Assembly (NCBI GenBank): GCA_949499105.1
Contig: CATEFX010000005.1
Span: 1 to 62,615, forward strand
Direction: 5' to 3'
Source: Formosa sp. Hel1_33_131
Lineage (GTDB): Bacteria; Bacteroidota; Bacteroidia; Flavobacteriales; Flavobacteriaceae
Length of the DNA stretch: 62,615 nucleotides
This document shows positions 1 to 62,615 of this stretch, in pieces (the stretch's first letter is position 1; each line of letters begins with the position of its first letter). The notes under the pieces were generated by a model. That model was not told where the DNA came from. It saw only the letters and a list, made by a program, of their open reading frames with translations, and ran no database searches. The position numbers and the translations under genes are program-made.

Positions 1-551
1 ACTTGAGCGGTTGAATGTCGTTTTTTTTCAACCAGCGTATCCCGGCCATTTTCTAAAAATACGGGGTTGAAATAAGTCCCTTGCCCCCCCCAATTTATCA
101 TCACTTTCGAATAATCAAACCCAGTAGGGATTGTCCCTAAGTGCCATTTACCAATCACAGCGGTTTGGTAACCCGATTTTTGAAATAATTTTGGAAAGGT
201 CATTTGACTCCCATCAAAATCGCCCCCTTTTTCATTTTTAAAAAAACCATTAATATGATTGTATTTCCCAGTTAGAATCGCAGAGCGACTTGGACCACAA
301 ATTGAATTGGTGTTAAAGGTTCTTGTCATCAGCATTCCTTCATTGGCGATCCGATCAATATTGGGAGTTGGGGCAACGTCTGCTAGCCAATCTTGATAGG
401 CACTAATCGCACTCACGGCATGGTCATCGGCCATTATAAAAACAATATTGGGTTGTTTTGGTGCCGTTTTAGATTTTGAATTTGAATGACAAGACACAAT
501 ACAAATACTCAATAAAGCGATGCTTGAAGTTTTAAGATTAAAATAATTCAT
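1..551 (-). CDS. Sulfatase (S1 family), lipoprotein, 3' end beyond window
   Basis: This is the N-terminal 183 residues of a formylglycine-dependent sulfatase that hydrolyses sulfate esters, probably on a polysaccharide. The ATG at 549-551 opens a lipoprotein signal with a lipobox ending at Cys21, so the enzyme is probably anchored in the outer membrane or periplasm. The metal-binding Asp-Asp pair follows PNIVFIM at about residues 41-42. The CGPSR motif carries Cys85, the residue converted to formylglycine, and GKWHLG supplies further active-site residues. The gene lies 63 bases downstream of the sulfatase-GH10 gene on the same strand, so the two are probably co-transcribed. The exact S1 subfamily and substrate cannot be assigned because the C-terminal half is outside the window. 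Confidence 0.93.
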
Positions 552-614
552 AAAAATATAAAGTTTAATAAAATGATTTTAGTAGATAACTCATCTTACA
601 GTGCAATAGATTGA

Positions 615-3197
615 TTATTGTTTAGATTTATTTAAGGCTTTTTTAATAACTTCATATGCAGGCGTCGGATTTAGATCCGCATCATATATGGAATGGAAAG
701 TCTTTCGCGTGCCCATATCCCATAAGTTTAGTCCAACAACTCCTGTGGATGTTTTGGATTCTAATATGGTAATTATTTTTGAATAGATTTCTGCTTGTTT
801 GAGGCGTTCAGATTTTAAATCTGATTTTTTAGTGATTCTATAATCTAGTTCTGTGATATGAAACTCTAACTCATTGGCATGAGCCCAATCGATTAAATCA
901 GAAAGCGATTCTAAAAAAGTTGCTAAATCTCTAGCAAAATCTGTAGAAGCATTATTTAGTTTCAAATGGCCTTGCCAACCAACGGCATCCACTCGATACC
1001 CTTTAGATCGAACATATAAAATAGTCTCTTTGACTTTGTCCCACATTTTAGTTTGCATCCCGCCATGGTGGTTATATACTAATTTTTTATTGGTCGCATA
1101 CTTTGTTGCTATTTCAAATGCTTTTGTAATATATTTAGGGAATCCATTTTCATCAAATCCGATATTTACCCAAGGATTTTCCCATTTTTTTGTACCTTCT
1201 CTAGCCCCAAACCATTCGCCACTAGGGACGATAGTTTCATTGACAACATCGATCCATTTCACTACAGGTTCTTTATTGAATCGCTTGGCGAAGGCAGTCG
1301 CAAATTCTATCATTAGTGATTCTAATTCCTCTGCGGTTCGATGGTCTTCTTTAGCCCAAGGCGACGCTTGAGGACTAATTGGGCCATGAAGTCTTACATC
1401 CAAATTATGTCGTTTGGCAAAATCAATGAACATATCCGTTCGTTTCCAATTCCAGACGCCTGGCTTTGAGTGTACAATTGCTTGTTTGGCGCCATTGGAT
1501 GGCGTTAGATACTTGAAGTCTTTCAAAAATAATTCTCCTTTTTCAGAGTCGAGCTCTTTATATCCAAGAGTTGCTCCAATAATTAATTTATTTTTTTGAG
1601 CCGTTTTAGAAGTCGGAGTGGCTGAGCTTGTTTTGGATTTTTTTTGTTGAGAATTAAAATACGATGCTGCTAGTTTTTGAAAACGTTGTTTAAGTTTCGT
1701 ATGAGCTTCATCGTCTATTCTATTATAAGTTTCGAGAGGGTCAGAGACATAGTCATACAGTTCCTCGGCAAAAACATCCTTTTTAAAAATAGGATCTGTG
1801 CTTTTCTTATCGGTTATCCAAACTGTATAACGATACTGCTCTGTGCGAAAACTATAACCAGATTTATGACCGCTATGCCATTGACTTACAGCATATGATT
1901 TTGGAGATATATTTTGGCCTTCAACCAATGAATTTAAGCTTTGGCCATCTAAATTTTCTGGTATCCTTAAATTAGCAGCTTCACAAAGAGTCGGAAAGAT
2001 ATCTACAAACTCGGTAGGCGATGTCACTTTTACTGCTTTTTTAATTTTTGGATTATAGATGATCAGTGGAGACCGTGTGGCTTGTTCAAAATTAGAATGT
2101 TTACACCATAAACTATGATCCCCTAAATGCCAGCCATGATCGCCCCAAACGACAATAATTGTATTTTTATCGAGTCCAGTTTCTTTTAGAGTTGTAAGTA
2201 TTTTTCCGAGTTGAGTATCTATATAACTCGTACAAGCATAGTACCCATGAATTAATTTTTTTTGAAAGTCTTCATCTAACTTCAAAAGTTTATCATCGCT
2301 GATGGTATATTCAGAATCAAGTGTTTTGTAGGACCGCATTTCCCCAGAAGAATGATACGCTATATCCGGACCATGGGTCGATTTTTTTTGATACTTGGCT
2401 AAATCAATAGCATTTCGATTGTATTGATCCCAATACTTTTGAGGAGCAGTGAATGGTAAGTGGGGTCGTTTAAATCCAACCGCTAAAAAGAACGGAGTTG
2501 ATTGATCTTTACTTAGATCTTGTAGCAACAGCTTCGCTTTCTCAGCGATTGCACCATCAACATAAGCTTCATCAGGCACATCGGCGCTTCCAAAAGGCGG
2601 CTTGTATTGGTTTCTGACATGTTTATTTATATTTTTTTTTCCTTTAGCTTTGGCCTCTGCTCGTAATAAACGAATCTGATTTTTGATCGCTTTGTTTTGA
2701 TAATACCCAAAAACGGGTGCACCATACGTTTTGGAATACTCCAGTTCACCTTCTTTAATAAATGGCACTGACCAAGAAGGCTTATCACGGTCATCATCCA
2801 CACAACGAGGATCGTAAATTTTACCAATTCCGACAGTGTGATACCCATTATTTTTAAAATATTCGGGAATTGTTAAAATGTCCGGGTTGATCGCTCGCAT
2901 TTTAGTTTTAAGGTCTCTAACTTTGGTATAGTCAGGTCTTTTACCGGTCATCAAACTCGCTCTAGAAGGTCCGCAAACTGCTTGTTGGGTGTGATTATTT
3001 AAAAAAACAGTAGCTTCACTTGAGAGGGCATCCATCACTGGGGTTTGGGCAAAGGAATCTCCAAAACTACCAATAGTAGGTTTTAAGTCGTCTATAGCAA
3101 TAAAAAGGATATTCGGATGTTGCTCGTTGATTTGAGCATCAGAAGTAATCGAAATCACACAAAACAAAGAATAAAGAATTATAACTTTGATTTTCAT
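615..3197 (-). CDS. Sulfatase (iduronate-2-sulfatase-like) fused to GH10 endo-xylanase-like domain
   Basis: An 860-residue secreted protein with two catalytic domains. A signal peptide covers about residues 1-22. The sulfatase domain spans about 27-510 and has the Asp36-Asp37 metal ligands, CGPSR with Cys75 (formylglycine site), RPH at 244-246 and a GDHGWH block at 352-357, resembling iduronate-2-sulfatase-type S1 enzymes. A Ser/Thr/Lys-rich linker at about 515-536 leads to a GH10 domain at about 537-856. There VVNE gives the acid/base Glu654 and ITELD the nucleophile Glu783, with a WDMG aromatic block at 826-829. Single-domain members of either family are about half this length. Such a protein could remove sulfate and cut a beta-1,4-xylan-like backbone, but the substrate is inferred. 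No T9SS sorting domain is visible at the C terminus. The next gene downstream is another sulfatase. Confidence 0.93.
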   Translation of the reverse strand: MKIKVIILYSLFCVISITSDAQINEQHPNILFIAIDDLKPTIGSFGDSFAQTPVMDALSSEATVFLNNHTQQAVCGPSRASLMTGKRPDYTKVRDLKTKMRAINPDILTIPEYFKNNGYHTVGIGKIYDPRCVDDDRDKPSWSVPFIKEGELEYSKTYGAPVFGYYQNKAIKNQIRLLRAEAKAKGKKNINKHVRNQYKPPFGSADVPDEAYVDGAIAEKAKLLLQDLSKDQSTPFFLAVGFKRPHLPFTAPQKYWDQYNRNAIDLAKYQKKSTHGPDIAYHSSGEMRSYKTLDSEYTISDDKLLKLDEDFQKKLIHGYYACTSYIDTQLGKILTTLKETGLDKNTIIVVWGDHGWHLGDHSLWCKHSNFEQATRSPLIIYNPKIKKAVKVTSPTEFVDIFPTLCEAANLRIPENLDGQSLNSLVEGQNISPKSYAVSQWHSGHKSGYSFRTEQYRYTVWITDKKSTDPIFKKDVFAEELYDYVSDPLETYNRIDDEAHTKLKQRFQKLAASYFNSQQKKSKTSSATPTSKTAQKNKLIIGATLGYKELDSEKGELFLKDFKYLTPSNGAKQAIVHSKPGVWNWKRTDMFIDFAKRHNLDVRLHGPISPQASPWAKEDHRTAEELESLMIEFATAFAKRFNKEPVVKWIDVVNETIVPSGEWFGAREGTKKWENPWVNIGFDENGFPKYITKAFEIATKYATNKKLVYNHHGGMQTKMWDKVKETILYVRSKGYRVDAVGWQGHLKLNNASTDFARDLATFLESLSDLIDWAHANELEFHITELDYRITKKSDLKSERLKQAEIYSKIITILESKTSTGVVGLNLWDMGTRKTFHSIYDADLNPTPAYEVIKKALNKSKQ

Positions 3198-3264
3198 AAC
3201 TGTAAAGGTTAGGGATTACAATTATAAATAAATTTTGGGATCTATTTGGGGGTTAATGGTTTTA

Positions 3265-3276
3265 TAAGGAGGTGAT
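3265..3276. other. Anti-Shine-Dalgarno-like sequence in the minus-strand transcript
   Basis: Read on the minus strand this is ATCACCTCCTTA, whose first 11 bases match the 3' tail of bacterial 16S rRNA. Read on the plus strand it is a perfect Shine-Dalgarno sequence, but no plausible plus-strand gene follows it. It lies just after the stop codon of the 79-residue gene and about 70 bases before the start of the sulfatase-GH10 gene. It may be chance; no function is claimed. Confidence 0.3.
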
Positions 3277-3283
3277 TTGATTA

Positions 3284-3523
3284 TTAAGAAAACGCAACCA
3301 ATTGTCCCCTATTTGGCTTAAGAGAAGACTTAATAAGTTCTAAATTATTTTTATCAATCACTGCATATGTATAATGGTGAAACTCACTAACGACTTCAAC
3401 TCCAGAGCGGATTAATTCTAGTTTTTCCAATTCAAAAAATTCTATTAAATGGATTTTAAAATGTGCTGCGGTACGACTGCAAGCCGGCCCTCTAAAATCC
3501 CAAATAAGTTTAATTTTTTCCAT
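3284..3523 (-). CDS. Conserved-looking hypothetical protein, 79 aa
   Basis: I do not recognise this family. The reading frame extends further upstream into the lysE gene, but the ATG at 3521-3523 is preferred because it falls 8 bases after the lysE stop and gives a compact 79-residue protein. The product has no signal peptide or membrane helix. It contains a GPAC motif near residue 12 and two histidines in a row in the middle, and looks like a small mixed alpha/beta cytoplasmic protein. It sits on the same strand directly after lysE and is probably the last gene of a pyrD-lysE-orf79 transcript. Confidence 0.72.
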   Translation of the reverse strand: MEKIKLIWDFRGPACSRTAAHFKIHLIEFFELEKLELIRSGVEVVSEFHHYTYAVIDKNNLELIKSSLKPNRGQLVAFS

Positions 3524-3531
3524 ATGATAAT

Positions 3532-4155
3532 TTAATTTATGAATAGGATAAAAAATGCAATCCCTAGAAATATTAAAATTTGAGCCCATTTAATAACAAA
3601 TTCAAATGTGGGGTTCGTTTTTAAAATGGATGAAACCGAGCTAGAGAAAAAAACAAGCATCGAAAAAATCATAAATGACGTTAGCATAAACAAAAACCCA
3701 AGTGTGTAAAATTGAAGTACCAAGGACAGCGATTGGCTATATAAAAATGCTGGAAAAAAGGCCATGAAAAATATAGAAACTTTTGGATTAATTACGTTCA
3801 TAATAAACCCTTGTTTAAATAACGCCCATAACGATTTGCTTTTAACAGCCTGTATATCTGTATTTAAAACTTTTGTCGATTTGTAGGCTCCATATGCTAA
3901 ATAGAGCATATATCCCACTCCAAATAACTTTAGAACCAACAGCAGTTCTGCCTTAGATTTTATAAATGACGAAAGACCAAACGCGACCAAAGTCGTATGA
4001 ACTAGGCATCCAGAAATCAGCCCACACACAATTGCTATGCCTTGTTTTTTGCCATAAGTTATAGTCTGAATAAGCACAAACATCGTATCAGGACCTGGAG
4101 CGATTGCCAAAGTGGCTGTAGCGATTATAAATGAAATTAAGATCTCTAAATCCAA
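3532..4155 (-). CDS. LysE/RhtB-family amino-acid exporter
   Basis: A 207-residue inner-membrane protein of the LysE/RhtB translocator family, which exports amino acids or related metabolites. It has about six hydrophobic segments and the family signature APGPDT at about residues 19-24, followed by a glycine-rich second helix. No ATG is available: an in-frame stop lies 12 bases upstream and the next Met is inside the signature. The TTG at 4153-4155 is therefore taken as start. It begins 5 bases after the pyrD stop codon, which suggests translational coupling. The exported compound is not predictable from sequence. Confidence 0.88.
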   Translation of the reverse strand: MDLEILISFIIATATLAIAPGPDTMFVLIQTITYGKKQGIAIVCGLISGCLVHTTLVAFGLSSFIKSKAELLLVLKLFGVGYMLYLAYGAYKSTKVLNTDIQAVKSKSLWALFKQGFIMNVINPKVSIFFMAFFPAFLYSQSLSLVLQFYTLGFLFMLTSFMIFSMLVFFSSSVSSILKTNPTFEFVIKWAQILIFLGIAFFILFIN

Positions 4156-4160
4156 ACTAA

Positions 4161-5204
4161 TTAGTGCTTAAGTGAAGCCTTTAAAATCGCTTTATTAATA
4201 CGCTTTATAAGCGCAGGACCTTCATAAATAAAACCGGTATAAATTTGTACTAAATCGGCCCCAGCTGCGATCTTATCTAAAGCGTCTTGTTCGGAATGGA
4301 TTCCTCCAACTCCAATAATTGGAAATGCTTTTTGACTTTTTTCGGACAAATACTTTATGACTTGCGTACTTTTATCTTTAATAGGCTGTCCGCTGACGCC
4401 CCCATTTCCAATGGCTTCTAAGCTTGTTTGAGGTGTTTTTAGATGTGTTCTAGAAACAGAGGTGTTTGAGGCGATAATCCCTTCAATTTTGGTCACCTGA
4501 ACGAGTTCGATTATTTCATCTAATTGAGCCTCGTTTAAATCGGGAGCAATTTTTAATAAAATTGGTTTTGAAACCTTAAAAGTGGCGTTTAATGTTTGGA
4601 CCGCCTTTATCAATTCCTCTAAATAATCCTTATCGTTTAATTTGGCATGGCTCCCAACATTGGGACAACTTACATTTAAAACAAAATAATCAACATACGG
4701 GTGTAAGGCCTTAAAACATTCTAGATAATCCGCTGTATAACCTTCAACAGGCGTTTGGGTATTTTTCCCAATATTACCACCTATTATAAGTTGTTTTTTA
4801 TTTTTCTTTAATTGATCAATTGCTGCGTCAAGTCCCGCATTATTGAACCCCATTCGGTTGATAATCCCGTTATCATCTTCAAGTCTGAACAATCGTTTTT
4901 TGGGATTGCCTTCTTGAGGTTTTGGAGTGACTGTCCCAATTTCAATAAATCCGAATCCAAAATTAGCAAGTTCATTATAAAGCACTGCATTTTTATCAAA
5001 CCCGGCCGCAAGGCCAACTGGATTTTTAAAATGAAGCCCGAATAATTCACGTTCCAATGCAGGATGGTTGAACTGAAAAAGCTGTTTGATTAGAAAAGGA
5101 ACAAATGGTATTTTTGATAATAGTTTGATTACATCAAACGTAAAATAATGGACGACCTCTGGATCAAACTTAAAAAGGATTGGGCGAATGATCGATTTGT
5201 ACAT
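4161..5204 (-). CDS. pyrD: Dihydroorotate dehydrogenase (quinone), class 2
   Basis: This enzyme oxidises dihydroorotate to orotate in pyrimidine synthesis and passes electrons to quinone. The 347-residue length and the N-terminal amphipathic segment (residues 1-25, with [10 protein letters not shown]) are those of the membrane-associated class 2 enzymes. FMN-binding elements include GLAAGFDKN at 64-72, NRMGFNN at 116-122 and the C-terminal GVGGI block. The active-site motif reads NVSCPN, so Cys180 occupies the position of the catalytic base that is normally Ser in class 2 (NxSSPN) and Cys in class 1. This is unusual on a class 2 scaffold. lysE follows after 5 bases. The divergent neighbour is pepT. 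Confidence 0.96.
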
Positions 5205-5269
5205 GAAGCGTATTTTGAGGACAAAAATACATTAAATAGAAATACAAAAAAAGAAACCGATAAGAACTC

Positions 5270-5300
5270 TTGGCACTTTAGATGGGGTTAATTATTTTTG
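5270..5300 (+). promoter_or_regulatory. Promoter of pepT (Bacteroidota type)
   Basis: TTG at 5270-5272 is separated by 20 bases from TATTTTTG at 5293-5300, matching the TTG / TAnnTTTG consensus of Bacteroidota primary sigma factors. Transcription would start near 5306, leaving a leader of about 12 bases before the ATG at 5318. Confidence 0.65.
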
Positions 5301-5317
5301 GGGAAAGACAAAACTAA

Positions 5318-6574
5318 ATGTTAGATAAAAAACACATTCTAAATCGATTTATTAGCTACGTGAAAATAGACACAGAAAGCGATCCCAATTCCACATCAAC
5401 TCCTAGTACTGAAAAACAATGGGACTTAGCGAACAAGCTTACAGAAGAACTTAAATCCATTGGAATGCAAGAAGTTTCTATTGATAAGAATGCCTATATC
5501 ATGGCTACACTCCCCTCCAATGTGTCGCACCAAGTTCCAATAATAGGGTTTGTGTCTCATTTTGACACCTCTCCAGATTTTACAGCCGCTCATGTCAATC
5601 CACAAATTATTGAAAACTATGACGGATCAGATATCGTATTAAACAAGGACGAGAACATTATTTTATCCCCTGATTATTTTGAAGATTTATTATTATACAA
5701 AGGAAAAACCTTAATTACAACCGATGGCACAACGCTTTTAGGGGCTGATGACAAGGCAGGAGTTTGTGAAATTGTGAGTGCCATGGAATATCTAATTCAA
5801 CACCCTGAAATAGAGCACGGTACTATTAAAGTTGGGTTCACACCAGACGAAGAAATTGGTCGCGGTGCACATAAATTTGATGTCAAAAAATTTGGAGCCG
5901 ACTGGGCATACACCATGGACGGCAGTCAAATTGGGGAATTAGAATATGAAAATTTCAATGCAGCAGGCGCCAAAATCAAGGTAAAAGGTAAGATTGTCCA
6001 TCCTGGATATGCCAAAGGCAAAATGATTAATTCGATGTATTATGCATCTAAGTTTATTGAAGCACTTCCAAAAAATGAAACGCCTGAGCAAACGGAAGGC
6101 TATGAAGGGTTCTATCATTTGCACCGTATGGAAGGCAACGTTGAAGACACCCTATTACACTACATCATTAGAGACCATGACCGTGAAAAATTTGAAACGC
6201 GAAAACAATATCTTATTGATTTGGTTGACACGTTGAACTCCGAATTTGAAAGCTCTGTTTTTGAAATTGAAATCAATGACCAATACTACAATATGAAAGA
6301 AATGGTCGTGCCAGTAATGCACATTGTTGATATTGCAGAAGAAGCCATGAAAGCGCTGAACATTACCCCGCTTATCAAGCCTATTCGAGGGGGGACTGAC
6401 GGCTCGCAATTAAGTTTTATGGGGTTGCCATGCCCTAACATCTTTGCGGGTGGGCATAATTTTCACGGCCGTTACGAATATGTCCCTTTAGAAAGTATTT
6501 TAAGTGCAACCGAAGTGATCTGCAAAATTGTGGAACTGACTCAAAAAAAATATTTACAAAAAAAAGACCGCTAA
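5318..6574 (+). CDS. pepT: Peptidase T (tripeptidase)
   Basis: A 418-residue cytoplasmic dizinc aminotripeptidase of the M20B family that releases the N-terminal residue from tripeptides. Metal-binding and catalytic blocks are visible in order: HFDTSPDF near residue 82, GADDKAG near 142, DEEIGRGAH near 176, and the C-terminal RGGTDGSQLS and GGHNFHGRYE blocks. Length matches the family. It is monocistronic, with its own promoter upstream, and its stop codon lies inside the terminator hairpin shared with yajC. Confidence 0.97.
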   Translation: MLDKKHILNRFISYVKIDTESDPNSTSTPSTEKQWDLANKLTEELKSIGMQEVSIDKNAYIMATLPSNVSHQVPIIGFVSHFDTSPDFTAAHVNPQIIENYDGSDIVLNKDENIILSPDYFEDLLLYKGKTLITTDGTTLLGADDKAGVCEIVSAMEYLIQHPEIEHGTIKVGFTPDEEIGRGAHKFDVKKFGADWAYTMDGSQIGELEYENFNAAGAKIKVKGKIVHPGYAKGKMINSMYYASKFIEALPKNETPEQTEGYEGFYHLHRMEGNVEDTLLHYIIRDHDREKFETRKQYLIDLVDTLNSEFESSVFEIEINDQYYNMKEMVVPVMHIVDIAEEAMKALNITPLIKPIRGGTDGSQLSFMGLPCPNIFAGGHNFHGRYEYVPLESILSATEVICKIVELTQKKYLQKKDR

Positions 6575-6591
6575 AATAGCAGTCTTTTTTT
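6558..6591. terminator. Bidirectional terminator between pepT and yajC
   Basis: The stem GACCGCTA/TAGCAGTC has one C-A mismatch and is flanked by a run of eight A and a run of seven T, so it can act on both strands. It overlaps the pepT stop codon and serves the convergent pepT and yajC transcripts. Confidence 0.85.
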
Positions 6592-6607
6592 AAGTGTATT
6601 TGAAATC

Positions 6608-6898
6608 TTATTTCTTAGTAACAGTAGAGTTAAGTTTTTGACTCATTTCCATTGAAATTGAAGATCGATCAAATTTAATTTTACCAGCAAGAGTTTCAAT
6701 GACGCACGAATTGTCTTTATCATTCAGTTCGGCAATCTTACCATACATTCCACTTTTAGTAATTACTTTAGCACCTTTTTTGAGCTCTGCTGAAAATGCC
6801 TTTTCTTTTTTAGCACGTTTCATTTGCGGAGCAATCATAAAAAAATAGACTATTACAGCCATTAAAATAAAGGGGGTAAACTGACTTAGACCTTCCAT
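6608..6898 (-). CDS. yajC: Preprotein translocase subunit YajC
   Basis: A 96-residue accessory subunit of the SecDF-YajC complex that assists protein export. There is one membrane helix near the N terminus (about residues 8-25, ILMAVIVYFFMIAPQ), followed by the charged KRAKKE segment and the small KVITKSGMYGKI domain typical of the family. It lies 28 bases downstream of the DUF1573 gene on the same strand. The order nusB-DUF1573-yajC is common in flavobacteria. Confidence 0.95.
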   Translation of the reverse strand: MEGLSQFTPFILMAVIVYFFMIAPQMKRAKKEKAFSAELKKGAKVITKSGMYGKIAELNDKDNSCVIETLAGKIKFDRSSISMEMSQKLNSTVTKK

Positions 6899-6926
6899 AG
6901 TGTCGTATTGTTATAAATTATTAATA

Positions 6927-7427
6927 TTATTTAGTGGGTGCAAAACCAGGTGTTTTGACTGAATTTTTGACCGGTGCATTTGGATCTGGAACGATAAAAG
7001 CAGAAATTTTAACTTTCTCACTTCCCATTTCCGTGTTCGTGGTCAATGTAATTGTTTTAGAAATTTTGTTCGCACCTTTTCCATTAAAATTTACTGTAAA
7101 TTGAGAGGATTCTCCTGGCATCAATGGCTCTTTACTATAATCTTTAGGCACGGTACATCCACAAGTACTTTTAATATCTGTGACCACTAATGGAGATCTC
7201 CCAGTATTGGTGTATGAAAACGTAGTTTCAACGGGGGTTCCATTCATAATTTGACCAAAGTCGTGCTCAGTCTTATCAAATGAAATTGTTGGAAAAACAA
7301 TGGCTTGCGCGTCTCTTTCAGCCGCTTTTGTAACGTTTTCAGTGTTTATTTTTTTAGTGGCATTTTCTTTACAAGAAGTAAAAAAAACAAGTCCTGCGAC
7401 AGATAAAGTTAAAATTAATTTTTTCAT
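6927..7427 (-). CDS. DUF1573 domain lipoprotein
   Basis: A 166-residue predicted lipoprotein: the signal sequence ends in a lipobox at Cys19 (FTSC). The rest is one DUF1573 domain (about residues 45-150), an immunoglobulin-like beta-sandwich with the hallmark FDKTEHDFGQI start and the STCGCTVP motif. Members of this family are abundant in Bacteroidota envelopes, but their role is not established. It lies between nusB and yajC on the same strand and is probably co-transcribed with them. Confidence 0.92.
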   Translation of the reverse strand: MKKLILTLSVAGLVFFTSCKENATKKINTENVTKAAERDAQAIVFPTISFDKTEHDFGQIMNGTPVETTFSYTNTGRSPLVVTDIKSTCGCTVPKDYSKEPLMPGESSQFTVNFNGKGANKISKTITLTTNTEMGSEKVKISAFIVPDPNAPVKNSVKTPGFAPTK

Positions 7428-7500
7428 GAATTGGTTGTTTATAGTTAATTATTTCGGTACAATTTTCAAATGAAAATCAGAGCATAAATGTAATAAAAAT

Positions 7501-8445
7501 TTACATTAATCCACGCCCAATTTTATTTAAGCTTTTATTTTCGGCATACTCTTTAACAATTTTATCTAAAACACCGTTGATAAACACATTGCTTTTCGGC
7601 GTCGAATACTCTTTTGCAATCTCTATGTATTCATTGATCGAAACCTTTGTAGGAATCGATGGGAATTCACGAAACTCACAAATAGCCATTTGAAGCAATA
7701 CAAAATCAATATCGGCAATACGGTCTTTATCCCAATTTTGAGTTTTTAAACTAATTTCATTGCTGTATGATTCTAGATTATTAATGGTGTTTTTTAATAA
7801 CTCGATCCCAAACTCTTTATCATCTTCGTCTTTAAATAAGTAGGGCGTGAAGAAATTTTCAGAATTCTCCTGTTTAGATTTATTCAAAAGCTTTACCAAT
7901 GCCGTATTTACAACCGGTAAATCATCGATCCAAGTCAAATTTCGATCTTCTAAGTAATTGTATAATTTCTCATTGGGCGCAATCACTTCCTTAAAAAGAT
8001 CGACTATAAACTGACGATCATTCGTATACAAAGCCGGTTCTGATTCCATGTAAGTGGCGTATATCTTACTTTCTAAAATGGCTCTAAATATGACCTCGAC
8101 ATATTCATTATCTAATTCCCAGTTTGAAATTTTGTGTTTTTCAAGTGTGTTCTTTAGAACCAAACTATCGGACAACTGAACCAATAGTTCGTTTTTAATA
8201 AACTTCATGTTAGGATTTAGATCCTCCGAAGTTAAAAGGTGTTTTTGTTGCGATTTTTCTTGTTGATCTTTAGCTTTTTCATGCACTTTAACAAGCAAAG
8301 AAAGTAATAACAAATAGAGATCGTACATGTTCTCCATGCTCGATTTAAGAAATTTTTCTTCAGATGCTACATTAATTTCTTCCGATCTTTTAAGAGCGTA
8401 GATCACTTGCATTACTTTGGTTCTAATATGGCGTCTGTTCAGCAT
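7501..8445 (-). CDS. nusB: Transcription antitermination factor NusB (long form)
   Basis: NusB binds boxA RNA with S10 and supports rRNA antitermination. The family domain is at the C terminus (about residues 165-305): helices with DIDFVLLQMAICEF and the NEYIEIAKEYSTPKSNVFINGVLD block. The protein is 314 residues against about 140 in Escherichia coli; the extra N-terminal half (about 1-160) is helical and charged, as is common in Bacteroidota. It begins with MLNRRHIRTKVMQ. It heads the nusB-DUF1573-yajC group and is divergent from the ABC transporter gene. Confidence 0.95.
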   Translation of the reverse strand: MLNRRHIRTKVMQVIYALKRSEEINVASEEKFLKSSMENMYDLYLLLLSLLVKVHEKAKDQQEKSQQKHLLTSEDLNPNMKFIKNELLVQLSDSLVLKNTLEKHKISNWELDNEYVEVIFRAILESKIYATYMESEPALYTNDRQFIVDLFKEVIAPNEKLYNYLEDRNLTWIDDLPVVNTALVKLLNKSKQENSENFFTPYLFKDEDDKEFGIELLKNTINNLESYSNEISLKTQNWDKDRIADIDFVLLQMAICEFREFPSIPTKVSINEYIEIAKEYSTPKSNVFINGVLDKIVKEYAENKSLNKIGRGLM

Positions 8446-8600
8446 GGTGTAAAGAACTTGTTAGTTATAAATCAAAATAAATTGACTTGTTTTGGTTAAC
8501 GGTTATACAATTAAAATTGCCCGACAAAAATAGTATTAATTTGGTTCTAAAATTCCAAAAAAATGTTTTTTTACGCCACGTCTTTTTTACACAAAACAAG

Positions 8601-8608
8601 TATCTTTG
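8601..8608 (+). promoter_or_regulatory. -7 element of the ABC transporter gene
   Basis: TATCTTTG matches TAnnTTTG and would start a transcript near 8614, about 38 bases before the ATG. A good TTG -33 element is not seen at the expected distance; a T-rich tract is there instead. A second TATATTTG at 8639-8646 would give a leaderless message and is less likely. Confidence 0.45.
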
Positions 8609-8651
8609 TCACCTAAGAAAAAAGCCGGTTTGAAAGGCTATATTTGATTCA

Positions 8652-10406
8652 ATGAAAGAGCTTAAGTATTTAAATAAATATTTTTTAAAATATCGATATC
8701 GAATAATTTTGGGAATCCTTATCACTATTGGGTCCAAGGTATTTGCATTGTTTACCCCACAACTTATTGGAGAATCGATTACGCTCATTTCAAACCAGTT
8801 GACTGAGCCCAGTACTATTGACATTTTCAAACAAAAAATAGGACTGAATATTTTATATATTTTTGGAGCTGCAGTCGCTACAGGAATCTTTACTTTTTTA
8901 ATGCGTCAGACCATCATAAATGTATCGCGTCATGTCGAATTTGACTTGAAGAACGAAATTTATGATCATTACCAACAACTTTCCATCTCATTTTACAAAC
9001 GCAACCGTACAGGCGATTTAATGAGTCGAATTAGTGAAGATGTCAGTAAAGTTCGCATGTATATTGGTCCTGCAGTGATGTATACAATTAACATGCTCAC
9101 ACTTTTCATTGTGGCCCTTATTTATATGTATAGCGAATCGCCAACACTCACGCTTTACACCATATTACCCCTTCCCTTTTTATCAATTTCAATCTATTTT
9201 TTAAGCAAACTTATTCATAAACGAAGTACCATTGTACAAGCTCATTTGTCCACTTTATCGTCCTCTACACAAGAGTTTTTTAGTGGAATTTGGATCACTA
9301 AAGCCTATGCTTTGGAGTCACAAACCGAACAAACGTTCTCGGACTTAGCCAACTCACAACGCAAAAAACGTTTAGAATTATCTAAAATTCAAGCGTTATT
9401 TTTCCCTTTAATGCTTCTTCTAATTGGTGCCAGTAATCTTTTGGTGATATATATTGGTGGCAAACAATATATGGATGGACAAATTGAGAGTCTAGGAACC
9501 ATTGCCGAATTTATTATTTATGTAAATATGCTAACTTGGCCGGTGGCTTCTTTGGGATGGGTTACTTCATTAGTACAAGAAGCAGAAGCCTCACAAAAAA
9601 GGATTAATGAATTTTTGAAACAAACGCCGAGCATCTTCAATACAAATAACGCAGAGACCCCTATAAAGGGAACCATTGTCTTTAAGGATGTTTATTTTAC
9701 TTATGAAGACACCAATATTGAAGCTTTAAAAGGCATTAGTTTTGAAGTCAAAAAAGGAAAAACACTAGCTATTATTGGAAATACAGGTTCTGGAAAATCG
9801 ACTATTTTAGAACTTATTGGACGATTGAATGATGTTGATAAAGGAACGATTGAAATCGATGGAAAAAACATTAAAGACCTAAATCTAAACAACTTGAGAA
9901 CCAGTATCGGATTTGTACCTCAAGATCCATTTTTATTTTCAGATAGTTTAAAAAATAACATCAAATTTGGGGATGGAAATGCCTCTGATAGTACTGTAAT
10001 TGAAGCTGCAAAAAAAGCAGTGGTTCACGACAATATTGTCAATTTTAAAAACGGGTATGACACCATACTAGGGGAACGAGGCATCACGCTTTCTGGCGGT
10101 CAGAAACAACGAGTTTCTATTGCGAGAGCATTTATCAAAAACCCTCAAATTCTACTTTTAGATGACTGTCTTTCAGCTGTTGACACAGAGACTGAAGAGC
10201 AAATACTTAATAATATCGAGTACGTCGCTAAAAACAAAACAACTATTATTGTGAGTCATCGAATTTCATCAGCTAAAAACGCCGATTCAATAATCGTTTT
10301 AAATGACGGAATCATCAGCCAGCAAGGCACTCATGCAGCGCTTATTAATGTTGAAGGTTATTACAAAGAACTTTATCAAAAGCAGTTAAGAGAGACTTCA
10401 CATTAG
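8652..10406 (+). CDS. ABC exporter, fused permease and ATPase
   Basis: A 584-residue half-transporter of the MsbA/MdlB type: six membrane helices in about residues 15-310 and a nucleotide-binding domain in about 340-575. Walker A is GNTGSGKST at 376-384 and the signature LSGGQ is at 480-484. Walker B ends in Asp504-Asp505 (LLLDDCLSAVD), so the usual catalytic glutamate is replaced by aspartate, as in degenerate sites of heterodimeric exporters. The H-loop histidine is in VSHRIS. The substrate could be a lipid, peptide or drug; sequence does not decide. The gene is alone on its strand, divergent from nusB. Confidence 0.93.
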   Translation: MKELKYLNKYFLKYRYRIILGILITIGSKVFALFTPQLIGESITLISNQLTEPSTIDIFKQKIGLNILYIFGAAVATGIFTFLMRQTIINVSRHVEFDLKNEIYDHYQQLSISFYKRNRTGDLMSRISEDVSKVRMYIGPAVMYTINMLTLFIVALIYMYSESPTLTLYTILPLPFLSISIYFLSKLIHKRSTIVQAHLSTLSSSTQEFFSGIWITKAYALESQTEQTFSDLANSQRKKRLELSKIQALFFPLMLLLIGASNLLVIYIGGKQYMDGQIESLGTIAEFIIYVNMLTWPVASLGWVTSLVQEAEASQKRINEFLKQTPSIFNTNNAETPIKGTIVFKDVYFTYEDTNIEALKGISFEVKKGKTLAIIGNTGSGKSTILELIGRLNDVDKGTIEIDGKNIKDLNLNNLRTSIGFVPQDPFLFSDSLKNNIKFGDGNASDSTVIEAAKKAVVHDNIVNFKNGYDTILGERGITLSGGQKQRVSIARAFIKNPQILLLDDCLSAVDTETEEQILNNIEYVAKNKTTIIVSHRISSAKNADSIIVLNDGIISQQGTHAALINVEGYYKELYQKQLRETSH

Positions 10407-10540
10407 AGACTGAATTATATAAAACGTCAATTTCTCGAAAAGAAAACGGGAAATTAGTTGGAGACTTAACTTTTTTTTTAGACTTTTGATTGTATTAAAA
10501 CCTCGAAATTGAATTGCTTATAATTATTGATACTATAAAT

Positions 10541-10903
10541 ATGGAACAACAAGAAGAAATCTATTCAAAAGTTTTAAGAGCCGGCAGACGTACTTATTTT
10601 TTTGACGTAAGAGCCACTAAGGCAGGGGATTACTACTTGACTGTTACCGAAAGCAAGAAGTTTACAAATGACGATGGGTCCTTTCACTACAAGAAGCATA
10701 AAATTTACTTATATAAAGAAGATTTTACCGAATTCAATGCGATTTTGAGTGAAATGACGGATTATATTGTCAATGAAAAAGGGCAAGAAGTCATTAGTGA
10801 TAGACATCAAAAAGACTACGTTAAACAAGAATTTCCATCAGAAGATTCAAAAAAAGAACCCTTGGCAGGCAACTTTACTGATGTGAGTTTCGATGATATT
10901 TAG
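10541..10903 (+). CDS. PUR-family nucleic-acid-binding protein (DUF3276)
   Basis: A 120-residue protein of the bacterial PUR-alpha-like family (DUF3276), which is predicted to bind single-stranded DNA or RNA. The core beta-beta-beta-alpha unit is at about residues 5-80, with KVLRAGRRTYFFDVR at the start and HKIYLYKEDFTEF in the middle. The C-terminal tail is acidic and poorly ordered. The reading frame extends upstream to a TTG, but the ATG at 10541 matches the family start (MEQQEEIYSK). No partner gene is evident: it stands between the ABC exporter and the convergent CsaA-like gene. Confidence 0.87.
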   Translation: MEQQEEIYSKVLRAGRRTYFFDVRATKAGDYYLTVTESKKFTNDDGSFHYKKHKIYLYKEDFTEFNAILSEMTDYIVNEKGQEVISDRHQKDYVKQEFPSEDSKKEPLAGNFTDVSFDDI

Positions 10904-10960
10904 TCTTTTAATTTAAACATATAAAAACCATTATGTCGTAGCAGTCTTTTAATTACTAAA

Positions 10961-11296
10961 CTATCTTATTGGCGTCCCATTGGGCACTTTTTCATCTGGT
11001 GACAATAAAATAACCTTCGCATCTTCTACAGCGCCAACCACTAAACACTGACTTTTAAAATTAGCAATTTGTTTCTCGACAAAATTAATATTAGCCACGA
11101 TTTGCCTCTCTAATAAATCCGTTTTTGAATATAATGAAGTAATTTGAGCTGATGATTTTTTTATCCCTAGGGACCCAAAGTCAATGGTGAGTTGATACGC
11201 TGGTTTATGCGCTTTTGGAAAATCATTCACTTCAATGATAGTACCGATTCTAAGATCAATTTTAGAAAACTCTTCAAATGTGATCGTCTCACCCAT
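10961..11296 (-). CDS. csaA: CsaA-like tRNA-binding-domain protein
   Basis: A 111-residue protein consisting almost entirely of one EMAP/CsaA tRNA-binding OB fold, the domain also appended to some aminoacyl-tRNA synthetases. The family core IDLRIGTI is at about residues 13-20 and the C-terminal block LLSPDEKVPNGTPI at about 97-110. In Bacillus the homologue is described as a secretion-related chaperone; the role here is not shown. It is monocistronic, with convergent and divergent plus-strand neighbours. Confidence 0.9.
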   Translation of the reverse strand: MGETITFEEFSKIDLRIGTIIEVNDFPKAHKPAYQLTIDFGSLGIKKSSAQITSLYSKTDLLERQIVANINFVEKQIANFKSQCLVVGAVEDAKVILLSPDEKVPNGTPIR

Positions 11297-11397
11297 AATA
11301 ATTATATCAAATCAGGCAATGAAGATATAGCATTTTGAGTAATTCAAAGACTGAAAAATTCAAATCTTTGTATATATTTGAAAATATCTATAAAAAA

Positions 11398-11964
11398 ATG
11401 GCGTTAACTCCTTCCAATATGCTTCCAGTGGGAACAGAAGCACCAAATTTTGAATTATGGGATTCTGTCTCTAATTCCATCAAAACATTAAACAATCTAC
11501 GTGGATCAAAAGGCACTCTAGTGCTCTTTATTTGCAATCATTGTCCGTTTGTTATTCATATAAACCAAACCTTAGTCGCCTTAGGAAATGAGGTTCAGCC
11601 TAAAGGCGTTAATATTATCGCTATTTCTAGTAACGATGCCAAAACGTATCCTCAAGATGGCCCAGAAGCGATGCAATCTCATGCTGAAAAATTGAATTAT
11701 CCGTTTCCTTATTTATATGATGAAACACAACTAGTAGCTAAAGCATATGAGGCCGCTTGCACTCCCGATTTTTATCTTTTTAATGCCGATTTAAAACTGA
11801 CTTATAGAGGTCAGTTAGATGATTCCAGACCTGGAAACGGACTTCCAGTCAATGGGAGTGATTTAAAGCATGCTATTCAATGTTTAATTGAAAACAAAAA
11901 GAATAACAATCCCCAAAAACCTAGTGTTAGCTGTAGTATCAAATGGAAAATTAAAAAAATATAA
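11398..11964 (+). CDS. Thioredoxin-fold AhpC/TSA-type protein
   Basis: A 188-residue cytoplasmic thioredoxin-fold protein with AhpC/TSA-like layout. The redox motif is CNHC (in FICNHCPF, about residues 46-49), followed by ISSNDAKTYPQDGPE, typical of a widespread peroxiredoxin-like family of unknown substrate. The frame is open upstream to a TTG at 11335, but a TATATTTG promoter-like element at 11373-11380 and family length support the ATG at 11398. The last residues (NNPQKPSVSCSIKWK) carry another cysteine that is common in this family. The next gene also encodes a thioredoxin-like protein. Confidence 0.88.
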   Translation: MALTPSNMLPVGTEAPNFELWDSVSNSIKTLNNLRGSKGTLVLFICNHCPFVIHINQTLVALGNEVQPKGVNIIAISSNDAKTYPQDGPEAMQSHAEKLNYPFPYLYDETQLVAKAYEAACTPDFYLFNADLKLTYRGQLDDSRPGNGLPVNGSDLKHAIQCLIENKKNNNPQKPSVSCSIKWKIKKI

Positions 11965-11995
11965 TTGTTTAAATAGCTAGATTTTAATATATTTG
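11965..11995 (+). promoter_or_regulatory. Promoter of the thioredoxin/TPR gene
   Basis: TTG at 11965-11967, a 20-base spacer and TATATTTG at 11988-11995 match the Bacteroidota promoter consensus. The start point would be near 12002, about 20 bases before the ATG at 12023. The element also argues against the upstream TTG start that the open frame allows. Confidence 0.6.
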
Positions 11996-12022
11996 AGAAA
12001 GAACTCCCAAATTCTTAGCCTT

Positions 12023-12913
12023 ATGAGATCATCCCTACTACTGCTACTATGCGCCTATTGTACTTTTAGCTATTCCCAAGAAATTAATTTTTATAAAAAC
12101 GCAAAAGGTGACCGGCATTTGTGTGGTGAGTTTCCTGTATCCTACTTAAGTCACGATAGCATTTTTTCTATCTGGTTTCATAAAAACTATTCGGAATTTA
12201 AACTCCCAAAAAAACGTTTAAGAATGAAATCTAAACTTAAAAACACTTCAGTAGACATCTATTTAGGAACTTGGTGTGGAGATACCCAAAAATGGGTGCC
12301 TCGATTTGTGAAGTTATGGGACGAACTCGGACTTAAAAGAAATCGACTGCGGTTCATTGCTCTCTACGATGATGAAGCACGCTATAAAACAGCCCCAAAT
12401 GGAGAAGAAAAAGGACAGCAAATTCATAGAGTTCCTCTATTTGTTTTTAAATCCAAGGATTTGGAATATGCGCGTATTGTTGAATCTCCAAGAAATGATT
12501 TGGTGACAGATGTTGCTCAAATAGCTTTGGGCTTCCCTTCTAAACCACACTATCAAGGCGCTAATTATTTATTTAAAGTTTTTGATACTGAGACCATTGA
12601 ATCAATAGAAAAAAATATTCAGACCTATTATAAAACACTTAGAATCAAGGCGATTCATCCTAATGAACTAAACACACTGGGCTATGTACTGCTTCGTGGT
12701 AATCGAATCAAAGAAGCATTAATTTGCTTTAAGCTCAATACCCATTTATTTAAATACAATCCCAATGTATACGACAGTTATGGAGAAGCCTTAGCTCGAA
12801 ATGGAGATCATAAAAAAGCACTCAAAATGTATGAAAAAGTATTAGAAATAGAGTCTAAAAATAAGCATGCAAAAAGTCAAATTAAACACTTACAAGCATT
12901 AATTTCTCACTAA
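12023..12913 (+). CDS. Secreted thioredoxin-like protein with TPR tail
   Basis: A 296-residue exported protein. A signal peptide (about 1-19, ending in FSYSQ) precedes a thioredoxin-like domain (about 55-180) with LGTWCGDTQKW. Only one cysteine is present where TlpA-type reductases have CxxC, so ordinary disulfide exchange is doubtful. The C-terminal part (about 200-290) has tetratricopeptide-like helices (ALICFKLNTHLFKYNPNVYD and a second unit ending ALKMYEKVLEIE). The ATG at 12023 is chosen over an upstream TTG because it opens the signal peptide. The stop overlaps the tail of the convergent LysM gene by four bases. Confidence 0.85.
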   Translation: MRSSLLLLLCAYCTFSYSQEINFYKNAKGDRHLCGEFPVSYLSHDSIFSIWFHKNYSEFKLPKKRLRMKSKLKNTSVDIYLGTWCGDTQKWVPRFVKLWDELGLKRNRLRFIALYDDEARYKTAPNGEEKGQQIHRVPLFVFKSKDLEYARIVESPRNDLVTDVAQIALGFPSKPHYQGANYLFKVFDTETIESIEKNIQTYYKTLRIKAIHPNELNTLGYVLLRGNRIKEALICFKLNTHLFKYNPNVYDSYGEALARNGDHKKALKMYEKVLEIESKNKHAKSQIKHLQALISH

Positions 12914-14850
12914 TCTTGCACTTTGATAATGTATAAATCTTCATGTTTAAGAATAAACCCCGCTTCATTTTTATAACCGCCATAGGGTTGAAGAACGTAC
13001 TGAAATTTGTTTTCTATATAAGCCGATTGAACATCGGAAGTTTGTGAATATAAGGTCCCAAATTTAGAAAGTCGTAGTAAAACATCCATGGTAAGATCGA
13101 AGCCTCTGATAGCATATTTGGTTGGAAAAATTCCAAATTGTTTTAAATAAAGTGAACCAAAAGAGTCTAAGTTTTGGGAGTCAAAATTAACAGAAGGAAA
13201 CTGGAAATTAAGATTCGATAAATCATAATTTGATATATTCACGCCTTCAAATGCGCGATTCTTAAAAGTGGTCATCAACGTAATATCACGTTCAATTTTA
13301 GTGTCTGTAACCCCTTTAGTTGCTTTAACAACAGAGACTCCGTTCATTGCATTTAGCATGCTGGTTACATTAGATACAAACCCTTCGTTACTAGTTTCTA
13401 AAAACACAAAGGTTCTACCTTCTCCTAAGACAGCTTCAACATCTTTTAACATTAAATAAAACTGTTCTTCACCATATTTGTTTTTGTTGGGCGTTAAAAG
13501 CGTCGCCGAGGGAAATGCTGACTTTAAATGGTTTGCTTTATCGGAGTTTTTGGAGTCATATATAATAAGTGTTTCATGAAGAATCGTGTCTTTTTTGACA
13601 AAGTTGATCATTTTATTTTGTAACCATATTTCTTCTGGGATGGTTTGGAATAAGTTAGAATATACTTTTTTGGACTTCACAAAAGGGGATACTACAGGCA
13701 CCTTTTTGGCTTTCATAAATTGTGCGGTTAGTTCTAAATTTTGAAGCGTAATCGGTCCTAAAACAACATCGTATTTGGAGAAATTTGTTTGCCTCAATAT
13801 TGAATTTAGATCAAGAGTTTTGGCATTGGTATCATAGACATCTAATTTGGTTGAAATACCAAGACGTTTGGCAGAATCAATGGCCATCACAACCCCAGAA
13901 TAAAAATCGGTAGAAATGTTAATATACCCGTCTTTTTTAAGTTGATTTTTTGCGAGTTTAAGAGAATCAAAATCAATACTTTTGGTTTTGAACGGCAATA
14001 AAAGAGCGATGTTTTTGGGGGAAAAATCGACTAAATTGTTCGCTAATTTAGTAATAGGGATGGCTGTTGTTACCAAAAATTGAACACTCTTTTTTGGTAC
14101 CTTTAAGACCATTCCTGACTTTAACCCTTTATCAACAAGTTGTGGATTAAGAGCCTCCAGACGTGCTTTGGTTAATCCTAATTTTATTTTAAGTCTAAAA
14201 AAACCTTCTTTGGCCTGTACTTCGTAATAACCAAATTGATCTTCTTCTATCGTTTTTATATCAGAAATAGAAATATTTGGGACGTTCAGCTGCTGACCTT
14301 CGGAGAGGTACGACCCCATGTTTGGATTGAGTGCTTCTAACTCAGGGACTGAAATTCCAAATTTATAGGCAATTCGCCAAATACCTTCTTTTGGTAAAAC
14401 TGTATATGTTTTGATTGAGTATATTGAAGCGGGGACTTGGACCACTTTATATATCGGAATGTAGATCTTATTTCCCGACCTTAACTTCTTTGAATACAAA
14501 CGTTTATTGTGCGATTTTATATCCTCTACGGTCAAATTAAATTTTTGAGCTATTCCATATAAGGTTTCTTTTCGTTTGACTTTACAAACCTTATATGAAC
14601 TCAATTCTTTAATTTCTTCAACAGAACTTGATTTAAGTGTTAAAGAATCTGGAATAATTAAAATCATATTCACAGAAAAATTAGACTTCACATCTGGATT
14701 TAAAGCATAAATATCTGCGGGCATAATTTTGTATACCCTAGCGATACTTTCTACAGACTCGCCTACGTTGACACGATGTGTTTTTAAGTTTTGAGCGAAG
14801 CCGAAACCACTAAAAACAAAAAACAACGAAATAATTAAAAAATTTTTCAT
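12910..14850 (-). CDS. LysM repeats fused to periplasmic-binding-protein-like receptor domain
   Basis: A 646-residue exported protein. A signal peptide covers about 1-19. Four LysM-type repeats follow at about 25-67, 86-131, 147-190 and 208-252, each with an xVxxGExxxxIAxxY-like core; these bind peptidoglycan or chitin-like glycans. The region from about 275 to the end has the layout of a type 1 periplasmic binding protein (KNIALLLPFK start, DVVLGPITLQN and KVPVVSPF), similar to amino-acid ABC receptor domains. No transporter genes lie nearby, so the receptor domain probably acts alone. It may help sense or organise the cell wall. guaA lies upstream on the same strand. Confidence 0.9.
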   Translation of the reverse strand: MKNFLIISLFFVFSGFGFAQNLKTHRVNVGESVESIARVYKIMPADIYALNPDVKSNFSVNMILIIPDSLTLKSSSVEEIKELSSYKVCKVKRKETLYGIAQKFNLTVEDIKSHNKRLYSKKLRSGNKIYIPIYKVVQVPASIYSIKTYTVLPKEGIWRIAYKFGISVPELEALNPNMGSYLSEGQQLNVPNISISDIKTIEEDQFGYYEVQAKEGFFRLKIKLGLTKARLEALNPQLVDKGLKSGMVLKVPKKSVQFLVTTAIPITKLANNLVDFSPKNIALLLPFKTKSIDFDSLKLAKNQLKKDGYINISTDFYSGVVMAIDSAKRLGISTKLDVYDTNAKTLDLNSILRQTNFSKYDVVLGPITLQNLELTAQFMKAKKVPVVSPFVKSKKVYSNLFQTIPEEIWLQNKMINFVKKDTILHETLIIYDSKNSDKANHLKSAFPSATLLTPNKNKYGEEQFYLMLKDVEAVLGEGRTFVFLETSNEGFVSNVTSMLNAMNGVSVVKATKGVTDTKIERDITLMTTFKNRAFEGVNISNYDLSNLNFQFPSVNFDSQNLDSFGSLYLKQFGIFPTKYAIRGFDLTMDVLLRLSKFGTLYSQTSDVQSAYIENKFQYVLQPYGGYKNEAGFILKHEDLYIIKVQD

Positions 14851-14890
14851 ATTCTATATTACTTAGCTCCTATAACAAATGATTTAGGAA

Positions 14891-16426
14891 TTATTCCCAT
14901 TCAATCGTCGCCGGAGGTTTTGAACTTATATCATACACAACTCTATTGACACCCTTTACTTTATTGATAATATCATTAGAGGTTTTCTGAAGAAATTCAT
15001 AGGGTAAATTGACCCAATCGGCTGTCATTCCATCCGTACTTTCAACAGCTCTTAATGCCACACATTTTTCATAGGTACGCTCATCGCCCATAACTCCTAC
15101 ACTATTGACTGGCAGGAGCATTGCGCCGGCTTGCCAAACTTTGTCATATAAATCCCATTCCCGTAATCCATTTATAAAAATAGCATCTACTTCTTGTAAA
15201 ATCTGAACTTTTTCGGGAGTAATATCTCCTAAAATTCGAATGGCTAATCCCGGTCCAGGAAAAGGATGACGCCCTAACAATTTGGAATCAATTCCCATCG
15301 AAGCACCAACACGTCTTACTTCGTCTTTAAACAAAGCTCTCAATGGCTCTACAACTTGTAATTTCATAAAATCAGGTAAGCCACCAACATTATGATGACT
15401 CTTAATCGTGGCACTAGGCCCCCCAGTTGCAGAAACACTTTCAATCACATCAGGATAAATTGTGCCTTGCGCTAACCATTTCACATCTTTTATCATTTGA
15501 GCTTCGTCATCAAAAACTTCGATAAACACACGGCCAATGGCTTTACGTTTGAGTTCTGGGTCTTCAAGTCCTGCAAGCGCATCCAAAAAGCGTGCCGAAG
15601 CATCCACTCCTTTGACATTGAGCCCCATACCTTCGTATTGCGTTAAGACACTCGAAAACTCATCTTTTCTTAACAATCCATTATTTACAAAAATACAATA
15701 GAGATTTTTTCCAATCGCTTTGTGCAATAAAATAGCGGCGACGGTCGAATCAACTCCGCCAGACAATCCAAGAACAACTTTATCGTCTTGAATTTTAGCT
15801 TTTAAATCGGCCACAGTCTCATCCACAAAAGAATCTGGGGTCCAATCTTGTTGAAGTCCAGAAATTGTGACTAAGAAATTTTGCAATATTTTTTTTCCGT
15901 CTGTAGAATGATAGACTTCAGGGTGAAATTGAATCGCATACGTTGATTCACCTTCAATTTTATAAGCAGCGTTTTCCACATCATGAGTACTGGCTAACAA
16001 AACGCCGTTCGTTGGCAATTCTTTGATGGTATCACTATGACTCATCCAAACTTGACTCCCTGCGTTCACTCCTTCTAAAAAGGCTTCATTTACTTTTACG
16101 TAAGATAAATTTGCACGTCCATATTCTCTTGTATTTGATGGAGCGACGATACCACCCGAAAAATGGGCTAAATACTGAGCACCATAACAAACTGCCAACA
16201 TGGGCTTAAGTCCGCGAATGTTTGATAAATCGGGATGTAAGGCGTCATCACCTCGCACCGATTGTGGACTACCCGAAAGCACAACGGCTTTGAATTCGTC
16301 TAAGTTGGTTGGAATTTTATTGAAGGGATGAATCTCACAATATATATTTAGCTCCCTAACACGGCGAGCTATAAGTTGAGTATATTGGGATCCAAAATCG
16401 AGAATTAATACCTTATCGTGTTGCAT
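14891..16426 (-). CDS. guaA: GMP synthase (glutamine-hydrolysing)
   Basis: Converts XMP to GMP with glutamine and ATP in the cytoplasm. The class I glutamine amidotransferase domain (about 1-190) has nucleophile Cys80 in AVCYGAQ and the FHPEVYHS histidine/glutamate block. The ATP pyrophosphatase P-loop LSGGVDST follows, and the C-terminal dimerisation domain ends in PPATIEWE. The ATG at 16424-16426 gives 511 residues and the usual [15 protein letters not shown] start; the frame extends two codons further to a TTG that is not needed. I see no purine riboswitch in the 50 bases before it. bshC is upstream on the same strand. Confidence 0.98.
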
Positions 16427-16476
16427 AGTCAAAAGTAATATTTATAAATAAAATGAGCCCCTAAATTTTGAAATTT

Positions 16477-18078
16477 TTAAAGGGTTAATACATGAAATTT
16501 CTGATTTAATGGTGCAAGCTCTAATTTTAAGTGTTTTATAAATTCTTCGCCATGCTCAAGGTAGAATTCTGTAAAATTTGTGTAACGCTCTTGCAAGCCG
16601 CCATTTGGAAAAAGCTCAAGGTGGATCGTTTCCAAACGATTGATGTAATCTTTATGCGATTTTTTCTCTGCTTTTAGAAGCCGCTTTTCTAAAGCTTCCA
16701 AACCTTTGAGTTGTTTTTTTTCTTGAGCTGCTACAGCACCTTTAAAAGACTTATCGGTCTGATCAGCAATCAAATAAAGTGCCTCAAATTGTTTTTTTAG
16801 ATGTGATTTTTGAATTGAAAAATCAACAGCTAATGATGATATCTTTTTGATTTGTGACGCAATTAAGACGTCTTTATCTTGAAACAATTCAGACATGGAT
16901 ACCTTTAATTTATCTAATTTTTGATGCTGCTTTTGACTGATTAAAAGCACCGAGTTTCGATGTAATAAAATCGGAAAAGTGATGTGTTCTGCTTCAAAAT
17001 AGGATTTCAGTTGAAGCCAATACGATACTTCACCGCCACCCCCAATATAACAGAGATTTGGCAAAATAGTTTCTTGATACAATGGGCGCATGATCACATT
17101 CGGAGAAAAGTGTTCTGGATTTGATTGCACTTCTGCTAACAAGGCCTCTAAACCCCATTGAATATCAGTGTTTAAAACAGAAAAATGTGATTCCTTTTTA
17201 ACGATACGCTCGCGTATATTATCCTTGAGATAAAATAAATTTAATTCTCGTGGATTCACTTGAATTTTATAGGCAGCATCAATCGCTGTTAACTGTTCAT
17301 TGGTCTGAGAAACGGACTTATAAGCTTGTTGATTTGTAAACTCAGAGGTGAGTTGTGGAATAAATAATCGCTTTAAAGCCGCATCATTTCCATCGATGAT
17401 CAGCAAACCATCCTCCCCAAATAAGGCATGAACTAAATAGCGGGTGGCGTCTGCTAAATTTGAATGGTTTAGATACGTATTTTTAACGAGCTCTTTAAGT
17501 GTCTGGGCGTGACTCGAATCTCCCAAAATGTTGGAAAAAACAGTGACAAATTCAGACAACTCAGAAGTGTCTAAAACGCCTACCGCTCCAGACGTATTTT
17601 GCGACCATTGGAAGCGTTTGTTTTGAAAATTAAAATGATTAATTTCTTCAAAATCATGGTCTTCTGTGGCCATCCAAAAAACAGGAATAAAATTGTTTTC
17701 AGGAGCGTTTTTTTTTAATTCTTTCGCTAAATTGAGTGTCGAAATAATCTTATATAAGAAATACAAAGGGCCGCCCATCAGGTTTAATTGGTGCCCTGTG
17801 GTCACCGTAAATGTGTTTTCTTTTGTAAGGGACTGAATCGCATTTCTAGTCACTTCTGAGGGTGCTAGATCAGAATATTGTTGTGTGAATGCTTCCACTA
17901 AGACCGAACGTTTTTCGGATGTGAATTCGAATTTTTTAGCTTCACATTGTGCTTTAAAATTTTCTAAATTTGGAAACCGATGATACAGTGACTGTAATTC
18001 CGGGCGATTTTCTACATAATCGCAGATCAGCTTAGATACATAGGCAGTGTCTCGGAACGAAATAAAGTCTGTTGACAT
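16477..18078 (-). CDS. bshC: Bacillithiol biosynthesis cysteine-adding enzyme BshC
   Basis: A 533-residue protein of the BshC family, which adds cysteine to glucosaminyl-malate in the last step of bacillithiol synthesis. The nucleotide-binding core is seen as TTGHQLNLMGGPLYFLYKII (about 93-112) and FWMATEDHDFEEI (about 134-146), with a GGGGEVSYWLQLK block near 347. The C-terminal part is a long charged coiled coil (about 385-490). Length matches the family. Bacillithiol or a related thiol is therefore expected in this organism. The gene precedes guaA on the same strand. Confidence 0.95.
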   Translation of the reverse strand: MSTDFISFRDTAYVSKLICDYVENRPELQSLYHRFPNLENFKAQCEAKKFEFTSEKRSVLVEAFTQQYSDLAPSEVTRNAIQSLTKENTFTVTTGHQLNLMGGPLYFLYKIISTLNLAKELKKNAPENNFIPVFWMATEDHDFEEINHFNFQNKRFQWSQNTSGAVGVLDTSELSEFVTVFSNILGDSSHAQTLKELVKNTYLNHSNLADATRYLVHALFGEDGLLIIDGNDAALKRLFIPQLTSEFTNQQAYKSVSQTNEQLTAIDAAYKIQVNPRELNLFYLKDNIRERIVKKESHFSVLNTDIQWGLEALLAEVQSNPEHFSPNVIMRPLYQETILPNLCYIGGGGEVSYWLQLKSYFEAEHITFPILLHRNSVLLISQKQHQKLDKLKVSMSELFQDKDVLIASQIKKISSLAVDFSIQKSHLKKQFEALYLIADQTDKSFKGAVAAQEKKQLKGLEALEKRLLKAEKKSHKDYINRLETIHLELFPNGGLQERYTNFTEFYLEHGEEFIKHLKLELAPLNQKFHVLTL

Positions 18079-18197
18079 AGTAGTTACTTAATAGATGTAA
18101 AGATACTTTATTTCTTTTGCAGTTGGAACGAAAATTTTTAAAGTAAAAACGAGAGGATCAAATAGCCACAAATTATGTCAAGTCGTTTTTAATAAGG

Positions 18198-18230
18198 AGA
18201 TTGCCACGTCGTACCTCCTCGAAATGACGG
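18198..18230. repeat. Possible dispersed repeat element
   Basis: The segment contains GATTGCCACGTCGTACC and, after CTCCTC, GAAATGACGG. Sequences of this form recur many times as intergenic repeats in various bacterial genomes, including Bacteroidota. Only one copy is in this window, so its repetitive nature here is inferred from memory of such elements. Confidence 0.4.
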
Positions 18231-18257
18231 AGGAGGGAGGGGTGAATTAGACAGGAA

Positions 18258-18494
18258 TTACTGATGGTCGGAGATTTCAGTGACCAAAAAACCGTTTTTC
18301 TTTATAAAAACCACGAGCACGATATTTATCGGTTATCCTAAATTGGTATTCTTTATTTTTCTTAGGCTGTAATAGTTTTAATTTAACTACATGAGATGTC
18401 CTTGCTCAAAGTAGTCTTTGGCTTTGAGATAGGGTTTAATGAGTTCTCTCTTTTTTAAATAAGCAACTACTGAGTCAGTTTCATAAACTTTCAT
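18258..18494 (-). pseudogene. Decayed RelE/ParE-like toxin gene
   Basis: Read from the ATG at 18492-18494, the frame gives MKVYETDSVVAYLKK and continues to residue 35, where it stops. Homologous-looking sequence continues in a second frame (HVVKLKLLQPKK then YQFRITDKYRARGF) and ends in a third (NGFLVTEISDHQ, stop at 18258-18260). The reconstructed protein would be about 79 residues, the size of a RelE/ParE-type mRNA-interferase toxin, and ISDHQ-like ends with KYRA are typical of such toxins. Two compensating frameshifts inactivate it. Its start overlaps the end of the upstream small frame, as in toxin-antitoxin operons. Family assignment is by pattern only. Confidence 0.7.
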
Positions 18495-18684
18495 CAGTCA
18501 GATAGTTGAAAGCTGATAATGGTTTATCTTTTATAGTTTCGGGGATGGTAGAAGATTCTTTAGTTTGCTTAAACTGAAGTGCCATGAAATTCAATACATT
18601 TCTCAGTTCTTCTCAGTTCTTCTCAGTTGCTAAATGTTTTTGGAGAGAGAGTGGTTGCCCGTTTTTGATAGTAATCGTTGTCAT
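18481..18684 (-). pseudogene. Decayed antitoxin-like small gene
   Basis: From the ATG at 18682-18684 the frame begins MTTITIKNGQPLS and is interrupted by a TGA at codon 24. It then runs on in the same frame for 43 codons to a TGA at 18481-18483. The full length would be 67 residues, the size of a type II antitoxin. It overlaps the toxin remnant start by 14 bases. The internal stop lies in a triple 10-base repeat, suggesting damage by repeat slippage or expansion. The antitoxin family is not recognised; the role is inferred from the neighbour. Confidence 0.6.
18601..18630. repeat. Three copies of a 10-base direct repeat
   Basis: TCTCAGTTCT occurs three times in a row, the last copy ending in GC instead of CT. 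It lies in the antitoxin remnant, where it creates the in-frame stop codon. Confidence 0.9.
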
Positions 18685-18764
18685 GATCTATTTTTTTACA
18701 CTATAAATATATTAAAAAAGGATGTAATTTAGAATCAAAGACTTAAAATATTCGAATTAAGCGA

Positions 18765-20066
18765 CTAAACCACTTCGGCATACAGATCAAAATCGGCAGC
18801 TTCTGTGACTTTAACCGTCGCAAATTCGCCTGTTTTTAGATAGGTTTTAGACGCATCGATTAACACTTCATTATCCACATCTGGAGAATCAAATTCTGTG
18901 CGCCCTACAAAGTATTCGCCTTCTTTACGATCAATGACTACTTTAAAGGTTTCGCCAATTTTAGCTTGGTTCAATTCCCATGAAATTTGAGATTGAATTT
19001 CCATGATTTCGTTGGCTCGGGCTAATTTTACGTCTTCTGGCACATCATCCTCTAAATTAAACGCATGTGTGTTTTCTTCATGTGAATACGTAAAACATCC
19101 TAATCGCTCAAAACGCATGGCTTCAACCCATGCTTTTAGGGTTTGATAGTCTTCTTCTGTTTCTCCTGGATACCCAACGATTAAGGTCGTTCGGATGGTC
19201 ATTTCTGGGACCGCTGCTCTAAATTGCTTAAGAAGTTTAGTTGTTTTTTCTTGAGTAGTTCCACGACGCATACTTTTCAGGATTTTATCTGAAATATGTT
19301 GTAATGGAATATCAAGGTAATTACAGATTTTAGGTTCGCGTTTCATCACCTCTAACACATCCATCGGGAAACCCGTTGGAAATGCATAATGCAAACGAAT
19401 CCATTCAATTCCTTCTACTTTCACCAAAGCCTCTAAAAGTTCGGCAAGGTTTCGTTTTTTATAAATATCTAATCCGTAATATGTTAAATCTTGTGCAATC
19501 AGCACCAATTCCATGACACCATTAGCTGCTAATTTCTCGGCCTCTATGACTAGGTTTTCGATAGGTGTTGACTTGTGTTTTCCACGCATCAAAGGGATGG
19601 CACAAAAGCTACAAGGACGATCACAGCCTTCGGCAATTTTTAAATACGCATAATTTTTTGGCGTAGTTGTTAAGCGTTCACCAATAAGTTCATGCTTATA
19701 ATCGGCGCCTAATGCTTTGAGTAATTGTGGCAATTCGGTCGTCCCAAAATACTGATCGACATTGGGAATTTCTTTCTGTAAATCTGGTTTATAACGTTCG
19801 CTCAAACACCCAGTTACAAAGACTTTATCAACCTCGCCATCTTCTTTCTTTTGCATGTAATCTAAGATGGTATTCACACTTTCTTCTTTGGCATTATTAA
19901 TAAAGCCACAGGTGTTGATCACTACAATATTACCCTCTTCTTCGTGAACCACTTCTTTTCCACTGGCTTTGAGTTGCCCCATTAACACTTCGCTATCATA
20001 GACGTTTTTACTACAGCCTAAAGTGATGACGTTAATTTTATTTTTTTTAAGTGTTTTGGTTCTCAT
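18765..20066 (-). CDS. rimO: Ribosomal protein S12 methylthiotransferase RimO
   Basis: A 433-residue radical-SAM enzyme that adds a methylthio group to an aspartate of ribosomal protein S12. The N-terminal UPF0004 domain carries cluster ligands Cys18, Cys53 and Cys87. The radical-SAM domain has Cys148, Cys152 and Cys155 in CDRPCSFC, and a C-terminal TRAM domain starts near residue 370. The FCAIPLMRGKHKS block separates RimO from MiaB-type enzymes. It lies 23 bases downstream of ftsY on the same strand. Confidence 0.97.
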   Translation of the reverse strand: MRTKTLKKNKINVITLGCSKNVYDSEVLMGQLKASGKEVVHEEEGNIVVINTCGFINNAKEESVNTILDYMQKKEDGEVDKVFVTGCLSERYKPDLQKEIPNVDQYFGTTELPQLLKALGADYKHELIGERLTTTPKNYAYLKIAEGCDRPCSFCAIPLMRGKHKSTPIENLVIEAEKLAANGVMELVLIAQDLTYYGLDIYKKRNLAELLEALVKVEGIEWIRLHYAFPTGFPMDVLEVMKREPKICNYLDIPLQHISDKILKSMRRGTTQEKTTKLLKQFRAAVPEMTIRTTLIVGYPGETEEDYQTLKAWVEAMRFERLGCFTYSHEENTHAFNLEDDVPEDVKLARANEIMEIQSQISWELNQAKIGETFKVVIDRKEGEYFVGRTEFDSPDVDNEVLIDASKTYLKTGEFATVKVTEAADFDLYAEVV

Positions 20067-20089
20067 TTAGTGGAGTTAAATACTGTGAT

Positions 20090-21043
20090 TTATTTAAAAA
20101 ATGAATCTACAAATTCATATTTATTAAAAACTTGAAGGTCTTCTAATCCTTCACCAATACCAATATATCTGACAGGAATTTGAAATTCATCACTAATTCC
20201 GATGACTACCCCGCCTTTGGCAGTACCATCTAATTTGGTAATAGCTAAGGCTGTTACTTCCGTCGCAGCGGTAAATTGTTTCGCTTGTTCAAATGCATTT
20301 TGACCAGTAGAACCATCGAGAACCAACAACACTTCATGCGGTGAGTAGTCTACAACTTTTTGCATAACGCGTTTCACTTTGGTTAATTCGTTCATCAAAT
20401 TAACTTTGTTGTGTAAACGACCTGCGGTATCAATAATTACAACGTCGGCCTTAGAAGTCACAGCACTTTGTAAGGTATCAAATGCTACAGAAGCAGGATC
20501 ACTCCCCATCGATTGTTTTATAATTGGAACTCCCACACGGTCCGCCCAAACTTGTAACTGATCAATGGCAGCCGCTCTAAACGTGTCGGCAGCACCTAAA
20601 ACGACGCTTAAGCCTTGTTTTTTAAGTTGGTAAGCGAGTTTTCCAATGGTCGTTGTTTTACCAGCACCATTCACTCCCACCACCATAATTACGTAGGGTT
20701 TGTGTGTTGAAGGGATCGAAAACTTGGTTTCTTCTCCAGAGTTTGTTTCTGATAATAAACCGGCTATTTCTTCTCTTAGAATTAGATTTAAAGCATCGGT
20801 TCCAACATATTTATCTTTGGAGACGCGAGCTTCAATTCGGTCAATAATTTTTAAAGTTGTATTTACTCCTACATCGCTAGAAACAAGGACTTCTTCTAAG
20901 TTATCTAATACATCTGCATCCACTGTGGATTTTCCAACAACGACTTTGCTTAGCTTATCAAAAAAAGTGGTTTTAGATTTCTCTAAACCCTTATCAAGCG
21001 TGGCTTTTTTGTCGGATGAAAAAATGTTTTTAAAAAAACTCAT
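20090..21043 (-). CDS. ftsY: Signal recognition particle receptor FtsY
   Basis: The 317-residue SRP receptor GTPase that delivers ribosome-nascent chain complexes to the membrane translocon. It has a helical N domain (about 15-95) and a GTPase G domain with GVNGAGKTTT (about 123-132), DTFRAAA, DTAGR and TKLDGTAKGG. The acidic A domain of E. coli FtsY is absent, leaving a short basic N terminus with MSFFKNIF, which may help membrane contact. It follows DUF4295 after a terminator-like hairpin and precedes rimO. Confidence 0.98.
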   Translation of the reverse strand: MSFFKNIFSSDKKATLDKGLEKSKTTFFDKLSKVVVGKSTVDADVLDNLEEVLVSSDVGVNTTLKIIDRIEARVSKDKYVGTDALNLILREEIAGLLSETNSGEETKFSIPSTHKPYVIMVVGVNGAGKTTTIGKLAYQLKKQGLSVVLGAADTFRAAAIDQLQVWADRVGVPIIKQSMGSDPASVAFDTLQSAVTSKADVVIIDTAGRLHNKVNLMNELTKVKRVMQKVVDYSPHEVLLVLDGSTGQNAFEQAKQFTAATEVTALAITKLDGTAKGGVVIGISDEFQIPVRYIGIGEGLEDLQVFNKYEFVDSFFK

Positions 21044-21100
21044 AAGTCAACTATGTATCTATTTACAAAAATAACATTAAAAGTGAGTAAACTAAAAAAT

Positions 21101-21128
21101 AAAAGCCGCTTTATAAAAAAGCAGCTTT
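21101..21128 (-). terminator. Terminator-like hairpin between DUF4295 and ftsY
   Basis: The stem AAAGCCGCTTT/AAGCAGCTTT has one mismatch and a five-base loop. In the minus-strand RNA it is followed by a run of U, so it can end the rpmB-rpmG-DUF4295 message before ftsY. Confidence 0.7.
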
Positions 21129-21156
21129 AAATATGTTTATGAAAAAGGGGTCTTAA

Positions 21157-21306
21157 TTACTTACTTAAGAACTCATTTACCTTTTCAGGCGTCATAATAG
21201 ATTCTACAAAAGTGTAAGCACCAGATTTTGGAGACTTCACCATTTTGATCGCTTTTGTTAAACGCTTTGATCCTGTTTGTAAGGATGCTACTGATTTCTT
21301 TGCCAT
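21157..21306 (-). CDS. DUF4295 protein, small ribosome-associated protein
   Basis: A 49-residue basic protein starting MAKKSVASLQTGSKRLTKAI and ending NEFLSK. It is the DUF4295 family found in Bacteroidota next to rpmG. As I recall, a homologous protein was seen as an extra large-subunit protein (called bL38) in a Flavobacterium ribosome structure; I cannot verify this here. The position 47 bases after rpmG in a ribosomal-protein cluster and the charge support a ribosomal role. Confidence 0.9.
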   Translation of the reverse strand: MAKKSVASLQTGSKRLTKAIKMVKSPKSGAYTFVESIMTPEKVNEFLSK

Positions 21307-21353
21307 GATTCAAATGTGTTACATTTGAAATTTTACTTGCGTAAAATTTCTAA

Positions 21354-21536
21354 TTATTTAATTTCTTTATGAACCGTCATTTTCTTAAGGATAGGATTAA
21401 ATTTCTTAATCTCCATACGATCCGGTGTATTCTTCTTATTCTTAGTGGTAATATATCTAGAAGTTCCTGCTTTCCCAGAATCCTTATGCTCAGTGCACTC
21501 TAATATTACTTGAACTCTATTTCCTCTTTTTGCCAT
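21354..21536 (-). CDS. rpmG: Ribosomal protein bL33
   Basis: The 60-residue large-subunit protein, with the family start [16 protein letters not shown] and the [17 protein letters not shown] block. The four-cysteine zinc site of some L33 proteins is absent: only one Cys (ECTEH) is present, so this is the zinc-free form. It lies between rpmB and the DUF4295 gene and is probably co-transcribed with both. Confidence 0.97.
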
Positions 21537-21559
21537 TTTGAAATGCTTTTAACGGTGGT

Positions 21560-21796
21560 TTATTTTAAAAAACCTTTAGACTTTGCTGCTTTTATTGCTG
21601 CGTAAATACCAATTTTATTGATAGTTTTCAAGGCTGCAGTAGACACCTTTAATGTTACCCAGTTATCATCTTCTGGAATATAAAAACGTTTTTTGATTAA
21701 ATTGACATTAAATCTACGTTTAGTTCTATTCAAGGCATGAGAAACGTTGTTTCCAAACATTGCTCTTTTACCTGTAAGTTCACAAATTCTTGACAT
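21560..21796 (-). CDS. rpmB: Ribosomal protein bL28
   Basis: The 78-residue large-subunit protein L28. It begins [20 protein letters not shown] and contains the [10 protein letters not shown] and [10 protein letters not shown] blocks usual for the family. It is the first of a three-gene small-protein cluster (rpmB, rpmG, DUF4295), with cinA 79 bases upstream on the same strand. Confidence 0.97.
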
Positions 21797-21875
21797 TTTT
21801 CTTAACTTTAATTGTTTTGTTGTTTCAAAACGAGGTGCAAAAATACGAATTCTTTAGAAGTACGCAAACTTTATA

Positions 21876-23126
21876 TTAGCATTTTTTAAAAATTTCTTTT
21901 TGAAACAATGTAAATGCCATTGTCACTGCTTTTTGAACGACCCTAAGTCGTTGTTTTCCAAAGTTAAACTGCTGCGAAAACACCCCGTCTGGTGTTGCAA
22001 TTGCGATGCAAACGGTTCCGATTTCTTCGTCCGAATCGCCTTTCGAAGGGCCTGCATTGCCTGTGGTTGCGATTCCGTAGTCTGAATTAAACAAGGTTTT
22101 CACATTTTGAGCCATCGCTTCAGCAACTTCCAAACTGACCACGGAATTCGAAGCGATCAATTCAGAATCAACTTTTAAAACATCTATTTTAATAGCGGTT
22201 GAATACGCCACTAACCCCCCTTTAAAATAGGCAGAAGCTCCTGGATGTGCTGTTATATTTTCTGCAATTTTACCGCCAGTGCAACTTTCGGCTACTGCAA
22301 GCGTTTTTCCGTGTTTTACAAGTTGATTGCCAATGATTTGTTCAATAGACGATTGCTCTTCAAACCCTACAAACACATCATTTATTAAGGGTAATAAGGC
22401 CGAAACTTGTGCGTCGACCCCCGCAGTGATTGCTGCTTTATCGAAACCTGTTGAGGACAATCGCAATCGAACTCTTCCTAAATTTGGCAAATAGGCAAGT
22501 TTTATAGATTCTGGCAAGGCCGCTTCCCAATCCTTAATCCGATCGGCAATGACACTCTCCCCTAGCCCATAGGTTAGAAGTGTTTTGTGTAGTATAAATG
22601 GACGGTCAAATTTTTCAGAGATTCTAGGCAAAACCTCATCATTCATCAAGCCTTTCATCTCGTAAGGCACCCCGGGTAATGAAATAAAAATAGTATTGTT
22701 TTTTTCGAGCCACATACCAGGTGCACTTCCCGATTTATTCATGAGGGCTGTGGCTTTAGAAAGCACCAGCGATTGATCGATATTAACCTGTAACAAGGGT
22801 TGTTTTACAAAATGCTCCCATAGGTACTTGATATTTTTCAAGACCGCTTCATCATACACCAAGGTATCATCAAAATACTGGGCTAAAGTTGTTTTGGTAA
22901 TATCATCTTTTGTAGGACCAAGTCCGCCTGTAATAATTACAATATCAACCTGTTTTTCAGCCGCTTCAAACGCTTTCAAAATATGAGTCTTATCATCTTG
23001 AACGGATGTAATTTGATACACTGATACGCCTATTTTATTCAACTCTGTCGCTATAAACGCAGAATTAGTGTCCACGATTTGACCAATTAAAATTTCATCT
23101 CCAATCGTAATTATTTCTGCTTTCAT
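21876..23126 (-). CDS. cinA: CinA family protein (nicotinamide-nucleotide amidohydrolase / competence-damage)
   Basis: A 416-residue two-domain protein. The N-terminal molybdopterin-binding-like (COG1058) domain, about 1-170, has GDEILIGQIVDTNS and TGGLGPTKDD. The C-terminal PncC-type domain, about 255-410, has AESCTGG and TGNAGPSKGD and is expected to deamidate NMN for NAD recycling. Length matches full CinA. It lies 3 bases after the FAH-family gene, within the operon running from recR. Confidence 0.95.
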   Translation of the reverse strand: MKAEIITIGDEILIGQIVDTNSAFIATELNKIGVSVYQITSVQDDKTHILKAFEAAEKQVDIVIITGGLGPTKDDITKTTLAQYFDDTLVYDEAVLKNIKYLWEHFVKQPLLQVNIDQSLVLSKATALMNKSGSAPGMWLEKNNTIFISLPGVPYEMKGLMNDEVLPRISEKFDRPFILHKTLLTYGLGESVIADRIKDWEAALPESIKLAYLPNLGRVRLRLSSTGFDKAAITAGVDAQVSALLPLINDVFVGFEEQSSIEQIIGNQLVKHGKTLAVAESCTGGKIAENITAHPGASAYFKGGLVAYSTAIKIDVLKVDSELIASNSVVSLEVAEAMAQNVKTLFNSDYGIATTGNAGPSKGDSDEEIGTVCIAIATPDGVFSQQFNFGKQRLRVVQKAVTMAFTLFQKEIFKKC

Positions 23127-23129
23127 ATG

Positions 23130-23741
23130 TTATTTAACTTTGATTGAAAAAAATTCTTCCTCGCCAATATATCCTTTTAAAGAATCATTCGGTTGCACCC
23201 GACTCACGCCAGAAGGGGTTCCTGTAAAAATAATATCTCCAATTTTTAAAGTGAAAAACTGAGAAATGTATGCAATGATATCGTCAATATTCCAAAGCAT
23301 CTCATTGGTACTCGCTGACTGTACTATTTCATCATTTTTATGTAGACTAAATTGAAGATTGGAAAGAGACTCGAAATTGGATTTTGACACCCATTTACCA
23401 ACGACAGCCGAGCCGTCAAAGGCTTTTGATTTTTCCCAAGGCAATCCTTTTTCTTTGAGTTTCTGTTGAAGATCTCGTGCCGTAAAGTCAATCCCTAAAC
23501 CAATTTGATCGTAGTATTTATGAGCGAATTTTGAATCGATGTATTTACCAACGCGATTTATTTTTACTAAGACTTCGACTTCGTGATGCACCTCATCAGA
23601 AAAATCGGGAATAAAAAAGGGTTGTTTTTTTAACAGGATTGCGGTATCAGGTTTCAAAAAAATAACCGGTTCTTTTGGCTTTTCATTATTGAGCTCTGAA
23701 ATATGTTGCGCATAATTACGCCCAATACAAATTAGCTTCAT
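23130..23741 (-). CDS. Fumarylacetoacetate hydrolase (FAH) family protein
   Basis: A 203-residue single-domain FAH-fold enzyme. Metal ligands of the family are visible in EVHHEVEVLVKI (about 50-61) and GIDFTARDLQ, and the C-terminal GDIIFTGTPSGV motif is intact. Family members act as acylpyruvate hydrolases, oxaloacetate decarboxylases or HpcE-type isomerases; the substrate cannot be set here. The start ATG overlaps the stop of the exonuclease gene (TAATG), showing tight translational coupling. Confidence 0.93.
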   Translation of the reverse strand: MKLICIGRNYAQHISELNNEKPKEPVIFLKPDTAILLKKQPFFIPDFSDEVHHEVEVLVKINRVGKYIDSKFAHKYYDQIGLGIDFTARDLQQKLKEKGLPWEKSKAFDGSAVVGKWVSKSNFESLSNLQFSLHKNDEIVQSASTNEMLWNIDDIIAYISQFFTLKIGDIIFTGTPSGVSRVQPNDSLKGYIGEEEFFSIKVK

Positions 23742-24517
23742 TATTGAAGTTTATTATTAAACGCCCGTAGTTTGATGGCTGTTAATACTTTTTTGGTGTA
23801 AAGTGGGAAATCTGCTGAAAGTAACCACCCAAAATATCCAGGCTCTTTTTCAAGAATTTCCGTCACTTTTTTACCCTTATGTTTTCCAAAAGAAAAACAT
23901 TCATCACCATCTTTATCATACGCAATAAAACCAGCAAAGTCAGCAAGTTTTTTGCGAGAACTAAAGTCTGCTAAAAATTTTGTATCGTTTTCTAAATCTT
24001 CATAACGATCCAGTTGTGCTTTTAAAACCTCATAGGTCGCCATGGTATCGGCTTCTGCGCTATGCGCATCTTCGAGACTTCTATCGCAGTAAAACTTAAA
24101 TGCTGCAGTCAAAGTACGTTGCTCCATTTTATGAAAAATCGTTTGCACATCTACCGATTGCCTGTTTTTCATATCAAAATCAATACCTGCTCTTAGCATT
24201 TCTTCGGCCAATAAAGGAATGTCAAAACGGTTAGAATTAAAGCCTCCTAAATCAGAGTCTTTAATCCACGTATTAACTTCTTTAGCAAGTGTATTAAATG
24301 TGGGTGCATTGGCCACTTTCTCATTGGTGATGCCGTGAACTGCAACGACTTGTGGCGGAATTGGCATTTCTGGATTTACTAACCAGGTTTTCTTTTCTTC
24401 TGAACCGTCGGGGTTTACTTTTAAAATAGAAATTTCAACAATTCGGTCTTTGGTAATACTGATACCAGTGGTTTCTAAATCAAAGAAACAAATGGATTTG
24501 TTTAGGTTTAGTTGCAT
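23741..24517 (-). CDS. DEDDh 3'-5' exonuclease (DNA polymerase III epsilon-like)
   Basis: A 258-residue exonuclease. ExoI has FDLETTG (about 12-18), ExoII lies in GFNSNRFDIPLL, and ExoIII is AHSAEADTM, the HxAxxD pattern of the DEDDh group. The last 60 residues form a small extra domain with FGKHKGKKVTEI and GYFGWLLSADFP, as found in several Bacteroidota exonucleases. It might proofread or degrade DNA or RNA; it is not shown to be the replicative epsilon subunit. It starts 2 bases after the E2 gene stop. Confidence 0.92.
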   Translation of the reverse strand: MQLNLNKSICFFDLETTGISITKDRIVEISILKVNPDGSEEKKTWLVNPEMPIPPQVVAVHGITNEKVANAPTFNTLAKEVNTWIKDSDLGGFNSNRFDIPLLAEEMLRAGIDFDMKNRQSVDVQTIFHKMEQRTLTAAFKFYCDRSLEDAHSAEADTMATYEVLKAQLDRYEDLENDTKFLADFSSRKKLADFAGFIAYDKDGDECFSFGKHKGKKVTEILEKEPGYFGWLLSADFPLYTKKVLTAIKLRAFNNKLQ

Positions 24518-24519
24518 AA

Positions 24520-25842
24520 TTATAGTGTTCGAGTTTCATCCCATGCTTCGAGGTATTCTTTGACAGTTTTTATAAACTGACCGCCTAGCGCTCCATTGAC
24601 CACTCGGTGGTCATAAGAATGTGATAAAAACATTTTTTGTCTAATTCCAATAAAATCGCCTTCACTAGTTTCAATCACTGCTGGGACTTTTCTGATGGCT
24701 CCAAGCGCAAGAATTCCAACTTGTGGTTGATTGATAATAGGCGTTCCCATGATACTTCCAAATCCGCCAACATTAGTCACCGTATAGGTTCCATCTTGAA
24801 TATCATCTGGTTTTAATTGATTCGTTCGTGCACGAATCGCCAAATCATTGACTCTTTTGGTCATCCCAATAAGGTTTAATTGATCTGCATTTTTGATGAC
24901 GGGGACAATTAAATTGCCATCTTCTAAAGCCGCAGCCATTCCGATATTGATATTTTTTCGTTTGATTATTTCTCCATCTTGAACCGACACATTCAGCATT
25001 GGATGCAAGGTTAATGCATGTGCCACAGCTTCCATAAATATTGGGGTAAAAGTGATGTTTTGCCCTTCTCGAGCTTTAAAACTATCTTTAATTTTTAGCC
25101 TCCAATTCCAAATTTTAGTCACATCTACTTCAATAAAAGACTGCACATGTGCCGCCGTTTGAAGTGAATCCGTCATATGCTTAGATACTAACTTGCCCAT
25201 ACGCGTCATCTCAATGATTTCATCTTCACCACGGCTCACTACTGGAGTGACGGCAGATATAGAAGGCGTCGATAGGACATTATCCACTTGCTGTTCTTGT
25301 ACGACTGGTTGTGACTGCGGTTGTGGCGAATTAGGTTTATTTGACAAATAGGACAATATATCTTGTTTGGTCACTCGTCCTTCTTTTCCAGAGCCTTTTA
25401 CGGCATCCAGTTCTGATTGTGTAATGCCTTCTTTTTTTGCAATGTTTTTTACTAGGGGCGAATAAAAACGTGCATCATTTGAGGCTATCGAAGTCAAGGT
25501 TTCTTGAACTTTTTCAATAGAGGATTCTAATTCCACAGCTTCTACCGGTTCTTCAGATGGGATGACGTCTGGAATAGACGCGTTGACAGCCTCGAAACTA
25601 GATTCTGTCTCAATAATGGCGATCGTTTGTCCAACTTCTATAATCGCATCCACTTCAAATAATTTCTGAGTTAAGATGCCTTCAACTTCACTCGGTATTT
25701 CACTATCAACCTTATCTGTTGCAATTTCTAAAACAGCTTCATCAGCTTCAATGGTATCGCCTACTTCTTTAAGCCATGCTGTCAGCGTGGCTTCGGCTAC
25801 ACTCTCACCCATTTTGGGTAATTTAAGTTCAAATTTTGCCAT
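24520..25842 (-). CDS. 2-oxo acid dehydrogenase E2 (lipoyl acyltransferase)
   Basis: A 440-residue E2 core subunit that carries acyl groups on lipoate. It has a lipoyl domain (1-80) with the lipoylated Lys44 in ATDKVDSE, a flexible Glu/Ser/Val-rich linker, an E3-binding domain (about 121-160, starting FYSPLVKNIAKKEG), a Pro/Gln-rich linker, and the catalytic domain (about 205-440). The active-site motif reads His412-R-V-V-Asn416-G instead of HxxxDG. The overall type resembles branched-chain or 2-oxoglutarate E2 proteins of flavobacteria; the E1 and E3 genes are not adjacent, so the complex is not certain. Confidence 0.93.
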   Translation of the reverse strand: MAKFELKLPKMGESVAEATLTAWLKEVGDTIEADEAVLEIATDKVDSEIPSEVEGILTQKLFEVDAIIEVGQTIAIIETESSFEAVNASIPDVIPSEEPVEAVELESSIEKVQETLTSIASNDARFYSPLVKNIAKKEGITQSELDAVKGSGKEGRVTKQDILSYLSNKPNSPQPQSQPVVQEQQVDNVLSTPSISAVTPVVSRGEDEIIEMTRMGKLVSKHMTDSLQTAAHVQSFIEVDVTKIWNWRLKIKDSFKAREGQNITFTPIFMEAVAHALTLHPMLNVSVQDGEIIKRKNINIGMAAALEDGNLIVPVIKNADQLNLIGMTKRVNDLAIRARTNQLKPDDIQDGTYTVTNVGGFGSIMGTPIINQPQVGILALGAIRKVPAVIETSEGDFIGIRQKMFLSHSYDHRVVNGALGGQFIKTVKEYLEAWDETRTL

Positions 25843-25913
25843 AGTTTTATGCGAATAGGTAAATTAATATAGACTACAAAATTAACTAAAATAGATGAAA
25901 CAACTTAGAAATA

Positions 25914-27002
25914 TCAGAATTGTATTACGTCTCCAATACTGTCCGCTGAATTACTCCCAAGAATATAGGTGCAATTTCTGGGGTGAATTTTATAAATAGA
26001 CTGTTTGGGTTTAGAAACCTGCATCTGATCAATAATCGACTTAAATGACATCGTTGATGCATCAAAAATTAATTCAGAACTTGAGCTTACTTCATCTACA
26101 GAAGCGATCAGCCTTGGATTCAATTTTTTAACTAATTGAGCTTCTGGATTTGATGAAATTAATACAGATTTATACTTAATTTCAGGTTGTTGCTGTTTCA
26201 ACGGTTTTAATAGAACTAATAGTTTGATTGCTACAGAAACCAACAGATCAGAAAAGAAATTGGATTTAAAATGTTTTTGATGAAAAATCTGCATGGCTCC
26301 ATAAAACCGTTTGAGATACATTTCATTTCTTCGTGTACTTTCGCCTTTATAATGAATAACGGTGGTGCCTCCAAAATAATAATTATCGTGGCCCTCTTTA
26401 AGCGATTTATAAGAAAAATCGATGTCTTCTCCGTACATAAAGTAATCTTCGTCGAAGCCCTTTAAGGACTCATATATCGATCGTTTGAGTAACATAAATG
26501 CACCCACTAAAACCTCAACTTTTGCGGTCTCATGTTCCTTAATATGAGTCGCATAGTACCGTTGAGAATTTCCAAGTATTTTTTTAATCGCAATTTTAAC
26601 TACAGGAATATTTCGTTTACTCTCAGGAAGAAATTTCCCAGAACCATCAACCAATCGACAGCCAATAATTCCCAAGTTTGTTTGTGTATCTGCAAAATTG
26701 AGAATCGTTCTAAAAGTATCTTCCGCAACCACTGTATCTGGGTTTAGAATACAGACATACGCACCCTTGGCAACTTTAACCGCTTGATTATTGGCTATTG
26801 AAAATCCGACGTTTGATGTGTTCTGAATTAAAACTACTGACGGGAATTTCTCCTTTACCATCTCGCAACTATCGTCCTTTGAATTATTGTCTATCACAAT
26901 AATTTCTGAAGGAATATCGACTAAAGCTGCTTCTACACTTTGCAGGCACAGCTCGAGAAAGTAGCGCACATTATAATTTAGAATGACAACTGATAGTTTC
27001 AA
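25914..27002 (-). CDS. Family 2 glycosyltransferase
   Basis: A 362-residue inverting GT-A glycosyltransferase of the rhamnosyltransferase/WbbL-like type. It has VVILNYNVRYFLELCL at the start, VIDNNSKDDS (about 36-45), CILNPDTVV near 88 and the GFDEDYFMYGEDIDFSYK acceptor block (about 192-209). A hydrophobic stretch at about 253-266 may touch the membrane. It probably transfers sugar to a surface polysaccharide or lipid. No ATG exists in the right place; a stop codon lies three codons upstream, so the TTG at 27000-27002 is the likely start. It follows recR after 6 bases. Confidence 0.9.
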   Translation of the reverse strand: MKLSVVILNYNVRYFLELCLQSVEAALVDIPSEIIVIDNNSKDDSCEMVKEKFPSVVLIQNTSNVGFSIANNQAVKVAKGAYVCILNPDTVVAEDTFRTILNFADTQTNLGIIGCRLVDGSGKFLPESKRNIPVVKIAIKKILGNSQRYYATHIKEHETAKVEVLVGAFMLLKRSIYESLKGFDEDYFMYGEDIDFSYKSLKEGHDNYYFGGTTVIHYKGESTRRNEMYLKRFYGAMQIFHQKHFKSNFFSDLLVSVAIKLLVLLKPLKQQQPEIKYKSVLISSNPEAQLVKKLNPRLIASVDEVSSSSELIFDASTMSFKSIIDQMQVSKPKQSIYKIHPRNCTYILGSNSADSIGDVIQF

Positions 27003-27008
27003 GATAAT

Positions 27009-27626
27009 TTAGGATTTAAGAGAGAGTTCAAATGGAATTCTATTGGTGATGCTTCGTCCAAGCGTGACTTCGTCGGCATATTCTAACTCATCTCCGACAG
27101 AAATTCCACGCGCAATGGTTGAAATTTTTACATCGGTATCTTGAATTTGTTTAAAAATATAAAAATTAGTCGTATCCCCTTCCATCGTAGAACTCAACGC
27201 AAAAATAAGTTCTTTCGTATTTCCTAACCGAACTTTTTCAATTAAGCTATTAATTTTTAAGTCGTGAGGTCCGACACCATCCATCGGAGATATTTTACCC
27301 CCTAGCACATGATAAACGCCTCTATAAGATGCAGTACTTTCAATGGCCATCACATCTCTAATATCTTCTACCACACACACCACATCTTGTTGACGGTTGC
27401 TATTGATGCAAATTTCACACAATTCTGAATCACTAATATTGTGGCAGTTTTTACAAAAGTTAATATTCTGACGCATCTTTTGCAAGGCATCCGCCAAATG
27501 AAGTGTCTGCGACTCAGGCTGACGCATCAAATGAAGTACGAGCCGTAAAGCTGTTCGTCGACCAATGCCAGGCAATTGCGCCACTTCATCTACGGCACTT
27601 TGTAATAATTTTGATGAAAATTCCAT
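27009..27626 (-). CDS. recR: Recombination mediator RecR
   Basis: The 205-residue RecR of the RecFOR pathway, which loads RecA at single-strand gaps. It has the helix-hairpin-helix [17 protein letters not shown] (about 18-34), the four-cysteine zinc finger (Cys57, Cys60, Cys69, Cys72 region in FCKNCHN and LCEICINS), the Toprim domain with [12 protein letters not shown] and the C-terminal Walker-like block. It appears to be the first gene of the long minus-strand block that ends with rimO. Confidence 0.97.
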
Positions 27627-27698
27627 GACACAAATTTAGATAAAATTATGCGAACTTATATCCTAAATTTAAAGACTCCTAAGACTTCGAAAAAGAGA

Positions 27699-30600
27699 TT
27701 AATTTATAATTAATTTTTTAGTAATTCCCTGACTTAATGAATTGACTTTTAAGAAGTAAATTCCTTTTGGAGCCTGTAATTCTATTTCAGGATTTTGAGA
27801 TAAATCTCTGTTTTTTTCATAAAAAACCAACTTTCCAAGCGTATTATATATTTTGATAGTCACTTGAGTGTTTAATTTCCAATTCAGTTTAAAGATCCCT
27901 GTGGTCGGGTTTGGTGATAAAACCAACTCCGAAACTTCTAAGTCATCCACGCCTAAACCTGCAGGATTGTACAAATTAACACGCCACAATCCACGTCCGT
28001 ATGTTGCCACATACAATTTATTATCTGCCGTATTGATTTCTAGCTCATTAACTTTAACATTAGGCAGTCCAGTATCATAAGGCGTCCACGATGTTTCATT
28101 ATTTCTGAGGTAATAAATCCCATAATTCATTCCTAGGTACAATATATCTTCGTCATAAGTCGTATCCCATACCAAGGCCAAGGCACTAAAATTCGGCAAG
28201 TCATGTTTTGCAACACTCCAAGTTGCGCCACCATCAATTGAAACATAGATTTTATCTGATGAAGCGGTCGCAATGGCTAGTTTACTAGGATTGGTAGGAT
28301 GAAGGGCAATGGAATTGATATCTCCAGAAAACCCTGTCAGTTGCACCCAATCGCCGTCTGAGCCACCATTGGTCGTTTTGTAAAGATTACTCCTAAACGC
28401 AGCATACATGGTATCGCTATCCGAGGGTGCTATTTTTAGATGATTTGCTTTGGCACCAAAATCTTGTGAGATAGAGTTCCAAGAATCACCCCCATCAAGA
28501 GATTTATATATTTGACTGTAGCCAGAATAAAGGGTCGCAGCAACATTAGGGTCTTGCTCAAAAGGGGTCACCCAACTACCATCAGGGCCATCAATATCGT
28601 CAAAATATCCATGGTTGATCCAATTACTACTAGCTCCTTGATCGTATGATTTGTATAACGTCCCTCCTTGAGAGGTCCCATATAAGATATCAGGATTTGA
28701 ATGGTCAACAAAAGTTTCCATTCCATCGGCTCCTAACCAATCATACCAAATACCATCTGCTCTATAAACCGAAGTTCCATTGTCTTGTGAGCCTCCGGAA
28801 ACAATCACAGGGTCTGTTTGGCTGATTCCAATTTTATAAAATTGACGAATTCCCAAACCAGCTGTTAAATCGGTATAGTAAGTACTGCTGACATTCTCCG
28901 GGTCATTAGCCACAAAAATGCCGCCATCACTCCCCACATATATTTTGTCATTATGATAGATCATAAGATCAATGTCGGCATGACAGTACCCTATGTTTTG
29001 ATTTGCTGCAGAGCCTGGTTGCCATTGTGAGGTCACCGTAAAATCCGTTCCGCCATTGGTTGATCTCCAAGAAAGGATGCCCGCAATGTGAACGTCATCT
29101 ACATCAGATGGGTTAACGATGACATCCATATCTCTTGGCGCCTGCCCTCTGTTGTCGCTTGCATCTGATTCATAGCCAAAATAATTTTTTCCGGCATGGT
29201 CTAATTTAGAAAAACTAGAACCACTATCGGTTGATTTATAAAACCCTCCAAATCTGCCACTATTAGCTTCAAGTACATACACAACCTCAGGATTGTTTGC
29301 AGAAACGCCTATCATTTTTGGGCTATTACTAAAGCTTTCGGGAATAGGAGAAATTAAAGCATCAAAATCATCTGAAAACACAATCCCTAATGTAGGATCC
29401 TCTACAGAAACATCATCTAGAGTAATCCCTCTAGCAAAGTTTGATGTTCCTTCAAACGCTATATAATAGTCTCCAGATGGATTTGGTAAATCAAGTGAAA
29501 CCTCTTGCCATGCTGTAACCTCACCGGATATAGTCGCAAGTGAAGTCCATGTTGCTTCGGGTCCTGTTTTATAAAAAATATTGAGCTCATCTACGTCGCC
29601 ATCCCAATTGACACTTGTAAAATAAAATTTTAAAACTGGGTCCGAGCTGCCAGAAATATTAAGAGCTGGTGATATTAACTTGGTAATTGGATAGGAAGCA
29701 TAATTCTTAGCAAAACGAGCTAACTTTAATCCACTTCTAGGAGTCACAGAATTATTCAGGTTAGATTCAGCTATGGTCCAATCCGTAGTCCCAGACACAT
29801 ATCCTTGACTCCAAAAATGTGGCGTTACTGGGAAATAAGGGATTACAGTATACTGTTGAGTTTTTGTAAAACTCTGACCGCCATTTGTTGATTTAAAAAA
29901 TGAATCCCCCGAAGCGTAAATCGTACTGGTATCATCTGGCTTAAACTCTATATCGTACCCTCTATAAGAATCTGTGTGGATTTTCTCCCAACTCTGACCA
30001 CCATCTATAGATTGAAAAACTCCAGAAAATTGGGTTGAACAAAATAGCTGATCTATATTATTTGGGTTGATTAAAATTTTATTAACATTTCCATCCCCTG
30101 TATCAGCTAATTCGTTCCAAGTTGCCCCAGAGTTTATAGATTGAAAAATAACACCATTACTACTTCCCCAATAATATACATTTGGCTTACTAGGGTGTAT
30201 TGTCAATGCATACACCTCAATATTGGAGAGATTATCTGTTAATGCAGTCCAGGTTGCAGTACCATTAGTAGTTTTCCAAACACCGCCCCCTGGAGATCCA
30301 ATAATGATATGATCTTCATCGTTGGGATCAATGGCTATACTGGTAATTCGTCCAACACCTGGATTCCAACCCGAAGTTTGATTCCAATAGGATGGCCCTA
30401 ATTGTTCCCAGTTAGGGATCGTATTCATTCGTCCTAATTGTGTAGACTTGTTTTGATAGGAATTGTACCGTTCTAACTCCTTATAATAAAACGAAGGTGA
30501 CTTTAAAAGTCCATTGTCATCTTGCATGCGAATCGCATCATACTCCCAGCGTTTAAAACTTTTGTAGCCAGTTCCTCTACCAGTATCTCTGTTTTCAAAA

Positions 30601-30731
30601 TAGGCTTGTGCAGCATTTTGAACTTCTAAAACTGTGTATTGGTTTGAGTTCATCATCTCAAGATAGTCTTGAGCTTCGATAGATAAAAACGACAATAGGA
30701 AAACCCCTAAAATAAAGGTTGATTTATTCAT
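27699..30731 (-). CDS. Secreted beta-propeller (VPS10/BNR-like) protein with T9SS sorting domain
   Basis: A 1010-residue exported protein. The signal peptide is at about 1-21 (ATG at 30729-30731; an upstream TTG is unlikely). From about residue 90, many BNR/sortilin-type repeats (SxDGGxTW, TTNGG, SINSGATW) form a beta-propeller. A beta-sandwich insert of MAM-like appearance lies at about 295-445 (ISPALNISGSSDPVLKF and ITLDDVSVED). The last 75 residues are a type A T9SS sorting domain with LSPNPTTGIF, IKIYNTLGKLV and GIYFLKVNS. It is thus secreted by the type IX system. Ligand or function is unknown. The divergent neighbour is a symporter gene. Confidence 0.93.
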   Translation of the reverse strand: MNKSTFILGVFLLSFLSIEAQDYLEMMNSNQYTVLEVQNAAQAYFENRDTGRGTGYKSFKRWEYDAIRMQDDNGLLKSPSFYYKELERYNSYQNKSTQLGRMNTIPNWEQLGPSYWNQTSGWNPGVGRITSIAIDPNDEDHIIIGSPGGGVWKTTNGTATWTALTDNLSNIEVYALTIHPSKPNVYYWGSSNGVIFQSINSGATWNELADTGDGNVNKILINPNNIDQLFCSTQFSGVFQSIDGGQSWEKIHTDSYRGYDIEFKPDDTSTIYASGDSFFKSTNGGQSFTKTQQYTVIPYFPVTPHFWSQGYVSGTTDWTIAESNLNNSVTPRSGLKLARFAKNYASYPITKLISPALNISGSSDPVLKFYFTSVNWDGDVDELNIFYKTGPEATWTSLATISGEVTAWQEVSLDLPNPSGDYYIAFEGTSNFARGITLDDVSVEDPTLGIVFSDDFDALISPIPESFSNSPKMIGVSANNPEVVYVLEANSGRFGGFYKSTDSGSSFSKLDHAGKNYFGYESDASDNRGQAPRDMDVIVNPSDVDDVHIAGILSWRSTNGGTDFTVTSQWQPGSAANQNIGYCHADIDLMIYHNDKIYVGSDGGIFVANDPENVSSTYYTDLTAGLGIRQFYKIGISQTDPVIVSGGSQDNGTSVYRADGIWYDWLGADGMETFVDHSNPDILYGTSQGGTLYKSYDQGASSNWINHGYFDDIDGPDGSWVTPFEQDPNVAATLYSGYSQIYKSLDGGDSWNSISQDFGAKANHLKIAPSDSDTMYAAFRSNLYKTTNGGSDGDWVQLTGFSGDINSIALHPTNPSKLAIATASSDKIYVSIDGGATWSVAKHDLPNFSALALVWDTTYDEDILYLGMNYGIYYLRNNETSWTPYDTGLPNVKVNELEINTADNKLYVATYGRGLWRVNLYNPAGLGVDDLEVSELVLSPNPTTGIFKLNWKLNTQVTIKIYNTLGKLVFYEKNRDLSQNPEIELQAPKGIYFLKVNSLSQGITKKLIIN

Positions 30732-30784
30732 AATAAAGTTATAATTGGTTAATATTGTAAAGGTAACCAATACTATTTTAGCAC

Positions 30785-32242
30785 ATGAGTTCTTTTTTAA
30801 TTATTACACTCCTTTTAGGGTATTTTCTAGTATTAATTCTCATTTCATATTTGACAGGGAAAAACGACTCCAATGTGGACTTTTTTAAAGCCGGTAAACA
30901 ATCGCCCTGGTACCTGGTGGCTTTTGGAATGATTGGCGCATCGTTGTCGGGGGTTACTTTTATATCGGTTCCTGGCTGGGTGGATGCCTCTCAGTTTAGT
31001 TATTTTCAAGTGGTATTGGGTTATATGGTGGGCTATGTGGTGGTCGCTTTTGTGCTTCTTCCTGTGTATTATAAATTAAATTTAACCTCCATATACGAGT
31101 ATCTTTTTCAACGGTTTGGGTTTGTAAGCCACAAAACAGGGGCTTTTTTCTTTTTTGTATCCCGAGTTTTAGGCGCTGCCTTCCGATTGTATTTAGTCGC
31201 CATTGTATTGCAACAATTTGTATTTAATGAGTGGAATGTCCCTTTCGAAATTACGGTCATCATTTCTATTTTACTAATTTGGATTTACACCTTTAGAGGC
31301 GGTATTAAAACCATTGTTTGGACGGATACGCTTCAAACCTTATTTATGATCACGGCAGTGGTATTGTCCATCTACTTTATCACCGATAGTTTGGGCTGGA
31401 GTTTTACAGAATTTTTGGCTTCTGATGAATTAAAATCCTACAGCACTATTTTTAATACTGATAATATTCTAGAAAAAAACTACTTTCTGAAATCCTTTTT
31501 TGGCGGTCTGTTTATCACCATTTGTATGACCGGATTGGATCAGGACATGATGCAAAAAAACCTAACGTGCAAATCACTAAAAGACGCTCAGAAAAATATG
31601 CTATCCTTTAGCATTGTACTTACTTTTGTGACCTTTTTATTTATGCTTCTTGGGGCGCTATTATTTATTTATGCCAAGAAAAATAATATCGCAATTCCAC
31701 TTCTAGACGGCAAACCTAAAACAGATTTATTGTTTCCAGAAATTGCTTTGAACAGTGGTTTAGGAATTACACTAGGTATTACTTTTATTTTGGGATTGAT
31801 TGCCGCTGCTTACAGTAGTGCCGATAGTGCCTTGACGTCCTTGACGACCTCTTTTTGTGTGGATATTTTGGATCTGAAAGATAAATCTGAACACGAGCAA
31901 AAATCAATTCGTAAAAAAACACATATTGGAATGAGTGTGCTTTTGGTGGTGGTCATCATCGCTTTTAAATACATTCTAAACTCCAACGTTATTGACAGCT
32001 TATTAACCGTCGCGGGTTACACCTACGGGCCTCTTTTGGGACTCTTTTCTTTTGGAATCTTTACAAATTATAAGATCAAAGATCGGTATGTTTGGATGGT
32101 TGCACTCGCTTCAGTGACGATCGTGTTTTTAATTGGAAAAATCCCTTCAGAATCTTTAGGCGGCTATGTCATCGGCTACGAACTCCTCCCCCTTAATGGG
32201 CTCTTAACTTTTTTAGGATTAATACTGATTCGTCGAAAGTAA
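30785..32242 (+). CDS. Sodium:solute symporter (SSS family)
   Basis: A 485-residue inner-membrane protein with about 13 hydrophobic helices of the SSS/LeuT-like fold. It begins with [14 protein letters not shown] and has [14 protein letters not shown] (about 53-66), where small residues shape the sodium site, and [16 protein letters not shown] (about 339-354), a typical family helix. The substrate cannot be named: sugars, amino acids and sialic acid are all known for the family. The 3' end overlaps the convergent CoA-binding gene by 24 bases. Confidence 0.93.
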
Positions 32243-32584
32243 GACCAAGGTACATGCCACTTCATAACTGATAAAAGCCTGGTTTAACCGCTCATAAAAT
32301 ACGGGATTTTCGGTCCCTGGATTAAAGATCACACGCGCAGGTTTTAGGCCGATGATATACTCATAATACGCTTCTTGTCTTTTTGGATTTAAATATAAGG
32401 TGACCGTATGAATATTTTTGTAAGGCTGTAGTTCTGTGTCAATTTCGATTCCGCAAACCGTTCCTTTTTTTAAACCAAATGCTTTGGTTTCAATAGCATT
32501 GGAGTTCAATTTATGCAGCGCGATATTAGAATATCTTTCAGGATTTAATGAAGCCCCAAGAACGAGTGTTTTAGTTTCTGACAT
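32219..32584 (-). CDS. CoA-binding (Rossmann) domain protein
   Basis: A 121-residue stand-alone CoA-binding domain of the YccU type. It starts with [19 protein letters not shown] (about 5-23), contains the [11 protein letters not shown] block and ends with a helix-rich region ([17 protein letters not shown]). These small proteins bind CoA, but their role is unknown. The 3' end overlaps the convergent symporter gene by 24 bases. Confidence 0.93.
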
Positions 32585-32676
32585 TGTGTTAAAAATGAAT
32601 TAATTTGAAATATCTGGTAACAATAGCATTTTAGGTTCGTCTAATCTACTAAGACCCCTAAATTATACCCAAAGAA

Positions 32677-35139
32677 ATGAAAAAAATTGCAGTATTACTT
32701 ACTCTGTTTGTGTTTTTAAATCCAGCGCTTTACGCGAGCAACCCCATAGATGGTGGAGAAATCAGTGGTCGCGTGATCGACTCAAAACTCAACCAAGCCC
32801 TTCCTTACGTCAATATTATTATTAAGTCCACATCAGGAACCATCATCACTGGTGGAATCACAGATGAAGAGGGCTATTTTAAAATTGCGAATATTAAAGA
32901 AAACGCCTTTACAGTTTCCGTTCAATACATTGGTTATAAGACGTTGGACCGCGAAATTACGATGGATAAAGGCACCAATAAGATTGATTTAGGAACCCTT
33001 ATGTTGGAAGAAGACAACACAGCTCTTGATGAAGTCACGGTCATCGCTGAAACGTCTAGTATCCAACAAAAAGTAGACCGAAAAGTGATTACGATTGGAA
33101 AAGATTTAGCGGCCAGCGGAACCGCTTCAGAACTCATGGTTGGGATTCCCTCTGTGAGTGTTGACACTCAAACTGGCGAAATTAGTTTAAGAGGAAATTC
33201 GAACGTGCGCGTGATGGTGGATGGAAAATTATCGAATATCCCAACCGCTCAATTGTTAAAACAAATTCCGTCTACCGCCATAAAATCCATCGAATTGATC
33301 ACCAATCCATCTGCAAAATACAACCCCGAAGGGATGAGTGGATTGATTAATATCATTTTACATAAAAATACCATGCTGGGTTTTAATGGGAACTTTAGTA
33401 CAGGTATTTCTTATGAAAAAACAGCGAAACTCACCAATGCCCTCACCACCAATTACCGAAATGGGAAATTCAATGTTTTTGCGAATTACAGTAACAATAT
33501 TTCTAAGAATAAAAATCACGGCCTCATCCAGCGACCCGAAAACAGCTCCAAACAATTATTTAAATTTAACGACGACAGCAAATCTCATTTATTGAAATTT
33601 GGAGTGGATTATTACATTAACGACAAACATACACTGTCCATTTTTACAAATCAAAATAAATCAGATTCCAAAAATGACGGAGAATCAAATGCTATTTATG
33701 CCAACGATGCTTCATTTAATCAGACTCAATTTTGGCTTGATGATGGCAATGATTCCACCAGTCAATACAATTTTGATTATAAGATAGATTTTGATGACGA
33801 TGGTCATAACCTAGAATTTGAAATTGACCAGAACACCTACTCTAGTAAGAGTGTTGCCGACTTTTTATTCCCTGTGGGCAGCACCACCGATTATATCGAC
33901 TTCAATAAAACAGATCGGAAACGAACAACGATCAATCTTGACTACGCGAATTCTATTGACGAACACTCAAAAATAGAACTTGGAGTACAAGCGAATCTCT
34001 TTAATTCTTTAATTGGATATGAATCTACAGGGGATACTTTTAACGATGAAGGAGTACTTATCCCAACCCCAAATACAAATTTTGATTACACACGAGATAT
34101 TTATGCACTGTATGGGAATTATAACCGGAAAATTGACAAATGGTCGTATCAGTTGGGATTGCGATTGGAAAATGTAGAAGTGAATGCCTTAGCGATACAA
34201 GCAAGTCAACCGTTAAATAAGATCACTGAAGATCGTTTTTCAAATGACTATTTCGAGTTCTATCCGTCGGCTTACATTACGTATGAAGCTTCTGAAAAAA
34301 ATTCTTTTCAACTTAATTATAGCAGACGTATCGACCGTCCAGGGATTGGCCAAATAAACCCTATCAAAGAATGGAGCACACCCTTAGTATCTTCCTATGG
34401 AAACATCAATCTTCAACCTCAATTCACCAATTCGGTTGAATTTAATTACATCCGGAATATTAAAGGTGGTAGTGTTACTTTTGGAACGTATTACCGACAA
34501 ATTTCAAATGAAATTAACCGAGCTTTATTTATTGATCGTTCCGACGTGAATTCGGGTCGTTTGATTTTAACCCATGATAATTTCGACGATTCAACTGCTT
34601 TTGGAGTTGAATTGTCCAGCAGCTATAAACCAAAAAAATGGTGGAGTTTAAACGGTAGTTTTGATTTGTATTCTCAAACACTTATGGGGATCGCAGAGCG
34701 GCTGAGCGCCCCAATTGAAACCGCCGATATAAAGGATATCATCACGGAAACAAATTCAGTAGATAATGTTGCTTGGAACTTTAAAGTTTATAACAGTTTC
34801 AAGGTAAGTAAAAAAGTTAACCTCACCGCCTTTGGTTTTTATAGAGGTCGAAACTCAAATTTGCAGTTTAACGTGAAACCAATGTACTTTGTGAATGTCG
34901 GATCACGCTTCAGTTTTGACGAAGGTAGAGGCAGTATCAGCCTGAACTACAATGACATTTTTAATACCATGAAATTTAGGTTTGATGGGACAAGCCCTTA
35001 TGTACAAGAAGGTGAGTTTAACTGGGAAAGCAACACCATTTATTTGGGTCTCACTTATCGTTTTGGAAGCACTAAATACAGTGCAAAATCGCGTAAAAAC
35101 AGATCAGATGACGAAAAATCAGGTGGTGGATTTCTGTAA
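32677..35139 (+). CDS. Outer-membrane beta-barrel protein, TonB-dependent receptor-like
   Basis: An 820-residue outer-membrane protein. The signal peptide (about 1-20) is followed by a carboxypeptidase-regulatory-like domain (about 28-115, starting GEISGRVIDSKLNQALPYVNI), a plug (about 125-230) with LRGNSNVRVMVDGKLSN, and a long C-terminal beta-barrel with many alternating aromatic strands. The last 20 residues are Lys/Arg- and Gly-rich (ending GGGFL), usual for this barrel family. It has no SusD partner, so it is probably not a classical glycan importer; peptide, metal or lipid cargo is possible. Confidence 0.9.
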   Translation: MKKIAVLLTLFVFLNPALYASNPIDGGEISGRVIDSKLNQALPYVNIIIKSTSGTIITGGITDEEGYFKIANIKENAFTVSVQYIGYKTLDREITMDKGTNKIDLGTLMLEEDNTALDEVTVIAETSSIQQKVDRKVITIGKDLAASGTASELMVGIPSVSVDTQTGEISLRGNSNVRVMVDGKLSNIPTAQLLKQIPSTAIKSIELITNPSAKYNPEGMSGLINIILHKNTMLGFNGNFSTGISYEKTAKLTNALTTNYRNGKFNVFANYSNNISKNKNHGLIQRPENSSKQLFKFNDDSKSHLLKFGVDYYINDKHTLSIFTNQNKSDSKNDGESNAIYANDASFNQTQFWLDDGNDSTSQYNFDYKIDFDDDGHNLEFEIDQNTYSSKSVADFLFPVGSTTDYIDFNKTDRKRTTINLDYANSIDEHSKIELGVQANLFNSLIGYESTGDTFNDEGVLIPTPNTNFDYTRDIYALYGNYNRKIDKWSYQLGLRLENVEVNALAIQASQPLNKITEDRFSNDYFEFYPSAYITYEASEKNSFQLNYSRRIDRPGIGQINPIKEWSTPLVSSYGNINLQPQFTNSVEFNYIRNIKGGSVTFGTYYRQISNEINRALFIDRSDVNSGRLILTHDNFDDSTAFGVELSSSYKPKKWWSLNGSFDLYSQTLMGIAERLSAPIETADIKDIITETNSVDNVAWNFKVYNSFKVSKKVNLTAFGFYRGRNSNLQFNVKPMYFVNVGSRFSFDEGRGSISLNYNDIFNTMKFRFDGTSPYVQEGEFNWESNTIYLGLTYRFGSTKYSAKSRKNRSDDEKSGGGFL

Positions 35140-35148
35140 CCCGAAAAA

Positions 35149-36159
35149 CTACCATTTTATAATCACAGATCCCCAGGTAAATCCACTGCCAAAAGCAGCT
35201 AAGACAACGGTGTCGCCTTCTTTAATTTTTCCTTGTTCGTGCGCTTCGGACAATGCAATTGGAATGGAGGCAGCAGTTGTGTTGCCGTATTTTTGAATGT
35301 TATTATAAACCTGATTGTCAGAGAGTGCAAATCGTTTTTGAATGAATTGAGAAATCCTCAAATTAGCTTGATGAGGAATTAACATATCAATATCAGACAC
35401 CTCTAAATTATTTTTTTGTAACCCTTCAGTAATCACCTCGCTAAAACGTTTGACAGCATGTTTAAACACAAATTGACCGTTCATATAAGGACGGTAACTT
35501 AAATCTTCAGCATCATTATCTTTAATAATATCGGTCACCCAACGGGTGCCCATTCCTGGTGCTTCGGTTGCTAGCTCAAGAGCATGTTTTCCTTCAGAGT
35601 GTATATGAGTGGAAAGAATCCCTTTTGAAATATCTTCTTCACGTGATAATACAGCAGCACCAGCGCCATCCCCAAAAATAACTGAAATACTGCGACCTCG
35701 AGTCGATTTATCAATTCCATGAGATTGTAATTCACTTCCAATCACAAGAATATTTTTATACATCCCTGTTTTAATAAACTGATCGGCTACAGAAATCGAG
35801 TACACAAATCCAGAACATTGCGCTCTAATATCTAAGGCGGCAACAGTATCAATTTCTAAAGCTTCTTGAATTTGAACTCCAGGACCTGGGAAATAATAAT
35901 CTGGACTTAAAGTAGCAAAAACAATAAGATCGAGGTCTTCTTTGTTGATCCCAGCGTTTGAAATGGCCTTTTTGGCAGCTTCCAACCCCATTGTAAAGGT
36001 TGATTGTCCATCGCCTGGTTTTACCCATCGACGTTCTTTGATGCCGGTACGTTCCTGAATCCATTCGTCCGTCGTGTCCATCACTTTAGACAAATCGTCA
36101 TTCGTGACAATGTTTTCTGGCACATAATGACCTAAACCTATGATTTTTGAGTTGTACAT
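35149..36159 (-). CDS. fabH: 3-oxoacyl-ACP synthase III (KAS III)
   Basis: A 336-residue FabH that condenses acyl-CoA with malonyl-ACP to begin fatty-acid synthesis. The thiolase-fold active site is complete: Cys in AQCSGFVYS (near residue 114), His in PHQANLRI (near 263) and Asn in YGNTTAASIP (near 292). The N terminus GLGHYVPENIVTNDDL is typical. It stands alone between the convergent TonB-type gene and the divergent htpG. No plsX or rpmF neighbours are present, so it is probably a second fabH copy of the genome; this is inferred. Confidence 0.95.
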   Translation of the reverse strand: MYNSKIIGLGHYVPENIVTNDDLSKVMDTTDEWIQERTGIKERRWVKPGDGQSTFTMGLEAAKKAISNAGINKEDLDLIVFATLSPDYYFPGPGVQIQEALEIDTVAALDIRAQCSGFVYSISVADQFIKTGMYKNILVIGSELQSHGIDKSTRGRSISVIFGDGAGAAVLSREEDISKGILSTHIHSEGKHALELATEAPGMGTRWVTDIIKDNDAEDLSYRPYMNGQFVFKHAVKRFSEVITEGLQKNNLEVSDIDMLIPHQANLRISQFIQKRFALSDNQVYNNIQKYGNTTAASIPIALSEAHEQGKIKEGDTVVLAAFGSGFTWGSVIIKW

Positions 36160-36278
36160 CCTGTATTTTTTGTAAAAAGTGAAACAAATATAAACTAAAA
36201 TGTCAGTTTGTCACTTTTTAATATTTGGTATTTTTTTTGACAATAGAATTCAAATATAACTTAAAAACAATCACAATT

Positions 36279-38192
36279 ATGTCAAAAGGAACGATTAATG
36301 TATCCGTAGATAATATTTTTCCACTGATTAAAAAATTCCTCTATAGCGATCACGAAATATTTTTGCGTGAGCTTGTCAGTAATGCAACCGATGCAACTCT
36401 AAAATTAAAGCACCTCACCAATATTGGGGAAGTCAGTGTAAAGTATGGCACGCCTAAAATTGAAATTAAAATCGATAAAGAAGGAAAAAAGCTTCATATT
36501 ATTGATCAAGGTTTAGGAATGACTTCAGAGGAAGTTCAAAAATACATTAATGAAGTTGCTTTTTCTGGGGCAGAGGAGTTTTTAGATAAGTATAAAGATA
36601 AATTAGATGATTCTGGCATTATAGGTCATTTTGGGTTAGGCTTTTACTCGGCATTTATGGTGGCTGAAAAAGTTGAAATCATCACAAAATCTTTCAAAGA
36701 CGAGCCCGCAGCGCATTGGACTTGTGATGGTAGCCCTCAATACACACTTGAAGGGTCGGACAAAACAGAACGAGGGACTGAAATTATTTTGCATATTGCT
36801 GAAGATTCTACGGAATTTCTTGAAGAAGGTCGTATCACAACCCTTTTAAATAAATATAATAAATTCATGCCGATTCCAATTAAATTTGGAACCAAAGAAG
36901 AAAATGATGAGACGCATGTCCCTGAGACTACTACTGATAAAGATGGTAAAGAAACCACGGAGCCTCAACGAAAAGTAACGGTAGACAACATCATTAACAA
37001 CCCGTCACCAGCTTGGACAAAGCTTCCTGCCGATTTGAAAGATGAAGATTATAAAAGTTTTTACCGCGAACTGTATCCTATGCAGTTTGAAGAACCTTTA
37101 TTTAACATTCATTTAAATGTAGATTATCCTTTCAATTTGACAGGAATTTTATATTTCCCAAAAATGGGTAATGATATGAACATGCAAAAGGACAAAATCC
37201 AATTGTATCAAAACCAAGTGTTTGTAACGGATAATGTTGAAGGGATTGTCCCTGAATTTTTAACCATGCTTCGTGGAGTGATTGATTCTCCAGACATTCC
37301 CTTAAATGTATCTCGTTCGTACCTTCAGGCTGATGGTGCTGTCAAAAAAATCGCTTCGTACATCACTAAAAAAGTGGCAGATAAAATGAAATCTCTTTTC
37401 AATTCAAACAGAGTCGATTTTGAATCCAAATGGAATGATATTAAAATCGTGATTGAGTACGGGATGCTTTCTGAAGATAAATTCTTTGAAAAATCTGAAG
37501 CATTTGCCTTGTACCCTTCTGTGGACGGAACGTATTATACGTATGAAGAGCTTTACAACAAAATTAAAGCCAACCAAACGGATAAGGATGATAAGTTAGT
37601 GATTTTGTATGCTTCTAATAAAGATGAGCAACACAGTTATATTGAAGCAGCAAAAACAAAAGGCTACGAAGTTTTATTGTTAGATTCACCGATTGTATCT
37701 CACTTAATCCAAAAATTAGAAAGCGAGAAAGAAAACACATCGTTTGTTCGAGTCGATTCGGATCATGTTGATAATTTGATCAAAAAAGACGAAGCAACCG
37801 TTTCGAAACTTAGTGAAGAAGAAAAAACAACGCTTGAAACCATTTTGAAAAAAGTGGTACCTTCAGAAAAATTCATGGTACAACTAGAGACGATGGATAG
37901 CAATTCTGCACCTTTCATGATCACACAACCCGAGTTTATGCGTCGAATGAAAGAGATGCAACAAACTGGCGGCGGAGGCGGTATGTTTGGAATGGGAAAT
38001 ATGCCAGAAATGCATAACCTTATTGTAAACATTAACTCGGAACTGGTTAGTGAAATTTTAAACACAAAAACTAAGAAAAAACAAGAGCGCTTAATCACTC
38101 AAAGTTTAGATTTAGCACAATTATCTCAGGGACTTCTTAAAGGAGAGGCCTTAACGAATTTTATTAATCGTAGCTACGAAATGATAAAATAA
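36279..38192 (+). CDS. htpG: Chaperone HtpG (Hsp90)
   Basis: A 637-residue Hsp90-family ATPase chaperone. The ATG at 36279 gives the family start MSKGTINVSVDNIFPLIKKF; the frame is open upstream but the upstream residues do not match the family. The GHKL ATP site shows ELVSNATDA (about 28-36), DQGLGMT and GHFGLGFYSAFMV. A middle domain and C-terminal dimerisation region follow, with a glycine-rich GGGGGMFGMGNMPEM stretch (about 561-575). The product is cytoplasmic and stress-related. A terminator follows the stop. Confidence 0.97.
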   Translation: MSKGTINVSVDNIFPLIKKFLYSDHEIFLRELVSNATDATLKLKHLTNIGEVSVKYGTPKIEIKIDKEGKKLHIIDQGLGMTSEEVQKYINEVAFSGAEEFLDKYKDKLDDSGIIGHFGLGFYSAFMVAEKVEIITKSFKDEPAAHWTCDGSPQYTLEGSDKTERGTEIILHIAEDSTEFLEEGRITTLLNKYNKFMPIPIKFGTKEENDETHVPETTTDKDGKETTEPQRKVTVDNIINNPSPAWTKLPADLKDEDYKSFYRELYPMQFEEPLFNIHLNVDYPFNLTGILYFPKMGNDMNMQKDKIQLYQNQVFVTDNVEGIVPEFLTMLRGVIDSPDIPLNVSRSYLQADGAVKKIASYITKKVADKMKSLFNSNRVDFESKWNDIKIVIEYGMLSEDKFFEKSEAFALYPSVDGTYYTYEELYNKIKANQTDKDDKLVILYASNKDEQHSYIEAAKTKGYEVLLLDSPIVSHLIQKLESEKENTSFVRVDSDHVDNLIKKDEATVSKLSEEEKTTLETILKKVVPSEKFMVQLETMDSNSAPFMITQPEFMRRMKEMQQTGGGGGMFGMGNMPEMHNLIVNINSELVSEILNTKTKKKQERLITQSLDLAQLSQGLLKGEALTNFINRSYEMIK

Positions 38193-38219
38193 TTTATTTT
38201 TAAGCGTTTTGAAAAAAGT

Positions 38220-38252
38220 AAAAAGACTGTCTGAAAAGGCAGTCTTTTTTTT
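38220..38252 (+). terminator. Terminator of htpG
   Basis: The stem GACTGTC/GGCAGTC with a six-base loop is flanked by A and T runs and ends in eight T, forming a strong intrinsic terminator 28 bases after the htpG stop. Confidence 0.9.
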
Positions 38253-38262
38253 GTTAAAAATT

Positions 38263-38293
38263 TTGCATCCAATTAAAACTTAAGTTAATTTCG
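38263..38293 (+). promoter_or_regulatory. Possible promoter of the AlkB-like gene
   Basis: TTG at 38263-38265, a 20-base spacer and TAATTTCG at 38286-38293 resemble the Bacteroidota consensus with one mismatch in the -7 box. The ATG follows at 38308. Confidence 0.45.
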
Positions 38294-38307
38294 AACAAAC
38301 TATAAGC

Positions 38308-38910
38308 ATGTCTCTATTTGATACACCCGAAATTATAAGGCTTCCATTACAAGACGCAGAAATTGATTACTATCCGCAGTTTTTTGGGTTGGAAGACGCA
38401 AACGCACTCTTAGATGAATTATATCAAAATACACCTTGGCAAGAAGACGATATCAAAGTATATGGAAAAATTTACAAACAACCTCGATTGACTGCTTTTT
38501 ATGCAAACAACCAAACAGCGTACCGTTATTCTAATATTTCAATGACACCACATCCCTTTACCCCTCTTTTAAACTCTATTAAGACAACGATTGAAGAAAC
38601 TACAAAAATGACTTTTTCTTCCTGTTTATTAAATTTATACAGAGATGGGCAAGACAGCAATGGCTGGCATGCCGATGATGAAAAAGAACTCGGAAAAAAC
38701 CCTGTAATCGCCTCGGTAAGTTTTGGAGCAGAACGCCTATTTCATTTAAAACACAAAAAAATAAAAACACATAAGCACAAACTTAATTTACAAAACGGTA
38801 GTTTATTAGTTATGAAAGGCGAAACACAGCACCAATGGCTTCACCAAATTTCGAAAACTAAAAAACCGATAGGGAAACGCATCAATTTAACATTTAGACT
38901 CCTAAAGTAA
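38308..38910 (+). CDS. AlkB-like 2-oxoglutarate/Fe(II) dioxygenase
   Basis: A 200-residue dioxygenase of the AlkB family, which oxidatively removes alkyl groups from nucleic-acid bases. The iron ligands are the WHADDE motif (about 117-122) and the histidine in GETQHQWLHQI (about 173-183). The 2-oxoglutarate arginines are in the C-terminal RINLTFR. The substrate-binding lid near residues 40-75 includes LTAFYANNQTAYRYS, as in AlkBH2/3-type proteins. The alpha/beta hydrolase gene begins 7 bases after the stop, so both may be co-transcribed. Confidence 0.94.
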   Translation: MSLFDTPEIIRLPLQDAEIDYYPQFFGLEDANALLDELYQNTPWQEDDIKVYGKIYKQPRLTAFYANNQTAYRYSNISMTPHPFTPLLNSIKTTIEETTKMTFSSCLLNLYRDGQDSNGWHADDEKELGKNPVIASVSFGAERLFHLKHKKIKTHKHKLNLQNGSLLVMKGETQHQWLHQISKTKKPIGKRINLTFRLLK

Positions 38911-38917
38911 TTCAAAA

Positions 38918-39859
38918 ATGAAATTCATTCACGCTTTAATTTGTAGTATTCTGTGCACGGCAACAATTTTAAATGCTCAAAATTATTCAGAGATCGATAT
39001 CGAAATCAACCAATACATCGGCGGAACTTTAGTGGTCCCTAATAGTGCTAAAAAACCACCCCTTGTCATCCTAATCGCAGGCTCAGGACCTACAGATAGG
39101 GATGGCAATCAGTCTTTCATGAAAAACAACATGCTAAAAAAATTAGCTGAAGGATTATCTAAAAAAGGCATGGCAACCTTCCGATATGACAAGCGGATTG
39201 TTAAACAACTAAGAACTGGAAACTTTGATAAAAACACTCGTTTTGATGACTTTGTAACAGATGCTAAATCTGTACTCCTATATTTTAAGTCTTCGTATCC
39301 TTCGATCTATATTGCAGGACATAGCCAAGGGAGCTTGGTTGGAATGTTAGCATCCGAATCTGGAGTTGACGGATTTATTTCATTATCAGGGGCTGCAAAT
39401 CCCATTGACCAAATTATTTTAGAGCAAATTTCTAAAACAGCGCCAGTTTTCATTGCAGACACCAAACGGGTTTTAGACCTCTTAAAAATGGGGGAAACCA
39501 CTTCTGATTTTCCTATAGCACTAAGTTCCATATTCAACTTAGACACACAACCATTCATGATTAATTGGATGCAATATAATCCGAAAAAAATTATTAAAAA
39601 TTTAGACATTCCTGTCCTAATTATCAATGGCACAAAAGGTTTGCAAGTAAGTAAATCTGAAGCTCAATTACTAAAAGACTCTAAAAAAGATGCTGAGTTG
39701 GTCATCATCGAAAACATGAATCATATTTTATTTGAAATTTATGGCGATGATTTGGTCAACTCAAAATCTTACAATGAAACAAATCACCCAATAATGCCTG
39801 AAGTGCTAGACGTTATTCTCAATTTTATTCGAAAAGAAAAAAGCACCATTACAAAATGA
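38918..39859 (+). CDS. Exported alpha/beta hydrolase
   Basis: A 313-residue serine hydrolase with a signal peptide (about 1-20, ending ATILNAQ). The nucleophile elbow is GHSQGS (Ser near residue 136), the oxyanion region is GSGPTDRDGN (about 54-63) and the terminal histidine is in MNHILFE. It resembles the family that includes acyl-CoA thioesterase/BAAT-like and bacterial lipase-type esterases; the substrate is unknown. Its stop codon lies inside a terminator hairpin. It follows the AlkB-like gene closely. Confidence 0.9.
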   Translation: MKFIHALICSILCTATILNAQNYSEIDIEINQYIGGTLVVPNSAKKPPLVILIAGSGPTDRDGNQSFMKNNMLKKLAEGLSKKGMATFRYDKRIVKQLRTGNFDKNTRFDDFVTDAKSVLLYFKSSYPSIYIAGHSQGSLVGMLASESGVDGFISLSGAANPIDQIILEQISKTAPVFIADTKRVLDLLKMGETTSDFPIALSSIFNLDTQPFMINWMQYNPKKIIKNLDIPVLIINGTKGLQVSKSEAQLLKDSKKDAELVIIENMNHILFEIYGDDLVNSKSYNETNHPIMPEVLDVILNFIRKEKSTITK

Positions 39860-39866
39860 TGCTTTT
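39839..39866 (+). terminator. Terminator overlapping the hydrolase stop (first copy of the duplicated unit)
   Basis: AAAAGCACCATT pairs with AATGATGCTTTT around a four-base loop, with one C-A mismatch. The TGA at 39857-39859 is in the stem. It is the first of two similar hairpins, each followed by the same 24-base sequence. Confidence 0.8.
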
Positions 39867-39870
39867 AACT

Positions 39871-39894
39871 ACTAACCAACCAAAATATATTACT
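39871..39894. repeat. 24-base direct repeat, copy 1
   Basis: It begins ACTAACCAACC and ends ATATATTACT, and is identical to the copy at 40017-40040. Both follow a hairpin, and both precede a GTGCCA at the same distance (66 and 65 bases), so they belong to a decayed tandem duplication with a period of about 146 bases. Confidence 0.95.
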
Positions 39895-39984
39895 TCAAAA
39901 ACTAAGAAATAATATACAAAGATAATGACAACTTCCGTGCCAGAGTGTTTGAGTAAATATATTTTAACTTAAGTTTCACAAATT

Positions 39985-40016
39985 GAAAAAGCATCGTTTA
40001 AAAACGATGCTTTTTC
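39985..40016. terminator. Near-perfect hairpin, second copy of the duplicated unit
   Basis: The arms GAAAAAGCATCGTTT and AACGATGCTTTTTC form a stem of about 14 base pairs with a very small A-rich loop. It has A and T runs on the two sides and may act as a terminator in either direction. It is a better-paired copy of the hairpin at 39839-39866. Confidence 0.75.
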
Positions 40017-40040
40017 ACTAACCAACCAAAATATATTACT
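40017..40040. repeat. 24-base direct repeat, copy 2
   Basis: Identical to 39871-39894. It is followed by the leader and promoter region of the DUF819 gene, in which the first copy is echoed with substitutions. Confidence 0.95.
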
Positions 40041-40101
40041 AACAAAAATTAAGTAACACATTTATGTAATTACCAATATCTGTGCCAAAAACGATTTTAC
40101 T

Positions 40102-40109
40102 TATATTTG
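40102..40109 (+). promoter_or_regulatory. -7 element of the DUF819 gene
   Basis: TATATTTG matches TAnnTTTG, 20 bases before the ATG at 40130. No clear TTG is present at the -33 position; CTGTG is found there. The first copy of the duplicated unit has TATATTTT at the corresponding place. Confidence 0.45.
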
Positions 40110-40129
40110 AACCAAACTAGAAAGAAACC

Positions 40130-41446
40130 ATGATAGATACAACGCCTTTATTTACTGATGATACCATTGTTTTTGGTTTACTAATGTCAGCCATCGCATT
40201 AATTTTTTATACAGAATCTCGTCCGTCTGGATTTTGGCATAAATTTTATAAAATCGTTCCAGGACTGTTTATGGCCTATATGATTCCTGCGTTATTTACA
40301 ACTTTAGGATGGATTGCTCCAGAATGGGAAACACTCAGTCCTAGTGGCGAATTGACTCAACACAACAGTAGTTTATACTATGTAGCAAGTCGGTATTTAT
40401 TACCCGCCGCTTTGGTATTAATGACCTTAAGTATCGATTTGAAAGGCGTTGTTAACTTAGGCTGGAAAGCATTGATTATGTTTTTTACTGGAACTATTGG
40501 AATCATTATTGGCGGCCCTATTGCTATCTATCTAATTGCATTGGTATCTCCTGAAACAGTTGGTGGGATTGGTCCAGATGCCGTTTGGAGAGGCCTCTCA
40601 ACTTTAGCGGGGAGCTGGATTGGTGGCGGTGCCAATCAAACTGCGATGCTTGAAATTTATGGCTATAATCAAAAGTTATTTGGAGGGATGGTATTTGTAG
40701 ATATCGTTGTTGCCAATATTTGGATGGCGTTATTATTAATTGGGATTGGAAAATCGGACCGAATTAATAAATGGCTTAAAGCAGACACCTCTGCGATTGA
40801 AACGCTTAAAGAAAAGGTGTCAGAATTTACTGAAAGTGTGAAGCGTACCCCTACACTCACCGATATTATGATTATGGTAGGAATCGCCTTTGGGACGGTT
40901 AGTTTTGCGCACATCTCTTCTAATTTTCTTGCCCCATTTTTTAATGATTATGTCGCAACTATTGAATCTGAAACGTCAAGAAATATTTTTACATTTTTAG
41001 GGTCTTCGTTCTTTTGGATGATCAGTATTTCTACACTTGTAGCGGTCGGTCTTTCATTTACGAGTGCAAAAAATTATGAAGGGGCAGGAGCTAGTAAATT
41101 TGGTAGTGTATTTATTTACATCCTCGTTGCAACGATTGGAATGAAAATGGATTTAACTTTAATCTTTGATAATACTGGACTCATCGCCATTGGAGTCGTT
41201 TGGATGTCTATTCACGCCGTACTTTTAATTGTAGTTGCAAAATTAATAAGAGCGCCTTATTTCTTTTTGGCGGTTGGAAGTCAAGCAAATGTAGGGGCTG
41301 CTGCCTCCGCTCCTATCGTCGCTGCCGCGTTTCATCCCTCATTAGCGACTGTTGGTGTGTTGTTAGCTGTCTTAGGCTATGCCATTGGAACGATTGCTGC
41401 GATTGGTTGCACAATACTTTTAGAATTAGCAGCGGCAACAGCTTAA
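40130..41446 (+). CDS. DUF819 family membrane protein
   Basis: A 438-residue polytopic inner-membrane protein with about 11-12 helices. Family landmarks are GSWIGGGANQTAML (about 163-176), which resembles a substrate-binding loop, and GSQANVGAAASAPIVAAAF (about 383-401). DUF819 proteins are predicted transporters of unknown substrate, with layouts related to secondary carriers. The gene has its own promoter element, and the DUF4369 lipoprotein gene follows 31 bases later on the same strand. Confidence 0.92.
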   Translation: MIDTTPLFTDDTIVFGLLMSAIALIFYTESRPSGFWHKFYKIVPGLFMAYMIPALFTTLGWIAPEWETLSPSGELTQHNSSLYYVASRYLLPAALVLMTLSIDLKGVVNLGWKALIMFFTGTIGIIIGGPIAIYLIALVSPETVGGIGPDAVWRGLSTLAGSWIGGGANQTAMLEIYGYNQKLFGGMVFVDIVVANIWMALLLIGIGKSDRINKWLKADTSAIETLKEKVSEFTESVKRTPTLTDIMIMVGIAFGTVSFAHISSNFLAPFFNDYVATIESETSRNIFTFLGSSFFWMISISTLVAVGLSFTSAKNYEGAGASKFGSVFIYILVATIGMKMDLTLIFDNTGLIAIGVVWMSIHAVLLIVVAKLIRAPYFFLAVGSQANVGAAASAPIVAAAFHPSLATVGVLLAVLGYAIGTIAAIGCTILLELAAATA

Positions 41447-41477
41447 AAATAATTATATTTGAGTCTAAAAATCAACC

Positions 41478-42167
41478 ATGAAAAATAGTTTATACTTTAT
41501 TCTAACGTTATTAATAACGTCTTGCTCACAAACCCTAAAAAACACGTCTGTTAGCGGAACTATAAAAGGGCTTCAAAAAGGCACGCTCTACCTTCAACAA
41601 GTGGTTGATTCAGAATTTGTGACTTTAGATTCTTTGGTCATGAATAGCACCACTGATTTTGAACTGAGATGTGACTTAGAAGAAGCTGAAATGTTATTTT
41701 TAAGTTTATCGAAAGACCTGAACGCCAAACGAATTTCGTTTTTTGCCGACAAAGGGCTGACCAAAATAAATACGACTTTGAAACGCTTCAAGTATGATGC
41801 TCAAATAGAAGGTGGAGTTCAACAAGAGTTGTTGGAAACGTACTATAAAAACATTGGACGTTTTAAAGATCAGAAGCTCGAATTAATTGAACAACAGTTA
41901 AATGCGCAAAAGGACAAAAAAACAAAACTTGCAGATGAGCTGCTTAATAAAATAGATAACTTAACAAAACGAAGCTATTTATACACCATTAATTTCGCCC
42001 TTAATAATAAAGATAGTGAAGTTGCACCTTTTGTAGCGGTTTCAGAAATTTATGACACCAATGTAAAATACTTGGATACCATAAACAAAGTATTGCCTCC
42101 AAAAATTGCCAATTCTAAATATGGAATTATTTTGGAGGCCTATATTAAAACTAGAAAATCGGAGTGA
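41478..42167 (+). CDS. DUF4369 domain lipoprotein
   Basis: A 229-residue predicted lipoprotein with a lipobox ending at about Cys16 (LLITSC). The N-terminal DUF4369 beta domain (about 24-120) begins VSGTIKGLQKGTLYLQ; such domains usually precede a thioredoxin domain in Bacteroidota. Here the remainder (about 120-229) is helical and charged and carries no CxxC motif, so the redox half is missing. The role is unknown. It probably shares a transcript with the DUF819 gene or uses the TATATTTG at 41454-41461. Confidence 0.87.
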   Translation: MKNSLYFILTLLITSCSQTLKNTSVSGTIKGLQKGTLYLQQVVDSEFVTLDSLVMNSTTDFELRCDLEEAEMLFLSLSKDLNAKRISFFADKGLTKINTTLKRFKYDAQIEGGVQQELLETYYKNIGRFKDQKLELIEQQLNAQKDKKTKLADELLNKIDNLTKRSYLYTINFALNNKDSEVAPFVAVSEIYDTNVKYLDTINKVLPPKIANSKYGIILEAYIKTRKSE

Positions 42168-42168
42168 T

Positions 42169-42435
42169 TTAGAGCTTATTAATCTTATCGATTAATGATT
42201 GTCCTTTAGATTCAAGGTCTTTAGCAATCGACTTGAAATGTGCTTTTTTGTTTTCAACTCCTTTAGCATTTACTTTTTCAATCAATGCATCAAACGTTGC
42301 GATGGCTTCATCAATTAAAGCTTCACTTTTTTTGGTATCCTTGTCTGTATTGGCATATTCCCAAATGTAAACTGCTTCGATTATATCCCCTAATACGTAA
42401 TTAATATCTTTTTTTAAATTCTTAACGTTAGCCAT
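42169..42435 (-). CDS. Conserved hypothetical protein, 88 aa
   Basis: A small helical, charged cytoplasmic protein starting MANVKNLKKDINYVLGDIIE and ending SLIDKINKL. It looks like three or four amphipathic helices without cysteine or known motifs. Proteins with the NLKKDINYVLGDII start are familiar from Flavobacteriaceae, but I know no function. It is convergent with the DUF4369 gene (1-base gap) and lies 36 bases downstream of manA. Confidence 0.82.
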   Translation of the reverse strand: MANVKNLKKDINYVLGDIIEAVYIWEYANTDKDTKKSEALIDEAIATFDALIEKVNAKGVENKKAHFKSIAKDLESKGQSLIDKINKL

Positions 42436-42471
42436 AATTTATAATTTTTGTTTTTGCAAAACTACGTAATT

Positions 42472-43440
42472 TTAAATATAAACTTCTAAAAGTTTTGCAT
42501 GATTTGCAGAAATAGAAAACGTTTCAATACACGCAGGGATTAAAACCGTCTCACCCATTGATAATTCTGTTAAATGCCCATTCACATCCAGGGTTGCAGT
42601 TCCTTCTGCACACATATAAATCATAAAGGAGTCATTCTGATTCTCTTTTGATAGAGACCCTTTTAATTCGATGACATTAGTGGTGAAATAAGGACAAGAA
42701 ACGAGTTGTTCAGAGCCCGTTGAGTCTCTATTATAGTTCACTCGATAATTATCGGGCATCTCAAAATCAAAAGCTTCCAATGCAATGTCATTATGCAATT
42801 CCCTTTCATTGCCATCTGCATCTAAACGATCCCAATCATAAACGCGATAGGTAATATCGCTCGTCTGCTGAATTTCAGCCAATAATACACCCGCTCCAAT
42901 GGCATGGATACGGCCTACCTCAATGAAGTAAGTATCTCCAGTTTGTACGGCATCAAAATTTAATATACTTGGAAGCGTCTTAGCTTCAAGATGATTTAAA
43001 TATAAATCTTTAGTCATCTTTTGATTAAACCCAACAATTAGATTTGAATCAGGATCAGCTTGCAGTACATACCACATCTCGGTTTTACCAAAACTATTGT
43101 GGCGTGCTTTTGCTAGGGCATCATTTGGATGTAATTGTACTGACAAATCGGATTTAGCATCAATAAATTTGATAAGTAAGGGGAATTTTGTTCCAAATTG
43201 ACGGTAATTTTTTTGACCAAGCAACTCTGCTGTATAGGTTTCTATAAGCGATTTGAGAGACGTTCCTTTTAAGGAGCCGTTTGCAACCATCGAAGTATCG
43301 CCTTCAACATCACTAATTTCCCAACTTTCGCCAGCTTGTGTAGATGAAGTTGGTTTATTTAAAATGTGATGAAGTTTTTGACCGCCCCAAATTTTATCTT
43401 TTAGAATCGGTTGAAATTTAAAGGGATATAGCGATTCCAT
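42472..43440 (-). CDS. manA: Mannose-6-phosphate isomerase, class I
   Basis: A 322-residue cupin-type isomerase that interconverts mannose 6-phosphate and fructose 6-phosphate. Zinc ligands are in the SVQLHPND motif (about 99-106) and GKTEMWYVL (about 114-122), with a further His in EVGRIHAIGAG. It is the short form (about 320 residues) found in Bacteroidota and Firmicutes. It feeds mannose for GDP-sugar and surface-glycan synthesis. It follows queD after 4 bases on the same strand, as part of an idi-queD-manA group. Confidence 0.95.
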   Translation of the reverse strand: MESLYPFKFQPILKDKIWGGQKLHHILNKPTSSTQAGESWEISDVEGDTSMVANGSLKGTSLKSLIETYTAELLGQKNYRQFGTKFPLLIKFIDAKSDLSVQLHPNDALAKARHNSFGKTEMWYVLQADPDSNLIVGFNQKMTKDLYLNHLEAKTLPSILNFDAVQTGDTYFIEVGRIHAIGAGVLLAEIQQTSDITYRVYDWDRLDADGNERELHNDIALEAFDFEMPDNYRVNYNRDSTGSEQLVSCPYFTTNVIELKGSLSKENQNDSFMIYMCAEGTATLDVNGHLTELSMGETVLIPACIETFSISANHAKLLEVYI

Positions 43441-43444
43441 AAAA

Positions 43445-43855
43445 TTAGTCTCCAGAGTACGTTACAAAATTACGTGGCGTTTCGTAGAGTGTGACAGATA
43501 ATTCTAAATTTGAATCGAGAACCGCTTTTAGTTTATCAAAAATCACCACGACAATATTTTCAGCAGTGGGATTTAAATTTTTAAATTCTGGCACATCCAC
43601 ATTTAAATTTTTGTGATCGAAGGCATCTTCAATTTCAGATTTAATAAAATCCTTTAATATCTTAACATCGACAACATAGCCTGTTTCAGGGTCAATATCT
43701 CCAGTAACACTCACTGTTAGATCATAATTATGTCCGTGAAAATTTGGGTTGTTACATTTTCCAAAAATGGCGTCGTTTTTTTCAAAACTCCAGTCGGGGC
43801 GATACAATCTGTGGGCGGCATTAAAATGCGCTTTTCTACTTACGGTAACTTTCAT
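43445..43855 (-). CDS. queD: 6-pyruvoyl-tetrahydropterin synthase / QueD family
   Basis: A 136-residue T-fold enzyme. Zinc ligands are His15 in FNAAHRL and the two histidines of NFHGHNYD (about 38-45). The catalytic cysteine region is GKCNNPNF, and the end is ETPRNFVTYSG. It is either 6-carboxytetrahydropterin synthase of the queuosine pathway or a PTPS-like enzyme; the genomic context does not decide. Its start overlaps the end of idi by 20 bases, so translation is coupled. Confidence 0.92.
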   Translation of the reverse strand: MKVTVSRKAHFNAAHRLYRPDWSFEKNDAIFGKCNNPNFHGHNYDLTVSVTGDIDPETGYVVDVKILKDFIKSEIEDAFDHKNLNVDVPEFKNLNPTAENIVVVIFDKLKAVLDSNLELSVTLYETPRNFVTYSGD

Positions 43856-44375
43856 TGGTCGTATTTATATGTTCGTAAAATTTTTCAAATATGATTTTAA
43901 ACCATTCAGTATACAAATTTGGATGTATTTCTATATCCGCTTTTACAGCTTCCAAAGGCATCCATTTCCAAGCTTCAACTTCATCAAGGTTAATAAGTGG
44001 TGGGTTTTCATAGTACCCTACCATAATATGATCTAATTCGTGTTCGGTAAGTCCATTATCAAACGGTGCTTTGTATACAAAAGAGGTCGTTTCTTTTAGA
44101 GGAGTCACAAAGCCCATCTCTTCTTGTAACCGGCGGGTGCCTGCTTCAATATTAGACTCTCCCACACGTTGATGCGAACAACATGTATTGGTCCACAAAA
44201 GTGGCGAATGGTATTTATGTGCTGCGCGTTGTTGCAACATCAATTGGTTTTTAGCATTAAATATGAAAACTGAAAAAGCTCGGTGTAATACCGCTTTTTC
44301 ATGTGCCTCCATCTTTGGCATGGTTCCTAGCTGTTCGTCCTGTTCATTAACTAGAATGACTTGTTCTTCCATCAT
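43836..44375 (-). CDS. idi: Isopentenyl-diphosphate isomerase, type 1
   Basis: A 179-residue Nudix-fold isomerase that converts IPP to DMAPP for isoprenoids. It has HRAFSVFIFN near residue 31, the catalytic cysteine in WTNTCCSHQ (about 61-69) and the metal-binding glutamates in the Nudix-like RRLQEEMGF (about 82-90), then EHELDHIMVGYY. Two ATGs are adjacent; either start is possible. It is the first gene of the idi-queD-manA group. Confidence 0.95.
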   Translation of the reverse strand: MMEEQVILVNEQDEQLGTMPKMEAHEKAVLHRAFSVFIFNAKNQLMLQQRAAHKYHSPLLWTNTCCSHQRVGESNIEAGTRRLQEEMGFVTPLKETTSFVYKAPFDNGLTEHELDHIMVGYYENPPLINLDEVEAWKWMPLEAVKADIEIHPNLYTEWFKIIFEKFYEHINTTNESYRK

Positions 44376-44494
44376 GTGACAAAAATATTAACTAAATATT
44401 AAAAAATTACTAATTTCTTCCTAAAAAATATTTTGAATCCTAAATCTAAAAATGTTAAAAAATAAAGTATCTTTAATCCACTAAAAAATAGTTG

Positions 44495-45352
44495 ATGAAA
44501 AAAAACAGTTCCCTAAGAAATTTTTGGTATTCCATGTCGTCCAAGCAGCGATTTTTAATTAGAAAAATGTACTATTTACCAATAGATTTTTATGATAGAC
44601 TTACTGGTAATTATCATAAATACGTGCCACCAAGAGGTTATATATACACTGGATCCCCGGCTAGTCATCAAGATTATATCAAACAAGGCGAACAGCAATT
44701 AGGGTTGCTAAAGTCGGAAATTGATCTAAAACCAAGTGATCGTGTTTTGGACATCGGAAGTGGTATTGGCCGGACCGCTATTGCACTAACTTCGTACCTC
44801 AATGAATCCGCAACATATGAAGGGTTTGATGTCGTACCATTGGGAGTTAAATGGTGTAATTCGAAAATTAAGAAAGATTATCCAAATTTTAATTTTCGAT
44901 ATATTTCTTTATTTAATGATTTGTATAACAAGTCTAAATTGAAGGCCAGCGAATTCACATTCCCATATGAAGAAAATTACTTTGATAAGATTTTCTCCTT
45001 TTCAGTTTTCACGCACATGCAGATCGATGAAATACAAAATTATTTTTCAGAAATCCAAAAAGTTTTGAAACCAAACGGCGTTGCATTTTCTACATTTTTC
45101 CTGTATGACGATGATTCAGAAAGCCTATTACCTAGCAATAAAGGGTTTGATTTTTCGAATAAAAAGGAAGGGTATAAATTGATGAGTGATAAAGTGAAAT
45201 CCGCTAACATCGCCATTCATAACGATAAATTAAAAAAAATGCTAGAGTCCGAAAATTTAACTCTAGTTAAAATTATTGATGGTTTCTGGAAAGGAGAAAA
45301 AGATAAAAAAATAGAATATCAAGATATTGTAATTTTTAAAAAAAATAGCTAA
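44495..45352 (+). CDS. Class I SAM-dependent methyltransferase
   Basis: A 285-residue Rossmann-fold methyltransferase. Motif I is VLDIGSGIGRTA (about 84-95), motif II region is YEGFDVVP and the post-motif is FDKIFSFSVFTHM (about 165-177). It has an unusual N terminus of about 60 basic and aromatic residues (SKQRFLIRKMYYLPIDFYD) that could contact a membrane or glycan carrier. The substrate is unknown. The ATG at 44495 is preferred to the TTG three bases before it. The flank and the gene are very A+T-rich compared with neighbours, which could mean horizontal acquisition. Confidence 0.9.
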   Translation: MKKNSSLRNFWYSMSSKQRFLIRKMYYLPIDFYDRLTGNYHKYVPPRGYIYTGSPASHQDYIKQGEQQLGLLKSEIDLKPSDRVLDIGSGIGRTAIALTSYLNESATYEGFDVVPLGVKWCNSKIKKDYPNFNFRYISLFNDLYNKSKLKASEFTFPYEENYFDKIFSFSVFTHMQIDEIQNYFSEIQKVLKPNGVAFSTFFLYDDDSESLLPSNKGFDFSNKKEGYKLMSDKVKSANIAIHNDKLKKMLESENLTLVKIIDGFWKGEKDKKIEYQDIVIFKKNS

Positions 45353-45391
45353 TCCATTAACTTACAACTCCACTTCTTTAGTGAATAATAG

Positions 45392-45399
45392 TATCTTTG
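45392..45399 (+). promoter_or_regulatory. -7 element of prfC
   Basis: TATCTTTG matches TAnnTTTG and would start transcription near 45405, about 11 bases before the prfC ATG. The -33 box is poor (a CTTTA lies near the expected place). Confidence 0.5.
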
Positions 45400-45415
45400 G
45401 CAAAATTATCTTTTT

Positions 45416-47002
45416 ATGTCTTTTTTAAGTGAAATTGAACGCCGCCGAACTTTTGGAATTGTCTCGCATCCCGATGCCGGTAAAACAACCCTAACTGAAA
45501 AGTTGCTTCTTTTTGGAGGGGCTATACAAGAAGCGGGGGCTGTTAAGAGCAATAAAATTAAAAAAGGGGCCACAAGTGACTTCATGGAAATTGAACGTCA
45601 GCGTGGAATTTCGGTCGCAACTTCGGTCTTAGCCTTTGAATATAATGGCATCAAAATTAATATTTTGGACACGCCTGGACACAAGGATTTTGCAGAAGAC
45701 ACCTTTAGAACACTCACCGCAGTTGACAGTGTGATTGTTGTTATTGATGTTGCAAAAGGGGTTGAAGAACAAACTGAAAAACTTGTAGAAGTGTGTCGAA
45801 TGCGCAACATTCCAATCATTGTGTTCATAAACAAAATGGATCGTGAAGGAAAAGATGCCTTTGATTTATTGGATGAGATCGAGCAAAAACTAAACCTTAA
45901 AGTGGTGCCATTAAGTTTTCCAATTGGGATGGGCTATGACTTTAAAGGGATTTATAATATTTGGGAAAAGAACATCAATTTATTTACTGGAGATAGTAAA
46001 CGAGACATTGAGGAAACCATTAAAATTTCGGATGTAACAGATCCTGCGCTAAATACGCTTATTGGGGATACGGCTGCGGATACGCTTAGAGAAGAACTAG
46101 AATTAGTAGATGGTATTTATCCCGAATTTAATAAAGAGGATTATTTAAATGGCGATTTGCAGCCAGTCTTCTTTGGCTCTGCATTAAATAATTTTGGAGT
46201 TCGCGAATTGTTAGATTGTTTCGTATCTATTGCGCCTAAACCACGTCCAAAGCATAGTGAAGAACGCCTAGTAGAACCGGATGAGGCTAAATTTACGGGC
46301 TTTGTATTTAAAATACATGCCAATATGGACCCAAACCATCGGGATCGCTTAGCATTTATCAAAATTGTTTCTGGCGAATTCAAACGAAACACGCCCTACC
46401 TTCATGTTCGACACAATAAAAAATTAAAATTCTCGAGTCCAAATGCATTTTTCGCAGAAAAGAAAGAGATTGTGGACATCTCCTACCCAGGAGATATCGT
46501 TGGTTTACACGATACTGGAAATTTCAAAATTGGAGATACGCTTACGGAAGGTGAAGCTTTAAACTATAAAGGGGTTCCTAGCTTTTCGCCAGAGCATTTC
46601 AGATATATCAATAATGCAGACCCTTTAAAATCAAAACAATTATTTAAAGGGATTGATCAATTAATGGATGAAGGGGTTGCTCAGCTTTTTACCTTGGATT
46701 TGAACGGCCGAAAAGTCATTGGAACCGTTGGTGCTTTGCAATATGAAGTGATTCAATACCGATTAGAGCATGAATATGGTGCCAAATGTAGTTATGAAAA
46801 TTTAAATGTCCATAAGGCCTGTTGGATTGAGCCCGAAAGCCTGAACCATCCCGAATTTATTGAATTTAAACGGGTGAAACAACGCTTTTTAGCAACGGAC
46901 AAACAAGGGCAACTTGTATTTTTTGCAGACTCAGTATTCTCGCTACAAATGACCGAACAAAAATACCCTTCCATAAAATTTCATTTGACGTCTGAGTTTT
47001 AG
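45416..47002 (+). CDS. prfC: Peptide chain release factor 3
   Basis: A 528-residue translational GTPase that recycles RF1/RF2 after termination. The G domain has the P-loop HPDAGKTT (about 18-25), the RGISVATSV switch I region, DTPGHKDF (about 83-90) and NKMDREG. Domain II begins near 280 and the C-terminal RF3 domain near 390. The start MSFLSEIERRRTFGIVSHPD is that of the family. The gene is monocistronic and ends at a bidirectional terminator. Confidence 0.97.
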   Translation: MSFLSEIERRRTFGIVSHPDAGKTTLTEKLLLFGGAIQEAGAVKSNKIKKGATSDFMEIERQRGISVATSVLAFEYNGIKINILDTPGHKDFAEDTFRTLTAVDSVIVVIDVAKGVEEQTEKLVEVCRMRNIPIIVFINKMDREGKDAFDLLDEIEQKLNLKVVPLSFPIGMGYDFKGIYNIWEKNINLFTGDSKRDIEETIKISDVTDPALNTLIGDTAADTLREELELVDGIYPEFNKEDYLNGDLQPVFFGSALNNFGVRELLDCFVSIAPKPRPKHSEERLVEPDEAKFTGFVFKIHANMDPNHRDRLAFIKIVSGEFKRNTPYLHVRHNKKLKFSSPNAFFAEKKEIVDISYPGDIVGLHDTGNFKIGDTLTEGEALNYKGVPSFSPEHFRYINNADPLKSKQLFKGIDQLMDEGVAQLFTLDLNGRKVIGTVGALQYEVIQYRLEHEYGAKCSYENLNVHKACWIEPESLNHPEFIEFKRVKQRFLATDKQGQLVFFADSVFSLQMTEQKYPSIKFHLTSEF

Positions 47003-47017
47003 AAACTAATAGTGCAT

Positions 47018-47049
47018 AAAAAAATCCCACTGAAAAGTGGGATTTTTTT
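47018..47049. terminator. Bidirectional terminator between prfC and the DUF3467 gene
   Basis: The arms TCCCAC and GTGGGA around a six-base loop, with a run of seven A before and seven T after, make an efficient terminator on both strands. It ends prfC and the rpoBC-DUF3467 operon. Confidence 0.92.
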
Positions 47050-47063
47050 ATATTTAATAAGAA

Positions 47064-47381
47064 CTAAGCTTGACCTGTGGGCCCGAAATTAAGAGGGACT
47101 GGTGGTTGCTCATAATCTTTAATTTCTCCATGAGCTTTTTCAAACCGCTTTACATTTTCATGTAATGCTTTGGCAAGCCGTTTAGCGTGTTGTGGTGTTA
47201 GAATAATTCGCGACTTCACTTTGCTTTTTGGTGTGCCTGGCATGATACTTACAAAATCTACAACAAATTCAGAAACGGAATGATTGATAATGGCTAGGTT
47301 AGAATAGGTGCCTTCTGCTACCTTATCATCTAACTCAATATTAATCTGTCCCTTTTTTGTGGGATCTTGTGGATTGCTCAT
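47064..47381 (-). CDS. DUF3467 protein, last gene of the RNA polymerase operon
   Basis: A 105-residue cytoplasmic protein of the DUF3467 family. It contains GTYSNLAIINHSVSEFVVDF (about 24-43), IMPGTPKSKVKSRIILTP (about 46-63) and an HAKRLAKALHENVKRFEK helix, then a Pro-rich end. No function is established as far as I know. It starts 5 bases after the rpoC stop and is followed by the operon terminator, so it must be co-transcribed with rpoB and rpoC. A role around transcription is an inference from this position. Confidence 0.9.
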   Translation of the reverse strand: MSNPQDPTKKGQINIELDDKVAEGTYSNLAIINHSVSEFVVDFVSIMPGTPKSKVKSRIILTPQHAKRLAKALHENVKRFEKAHGEIKDYEQPPVPLNFGPTGQA

Positions 47382-47386
47382 TTTGT

Positions 47387-50300
47387 TTAGTTAAAGTTTA
47401 ATTCTTCTTTAGCTTCGATTAATTTGTCAAATTCTTCATTAGAACCAACAATGATATTTTCGTACGCTCTAAGACCTGTTCCTGCTGGAATTCTATGACC
47501 AACAATTACATTTTCTTTTAAGCCTTCTAAAGTATCAATTTTACCGTTTACGGCTGCTTCGTTAAGAACTTTCGTTGTTTCTTGGAATGATGCCGCAGAA
47601 ATGAACGATTTAGTTTGTAACGATGCTCTTGTGATTCCCTGTAATATTGGAGTCGCTGTTGCAGGACTTGCATCTCTAGCAACCACAACTGCTTTATCTT
47701 CACGTTTCAATAAAGAATTTTCATCTCTTAAAGCACGTGCCGTAATAATCTGACCCGCTTTAAAGTTTGCAGAGTCCCCTTCAGCTTCAACCACTTTCTT
47801 TCCAAAGATTTCATCGTTTTCTTTAATGAAATCAGAAGTGTGAACTAATTGATCTTCTAAGAAAATAGTGTCTCCAGAATCTTTGATTCTTACTTTACGC
47901 ATCATTTGTCTCACGACTACTTCGAAATGCTTGTCGTTGATTTTCACCCCTTGTAATCGGTAAACTTCTTGGACTTCATTAACTAAGTATTGTTGCACAG
48001 CCGATGGGCCTTTAATGTTTAAGATATCATTAGGCGTAATTGAACCATCTGACAATGGCATCCCTGCTTTTACAAAATCATTTTCTTGTACTAAGATTTG
48101 ATTCGATAATTTGACAAGGTATTTTTTAATATCCCCTAATTTAGACTCTATGATGATTTCACGGTTCCCTCTTTTAATTTTTCCAAAAGAAACCACACCA
48201 TCAATTTCACTTACAACCGCTGGATTAGAAGGGTTACGGGCTTCGAAAAGCTCTGTTACACGAGGTAAACCTCCTGTAATATCCCCTGCTTTAGCAGACT
48301 TACGTGGAATTTTAACTAAGATTTTTCCTAAGCTAATTTTCTCACCGTCATCGACCATAATATGGGCTCCTAATGGTAAGTTGTAAGATCTTATAAGATT
48401 TCCTTTCGCATCTTCAACTAAAAGGGTTGGAATTAATTTCTTGTTTCTAGATTCAGAAATAACTTTTTCTTGGAACCCTGTTTGTTCATCAATTTCAACT
48501 TGGAATGTAACGCCTTGTTCGATATTTTCATAACGAACTTTACCAGAAAATTCTGAAATAATAACACCGTTATATGGATCCCACTGACAAATGACCGTAT
48601 CCTTTTTAACTTTATCACCATTTTTTACAAAAATTGACGATCCATAAGGAATGTTGTTTGTACTTAGAACAATGCCTGTTTTCTTGTCAACTAATTTAAT
48701 TTCAGAAGTTCTTGAAATCACAATGTCAATTTCATTGCCCTCGTTGTCTTTACCTTTAACAGTTTTAAGATCTTCGATTTCTGCGATTCCATCAAATTTG
48801 ATGATTAATTTATTTTCTTCAGAAATGTTACCCGCAATACCTCCAACGTGGAAGGTACGCAATGTTAACTGAGTTCCTGGTTCTCCAATAGACTGTGCTG
48901 CCACAACACCTACTGCTTCCCCACGTTGAACCATTTTACCTGTGGCTAGGTTACGTCCGTAACACTTCGCACAAATTCCTGTTTTAGCTTCACATGTTAA
49001 TGGAGAACGAACATCAACAGCTTCTAATGGAGACTGTTGTATTTTTTTCGCTTCAACTTCAAAAATATGATCGCCAGAAGCTACTAGAAGTTCTTCAGTT
49101 AATGGATTATAGACATCATTTAATGACGTACGACCCACAATTCGTTCTTCTAAAGTTTCAACAATTTCTTCATTTTTCTTTAACGCTTTCACTGAAATAC
49201 CTCTCAATGTGCCACAATCCTCAGAATTGACAATCACATCTTGAGAAACATCTACTAAACGTCGTGTCAGGTAACCAGCATCTGCTGTTTTTAATGCCGT
49301 ATCGGCAAGACCTTTACGAGCCCCGTGCGTAGAGATAAAGTATTCAAGAATCGATAACCCTTCCTTAAAGTTAGAAAGAATTGGATTTTCAATAATTTCA
49401 CCACCACCTGCATTGGATTTTTTAGGCTTAGCCATCAAACCACGCATACCAGTTAACTGACGAATTTGTTCTTTCGATCCCCTTGCTCCAGAATCAAGCA
49501 TCATATATACCGAGTTAAACCCTTGTTGGTCTTCTCGAATACGCTTCATAGATAGCTCTGTTAATTCAGCATTGGTAGAGGTCCAGATATCAATAACTTG
49601 GTTGTACCGTTCGTTATTGGTAATAAGTCCCATATTATAGTTAGCCATAATACCATCTACTTGCTTGTTAGCAGCAGCAATCATCGTATGTTTTTCTGGT
49701 GGGATAATAATATCTCCTAAACTAAATGACAATCCACCTTTAAAAGCAAAATTGTATCCTAATGACTTGATTTCATCAAGGAAATCGGCCGTTTCAGGAA
49801 CGGAAGTTACTTTCAAAATTCCGTGGATAATATCTCTTAATGATTTCTTTGTTAAAACCTCATTGATATAACCTGCAGCAGCGGGTACTTTTTCGTTAAA
49901 AAGTACACGACCCGTTGTGGTTTCTATAATTTGAGTTGTTAATTCTTCTTCTTCATTGAAATCAACCGTTCTTACACGAATTTGCGCATTTAAATCAACA
50001 CGTTTTTCGTTGTAAGCAATGATCACTTCTTCTGGTGAATAAAACGTTAAGCCTTCTCCTAAAACCTTAACTTCAGGAGTCGATTTACGTAATTTCGTCA
50101 TATAATAAAGACCCAATACCATATCCTGTGAAGGAACCGTTACTGGAGCACCATTCGCTGGATTCAATATATTATGAGATGCTAACATTAATAGTTGAGC
50201 TTCTAATATTGCTTCCGGTCCAAGTGGTAAATGCACAGCCATTTGATCTCCATCAAAATCGGCATTAAAGGCCGTACATACTAATGGATGTAATTGGATT

Positions 50301-51688
50301 GCTTTTCCTTCAATCAATTTTGGTTGAAAGGCTTGAATTCCTAATCGGTGTAACGTTGGCGCACGGTTTAGTAATACAGGATGTCCTTTTAAAACATTTT
50401 CAAGTATATCCCAAACTACAGGCTCTCGTTTATCTATAATTTTCTTAGCAGATTTTACCGTTTTTACAATCCCTCTTTCAATTAGTTTTCTAATGACAAA
50501 AGGCTTGTATAATTCGGCAGCCATATTTTTTGGCAATCCACATTCAAATAATTTTAATTCTGGTCCAACAACAATGACCGAACGTGCTGAATAATCCACA
50601 CGTTTTCCAAGTAAATTTTGACGGAAACGACCTTGTTTCCCTTTCAATGAATCTGAAAGTGATTTTAAAGGACGGTTAGAATCTGTTTTGACTGCGGATG
50701 ACTTACGTGTATTATCAAACAATGAATCTACAGATTCTTGAAGCATCCGTTTTTCATTACGTAAGATGACTTCAGGAGCTTTGATTTCAACTAAACGCTT
50801 TAAACGGTTGTTACGAATAATGACACGACGGTATAAATCATTTAAATCAGAGGTTGCAAAACGACCTCCATCTAATGGAACTAACGGACGTAATTCGGGT
50901 GGAATTACTGGGATGGCTTTCATAATCATCCACTCCGGTTTGTTCTCACGTTTTAGGTTTGATTCTCTTAAAGATTCAACAACTTGTAAACGTTTTAATG
51001 CTTCTGTTTTACGTTGTTTAGACGTCTCTGTATTGGCTTTATTACGCAATTCAAAAGAGAGAGTATCAAGATCAATTCTTGACAATAGATCGATTAAACA
51101 CTCAGCACCCATTTTAGCAATAAATTTAGTTGGGTCTGTATCGTCGAGGTATTGATTTTCTTGAGGTTGAGTTTCAAGAACATTTAAATACTCTTCTTCT
51201 GTAAGGAAGTCCATTTTTTTAACGGGTTCACCTTCAGCATTCACAGCAGTACCAGCTTGAATTACAACATAACGCTCATAATAGATGATCATGTCTAATT
51301 GCTTCGATGGTAATCCGAGTAAGTAACCTATTTTGTTTGGTAAAGAACGGAAATACCATATGTGTGCTACCGGCACTACAAGGTTGATATGTCCAACTCT
51401 ATCTCTACGAACTTTCTTTTCGGTTACTTCAACCCCACATCGATCACAAATAATTCCTTTGTAACGAATACGTTTGTATTTTCCACAAGCACATTCGTAA
51501 TCCTTTACAGGGCCAAAAATTCGCTCACAAAACAAACCATCACGTTCTGGTTTATGTGTTCTATAGTTAATTGTTTCTGGTTTAAGAACTTCACCACGGG
51601 ACGCTCCTAAGATCGACTCTGGAGAGGCTAAACCAATTGAGATTTTATTAAATCTCTGTACTGTAGTATTATCTTGCTTTTTTGCCAT
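47387..51688 (-). CDS. rpoC: RNA polymerase beta' subunit
   Basis: The 1433-residue beta' subunit. Zinc site 1 is in [12 protein letters not shown] and ICDRCGVEV (near residue 70), the catalytic magnesium loop is [12 protein letters not shown] (near 470), and the second zinc cluster is around [19 protein letters not shown] (near 895). The bridge helix/trigger loop region includes [16 protein letters not shown]. Length and order match Bacteroidota RpoC. It follows rpoB after 32 bases and is co-transcribed with it and with the DUF3467 gene. Confidence 0.99.
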
Positions 51689-51720
51689 AATATATGGTTA
51701 TGATAATGAATTAAATTCTA

Positions 51721-54700
51721 TTATTCTTCTAATCTTATGTCTAGTCCTAAACCTTTCAATTCGTGCATTAACACGTTGAAAGATTCTGGCAATCCTGGTT
51801 CAGGCATTGGTTCTCCTTTAACGATTGCTTCGTATGTCTTGGCGCGGCCAATCACATCATCCGACTTCACGGTAAGAATTTCTCTAAGCGTACTAGAAGC
51901 TCCATAAGCTTCTAATGCCCAAACTTCCATTTCTCCAAAACGTTGGCCACCAAATTGTGCTTTACCACCAAGAGGTTGTTGTGTAATAAGAGAGTATGGT
52001 CCAATAGAACGAGCGTGCATTTTGTCATCTACCATATGTCCTAACTTTAACATATAGATCACTCCTACTGTTGCAGGTTGATCAAAACGATCTCCCGTTC
52101 CACCATCATATAAATATGTATGACCAAATCTAGGAATTCCAGCTTCGTCAGTCAGTTCATTGATTTGATCTAGAGTTGCACCATCAAAAATTGGTGTTGC
52201 ATACGTTCGTCCTAAATCTTGTCCAGCCCATCCTAAAACAGTTTCATAAATTTGACCGATATTCATACGCGATGGTACACCAAGTGGATTCAGTACAATA
52301 TCTACTGGGGTTCCGTCTTCTAAGAAAGGCATATCTTCTTGACGTACAATACGTGCAACAATACCTTTATTTCCGTGACGTCCCGCCATTTTATCTCCTA
52401 CTTTTAGTTTACGTTTTTTAGCAATGTAAACTTTAGCAAGTTTGATGATCCCCGCTGGAAGTTCATCTCCTACAGAAATTGTAAACTTCTCACGTCTTAA
52501 ACCACCTTGAAGGTCATTTTCTTTAATTTTATAATTGTGAATCAGTTCAGAAACTAGCTTATTTGTAGCTGCATCTGTGGTCCATTTACCCGATATTAAA
52601 TGGGCATAATCGTCAACAGAGTTTAACATTTTAAGCGTAAATTTCTTTCCTTTTGGAAACACATCTTCACCAAGATCATTAGAAATCCCTTGTGCCGTTT
52701 TCCCACCTACAATAGTAAATAGTTTTTCAACTAAAACACTTTGTAAATCTTCAAACTTAGTGTCATAAAGGTCTTCTAATTTAGATATATCTTCTTTATC
52801 TTGAGCACGTTTACGTTTATCTTTGACGGCTCTTGAGAACAATTTTTTCTCAATCACTACACCATGTAACGATGGAGATGCTTTTAACGATGCATCTTTA
52901 ACGTCTCCAGCTTTATCTCCAAAGATCGCTCTTAATAATTTTTCTTCTGGCGTTGGATCGGATTCTCCTTTTGGGGTGATTTTTCCGATAAGGATATCGC
53001 CTGGCTTAATTTCAGCTCCGATACGAATCATTCCATGCTCATCTAAATCTTTTGTCGCCTCTTCAGAAACATTAGGAATGTCGTTTGTCAGTTCTTCATT
53101 ACCAAGTTTCGTGTCTCTTACTTCAAGAGAATATTCATCGATATGGATAGAAGTGAAAACATCATTTCTAACTACTTGTTCGGAAATTACAATTGCATCC
53201 TCAAAGTTGTACCCTTTCCAAGGCATGAAAGCAACTTTCATATTTCTACCAAGTGCGAGCTCTCCATTTTGAGTTGCATACCCTTCGGTAAGAACTTGTC
53301 CTTTTTTAACTTTGTCGCCTTTTTTGACAATGGCTTTAAGGTTTACAGACGTTCCTTGATTGGTTTTTCTAAACTTTGTTAATGGATAGGTAACTGTATC
53401 TGAATCAAAACTCACAAGAGCTTGGTCATCAGTTCTTGCATATTGAATTGTAATTTTATTTGCGTCGACGTATTGAACTACACCGTCACCCGCTGCATTT
53501 ACCAAAACTCTAGAGTCTGATGCAACTTGACGTTCTAATCCAGTTCCTACAATAGGAGCTTGTGGTCTTAACAACGGAACTGCTTGACGCATCATGTTAG
53601 ATCCCATCAATGCACGGTTGGCATCATCATGTTCCAAAAATGGAATTAATGAGGCTGATATCGATGAAATTTGGTTGGGCGCAACATCCGTATAATTTAC
53701 TTGTGATGGATCAATTACTGGGAAATCTCCTTCTTGACGTGCAATAACCTTTTCTGATAAGATTTTTCCATTATCATCAACAGGAATACTTGCTTGTGCA
53801 ATCATTTGATTTTCCTCTTCCTCAGCACTTAAGTAAATCGGAGTTCCTTTAATATCCACGACTGAGTTTTCAACTTTTCTGTAAGGGGTTTCAATGAATC
53901 CCATAGAATTCACTTTAGCAAAGACAGATAGAGATGAAATCAAACCAATATTTGGTCCTTCTGGCGTTTCAATTGGACATAAACGACCGTAATGAGTATA
54001 GTGAACATCACGAACCTCAAAACCAGCACGCTCTCTCGATAAACCGCCGGGCCCTAGTGCAGATAAACGACGCTTGTGCGTAATTTCTGCCAGTGGGTTC
54101 GTCTGGTCCATAAATTGAGATAACTGATTAGTTCCAAAGAAAGAGTTTATTACCGATGATAATGTTTTAGCATTAATCAAATCAATAGGAGTAAACACTT
54201 CGTTATCACGTACATTCATACGCTCACGAATGGTTCGAGCCATACGTGCTAAACCAACACCAAACTGAGACGATAATTGCTCACCAACAGTTCTAACACG
54301 ACGGTTAGATAGGTGATCAATATCATCAATCTCTGCTTTTGAATTGATTAATTCAATCAGATATTTGATAATTGTAATGATATCTTCTTTGGTAAGCACT
54401 TGCTTATCCATTCCAATATCAAGGCCTAATTTTTTATTCATTCTATAACGACCAACTTCACCTAAGTTGTAACGTTGGTCACTAAAAAATAATTTGTCAA
54501 TAATACCACGCGCTGTTTCTTCATCTGGCGGCTCGGCATTACGTAATTGTCTGTAAATATGTTCAACCGCTTCTTTTTCGGAGTTAGTTGGATCTTTTTG
54601 AAGTGTATTATGAATAATTGCATAATCACCTTGTTGTGCACTTTCTTTGTGTAAAAGAATCGTTTTGACGCCTGCTTCAAGAATTTCTTCGATGTTATCC

Positions 54701-55533
54701 TTATCAAGAATGGTGTCACGATCTAAAATAATTTCATTTCTTTCGATTGAAACAACTTCTCCCGTATCTTCATCTACGAAATCTTCGTGCCATGTATTTA
54801 ATACACGTGCAGCAAGTTTACGTCCTTGTACTTTTTTTAATCCTGATTTTGAAACTTTGATTTCTTCTGCAAGGTCAAAAATTTCAAGAATATCTTTATC
54901 TCTTTCAAAACCGATGGCTCTAAAGAGGGTGGTTACAGGTAATTTTTTCTTTCGATCGATATAGGCGTACATAACGCTATTGATATCGGTCGCAAATTCA
55001 ATCCAAGATCCTTTAAAAGGAATCACTCTTGCTGAATATAATTTTGTCCCATTAGCATGGAAAGATTGACCAAAGAAAACACCTGGAGAACGGTGTAGTT
55101 GCGAGACGACCACACGCTCGGCACCATTGATACAAAAAGTACCACTTGGCGTCATGTAAGGAATTGTACCAAGGTAGACATCTTGTACTATAGTTTCAAA
55201 ATCTTCATGTTCGGGATCCGTACAGAATAATTTTAATCTTGCTTTTAATGGCACACTATATGTAAGACCTCTTTCGATACATTCTTCTAATGAATATCTT
55301 GGTGGGTCAATAAAGTAATCCAAAAACTCTAATACAAATTGGTTACGTGTATCTGTAATTGGAAAATTTTCCATGAAGGTGTTGTACAGACCTTCATCTC
55401 CTCTTTCTTCTGATTTTGTCTCTAACTGGAAAAAATCCTGGAAGGATTTTATCTGAATATCCAAGAAATCTGGATACTCGGTTCTATTTTTAATAGAAGA
55501 GAAATTTAATCTTTCAGCTTTTTTTGCTAACAT
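51721..55533 (-). CDS. rpoB: RNA polymerase beta subunit
   Basis: The 1270-residue beta subunit. The rifampicin-binding cluster reads [19 protein letters not shown] followed by [13 protein letters not shown]: the Gln, Asp, His, Arg and Ser residues whose mutation gives resistance are the sensitive-type ones. The one difference from E. coli in the core is Thr for Asn in DQTNP. The end [10 protein letters not shown] is typical. A 126-base gap with two hairpins separates it from rplL. No truncation or frameshift is seen. Confidence 0.99.
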
Positions 55534-55572
55534 CGATGGACGAATTATTGATTAAAAAATTAATTTTTATTG

Positions 55573-55591
55573 GTGTATATAATTTATACAC
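55573..55591. other. Inverted repeat in the rplL-rpoB gap (rpoB-proximal)
   Basis: GTGTATA, five bases, TATACAC: a perfect seven-base-pair stem. It follows the larger hairpin in the transcript and lies about 40 bases before the rpoB start. It is A+T-rich and lacks a U run. It could be a processing or protein-binding site. Confidence 0.6.
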
Positions 55592-55596
55592 AAAAG

Positions 55597-55635
55597 GGTT
55601 TAGGCCATAGAGTATACCACTCTAGGACCTAAACC
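55597..55635 (-). promoter_or_regulatory. Long hairpin after rplL (attenuator or RNase site)
   Basis: The arms start GGTTTAGG and end CCTAAACC and form a stem of 15 paired positions with two mismatches and a five-base loop. It is 25 bases after the rplL stop and is not followed by a clear U run, so it is more like an RNA-processing or attenuation element than a simple terminator. E. coli has an attenuator and RNase III site at the corresponding place. Confidence 0.75.
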
Positions 55636-55659
55636 ATTGTATGGAATTAAAAGGTAAGC

Positions 55660-56034
55660 TTACTTAAGCTCAACCTCTGCTCCAGCTTCTTCTAAAGAAG
55701 ATTTTAAGCCTTCGGCTTCATCTTTAGTTACACCTTCTTTGATAGCGCTTGGTGCGTCATCTACTAATCCTTTAGCTTCTTTTAAACCTAAACCAGTTAA
55801 TTCTTTAACTAATTTAACTACTGCTAATTTAGATCCACCTGCTGCTTTAAGAATTACATCGAATTCTGTTTGAGCCTCAGCAGCATCTTCACCACCAGCT
55901 GGTCCAGCAGCGACTGCTACAGCTGCGGCTGCAGGTTCGATACCGTACTCATCTTTTAAAATTGTTGCTAATTCGTTAACTTCTTTTACTGTTAAGTTTA
56001 CTAATTGTTCTGCGAAATCTTTTAAATCTGCCAT
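55660..56034 (-). CDS. rplL: Ribosomal protein bL12 (L7/L12)
   Basis: The 124-residue stalk protein that recruits translation factors. It has an N-terminal dimerisation region (about 1-35, [16 protein letters not shown]), an Ala/Gly-rich hinge (about 36-55) and the C-terminal domain with [20 protein letters not shown] (about 69-88). It follows rplJ and is expected to be made in excess over L10. Confidence 0.98.
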
Positions 56035-56099
56035 TTTTCTATCGTTTTAATAATTTTTTAATATAATATAATTGTAATAATGCGTACTCTTTTTTAATA

Positions 56100-56621
56100 T
56101 TATCCCTCTTTCTGAGATAATGTTTTTAGGATGCCTGATAGTTTTCCACCACTCGACTGAAGTGCTGAAATAACGTTCTTGGCTGGTGATTGTAATAATC
56201 CAATGATATCTCCAATAAGTTCTTCTTTAGACTTAATGTCAACTAACATATCCAATTGATCGTCACCGATGTAAACTGCTTGTTCGATAAAAGCTCCCTT
56301 AAGGAAAGGCTTATCCGATTTTTTTCTAAAAGCTTTGATTACTTTTGCTGGTGCGTTTCCAGTTTCAGAATACATTACAGAGGTATTACCTTTTAATACA
56401 GTTGGTAAATCTCCGAAATCCTTATCTGAAGCTTCCATTGCTTTTACAAGCAAGGTGTTCTTTACAACGGCTAATTTTATATCTGCTTTAAAGCATGCAC
56501 GTCGTAATGCTGAAGTAGCTACTGCGTTTAAACCTGATATATCCGTTAAATATAAATTCGAATTCTCAGCTAGTTCAACAGTCAACGCTTCGATTACTTT
56601 TGATTTTTCTTCTCTTGTCAT
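56100..56621 (-). CDS. rplJ: Ribosomal protein uL10
   Basis: The 173-residue stalk base protein. It starts MTREEKSKVIEALTVELAEN and has LAVVKNTLLVKAME (about 50-63); the C-terminal helix binds L7/L12 dimers. In many bacteria the L10-L12 complex represses its own mRNA by binding a leader; only 11 bases separate rplJ from rplA here, so such a site would lie in the end of rplA. Confidence 0.98.
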   Translation of the reverse strand: MTREEKSKVIEALTVELAENSNLYLTDISGLNAVATSALRRACFKADIKLAVVKNTLLVKAMEASDKDFGDLPTVLKGNTSVMYSETGNAPAKVIKAFRKKSDKPFLKGAFIEQAVYIGDDQLDMLVDIKSKEELIGDIIGLLQSPAKNVISALQSSGGKLSGILKTLSQKEG

Positions 56622-56632
56622 AATAAAATTGT

Positions 56633-57325
56633 TTAACTACTAACTTTTGAATCCACAGCAATACTAGGGCTCATAGTACTAGACATAAAAATGCTTTTCA
56701 CATAGATTCCTTTTGATGATGTGGGTTTTAATTTCATGATCGTTGATAATAACTCTTGAGCGTTCTCTTGGATTTTGTCTGCAGTAAACGATGTTTTTGC
56801 GATTGCTGCATGTACAATTCCAGTTTTATCAACTTTGAAATCAATTTTACCTGCCTTTACTTCTGTTACTGCTTTAGCAACATCCATTGTTACAGTTCCT
56901 GTCTTTGGGTTAGGCATTAAACCACGTGGTCCTAATACACGTCCTAATGGGCCTAATTTACCCATAACACTTGGCATCGTAATGATTACGTCAACGTCTG
57001 TCCAACCCCCTTTGATTTTCTCAAGGTATTCTTCTAAACCAACGTAGTCAGCACCAGCATCTGTAGCTTCCTGAGCTTTATCAGGCGTTACTAAGGCTAA
57101 TACTTTCATGTCTTTACCAGTTCCATGCGGAAGCGATACTACGCCTCTTACCATTTGATTCGCTTTTCGAGGATCAACTCCTAATCGAATTGCTAAATCA
57201 ACAGATGCATCAAACTTTGTGTTTGTAATTTCTTTTACTAAAACTGAAGCCTCTTGAAGACTGTAGATTTTACTCTTTTCAATTTTAGCAACTGCTTCCT
57301 TTTGCTTTTTTGTTAATCTTGCCAT
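56633..57325 (-). CDS. rplA: Ribosomal protein uL1
   Basis: The 230-residue L1 stalk protein. Family blocks are [20 protein letters not shown] (about 34-53), [17 protein letters not shown] and [20 protein letters not shown] (about 120-139). L1 often represses the L11 operon in other bacteria. It is 15 bases downstream of rplK. Confidence 0.98.
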
Positions 57326-57340
57326 TTCAAATATTTTTGA

Positions 57341-57781
57341 TTAATTGGGTGCTTCACCACCTTTAACAGTTATACCCATTGATCTGGCTGTTCCAGCTAC
57401 CATTTTCATAGCGGATCCAATCGTAAATGCATTTAAATCTACCATTTTGTCTTCAGCAATCGTTTTAACTTGATCCCAAGTTACTTTCGCTACTTTCTTT
57501 CTGTTTGGTTCGCCAGAACCTTTTTTTACTTTGGCCGCTTCTAATAATTGTACTGCAGCTGGAGGTGTTTTGATTACAAAGTCAAATGACTTGTCTTTGT
57601 ATACCGAAATAACCACTGGTAAGACTTTACCAGGTTTATCTTGAGTTCTTGCGTTAAACTGCTTACAGAACTCCATGATATTAACCCCAGCAGCACCTAA
57701 AGCGGGTCCGACCGGTGGCGACGGGTTCGCTGCACCTCCCCTTACTTGTAGTTTGACTACTTTACCTAATTCTTTTGCCAT
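57341..57781 (-). CDS. rplK: Ribosomal protein uL11
   Basis: The 146-residue L11, which with 23S rRNA forms the GTPase-associated centre. It shows [20 protein letters not shown] (about 8-27), [15 protein letters not shown] and the C-terminal RNA-binding domain ending [10 protein letters not shown]. It begins the rplKAJL group, 75 bases after nusG. No clear promoter of the Bacteroidota type was found in that gap. Confidence 0.98.
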
Positions 57782-57856
57782 TTTTTAATTTTAGTGTGAT
57801 TCGTTTTTATACGTTGGAAGCTATAATAGCGAATCTTAGTATTTGTGTAACAATTA

Positions 57857-58414
57857 TTAAATTTTATCTACTTGCATATAACTCAATTCTAATGGTGTTT
57901 TTCTTCCAAAGATCTTCACCATTACTTCAAGCTTACGTTTTTCTTCATTAATATTCTCAACAGTTCCATCAAATCCATTAAATGGACCATCAATAACTTT
58001 AACCGTTTCACCCTTCACAAAAGGAATGGCAACGTTTTGATCTGCTTCTAATGAAAGCTCATCAACTTTACCTAACATTCTATTCACTTCTGAAAGACGT
58101 AACGGAACCGGTTCGCCACCTTTTGTTTCACCCAAAAATCCGATCACATTGGTAATCGACTTAATGATGTGAGGTATTTCTCCACTTAAATTGGCTTGTA
58201 CCATGATGTATCCCGGGAAATAAACTTTATCTTTTTGAACTTTTTTACCTTTTCTAATTTGGATCACTTTTTCAGTAGGAACCAATACTTGATCAACAAA
58301 ATCTTCTAACCCTAAACGCGAAATTTCATTTTCGATATAGGCTTTAATTTTGTTCTCTTGTCCACTAACTGCACGAACAACATACCACTTCTTTTCCACT
58401 TTAGTTTCTTCCAT
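57857..58414 (-). CDS. nusG: Transcription elongation factor NusG
   Basis: The 185-residue NusG, which binds RNA polymerase and modulates elongation and termination. The NGN domain (about 8-120) has KWYVVRAVSGQENKIKAYIE and the KVYFPGYIMVQ strand. The KOW domain (about 130-183) has VKGETVKVIDGPFNGFDGTV. It lies 8 bases after secE and is probably co-transcribed with tuf and secE. Confidence 0.98.
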   Translation of the reverse strand: MEETKVEKKWYVVRAVSGQENKIKAYIENEISRLGLEDFVDQVLVPTEKVIQIRKGKKVQKDKVYFPGYIMVQANLSGEIPHIIKSITNVIGFLGETKGGEPVPLRLSEVNRMLGKVDELSLEADQNVAIPFVKGETVKVIDGPFNGFDGTVENINEEKRKLEVMVKIFGRKTPLELSYMQVDKI

Positions 58415-58422
58415 AAGTAGTA

Positions 58423-58617
58423 TTATTTGATCCAGTTAAAATATTGCTCAATAACACCTGCGAACACCGTATCCACACCCCATATAGCTAGAGAAAATAT
58501 AATTGAAAAAACCGCCACAAGTACTGTCAGACTTTGTCCTTCAGCCCAAGTTGGCCAACTTACATTGTTTTTAAGTTCTCCAAATGATTCTTTTACATAT
58601 TCTAGTATACCTGCCAT
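58423..58617 (-). CDS. secE: Preprotein translocase subunit SecE
   Basis: A 64-residue subunit of the SecYEG channel. It has the amphipathic YVKESFGELKNNVSWPTW (about 7-24) and a single membrane helix (about 29-55, LTVLVAVFSIIFSLAIWGVD). This is the short single-helix form usual outside enterobacteria. It sits between tRNA-Trp and nusG. Confidence 0.96.
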   Translation of the reverse strand: MAGILEYVKESFGELKNNVSWPTWAEGQSLTVLVAVFSIIFSLAIWGVDTVFAGVIEQYFNWIK

Positions 58618-58694
58618 TGTCTTTAATTTTATTTTATTTGAGTATCCTTATTTATAGATTTATCTAATACAAGAACCATTCTCCAATTTCTTAG

Positions 58695-58767
58695 CACGGG
58701 TTGAGAGACTCGAACTCACGACACCTGGTTTTGGAGACCAGTGCTCTACCAACTGAGCTAAACCCGT
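58695..58767 (-). tRNA. tRNA-Trp (CCA)
   Basis: A complete 73-base cloverleaf. The acceptor ACGGGTT pairs with AACCCGT, followed by discriminator G. The anticodon loop CTCCAAA lies between CTGGT and ACCAG. The T loop is TTCGAGT. CCA is not encoded. It lies between tuf and secE, its usual flavobacterial place. Confidence 0.97.
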
Positions 58768-58828
58768 AAATACAAGTTAAGGTATCTCGATAAATCGAGA
58801 CACCTTTACAAGTATTTTTATAATAGTA

Positions 58829-60016
58829 TTAGTCTAAAATCTCAGTCACCTGACCTGCACCTACAGTTCTACCACCTTCACGAATCGCGAAACGAAGTCC
58901 AACATGCATTGCAATAGCTTGAATTAAATCAACCTCAATTGTCAAGTTATCTACTGGCATTACCATTTCTACTCCTGATGGTAAAGCAATGTTTCCAGTA
59001 ACATCTGTCGTACGCACATAAAACTGTGGACGGTAGTTTGTATGAAATGGAGTGTGACGTCCACCTTCTTCTTTTTTAAGGATATAAACCTCAGCTTTAA
59101 ATTTAGCGTGTGGTGTTACAGATCCTGGCTTGGTAATTACCATTCCTCTAGAAATCTGTGATTTTTCAATACCTCTTAATAAGATACCTGCATTATCTCC
59201 AGCTTCACCTCTATCTAATATCTGACGGAACATCTCGATTCCTGTGATTGTAGAATTTAATTTTTCAGCGCCCATACCAATGATCTCAACAGGATCTCCT
59301 GTGTTTGCGATACCTGTCTCAATACGACCTGTAGCAACTGTACCACGACCTGTAATTGAGAATACATCTTCGATTGGCATTAGGAAATCTTTTTCAACGT
59401 CACGAACTGGTAATTCAATCCATACATCCACAGCTTCCATAAGCTCTAATACGGTATCAACCCACTTTTTCTCTCCGTTAAGAGCACCAAGTGCTGATCC
59501 AGATACAACAGGTCCATTGTCACCATCGTAATCGTAGAAGTTTAATAAATCTCTTACTTCCATGTCAACAAGCTCTAAAAGCTCTTCATCGTCAACCATG
59601 TCAACTTTATTTAAGAATACTACCATTCTTGGAATACCAACCTGGCGTCCTAAAAGGATGTGTTCACGTGTTTGTGGCATTGGGCCATCGGTTGCAGCAA
59701 CTACTAAAATTGCACCATCCATTTGAGCCGCACCAGTAACCATGTTCTTTACGTAATCCGCGTGACCTGGACAGTCAACGTGAGCGTAATGACGATTTGC
59801 TGTTGCATATTCGACGTGAGAAGTATTAATTGTGATACCTCTTTCTTTTTCTTCTGGAGCGTTGTCAATCTGATCGAATGATCTTGCTTCTGAGAAACCT
59901 GCATCAGCTAATACTTTAGTAATAGCAGCAGTTAAAGTTGTTTTACCGTGATCTACGTGTCCAATGGTACCAATGTTTAAGTGTGGTTTTGAACGATCGA
60001 AAGTTGCCTTTGCCAT
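58829..60016 (-). CDS. tuf: Elongation factor Tu
   Basis: The 395-residue GTPase that delivers aminoacyl-tRNA to the ribosome. It has the P-loop GHVDHGKT (about 18-25), [24 protein letters not shown] (about 81-92) and [11 protein letters not shown]; domains II and III follow from about 205. It lies downstream of four tRNA genes, as in the thrU-tyrU-glyT-thrT-tufB operon of E. coli, and upstream of tRNA-Trp-secE-nusG. Confidence 0.99.
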
Positions 60017-60088
60017 GTTTTAAAATTTATTCTTAGTTATATTAATATTAGTAATCTGTTGTATTCAATTAATGTTGTTTAAAAAAAG

Positions 60089-60160
60089 AGCCAATGACGG
60101 GAATTGAACCCGTGGCCTCTTCCTTACCAAGGAAACGCTCTACCCCTGAGCTACACCGGC
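60089..60160 (-). tRNA. tRNA-Thr (GGT)
   Basis: A 72-base cloverleaf. The acceptor GCCGGTG pairs with CATTGGC (two G-U pairs) with discriminator T. The anticodon loop TTGGTAA lies between TTTCC and GGAAG. It is the last of the four tRNAs before tuf. Confidence 0.96.
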
Positions 60161-60171
60161 CAAAAAAATAG

Positions 60172-60209
60172 AGCGAGAGGTCACGCCTAAGCGTGACGAC
60201 ATTCGCCTT
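60172..60209 (-). other. Copy of the tRNA-Gly 3' half with altered T arm
   Basis: In the minus strand, one base after the intact tRNA-Gly, the sequence repeats its 3' half. AAGGCGAATGTC matches AAGCTGAATGTC, and CTCTCGCT is identical to the acceptor end. Between them the T arm is replaced by a perfect hairpin, TCACGC-TTAG-GCGTGA. It cannot form a tRNA. It is either a decayed duplication or a spacer RNA element. Confidence 0.75.
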
Positions 60210-60210
60210 G

Positions 60211-60283
60211 AGCGAGAGACCGGGTTCGAACCGGCGACATTCAGCTTGGAAGGCTGACGCTCTACCAACTGAGCTACTCTCGC
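60211..60283 (-). tRNA. tRNA-Gly (TCC)
   Basis: A 73-base cloverleaf. The acceptor GCGAGAG pairs with CTCTCGC with discriminator T. The anticodon loop CTTCCAA lies between TCAGC and GCTGA. The T arm CCGG-TTCGAAC-CCGG is intact, unlike the adjoining half copy. Confidence 0.97.
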
Positions 60284-60310
60284 AATTTAATTTAATCCTT
60301 AATTCAAATG

Positions 60311-60392
<82 letters not shown>

Positions 60393-60429
60393 TCAATTTA
60401 AATTATACTTCACTCTTTTAAAGAACTTG

Positions 60430-60503
60430 AGCCGATGGAGGGACTCGAACCCACGACCTGCTGATTACAAATCAGCTGCTCTAGCCAGCTGAGCTACATC
60501 GGC
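60430..60503 (-). tRNA. tRNA-Thr (TGT)
   Basis: A 74-base cloverleaf. The acceptor GCCGATG pairs with CATCGGC with discriminator T. The anticodon loop TTTGTAA lies between GCTGA and TCAGC. It is the first gene of the tRNA-tuf operon. Confidence 0.97.
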
Positions 60504-60528
60504 GTTTTTCTCAATGCGATTAGGCATT

Positions 60529-60554
60529 AAAAAAGCCCGCTATTTCTAACGGAC
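60529..60554 (-). terminator. Hairpin with U run at the start of the tRNA-tuf leader
   Basis: In the minus strand GTCCGTTA-GAAA-TAGCGGGC forms an eight-base-pair stem with a GAAA tetraloop, followed by six U. It looks like an intrinsic terminator for hpf. It also begins within a few bases of the predicted start of the tRNA-tuf transcript, so it may act as an attenuator there too. Confidence 0.75.
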
Positions 60555-60556
60555 TG

Positions 60557-60585
60557 CAAATGTATATATATTTTTCTTGTTTCAA
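60557..60585 (-). promoter_or_regulatory. Promoter of the tRNA-tuf operon
   Basis: Read on the minus strand, TTG (60585-60583), an 18-base A+T-rich spacer and TACATTTG (60564-60557) match the Bacteroidota consensus exactly. Transcription would start near 60551. Confidence 0.75.
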
Positions 60586-60604
60586 AACATTTTTTGTAAA
60601 TTTA

Positions 60605-60907
60605 TTATGAAAATTGACGTAATTTTTCTTTTCGCTTTTTTAACTGCCGTTCTAACGAATGTACAGCGGCATCTAATCCTTCTTCAAAAGTCTTTGAAAC
60701 CTTCTTTACCACGATTGAATCCCCAGGGATTGATAACTGAACTTCAAATATTTTATTTTCTTTTTCTGAAGTATTTTCTACCTTCAAATAAACATTTGAT
60801 TTGATAATTTTATCAAAAAATAAATCTAATTTGTCCATTCGTTTCTGAATAAAGTCAATTAATTTTTGATCGGCATTAAAATTCACGGATTGTGTGTGTA
60901 CTTTCAT
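60605..60907 (-). CDS. hpf: Ribosome hibernation-promoting factor (short HPF/RaiA)
   Basis: A 100-residue protein of the HPF/YfiA family that binds the 30S decoding region and silences ribosomes in stationary phase. It starts MKVHTQSVNFNADQKLIDFI and shows the beta-alpha-beta-beta-beta-alpha order, with a basic C-terminal helix ERQLKKRKEKLRQ. It lacks the long C-terminal dimerisation tail of long-form HPF. It follows xerC after 29 bases and precedes the tRNA-tuf promoter. Confidence 0.95.
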   Translation of the reverse strand: MKVHTQSVNFNADQKLIDFIQKRMDKLDLFFDKIIKSNVYLKVENTSEKENKIFEVQLSIPGDSIVVKKVSKTFEEGLDAAVHSLERQLKKRKEKLRQFS

Positions 60908-60936
60908 AGGGTTATTTTAATGGTTAATATTAATAA

Positions 60937-61824
60937 CTAGGATAACGTCCTAGGGTGTGATTTTTCGTATACTTTTTTTAGTTCGGCAACGCTATTATGG
61001 GTATAGACTTGCGTGGCTGCTAAACTGGAGTGTCCTAACAACTCTTTTACAGCATTTAAATCGGCCCCATTATTTAATAAATGGGTCGCAAAAGAATGCC
61101 TAAGAATATGCGGACTCTTTTTAACTTTAGAAGATATACTTCCAAAATAATTAGTAATGACTCTATAGACAAGCATTTCATAGATTTTGGTGCCTTTTTT
61201 GGTTAAAAAAAGAACAGAGAGGTCTTTTATCGTTTCTAGCTGGGAACGTTCCATACAATACGCTTCAAAGGTTTTTATAACCATAGGTAATAACGGAATG
61301 AAGCGTTCTTTATTTCGCTTACCTAATACTTTTATAAGTCCTTGTGACACATCAACATCCTGAAGTTGAAGCTGCACAAGTTCGATTCGACGGATTCCTG
61401 TAGAATAAAAAAGCTCTACGATTAGTTTATCACGCAACCCTTCAAATGAATCTGTATGAATACTGTCTAAAACGGTATTCACTTCCACTTCAGAAAAAGG
61501 AATTTGAATTTTTTTACTGACTTTAAGGGCTTTATGCTTTGCTAAAGGATTTGATTCGATAGATTGAATCTTTAATAAAAACTTATAATAGCTATTTAAG
61601 GACGATAATTTTCGATTGATGGTTCTGTTGGAGATGTTTTTATCCACTAGGTGAACAATCCAACTCCGAATCTGAGAATAATTTACTTTTGAGACTTCTG
61701 AATCAGAAAATTCCTCAAGAAGAAAGAATTGAAACGTGTCAATATCCTTTTGATAGGCCACAACTGTATGTTGAGAATATTTTCTCTCTAACAGTAAATA
61801 ATCAATGAATTTCTGGACAAGCAT
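60937..61824 (-). CDS. xerC: Tyrosine recombinase XerC/XerD-type
   Basis: A 295-residue site-specific recombinase that resolves chromosome dimers at dif. The N-terminal SAM-like domain spans about 1-90. The catalytic residues are complete: Arg145 (GIRRIEL), Lys169, His239 and Arg242 (HILRHSF), His265 (LLGHSS) and nucleophile Tyr274. Sequence alone does not fully separate XerC from XerD; the location next to hpf and rpsU is that of the flavobacterial gene usually called xerC. Confidence 0.92.
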   Translation of the reverse strand: MLVQKFIDYLLLERKYSQHTVVAYQKDIDTFQFFLLEEFSDSEVSKVNYSQIRSWIVHLVDKNISNRTINRKLSSLNSYYKFLLKIQSIESNPLAKHKALKVSKKIQIPFSEVEVNTVLDSIHTDSFEGLRDKLIVELFYSTGIRRIELVQLQLQDVDVSQGLIKVLGKRNKERFIPLLPMVIKTFEAYCMERSQLETIKDLSVLFLTKKGTKIYEMLVYRVITNYFGSISSKVKKSPHILRHSFATHLLNNGADLNAVKELLGHSSLAATQVYTHNSVAELKKVYEKSHPRTLS

Positions 61825-61924
61825 TCAAGTTCGTATTAGTCGAGTCAAGATACATTAATTATTGAAATATTCCCAGTAAAATCAAAAATTAATACTGGGA
61901 ATATATTACAACTACAAAGGGAAT

Positions 61925-62311
61925 TTAGGCTTTTGTTTTTCCTATTACCAGAGCGATGATGCCACCCATAATCGCTGCCGACACGGCATCTATTGCAATT
62001 AAGATTAAAAAATTAGAATCAATACTCTCTTTAGAGGCATACATGAAAAAACTCATACTCAACGACCATAGAAGTCCAAGTAAAAAACCAGCCTTGATTC
62101 CAGAGCTAAAAGTACTGATCTGTGCCCAGCGGTTAAAAATTAACGCGAAAGTAAACGCATAAAACAAGCATCCTAGAAAAATGAAGAGCATGCATTCTTC
62201 GTCATTTTGGGGATAAACATCTGGGAAAAGGATGCCATAGAAAAGCCATCCCAGAAGGAAACAAACAAAGGTGCCAGCGATACCTGACATTAAAAAAGAT
62301 TTTGTGTTCAT
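61925..62311 (-). CDS. Hypothetical membrane protein with four helices
   Basis: A 128-residue inner-membrane protein with four predicted helices (about 8-28, 43-60, 72-92 and 100-124). Small residues are plentiful (GAIMGGIIALVIG at the end). It resembles DUF1761-like four-helix proteins, but I am not sure. It is inserted between rpsU and xerC, separated from rpsU by a terminator and from xerC by 100 bases. Confidence 0.78.
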   Translation of the reverse strand: MNTKSFLMSGIAGTFVCFLLGWLFYGILFPDVYPQNDEECMLFIFLGCLFYAFTFALIFNRWAQISTFSSGIKAGFLLGLLWSLSMSFFMYASKESIDSNFLILIAIDAVSAAIMGGIIALVIGKTKA

Positions 62312-62411
62312 AATGTATAAGATTTGGTTAGTACCAAAATTAATGAAAAATATGAATTATCAAAATTTTTAACTTGTTTCTAAAGAAACATGAAAACTAT
62401 TTTGAACAAAA

Positions 62412-62437
62412 AAAGCACCTTATAAATAAGGTGCTTT
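62412..62437 (-). terminator. Terminator of rpsU
   Basis: AAAGCACCTTA pairs with TAAGGTGCTTT around a short A+T loop; the minus-strand RNA continues into a run of seven U. It lies 23 bases after the rpsU stop. Confidence 0.85.
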
Positions 62438-62459
62438 GTCGTTTTATCAATTTAGAAAA

Positions 62460-62615
62460 TTATAAATTCTCTGCGTCTCTTAATCCTTGAATGTATTGAG
62501 CTTTTTGAATTTGTGCTCTACGTTTCACAGATGGCTTTATAAACTGCTTGCGCGTTTGTAAAGATCGCTTTGTTCCCGTTTTGTCAAACTTTCGCTTGAA
62601 ACGTTTTAGCGCTCT
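62460..62615 (-). CDS. rpsU: Ribosomal protein bS21 (C-terminal part, 5' end beyond window)
   Basis: The last 51 residues of S21, with RALKRFKRKFDKTGT, then LQTRKQFIKPSVKRRAQIQK and the end GLRDAENL. In Bacteroidota ribosomes S21 takes part in hiding the anti-Shine-Dalgarno end of 16S rRNA, which fits the scarcity of Shine-Dalgarno sequences here. The start and leader are outside the window. Confidence 0.96.
   Translation of the reverse strand, partial: RALKRFKRKFDKTGTKRSLQTRKQFIKPSVKRRAQIQKAQYIQGLRDAENL

Follow-up and report, generated by a model that had tools for sequence, protein, structure and literature searches.

Krüger et al. (2019; PMC6794258) named a "sulfatase domain-containing GH10" in predicted sulfated-xylan PULs of Formosa, Aurantivirga, and Polaribacter MAGs from bloom Flavobacteriia, and a predicted sulfated beta-xylan locus has been described in Formosa sp. 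Hel3_A1_48 (Kappelmann et al., PMC6298971). The first-pass annotation of the DNA studied here had taken a sulfatase-GH10 architecture to be undescribed, a view overturned by the former paper. It had also allowed that the architecture might prove common and characterised already, and on this the record is divided: the fusion has been in print since 2019, but no characterised S1-GH10 fusion was found among the open-licence matches listed (titles and abstract starts), where PMC6794258 was the only phrase match for sulfatase-GH10 fusions. Among solved structures, the sulfatase half is closest to P18_S1_7 of Formosa agariphila (6HHM), an endo-2-sulfo-D-xylose sulfatase of the ulvan pathway (PMC9096561, PMC8511951), whose solved chain lacks a GH10 domain and has a His where the fusion has Asp129. 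Another protein of F. agariphila, P36, likewise joins desulfation to glycosidic cleavage in one polypeptide, but it couples an S1_25 sulfatase to a GH78 rhamnosidase and thus differs in sulfatase subfamily, glycosidase, and sugar (rhamnose) (PMC8511951). For the GH10 half, CbXyn10B (4L4O, 4PMD) and similar xylanases share the fold, the catalytic Glu pair, and near-complete profile coverage, but the identity is 23-24%, and the fusion has HGPISPQASPW where canonical members have the HTLVWH wall.

The protein described in this study carries the same two domains in one polypeptide as the pattern-1 PUL of Krüger et al. (2019; PMC6794258), and it comes from the same kinds of bacteria. The GH3 and two further sulfatases of the published pattern are also present in the loci of two relatives of the same genus (G312 and G314), whereas in the own genome a single neighbouring sulfatase is seen up to the contig end and no close GH3 orthologue was found, the best match (39%) lying on another contig. 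The available text of that paper gives the architecture and the predicted substrate, without domain trees or active-site analysis.

The window, 62,615 nucleotides of Formosa sp. Hel1_33_131, makes up all of contig C5; the genome measures 2.1 Mb and is 86.6% complete. The fusion gene (615..3197) is a single ORF of 860 amino acids, recognised by Pfam and homologues; the first-pass annotation gave no strand for it, and we read it, with all features placed below, on the minus strand. The domains follow in the order signal peptide, sulfatase, flexible linker, and GH10. The signal peptide (residues ~1-22; 3132..3197) was read by eye from the translation, lacks a lipobox, and corresponds to a helix at residues 2-23 of the AlphaFold model. 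Matches above the curated Pfam cut-offs were obtained for Sulfatase (residues 28-409, 141.1 bits), SGSH_C (residues 359-508, 47.9 bits), and Glyco_hydro_10 (residues 533-853, 132.9 bits, profile positions 6-310 of 311). Cys75, Glu654, and Glu783 are found where the first-pass annotation had placed them and are invariant in 28 of 28 aligned fused proteins (the window protein counted in). Both halves look complete, as had been claimed. The model of the whole protein (mean pLDDT 85.9, pTM 0.59, alignment of 28 sequences) has two well-formed domains joined by a linker (residues ~516-532; 1602..1652) with pLDDT below 50 at residues 520-535, so that the mutual orientation of the domains is not fixed by the model. 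The protein is likely exported, and it has no Pfam match to a type-9 tail. A signal peptide in a Bacteroidota protein that has neither lipobox nor type-9 tail suggests the periplasm, which is most likely where the fusion protein resides; at such a site GH10 would act on imported oligosaccharides. Between the fusion gene and a LysE-type gene lies a 101-aa ORF (3284-3589) with no Pfam match; of the eight ORFs of the window put through the same scan, four encode RNA polymerase subunits, EF-Tu, and RF3.

A joining error between two genes might be suspected, in view of the fact that the window is an entire contig of a fragmented genome and that the neighbouring sulfatase is broken there, but the recurrence of the fusion in independent assemblies leaves this explanation with practically no probability. 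Full-length homologues occur in 4 further genomes of the 299 family genomes (53-62% identity; 5/299 with the own genome, which is within the 299) and in 5 of 17 other genomes of the genus (64-79% identity; 6/18 with the own). Two more genomes of the genus hold fragments, that of G313 fused and that of G311 N-terminal. In a scan of named genomes, from which the best 80 of at least 542 relatives were retained, both halves lie in one ORF in 45 of the 80 loci by our own thresholds, and two of these come from isolates, Lutibacter agarilyticus and Lutibacter sp. HS1-25. The 45 overlap in part with the assemblies behind the family and genus counts, and two of the 80 loci (L062 and L070) share one contig. 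Farther afield, the only genome with a match at E up to 1e-150 in a class-wide sample of 395 was the own genome, a phylum-wide sample, also of 395 genomes, contained four, counting the own, that matched the GH10 half by itself with E no higher than 1e-40, and of 602 plasmid records that gave a match, none covers 80% of the protein at a single place. Two open frames of 929 aa (G132) and 938 aa (G151) were rejected as further fusions, being separate neighbouring genes once the stops in these stretches are shown. Three Flammeovirga loci fell below the GH10 threshold used for counting; one of them encodes a protein of 920 aa with S1 and GH10 domains (L126:9932-12694; GH10 at 80.7 bits, with a canonical-looking HALVW), which is perhaps a separate fusion, and two others (L128, L131) resemble it in length.

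The sulfatase domain (residues ~25-515; 1653..3125) is a type I (S1) sulfatase by its Pfam Sulfatase match and its C-x-P-S-R motif (CGPSR), in which the Cys75 codon (2973..2975) marks the predicted formylglycine site. Residues D36, D37, C75, R79, K126, H246, D353, H354, and K366, which we take to be the catalytic and metal-site residues, are invariant in 28 of 28 aligned fused proteins. By both sequence (261.8 bits) and fold (TMt 0.89, 33% identity) the nearest solved relative is 6HHM, titled S1_7, and iduronate-2-sulfatase is also among the nearest. The His of the GK-x-x-H motif, presumably a mark of the 6HHM/iduronate-2-sulfatase group, is absent from the window protein, and Asp129 (2811..2813) stands there instead, in a stretch (residues 129-141) modelled with pLDDT below 50.

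The GH10 domain (residues 533-853; 639..1601) matches PF00331 over most of the profile and has the catalytic pair, with Glu654 in VVNET (1236..1238) as predicted acid/base and Glu783 in TELD (849..851) as predicted nucleophile. It is the sole GH10 match in its genome. All 35 aligned GH10 sequences (24 fused, 11 unfused; members chosen from those gathered) share both Glu residues as well as the Gln742/His744 pair. The domain is modelled with a pLDDT of 91.3, and almost every one of the 50 fold matches listed bears a GH10 or xylanase title (two are designed proteins), with TM values to xylanases of 0.71-0.78 by query at 18-26% identity. The motif HGPISPQASPW (residues 604-614; 1356..1388), however, replaces the canonical HTLVWH, as seen in the canonical GH10 of a Polaribacter locus (L099); the consensus of the GH10 halves is HGPISPQxSxW, or more loosely HxPxxPQxSxW, with H604, P606, P609, Q610, S612, and W614 invariant in fused and unfused members alike (35/35). 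The first-pass description of this half as xylanase-like holds for the fold, the profile, and the Glu pair, but because the subsite wall is unlike that of canonical GH10, the half may not be an ordinary beta-1,4-xylanase.

The left edge of the window cuts a second sulfatase gene, S1b (3..551), of which the N-terminal 183 aa remain, identified by ORF and Pfam and with a lipobox-like N-terminus by eye. The adjacent sulfatase invoked by the first-pass annotation in favour of a sulfated-glycan locus is thus real, though incomplete. A full-length relative of 537 aa (L058) has the GlcNAc-6-sulfatase 5G2V as its nearest match. The C-terminal 315 aa occur in two similar copies, at C20:34732-35676 and C21:1-945 (92% and 90% to the L058 protein), that is, the rest of an S1b gene opens contig C21 and another copy closes contig C20, and duplication of the gene is the probable cause of the assembly break at the left edge of the window. 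After S1b, C21 carries an esterase, a CBM protein with a type-9 tail, HTCS, SusC, SusD, DUF1800, DUF1501, and XylE (720.6 bits against a cut-off of 608), and the genome has four FGE-family places above cut-off. A SusC/SusD pair, which the first-pass annotation advised seeking leftward of the fusion, is thus present outside the window, which starts at base 1 of its contig; the pair may belong with the fusion, but C20 is an equal candidate for the neighbour of C5.

In the same-genus G312, a 17.8-kb contig has the order FGE, GH5 with a type-9 tail, fusion, GH3, a pair of sulfatases, esterase, HTCS, and the first part of SusC; Pfam identified GH5 and GH3, and the remaining genes were recognised by N-terminal likeness to scanned genes. 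In G314, about 42 kb of one contig hold xylose isomerase (661 bits), an FGGY kinase, GH43, a canonical GH10, a Pel9A-like protein with a CBM, an esterase, GH3, the fusion, GH5, and FGE, interspersed with SusC, SusD, HTCS, and several sulfatases (by N-terminus). In the Polaribacter locus L099, the S1-X and GH10 genes (X being a stretch of about 115 aa) are accompanied by xylose isomerase, GH43, and a canonical GH10. A third sulfatase of relatives (in L061) is again nearest to 6HHM. Xylose isomerase was not found in the own genome (86.6% complete); it occurs in 5 of 18 genomes of the genus, 4 of the 8 with the fusion or a fragment and 1 of the 10 without, numbers too small to weigh. A DUF1800-DUF1501 gene pair (L151:13112-15699; likely relatives in L180, L181, and L182) is found close to xylose genes: to XylE in the own genome, and to xylose isomerase in relatives, where the pair was recognised by N-terminus.

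The two halves occur in several arrangements. The extra X stretch stands between them in S1-X-GH10 proteins of 945-994 aa (L100, L104, L109-L112), whereas in four Polaribacter loci (L098, L099, L101, L103) S1-X is followed by a separate GH10 gene just downstream; the stretch, after the sulfatase domain and before GH10 or at the protein end, was also seen in L053, L054, and L113, and no Pfam match was obtained for it in the four scanned (L100, L109, L098, L053). An S1-GH10-CBM_4_9 form of about 1025 aa is found in L094-L096 (Pfam on L094 only), and unfused S1 and GH10 pairs lie within larger sulfatase-rich loci (L043, L045-L050, L052). In L051, from G071, the unfused GH10 gene (12961-14061) is broken into frames of 135 and 213 aa.

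The careful GH10 tree comprised 62 of 69 rows, 42 of them fused (including L143, a contig-cut fused fragment), after the removal of two canonical rows with branch lengths of 10, the divergent L071_10, and four near-identical rows; its starred branches force six changes between the fused and unfused states. The quick S1 tree (92 of 105 rows, 13 near copies or partial rows being omitted) has 42 rows labelled fused and seven such changes, with the three Flammeovirga rows labelled unfused although L126 carries a GH10 domain. Both sets leave aside ten loci that repeat genomes already present. A single clade of all fused GH10 rows was rejected (p-AU 3e-55), as was a common clade for eight GH10 halves taken from proteins with S1 domains of one group (p-AU 1e-8), both constrained groups having been named after the trees were seen. 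The proteins of L070 and L071 have the S1 half of one group and the GH10 half of the other, for which partner exchange would be the simplest reading; in L071, two further GH10 genes adjoin the fusion. As judged from these trees, several gains or losses of the fusion, indistinguishable by counts, and at least one exchange of a GH10 half appear to be needed. In each tree the window protein falls within a starred set made up solely of fused members (13 rows for GH10, 12 for S1). We put forward tentatively, as a possibility, that the GH10 halves form a specificity subgroup of their own for sulfated or freshly desulfated xylan, fused to an Asp-type S1 in a repeatedly assembled desulfate-and-cut unit whose halves are exchanged between lineages.

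The explanation that we favour, and hold to be somewhat probable, is that a sulfated-xylan utilisation locus here encodes a two-domain enzyme, exported and most likely periplasmic, whose S1 domain desulfates D-xylose before GH10 cuts. The S1 domain would be matured at Cys75 by a formylglycine-generating enzyme, and the SusC/SusD pair would import oligosaccharides from whose D-xylose residues S1 may remove sulfate, most likely 2-O-sulfate; the tethered GH10 could then cut the bared beta-1,4-linked backbone by a retaining mechanism with Glu654 as acid/base and Glu783 as nucleophile, and other enzymes would reduce the pieces to D-xylose for uptake. The substrate, the position of the sulfate, the order of the steps, and the cell location are all things that we infer. 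Sulfated xylan is the best guess because 6HHM is listed as a D-xylose-2-sulfatase and relatives carry GH43, GH3, canonical GH10, and xylose isomerase. S1_7, however, also includes the galactose-4-sulfatase cgsB, in the same table as 6HHM (PMC9096561), so that the subfamily does not fix the substrate and the step to xylose is not tight. Of the sulfated beta-1,4-xylan-like substrate proposed in the first-pass annotation, the part that stands is a locus for a sulfated, xylose-rich glycan, supported by the likeness to 6HHM and the xylose genes of relatives. Points against our explanation are the own genome, without xylose isomerase and a close GH3, as well as Asp129, the remodelled GH10 wall, and the presumed linkage of C5 to C21.

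The same residues bear on the other readings of the protein. If GH10 cut the still-sulfated or substituted xylan before the sulfatase acted on the products, the remodelled wall might accommodate the sulfate, and the six positions conserved in all 35 fused and unfused sequences, in place of HTLVWH, would agree with this; yet the wall may serve another substituent or sugar, and a 2-sulfate in the -1 subsite is expected to clash with the nucleophile and the Asn contacts, and we regard this order of steps as rather unlikely. Less likely still is a substrate other than a xylan, such as ulvan or a different heteropolymer containing sulfated xylose, in which S1 would desulfate internal Xyl2S and GH10 would cut beside xylose in a mixed chain. 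The activity of 6HHM on ulvan (PMC9096561) and the departure of the GH10 wall from canonical xylanases are in its favour, but no ulvan polysaccharide-lyase family, GH78, or GH105 was found among the 29 locus proteins scanned, a subset of the ORFs of the loci, and relatives carry genes for canonical GH10, GH43, xylose isomerase, and FGGY kinase.

That the sulfatase half is non-catalytic and acts as a binding module for a sulfated glycan appears very improbable. Such a role could be read from Asp129, which replaces the His of 6HHM and iduronate-2-sulfatase in 46 of 46 rows labelled fused, but of the 59 rows labelled unfused, 42 have Asp as well and 17 have His, which makes the Asp a trait of the wider clade, and it could itself serve as base; moreover, all 28 aligned fused proteins retain Cys75, the metal ligands, the Lys, and the second His. 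In a tally separate from that of the Asp, the Cys motif is found in 95 of 105 S1 rows and Ser in 3, with 7 giving no pattern match.

The fusion belongs to an already published and apparently untested kind of protein, and what is added here to the published pattern is the GH10 motif, Asp129, and the fusion history. Sulfated xylans are predicted to be among the main glycans feeding Bacteroidetes in spring blooms (PMC6794258, PMC6298971). The fusion protein offers a compact test case for the existence of the predicted substrate, the position of its sulfate, and the need for desulfation before cleavage, with concrete residues for such tests in the altered GH10 wall and at Asp129, where His is replaced.
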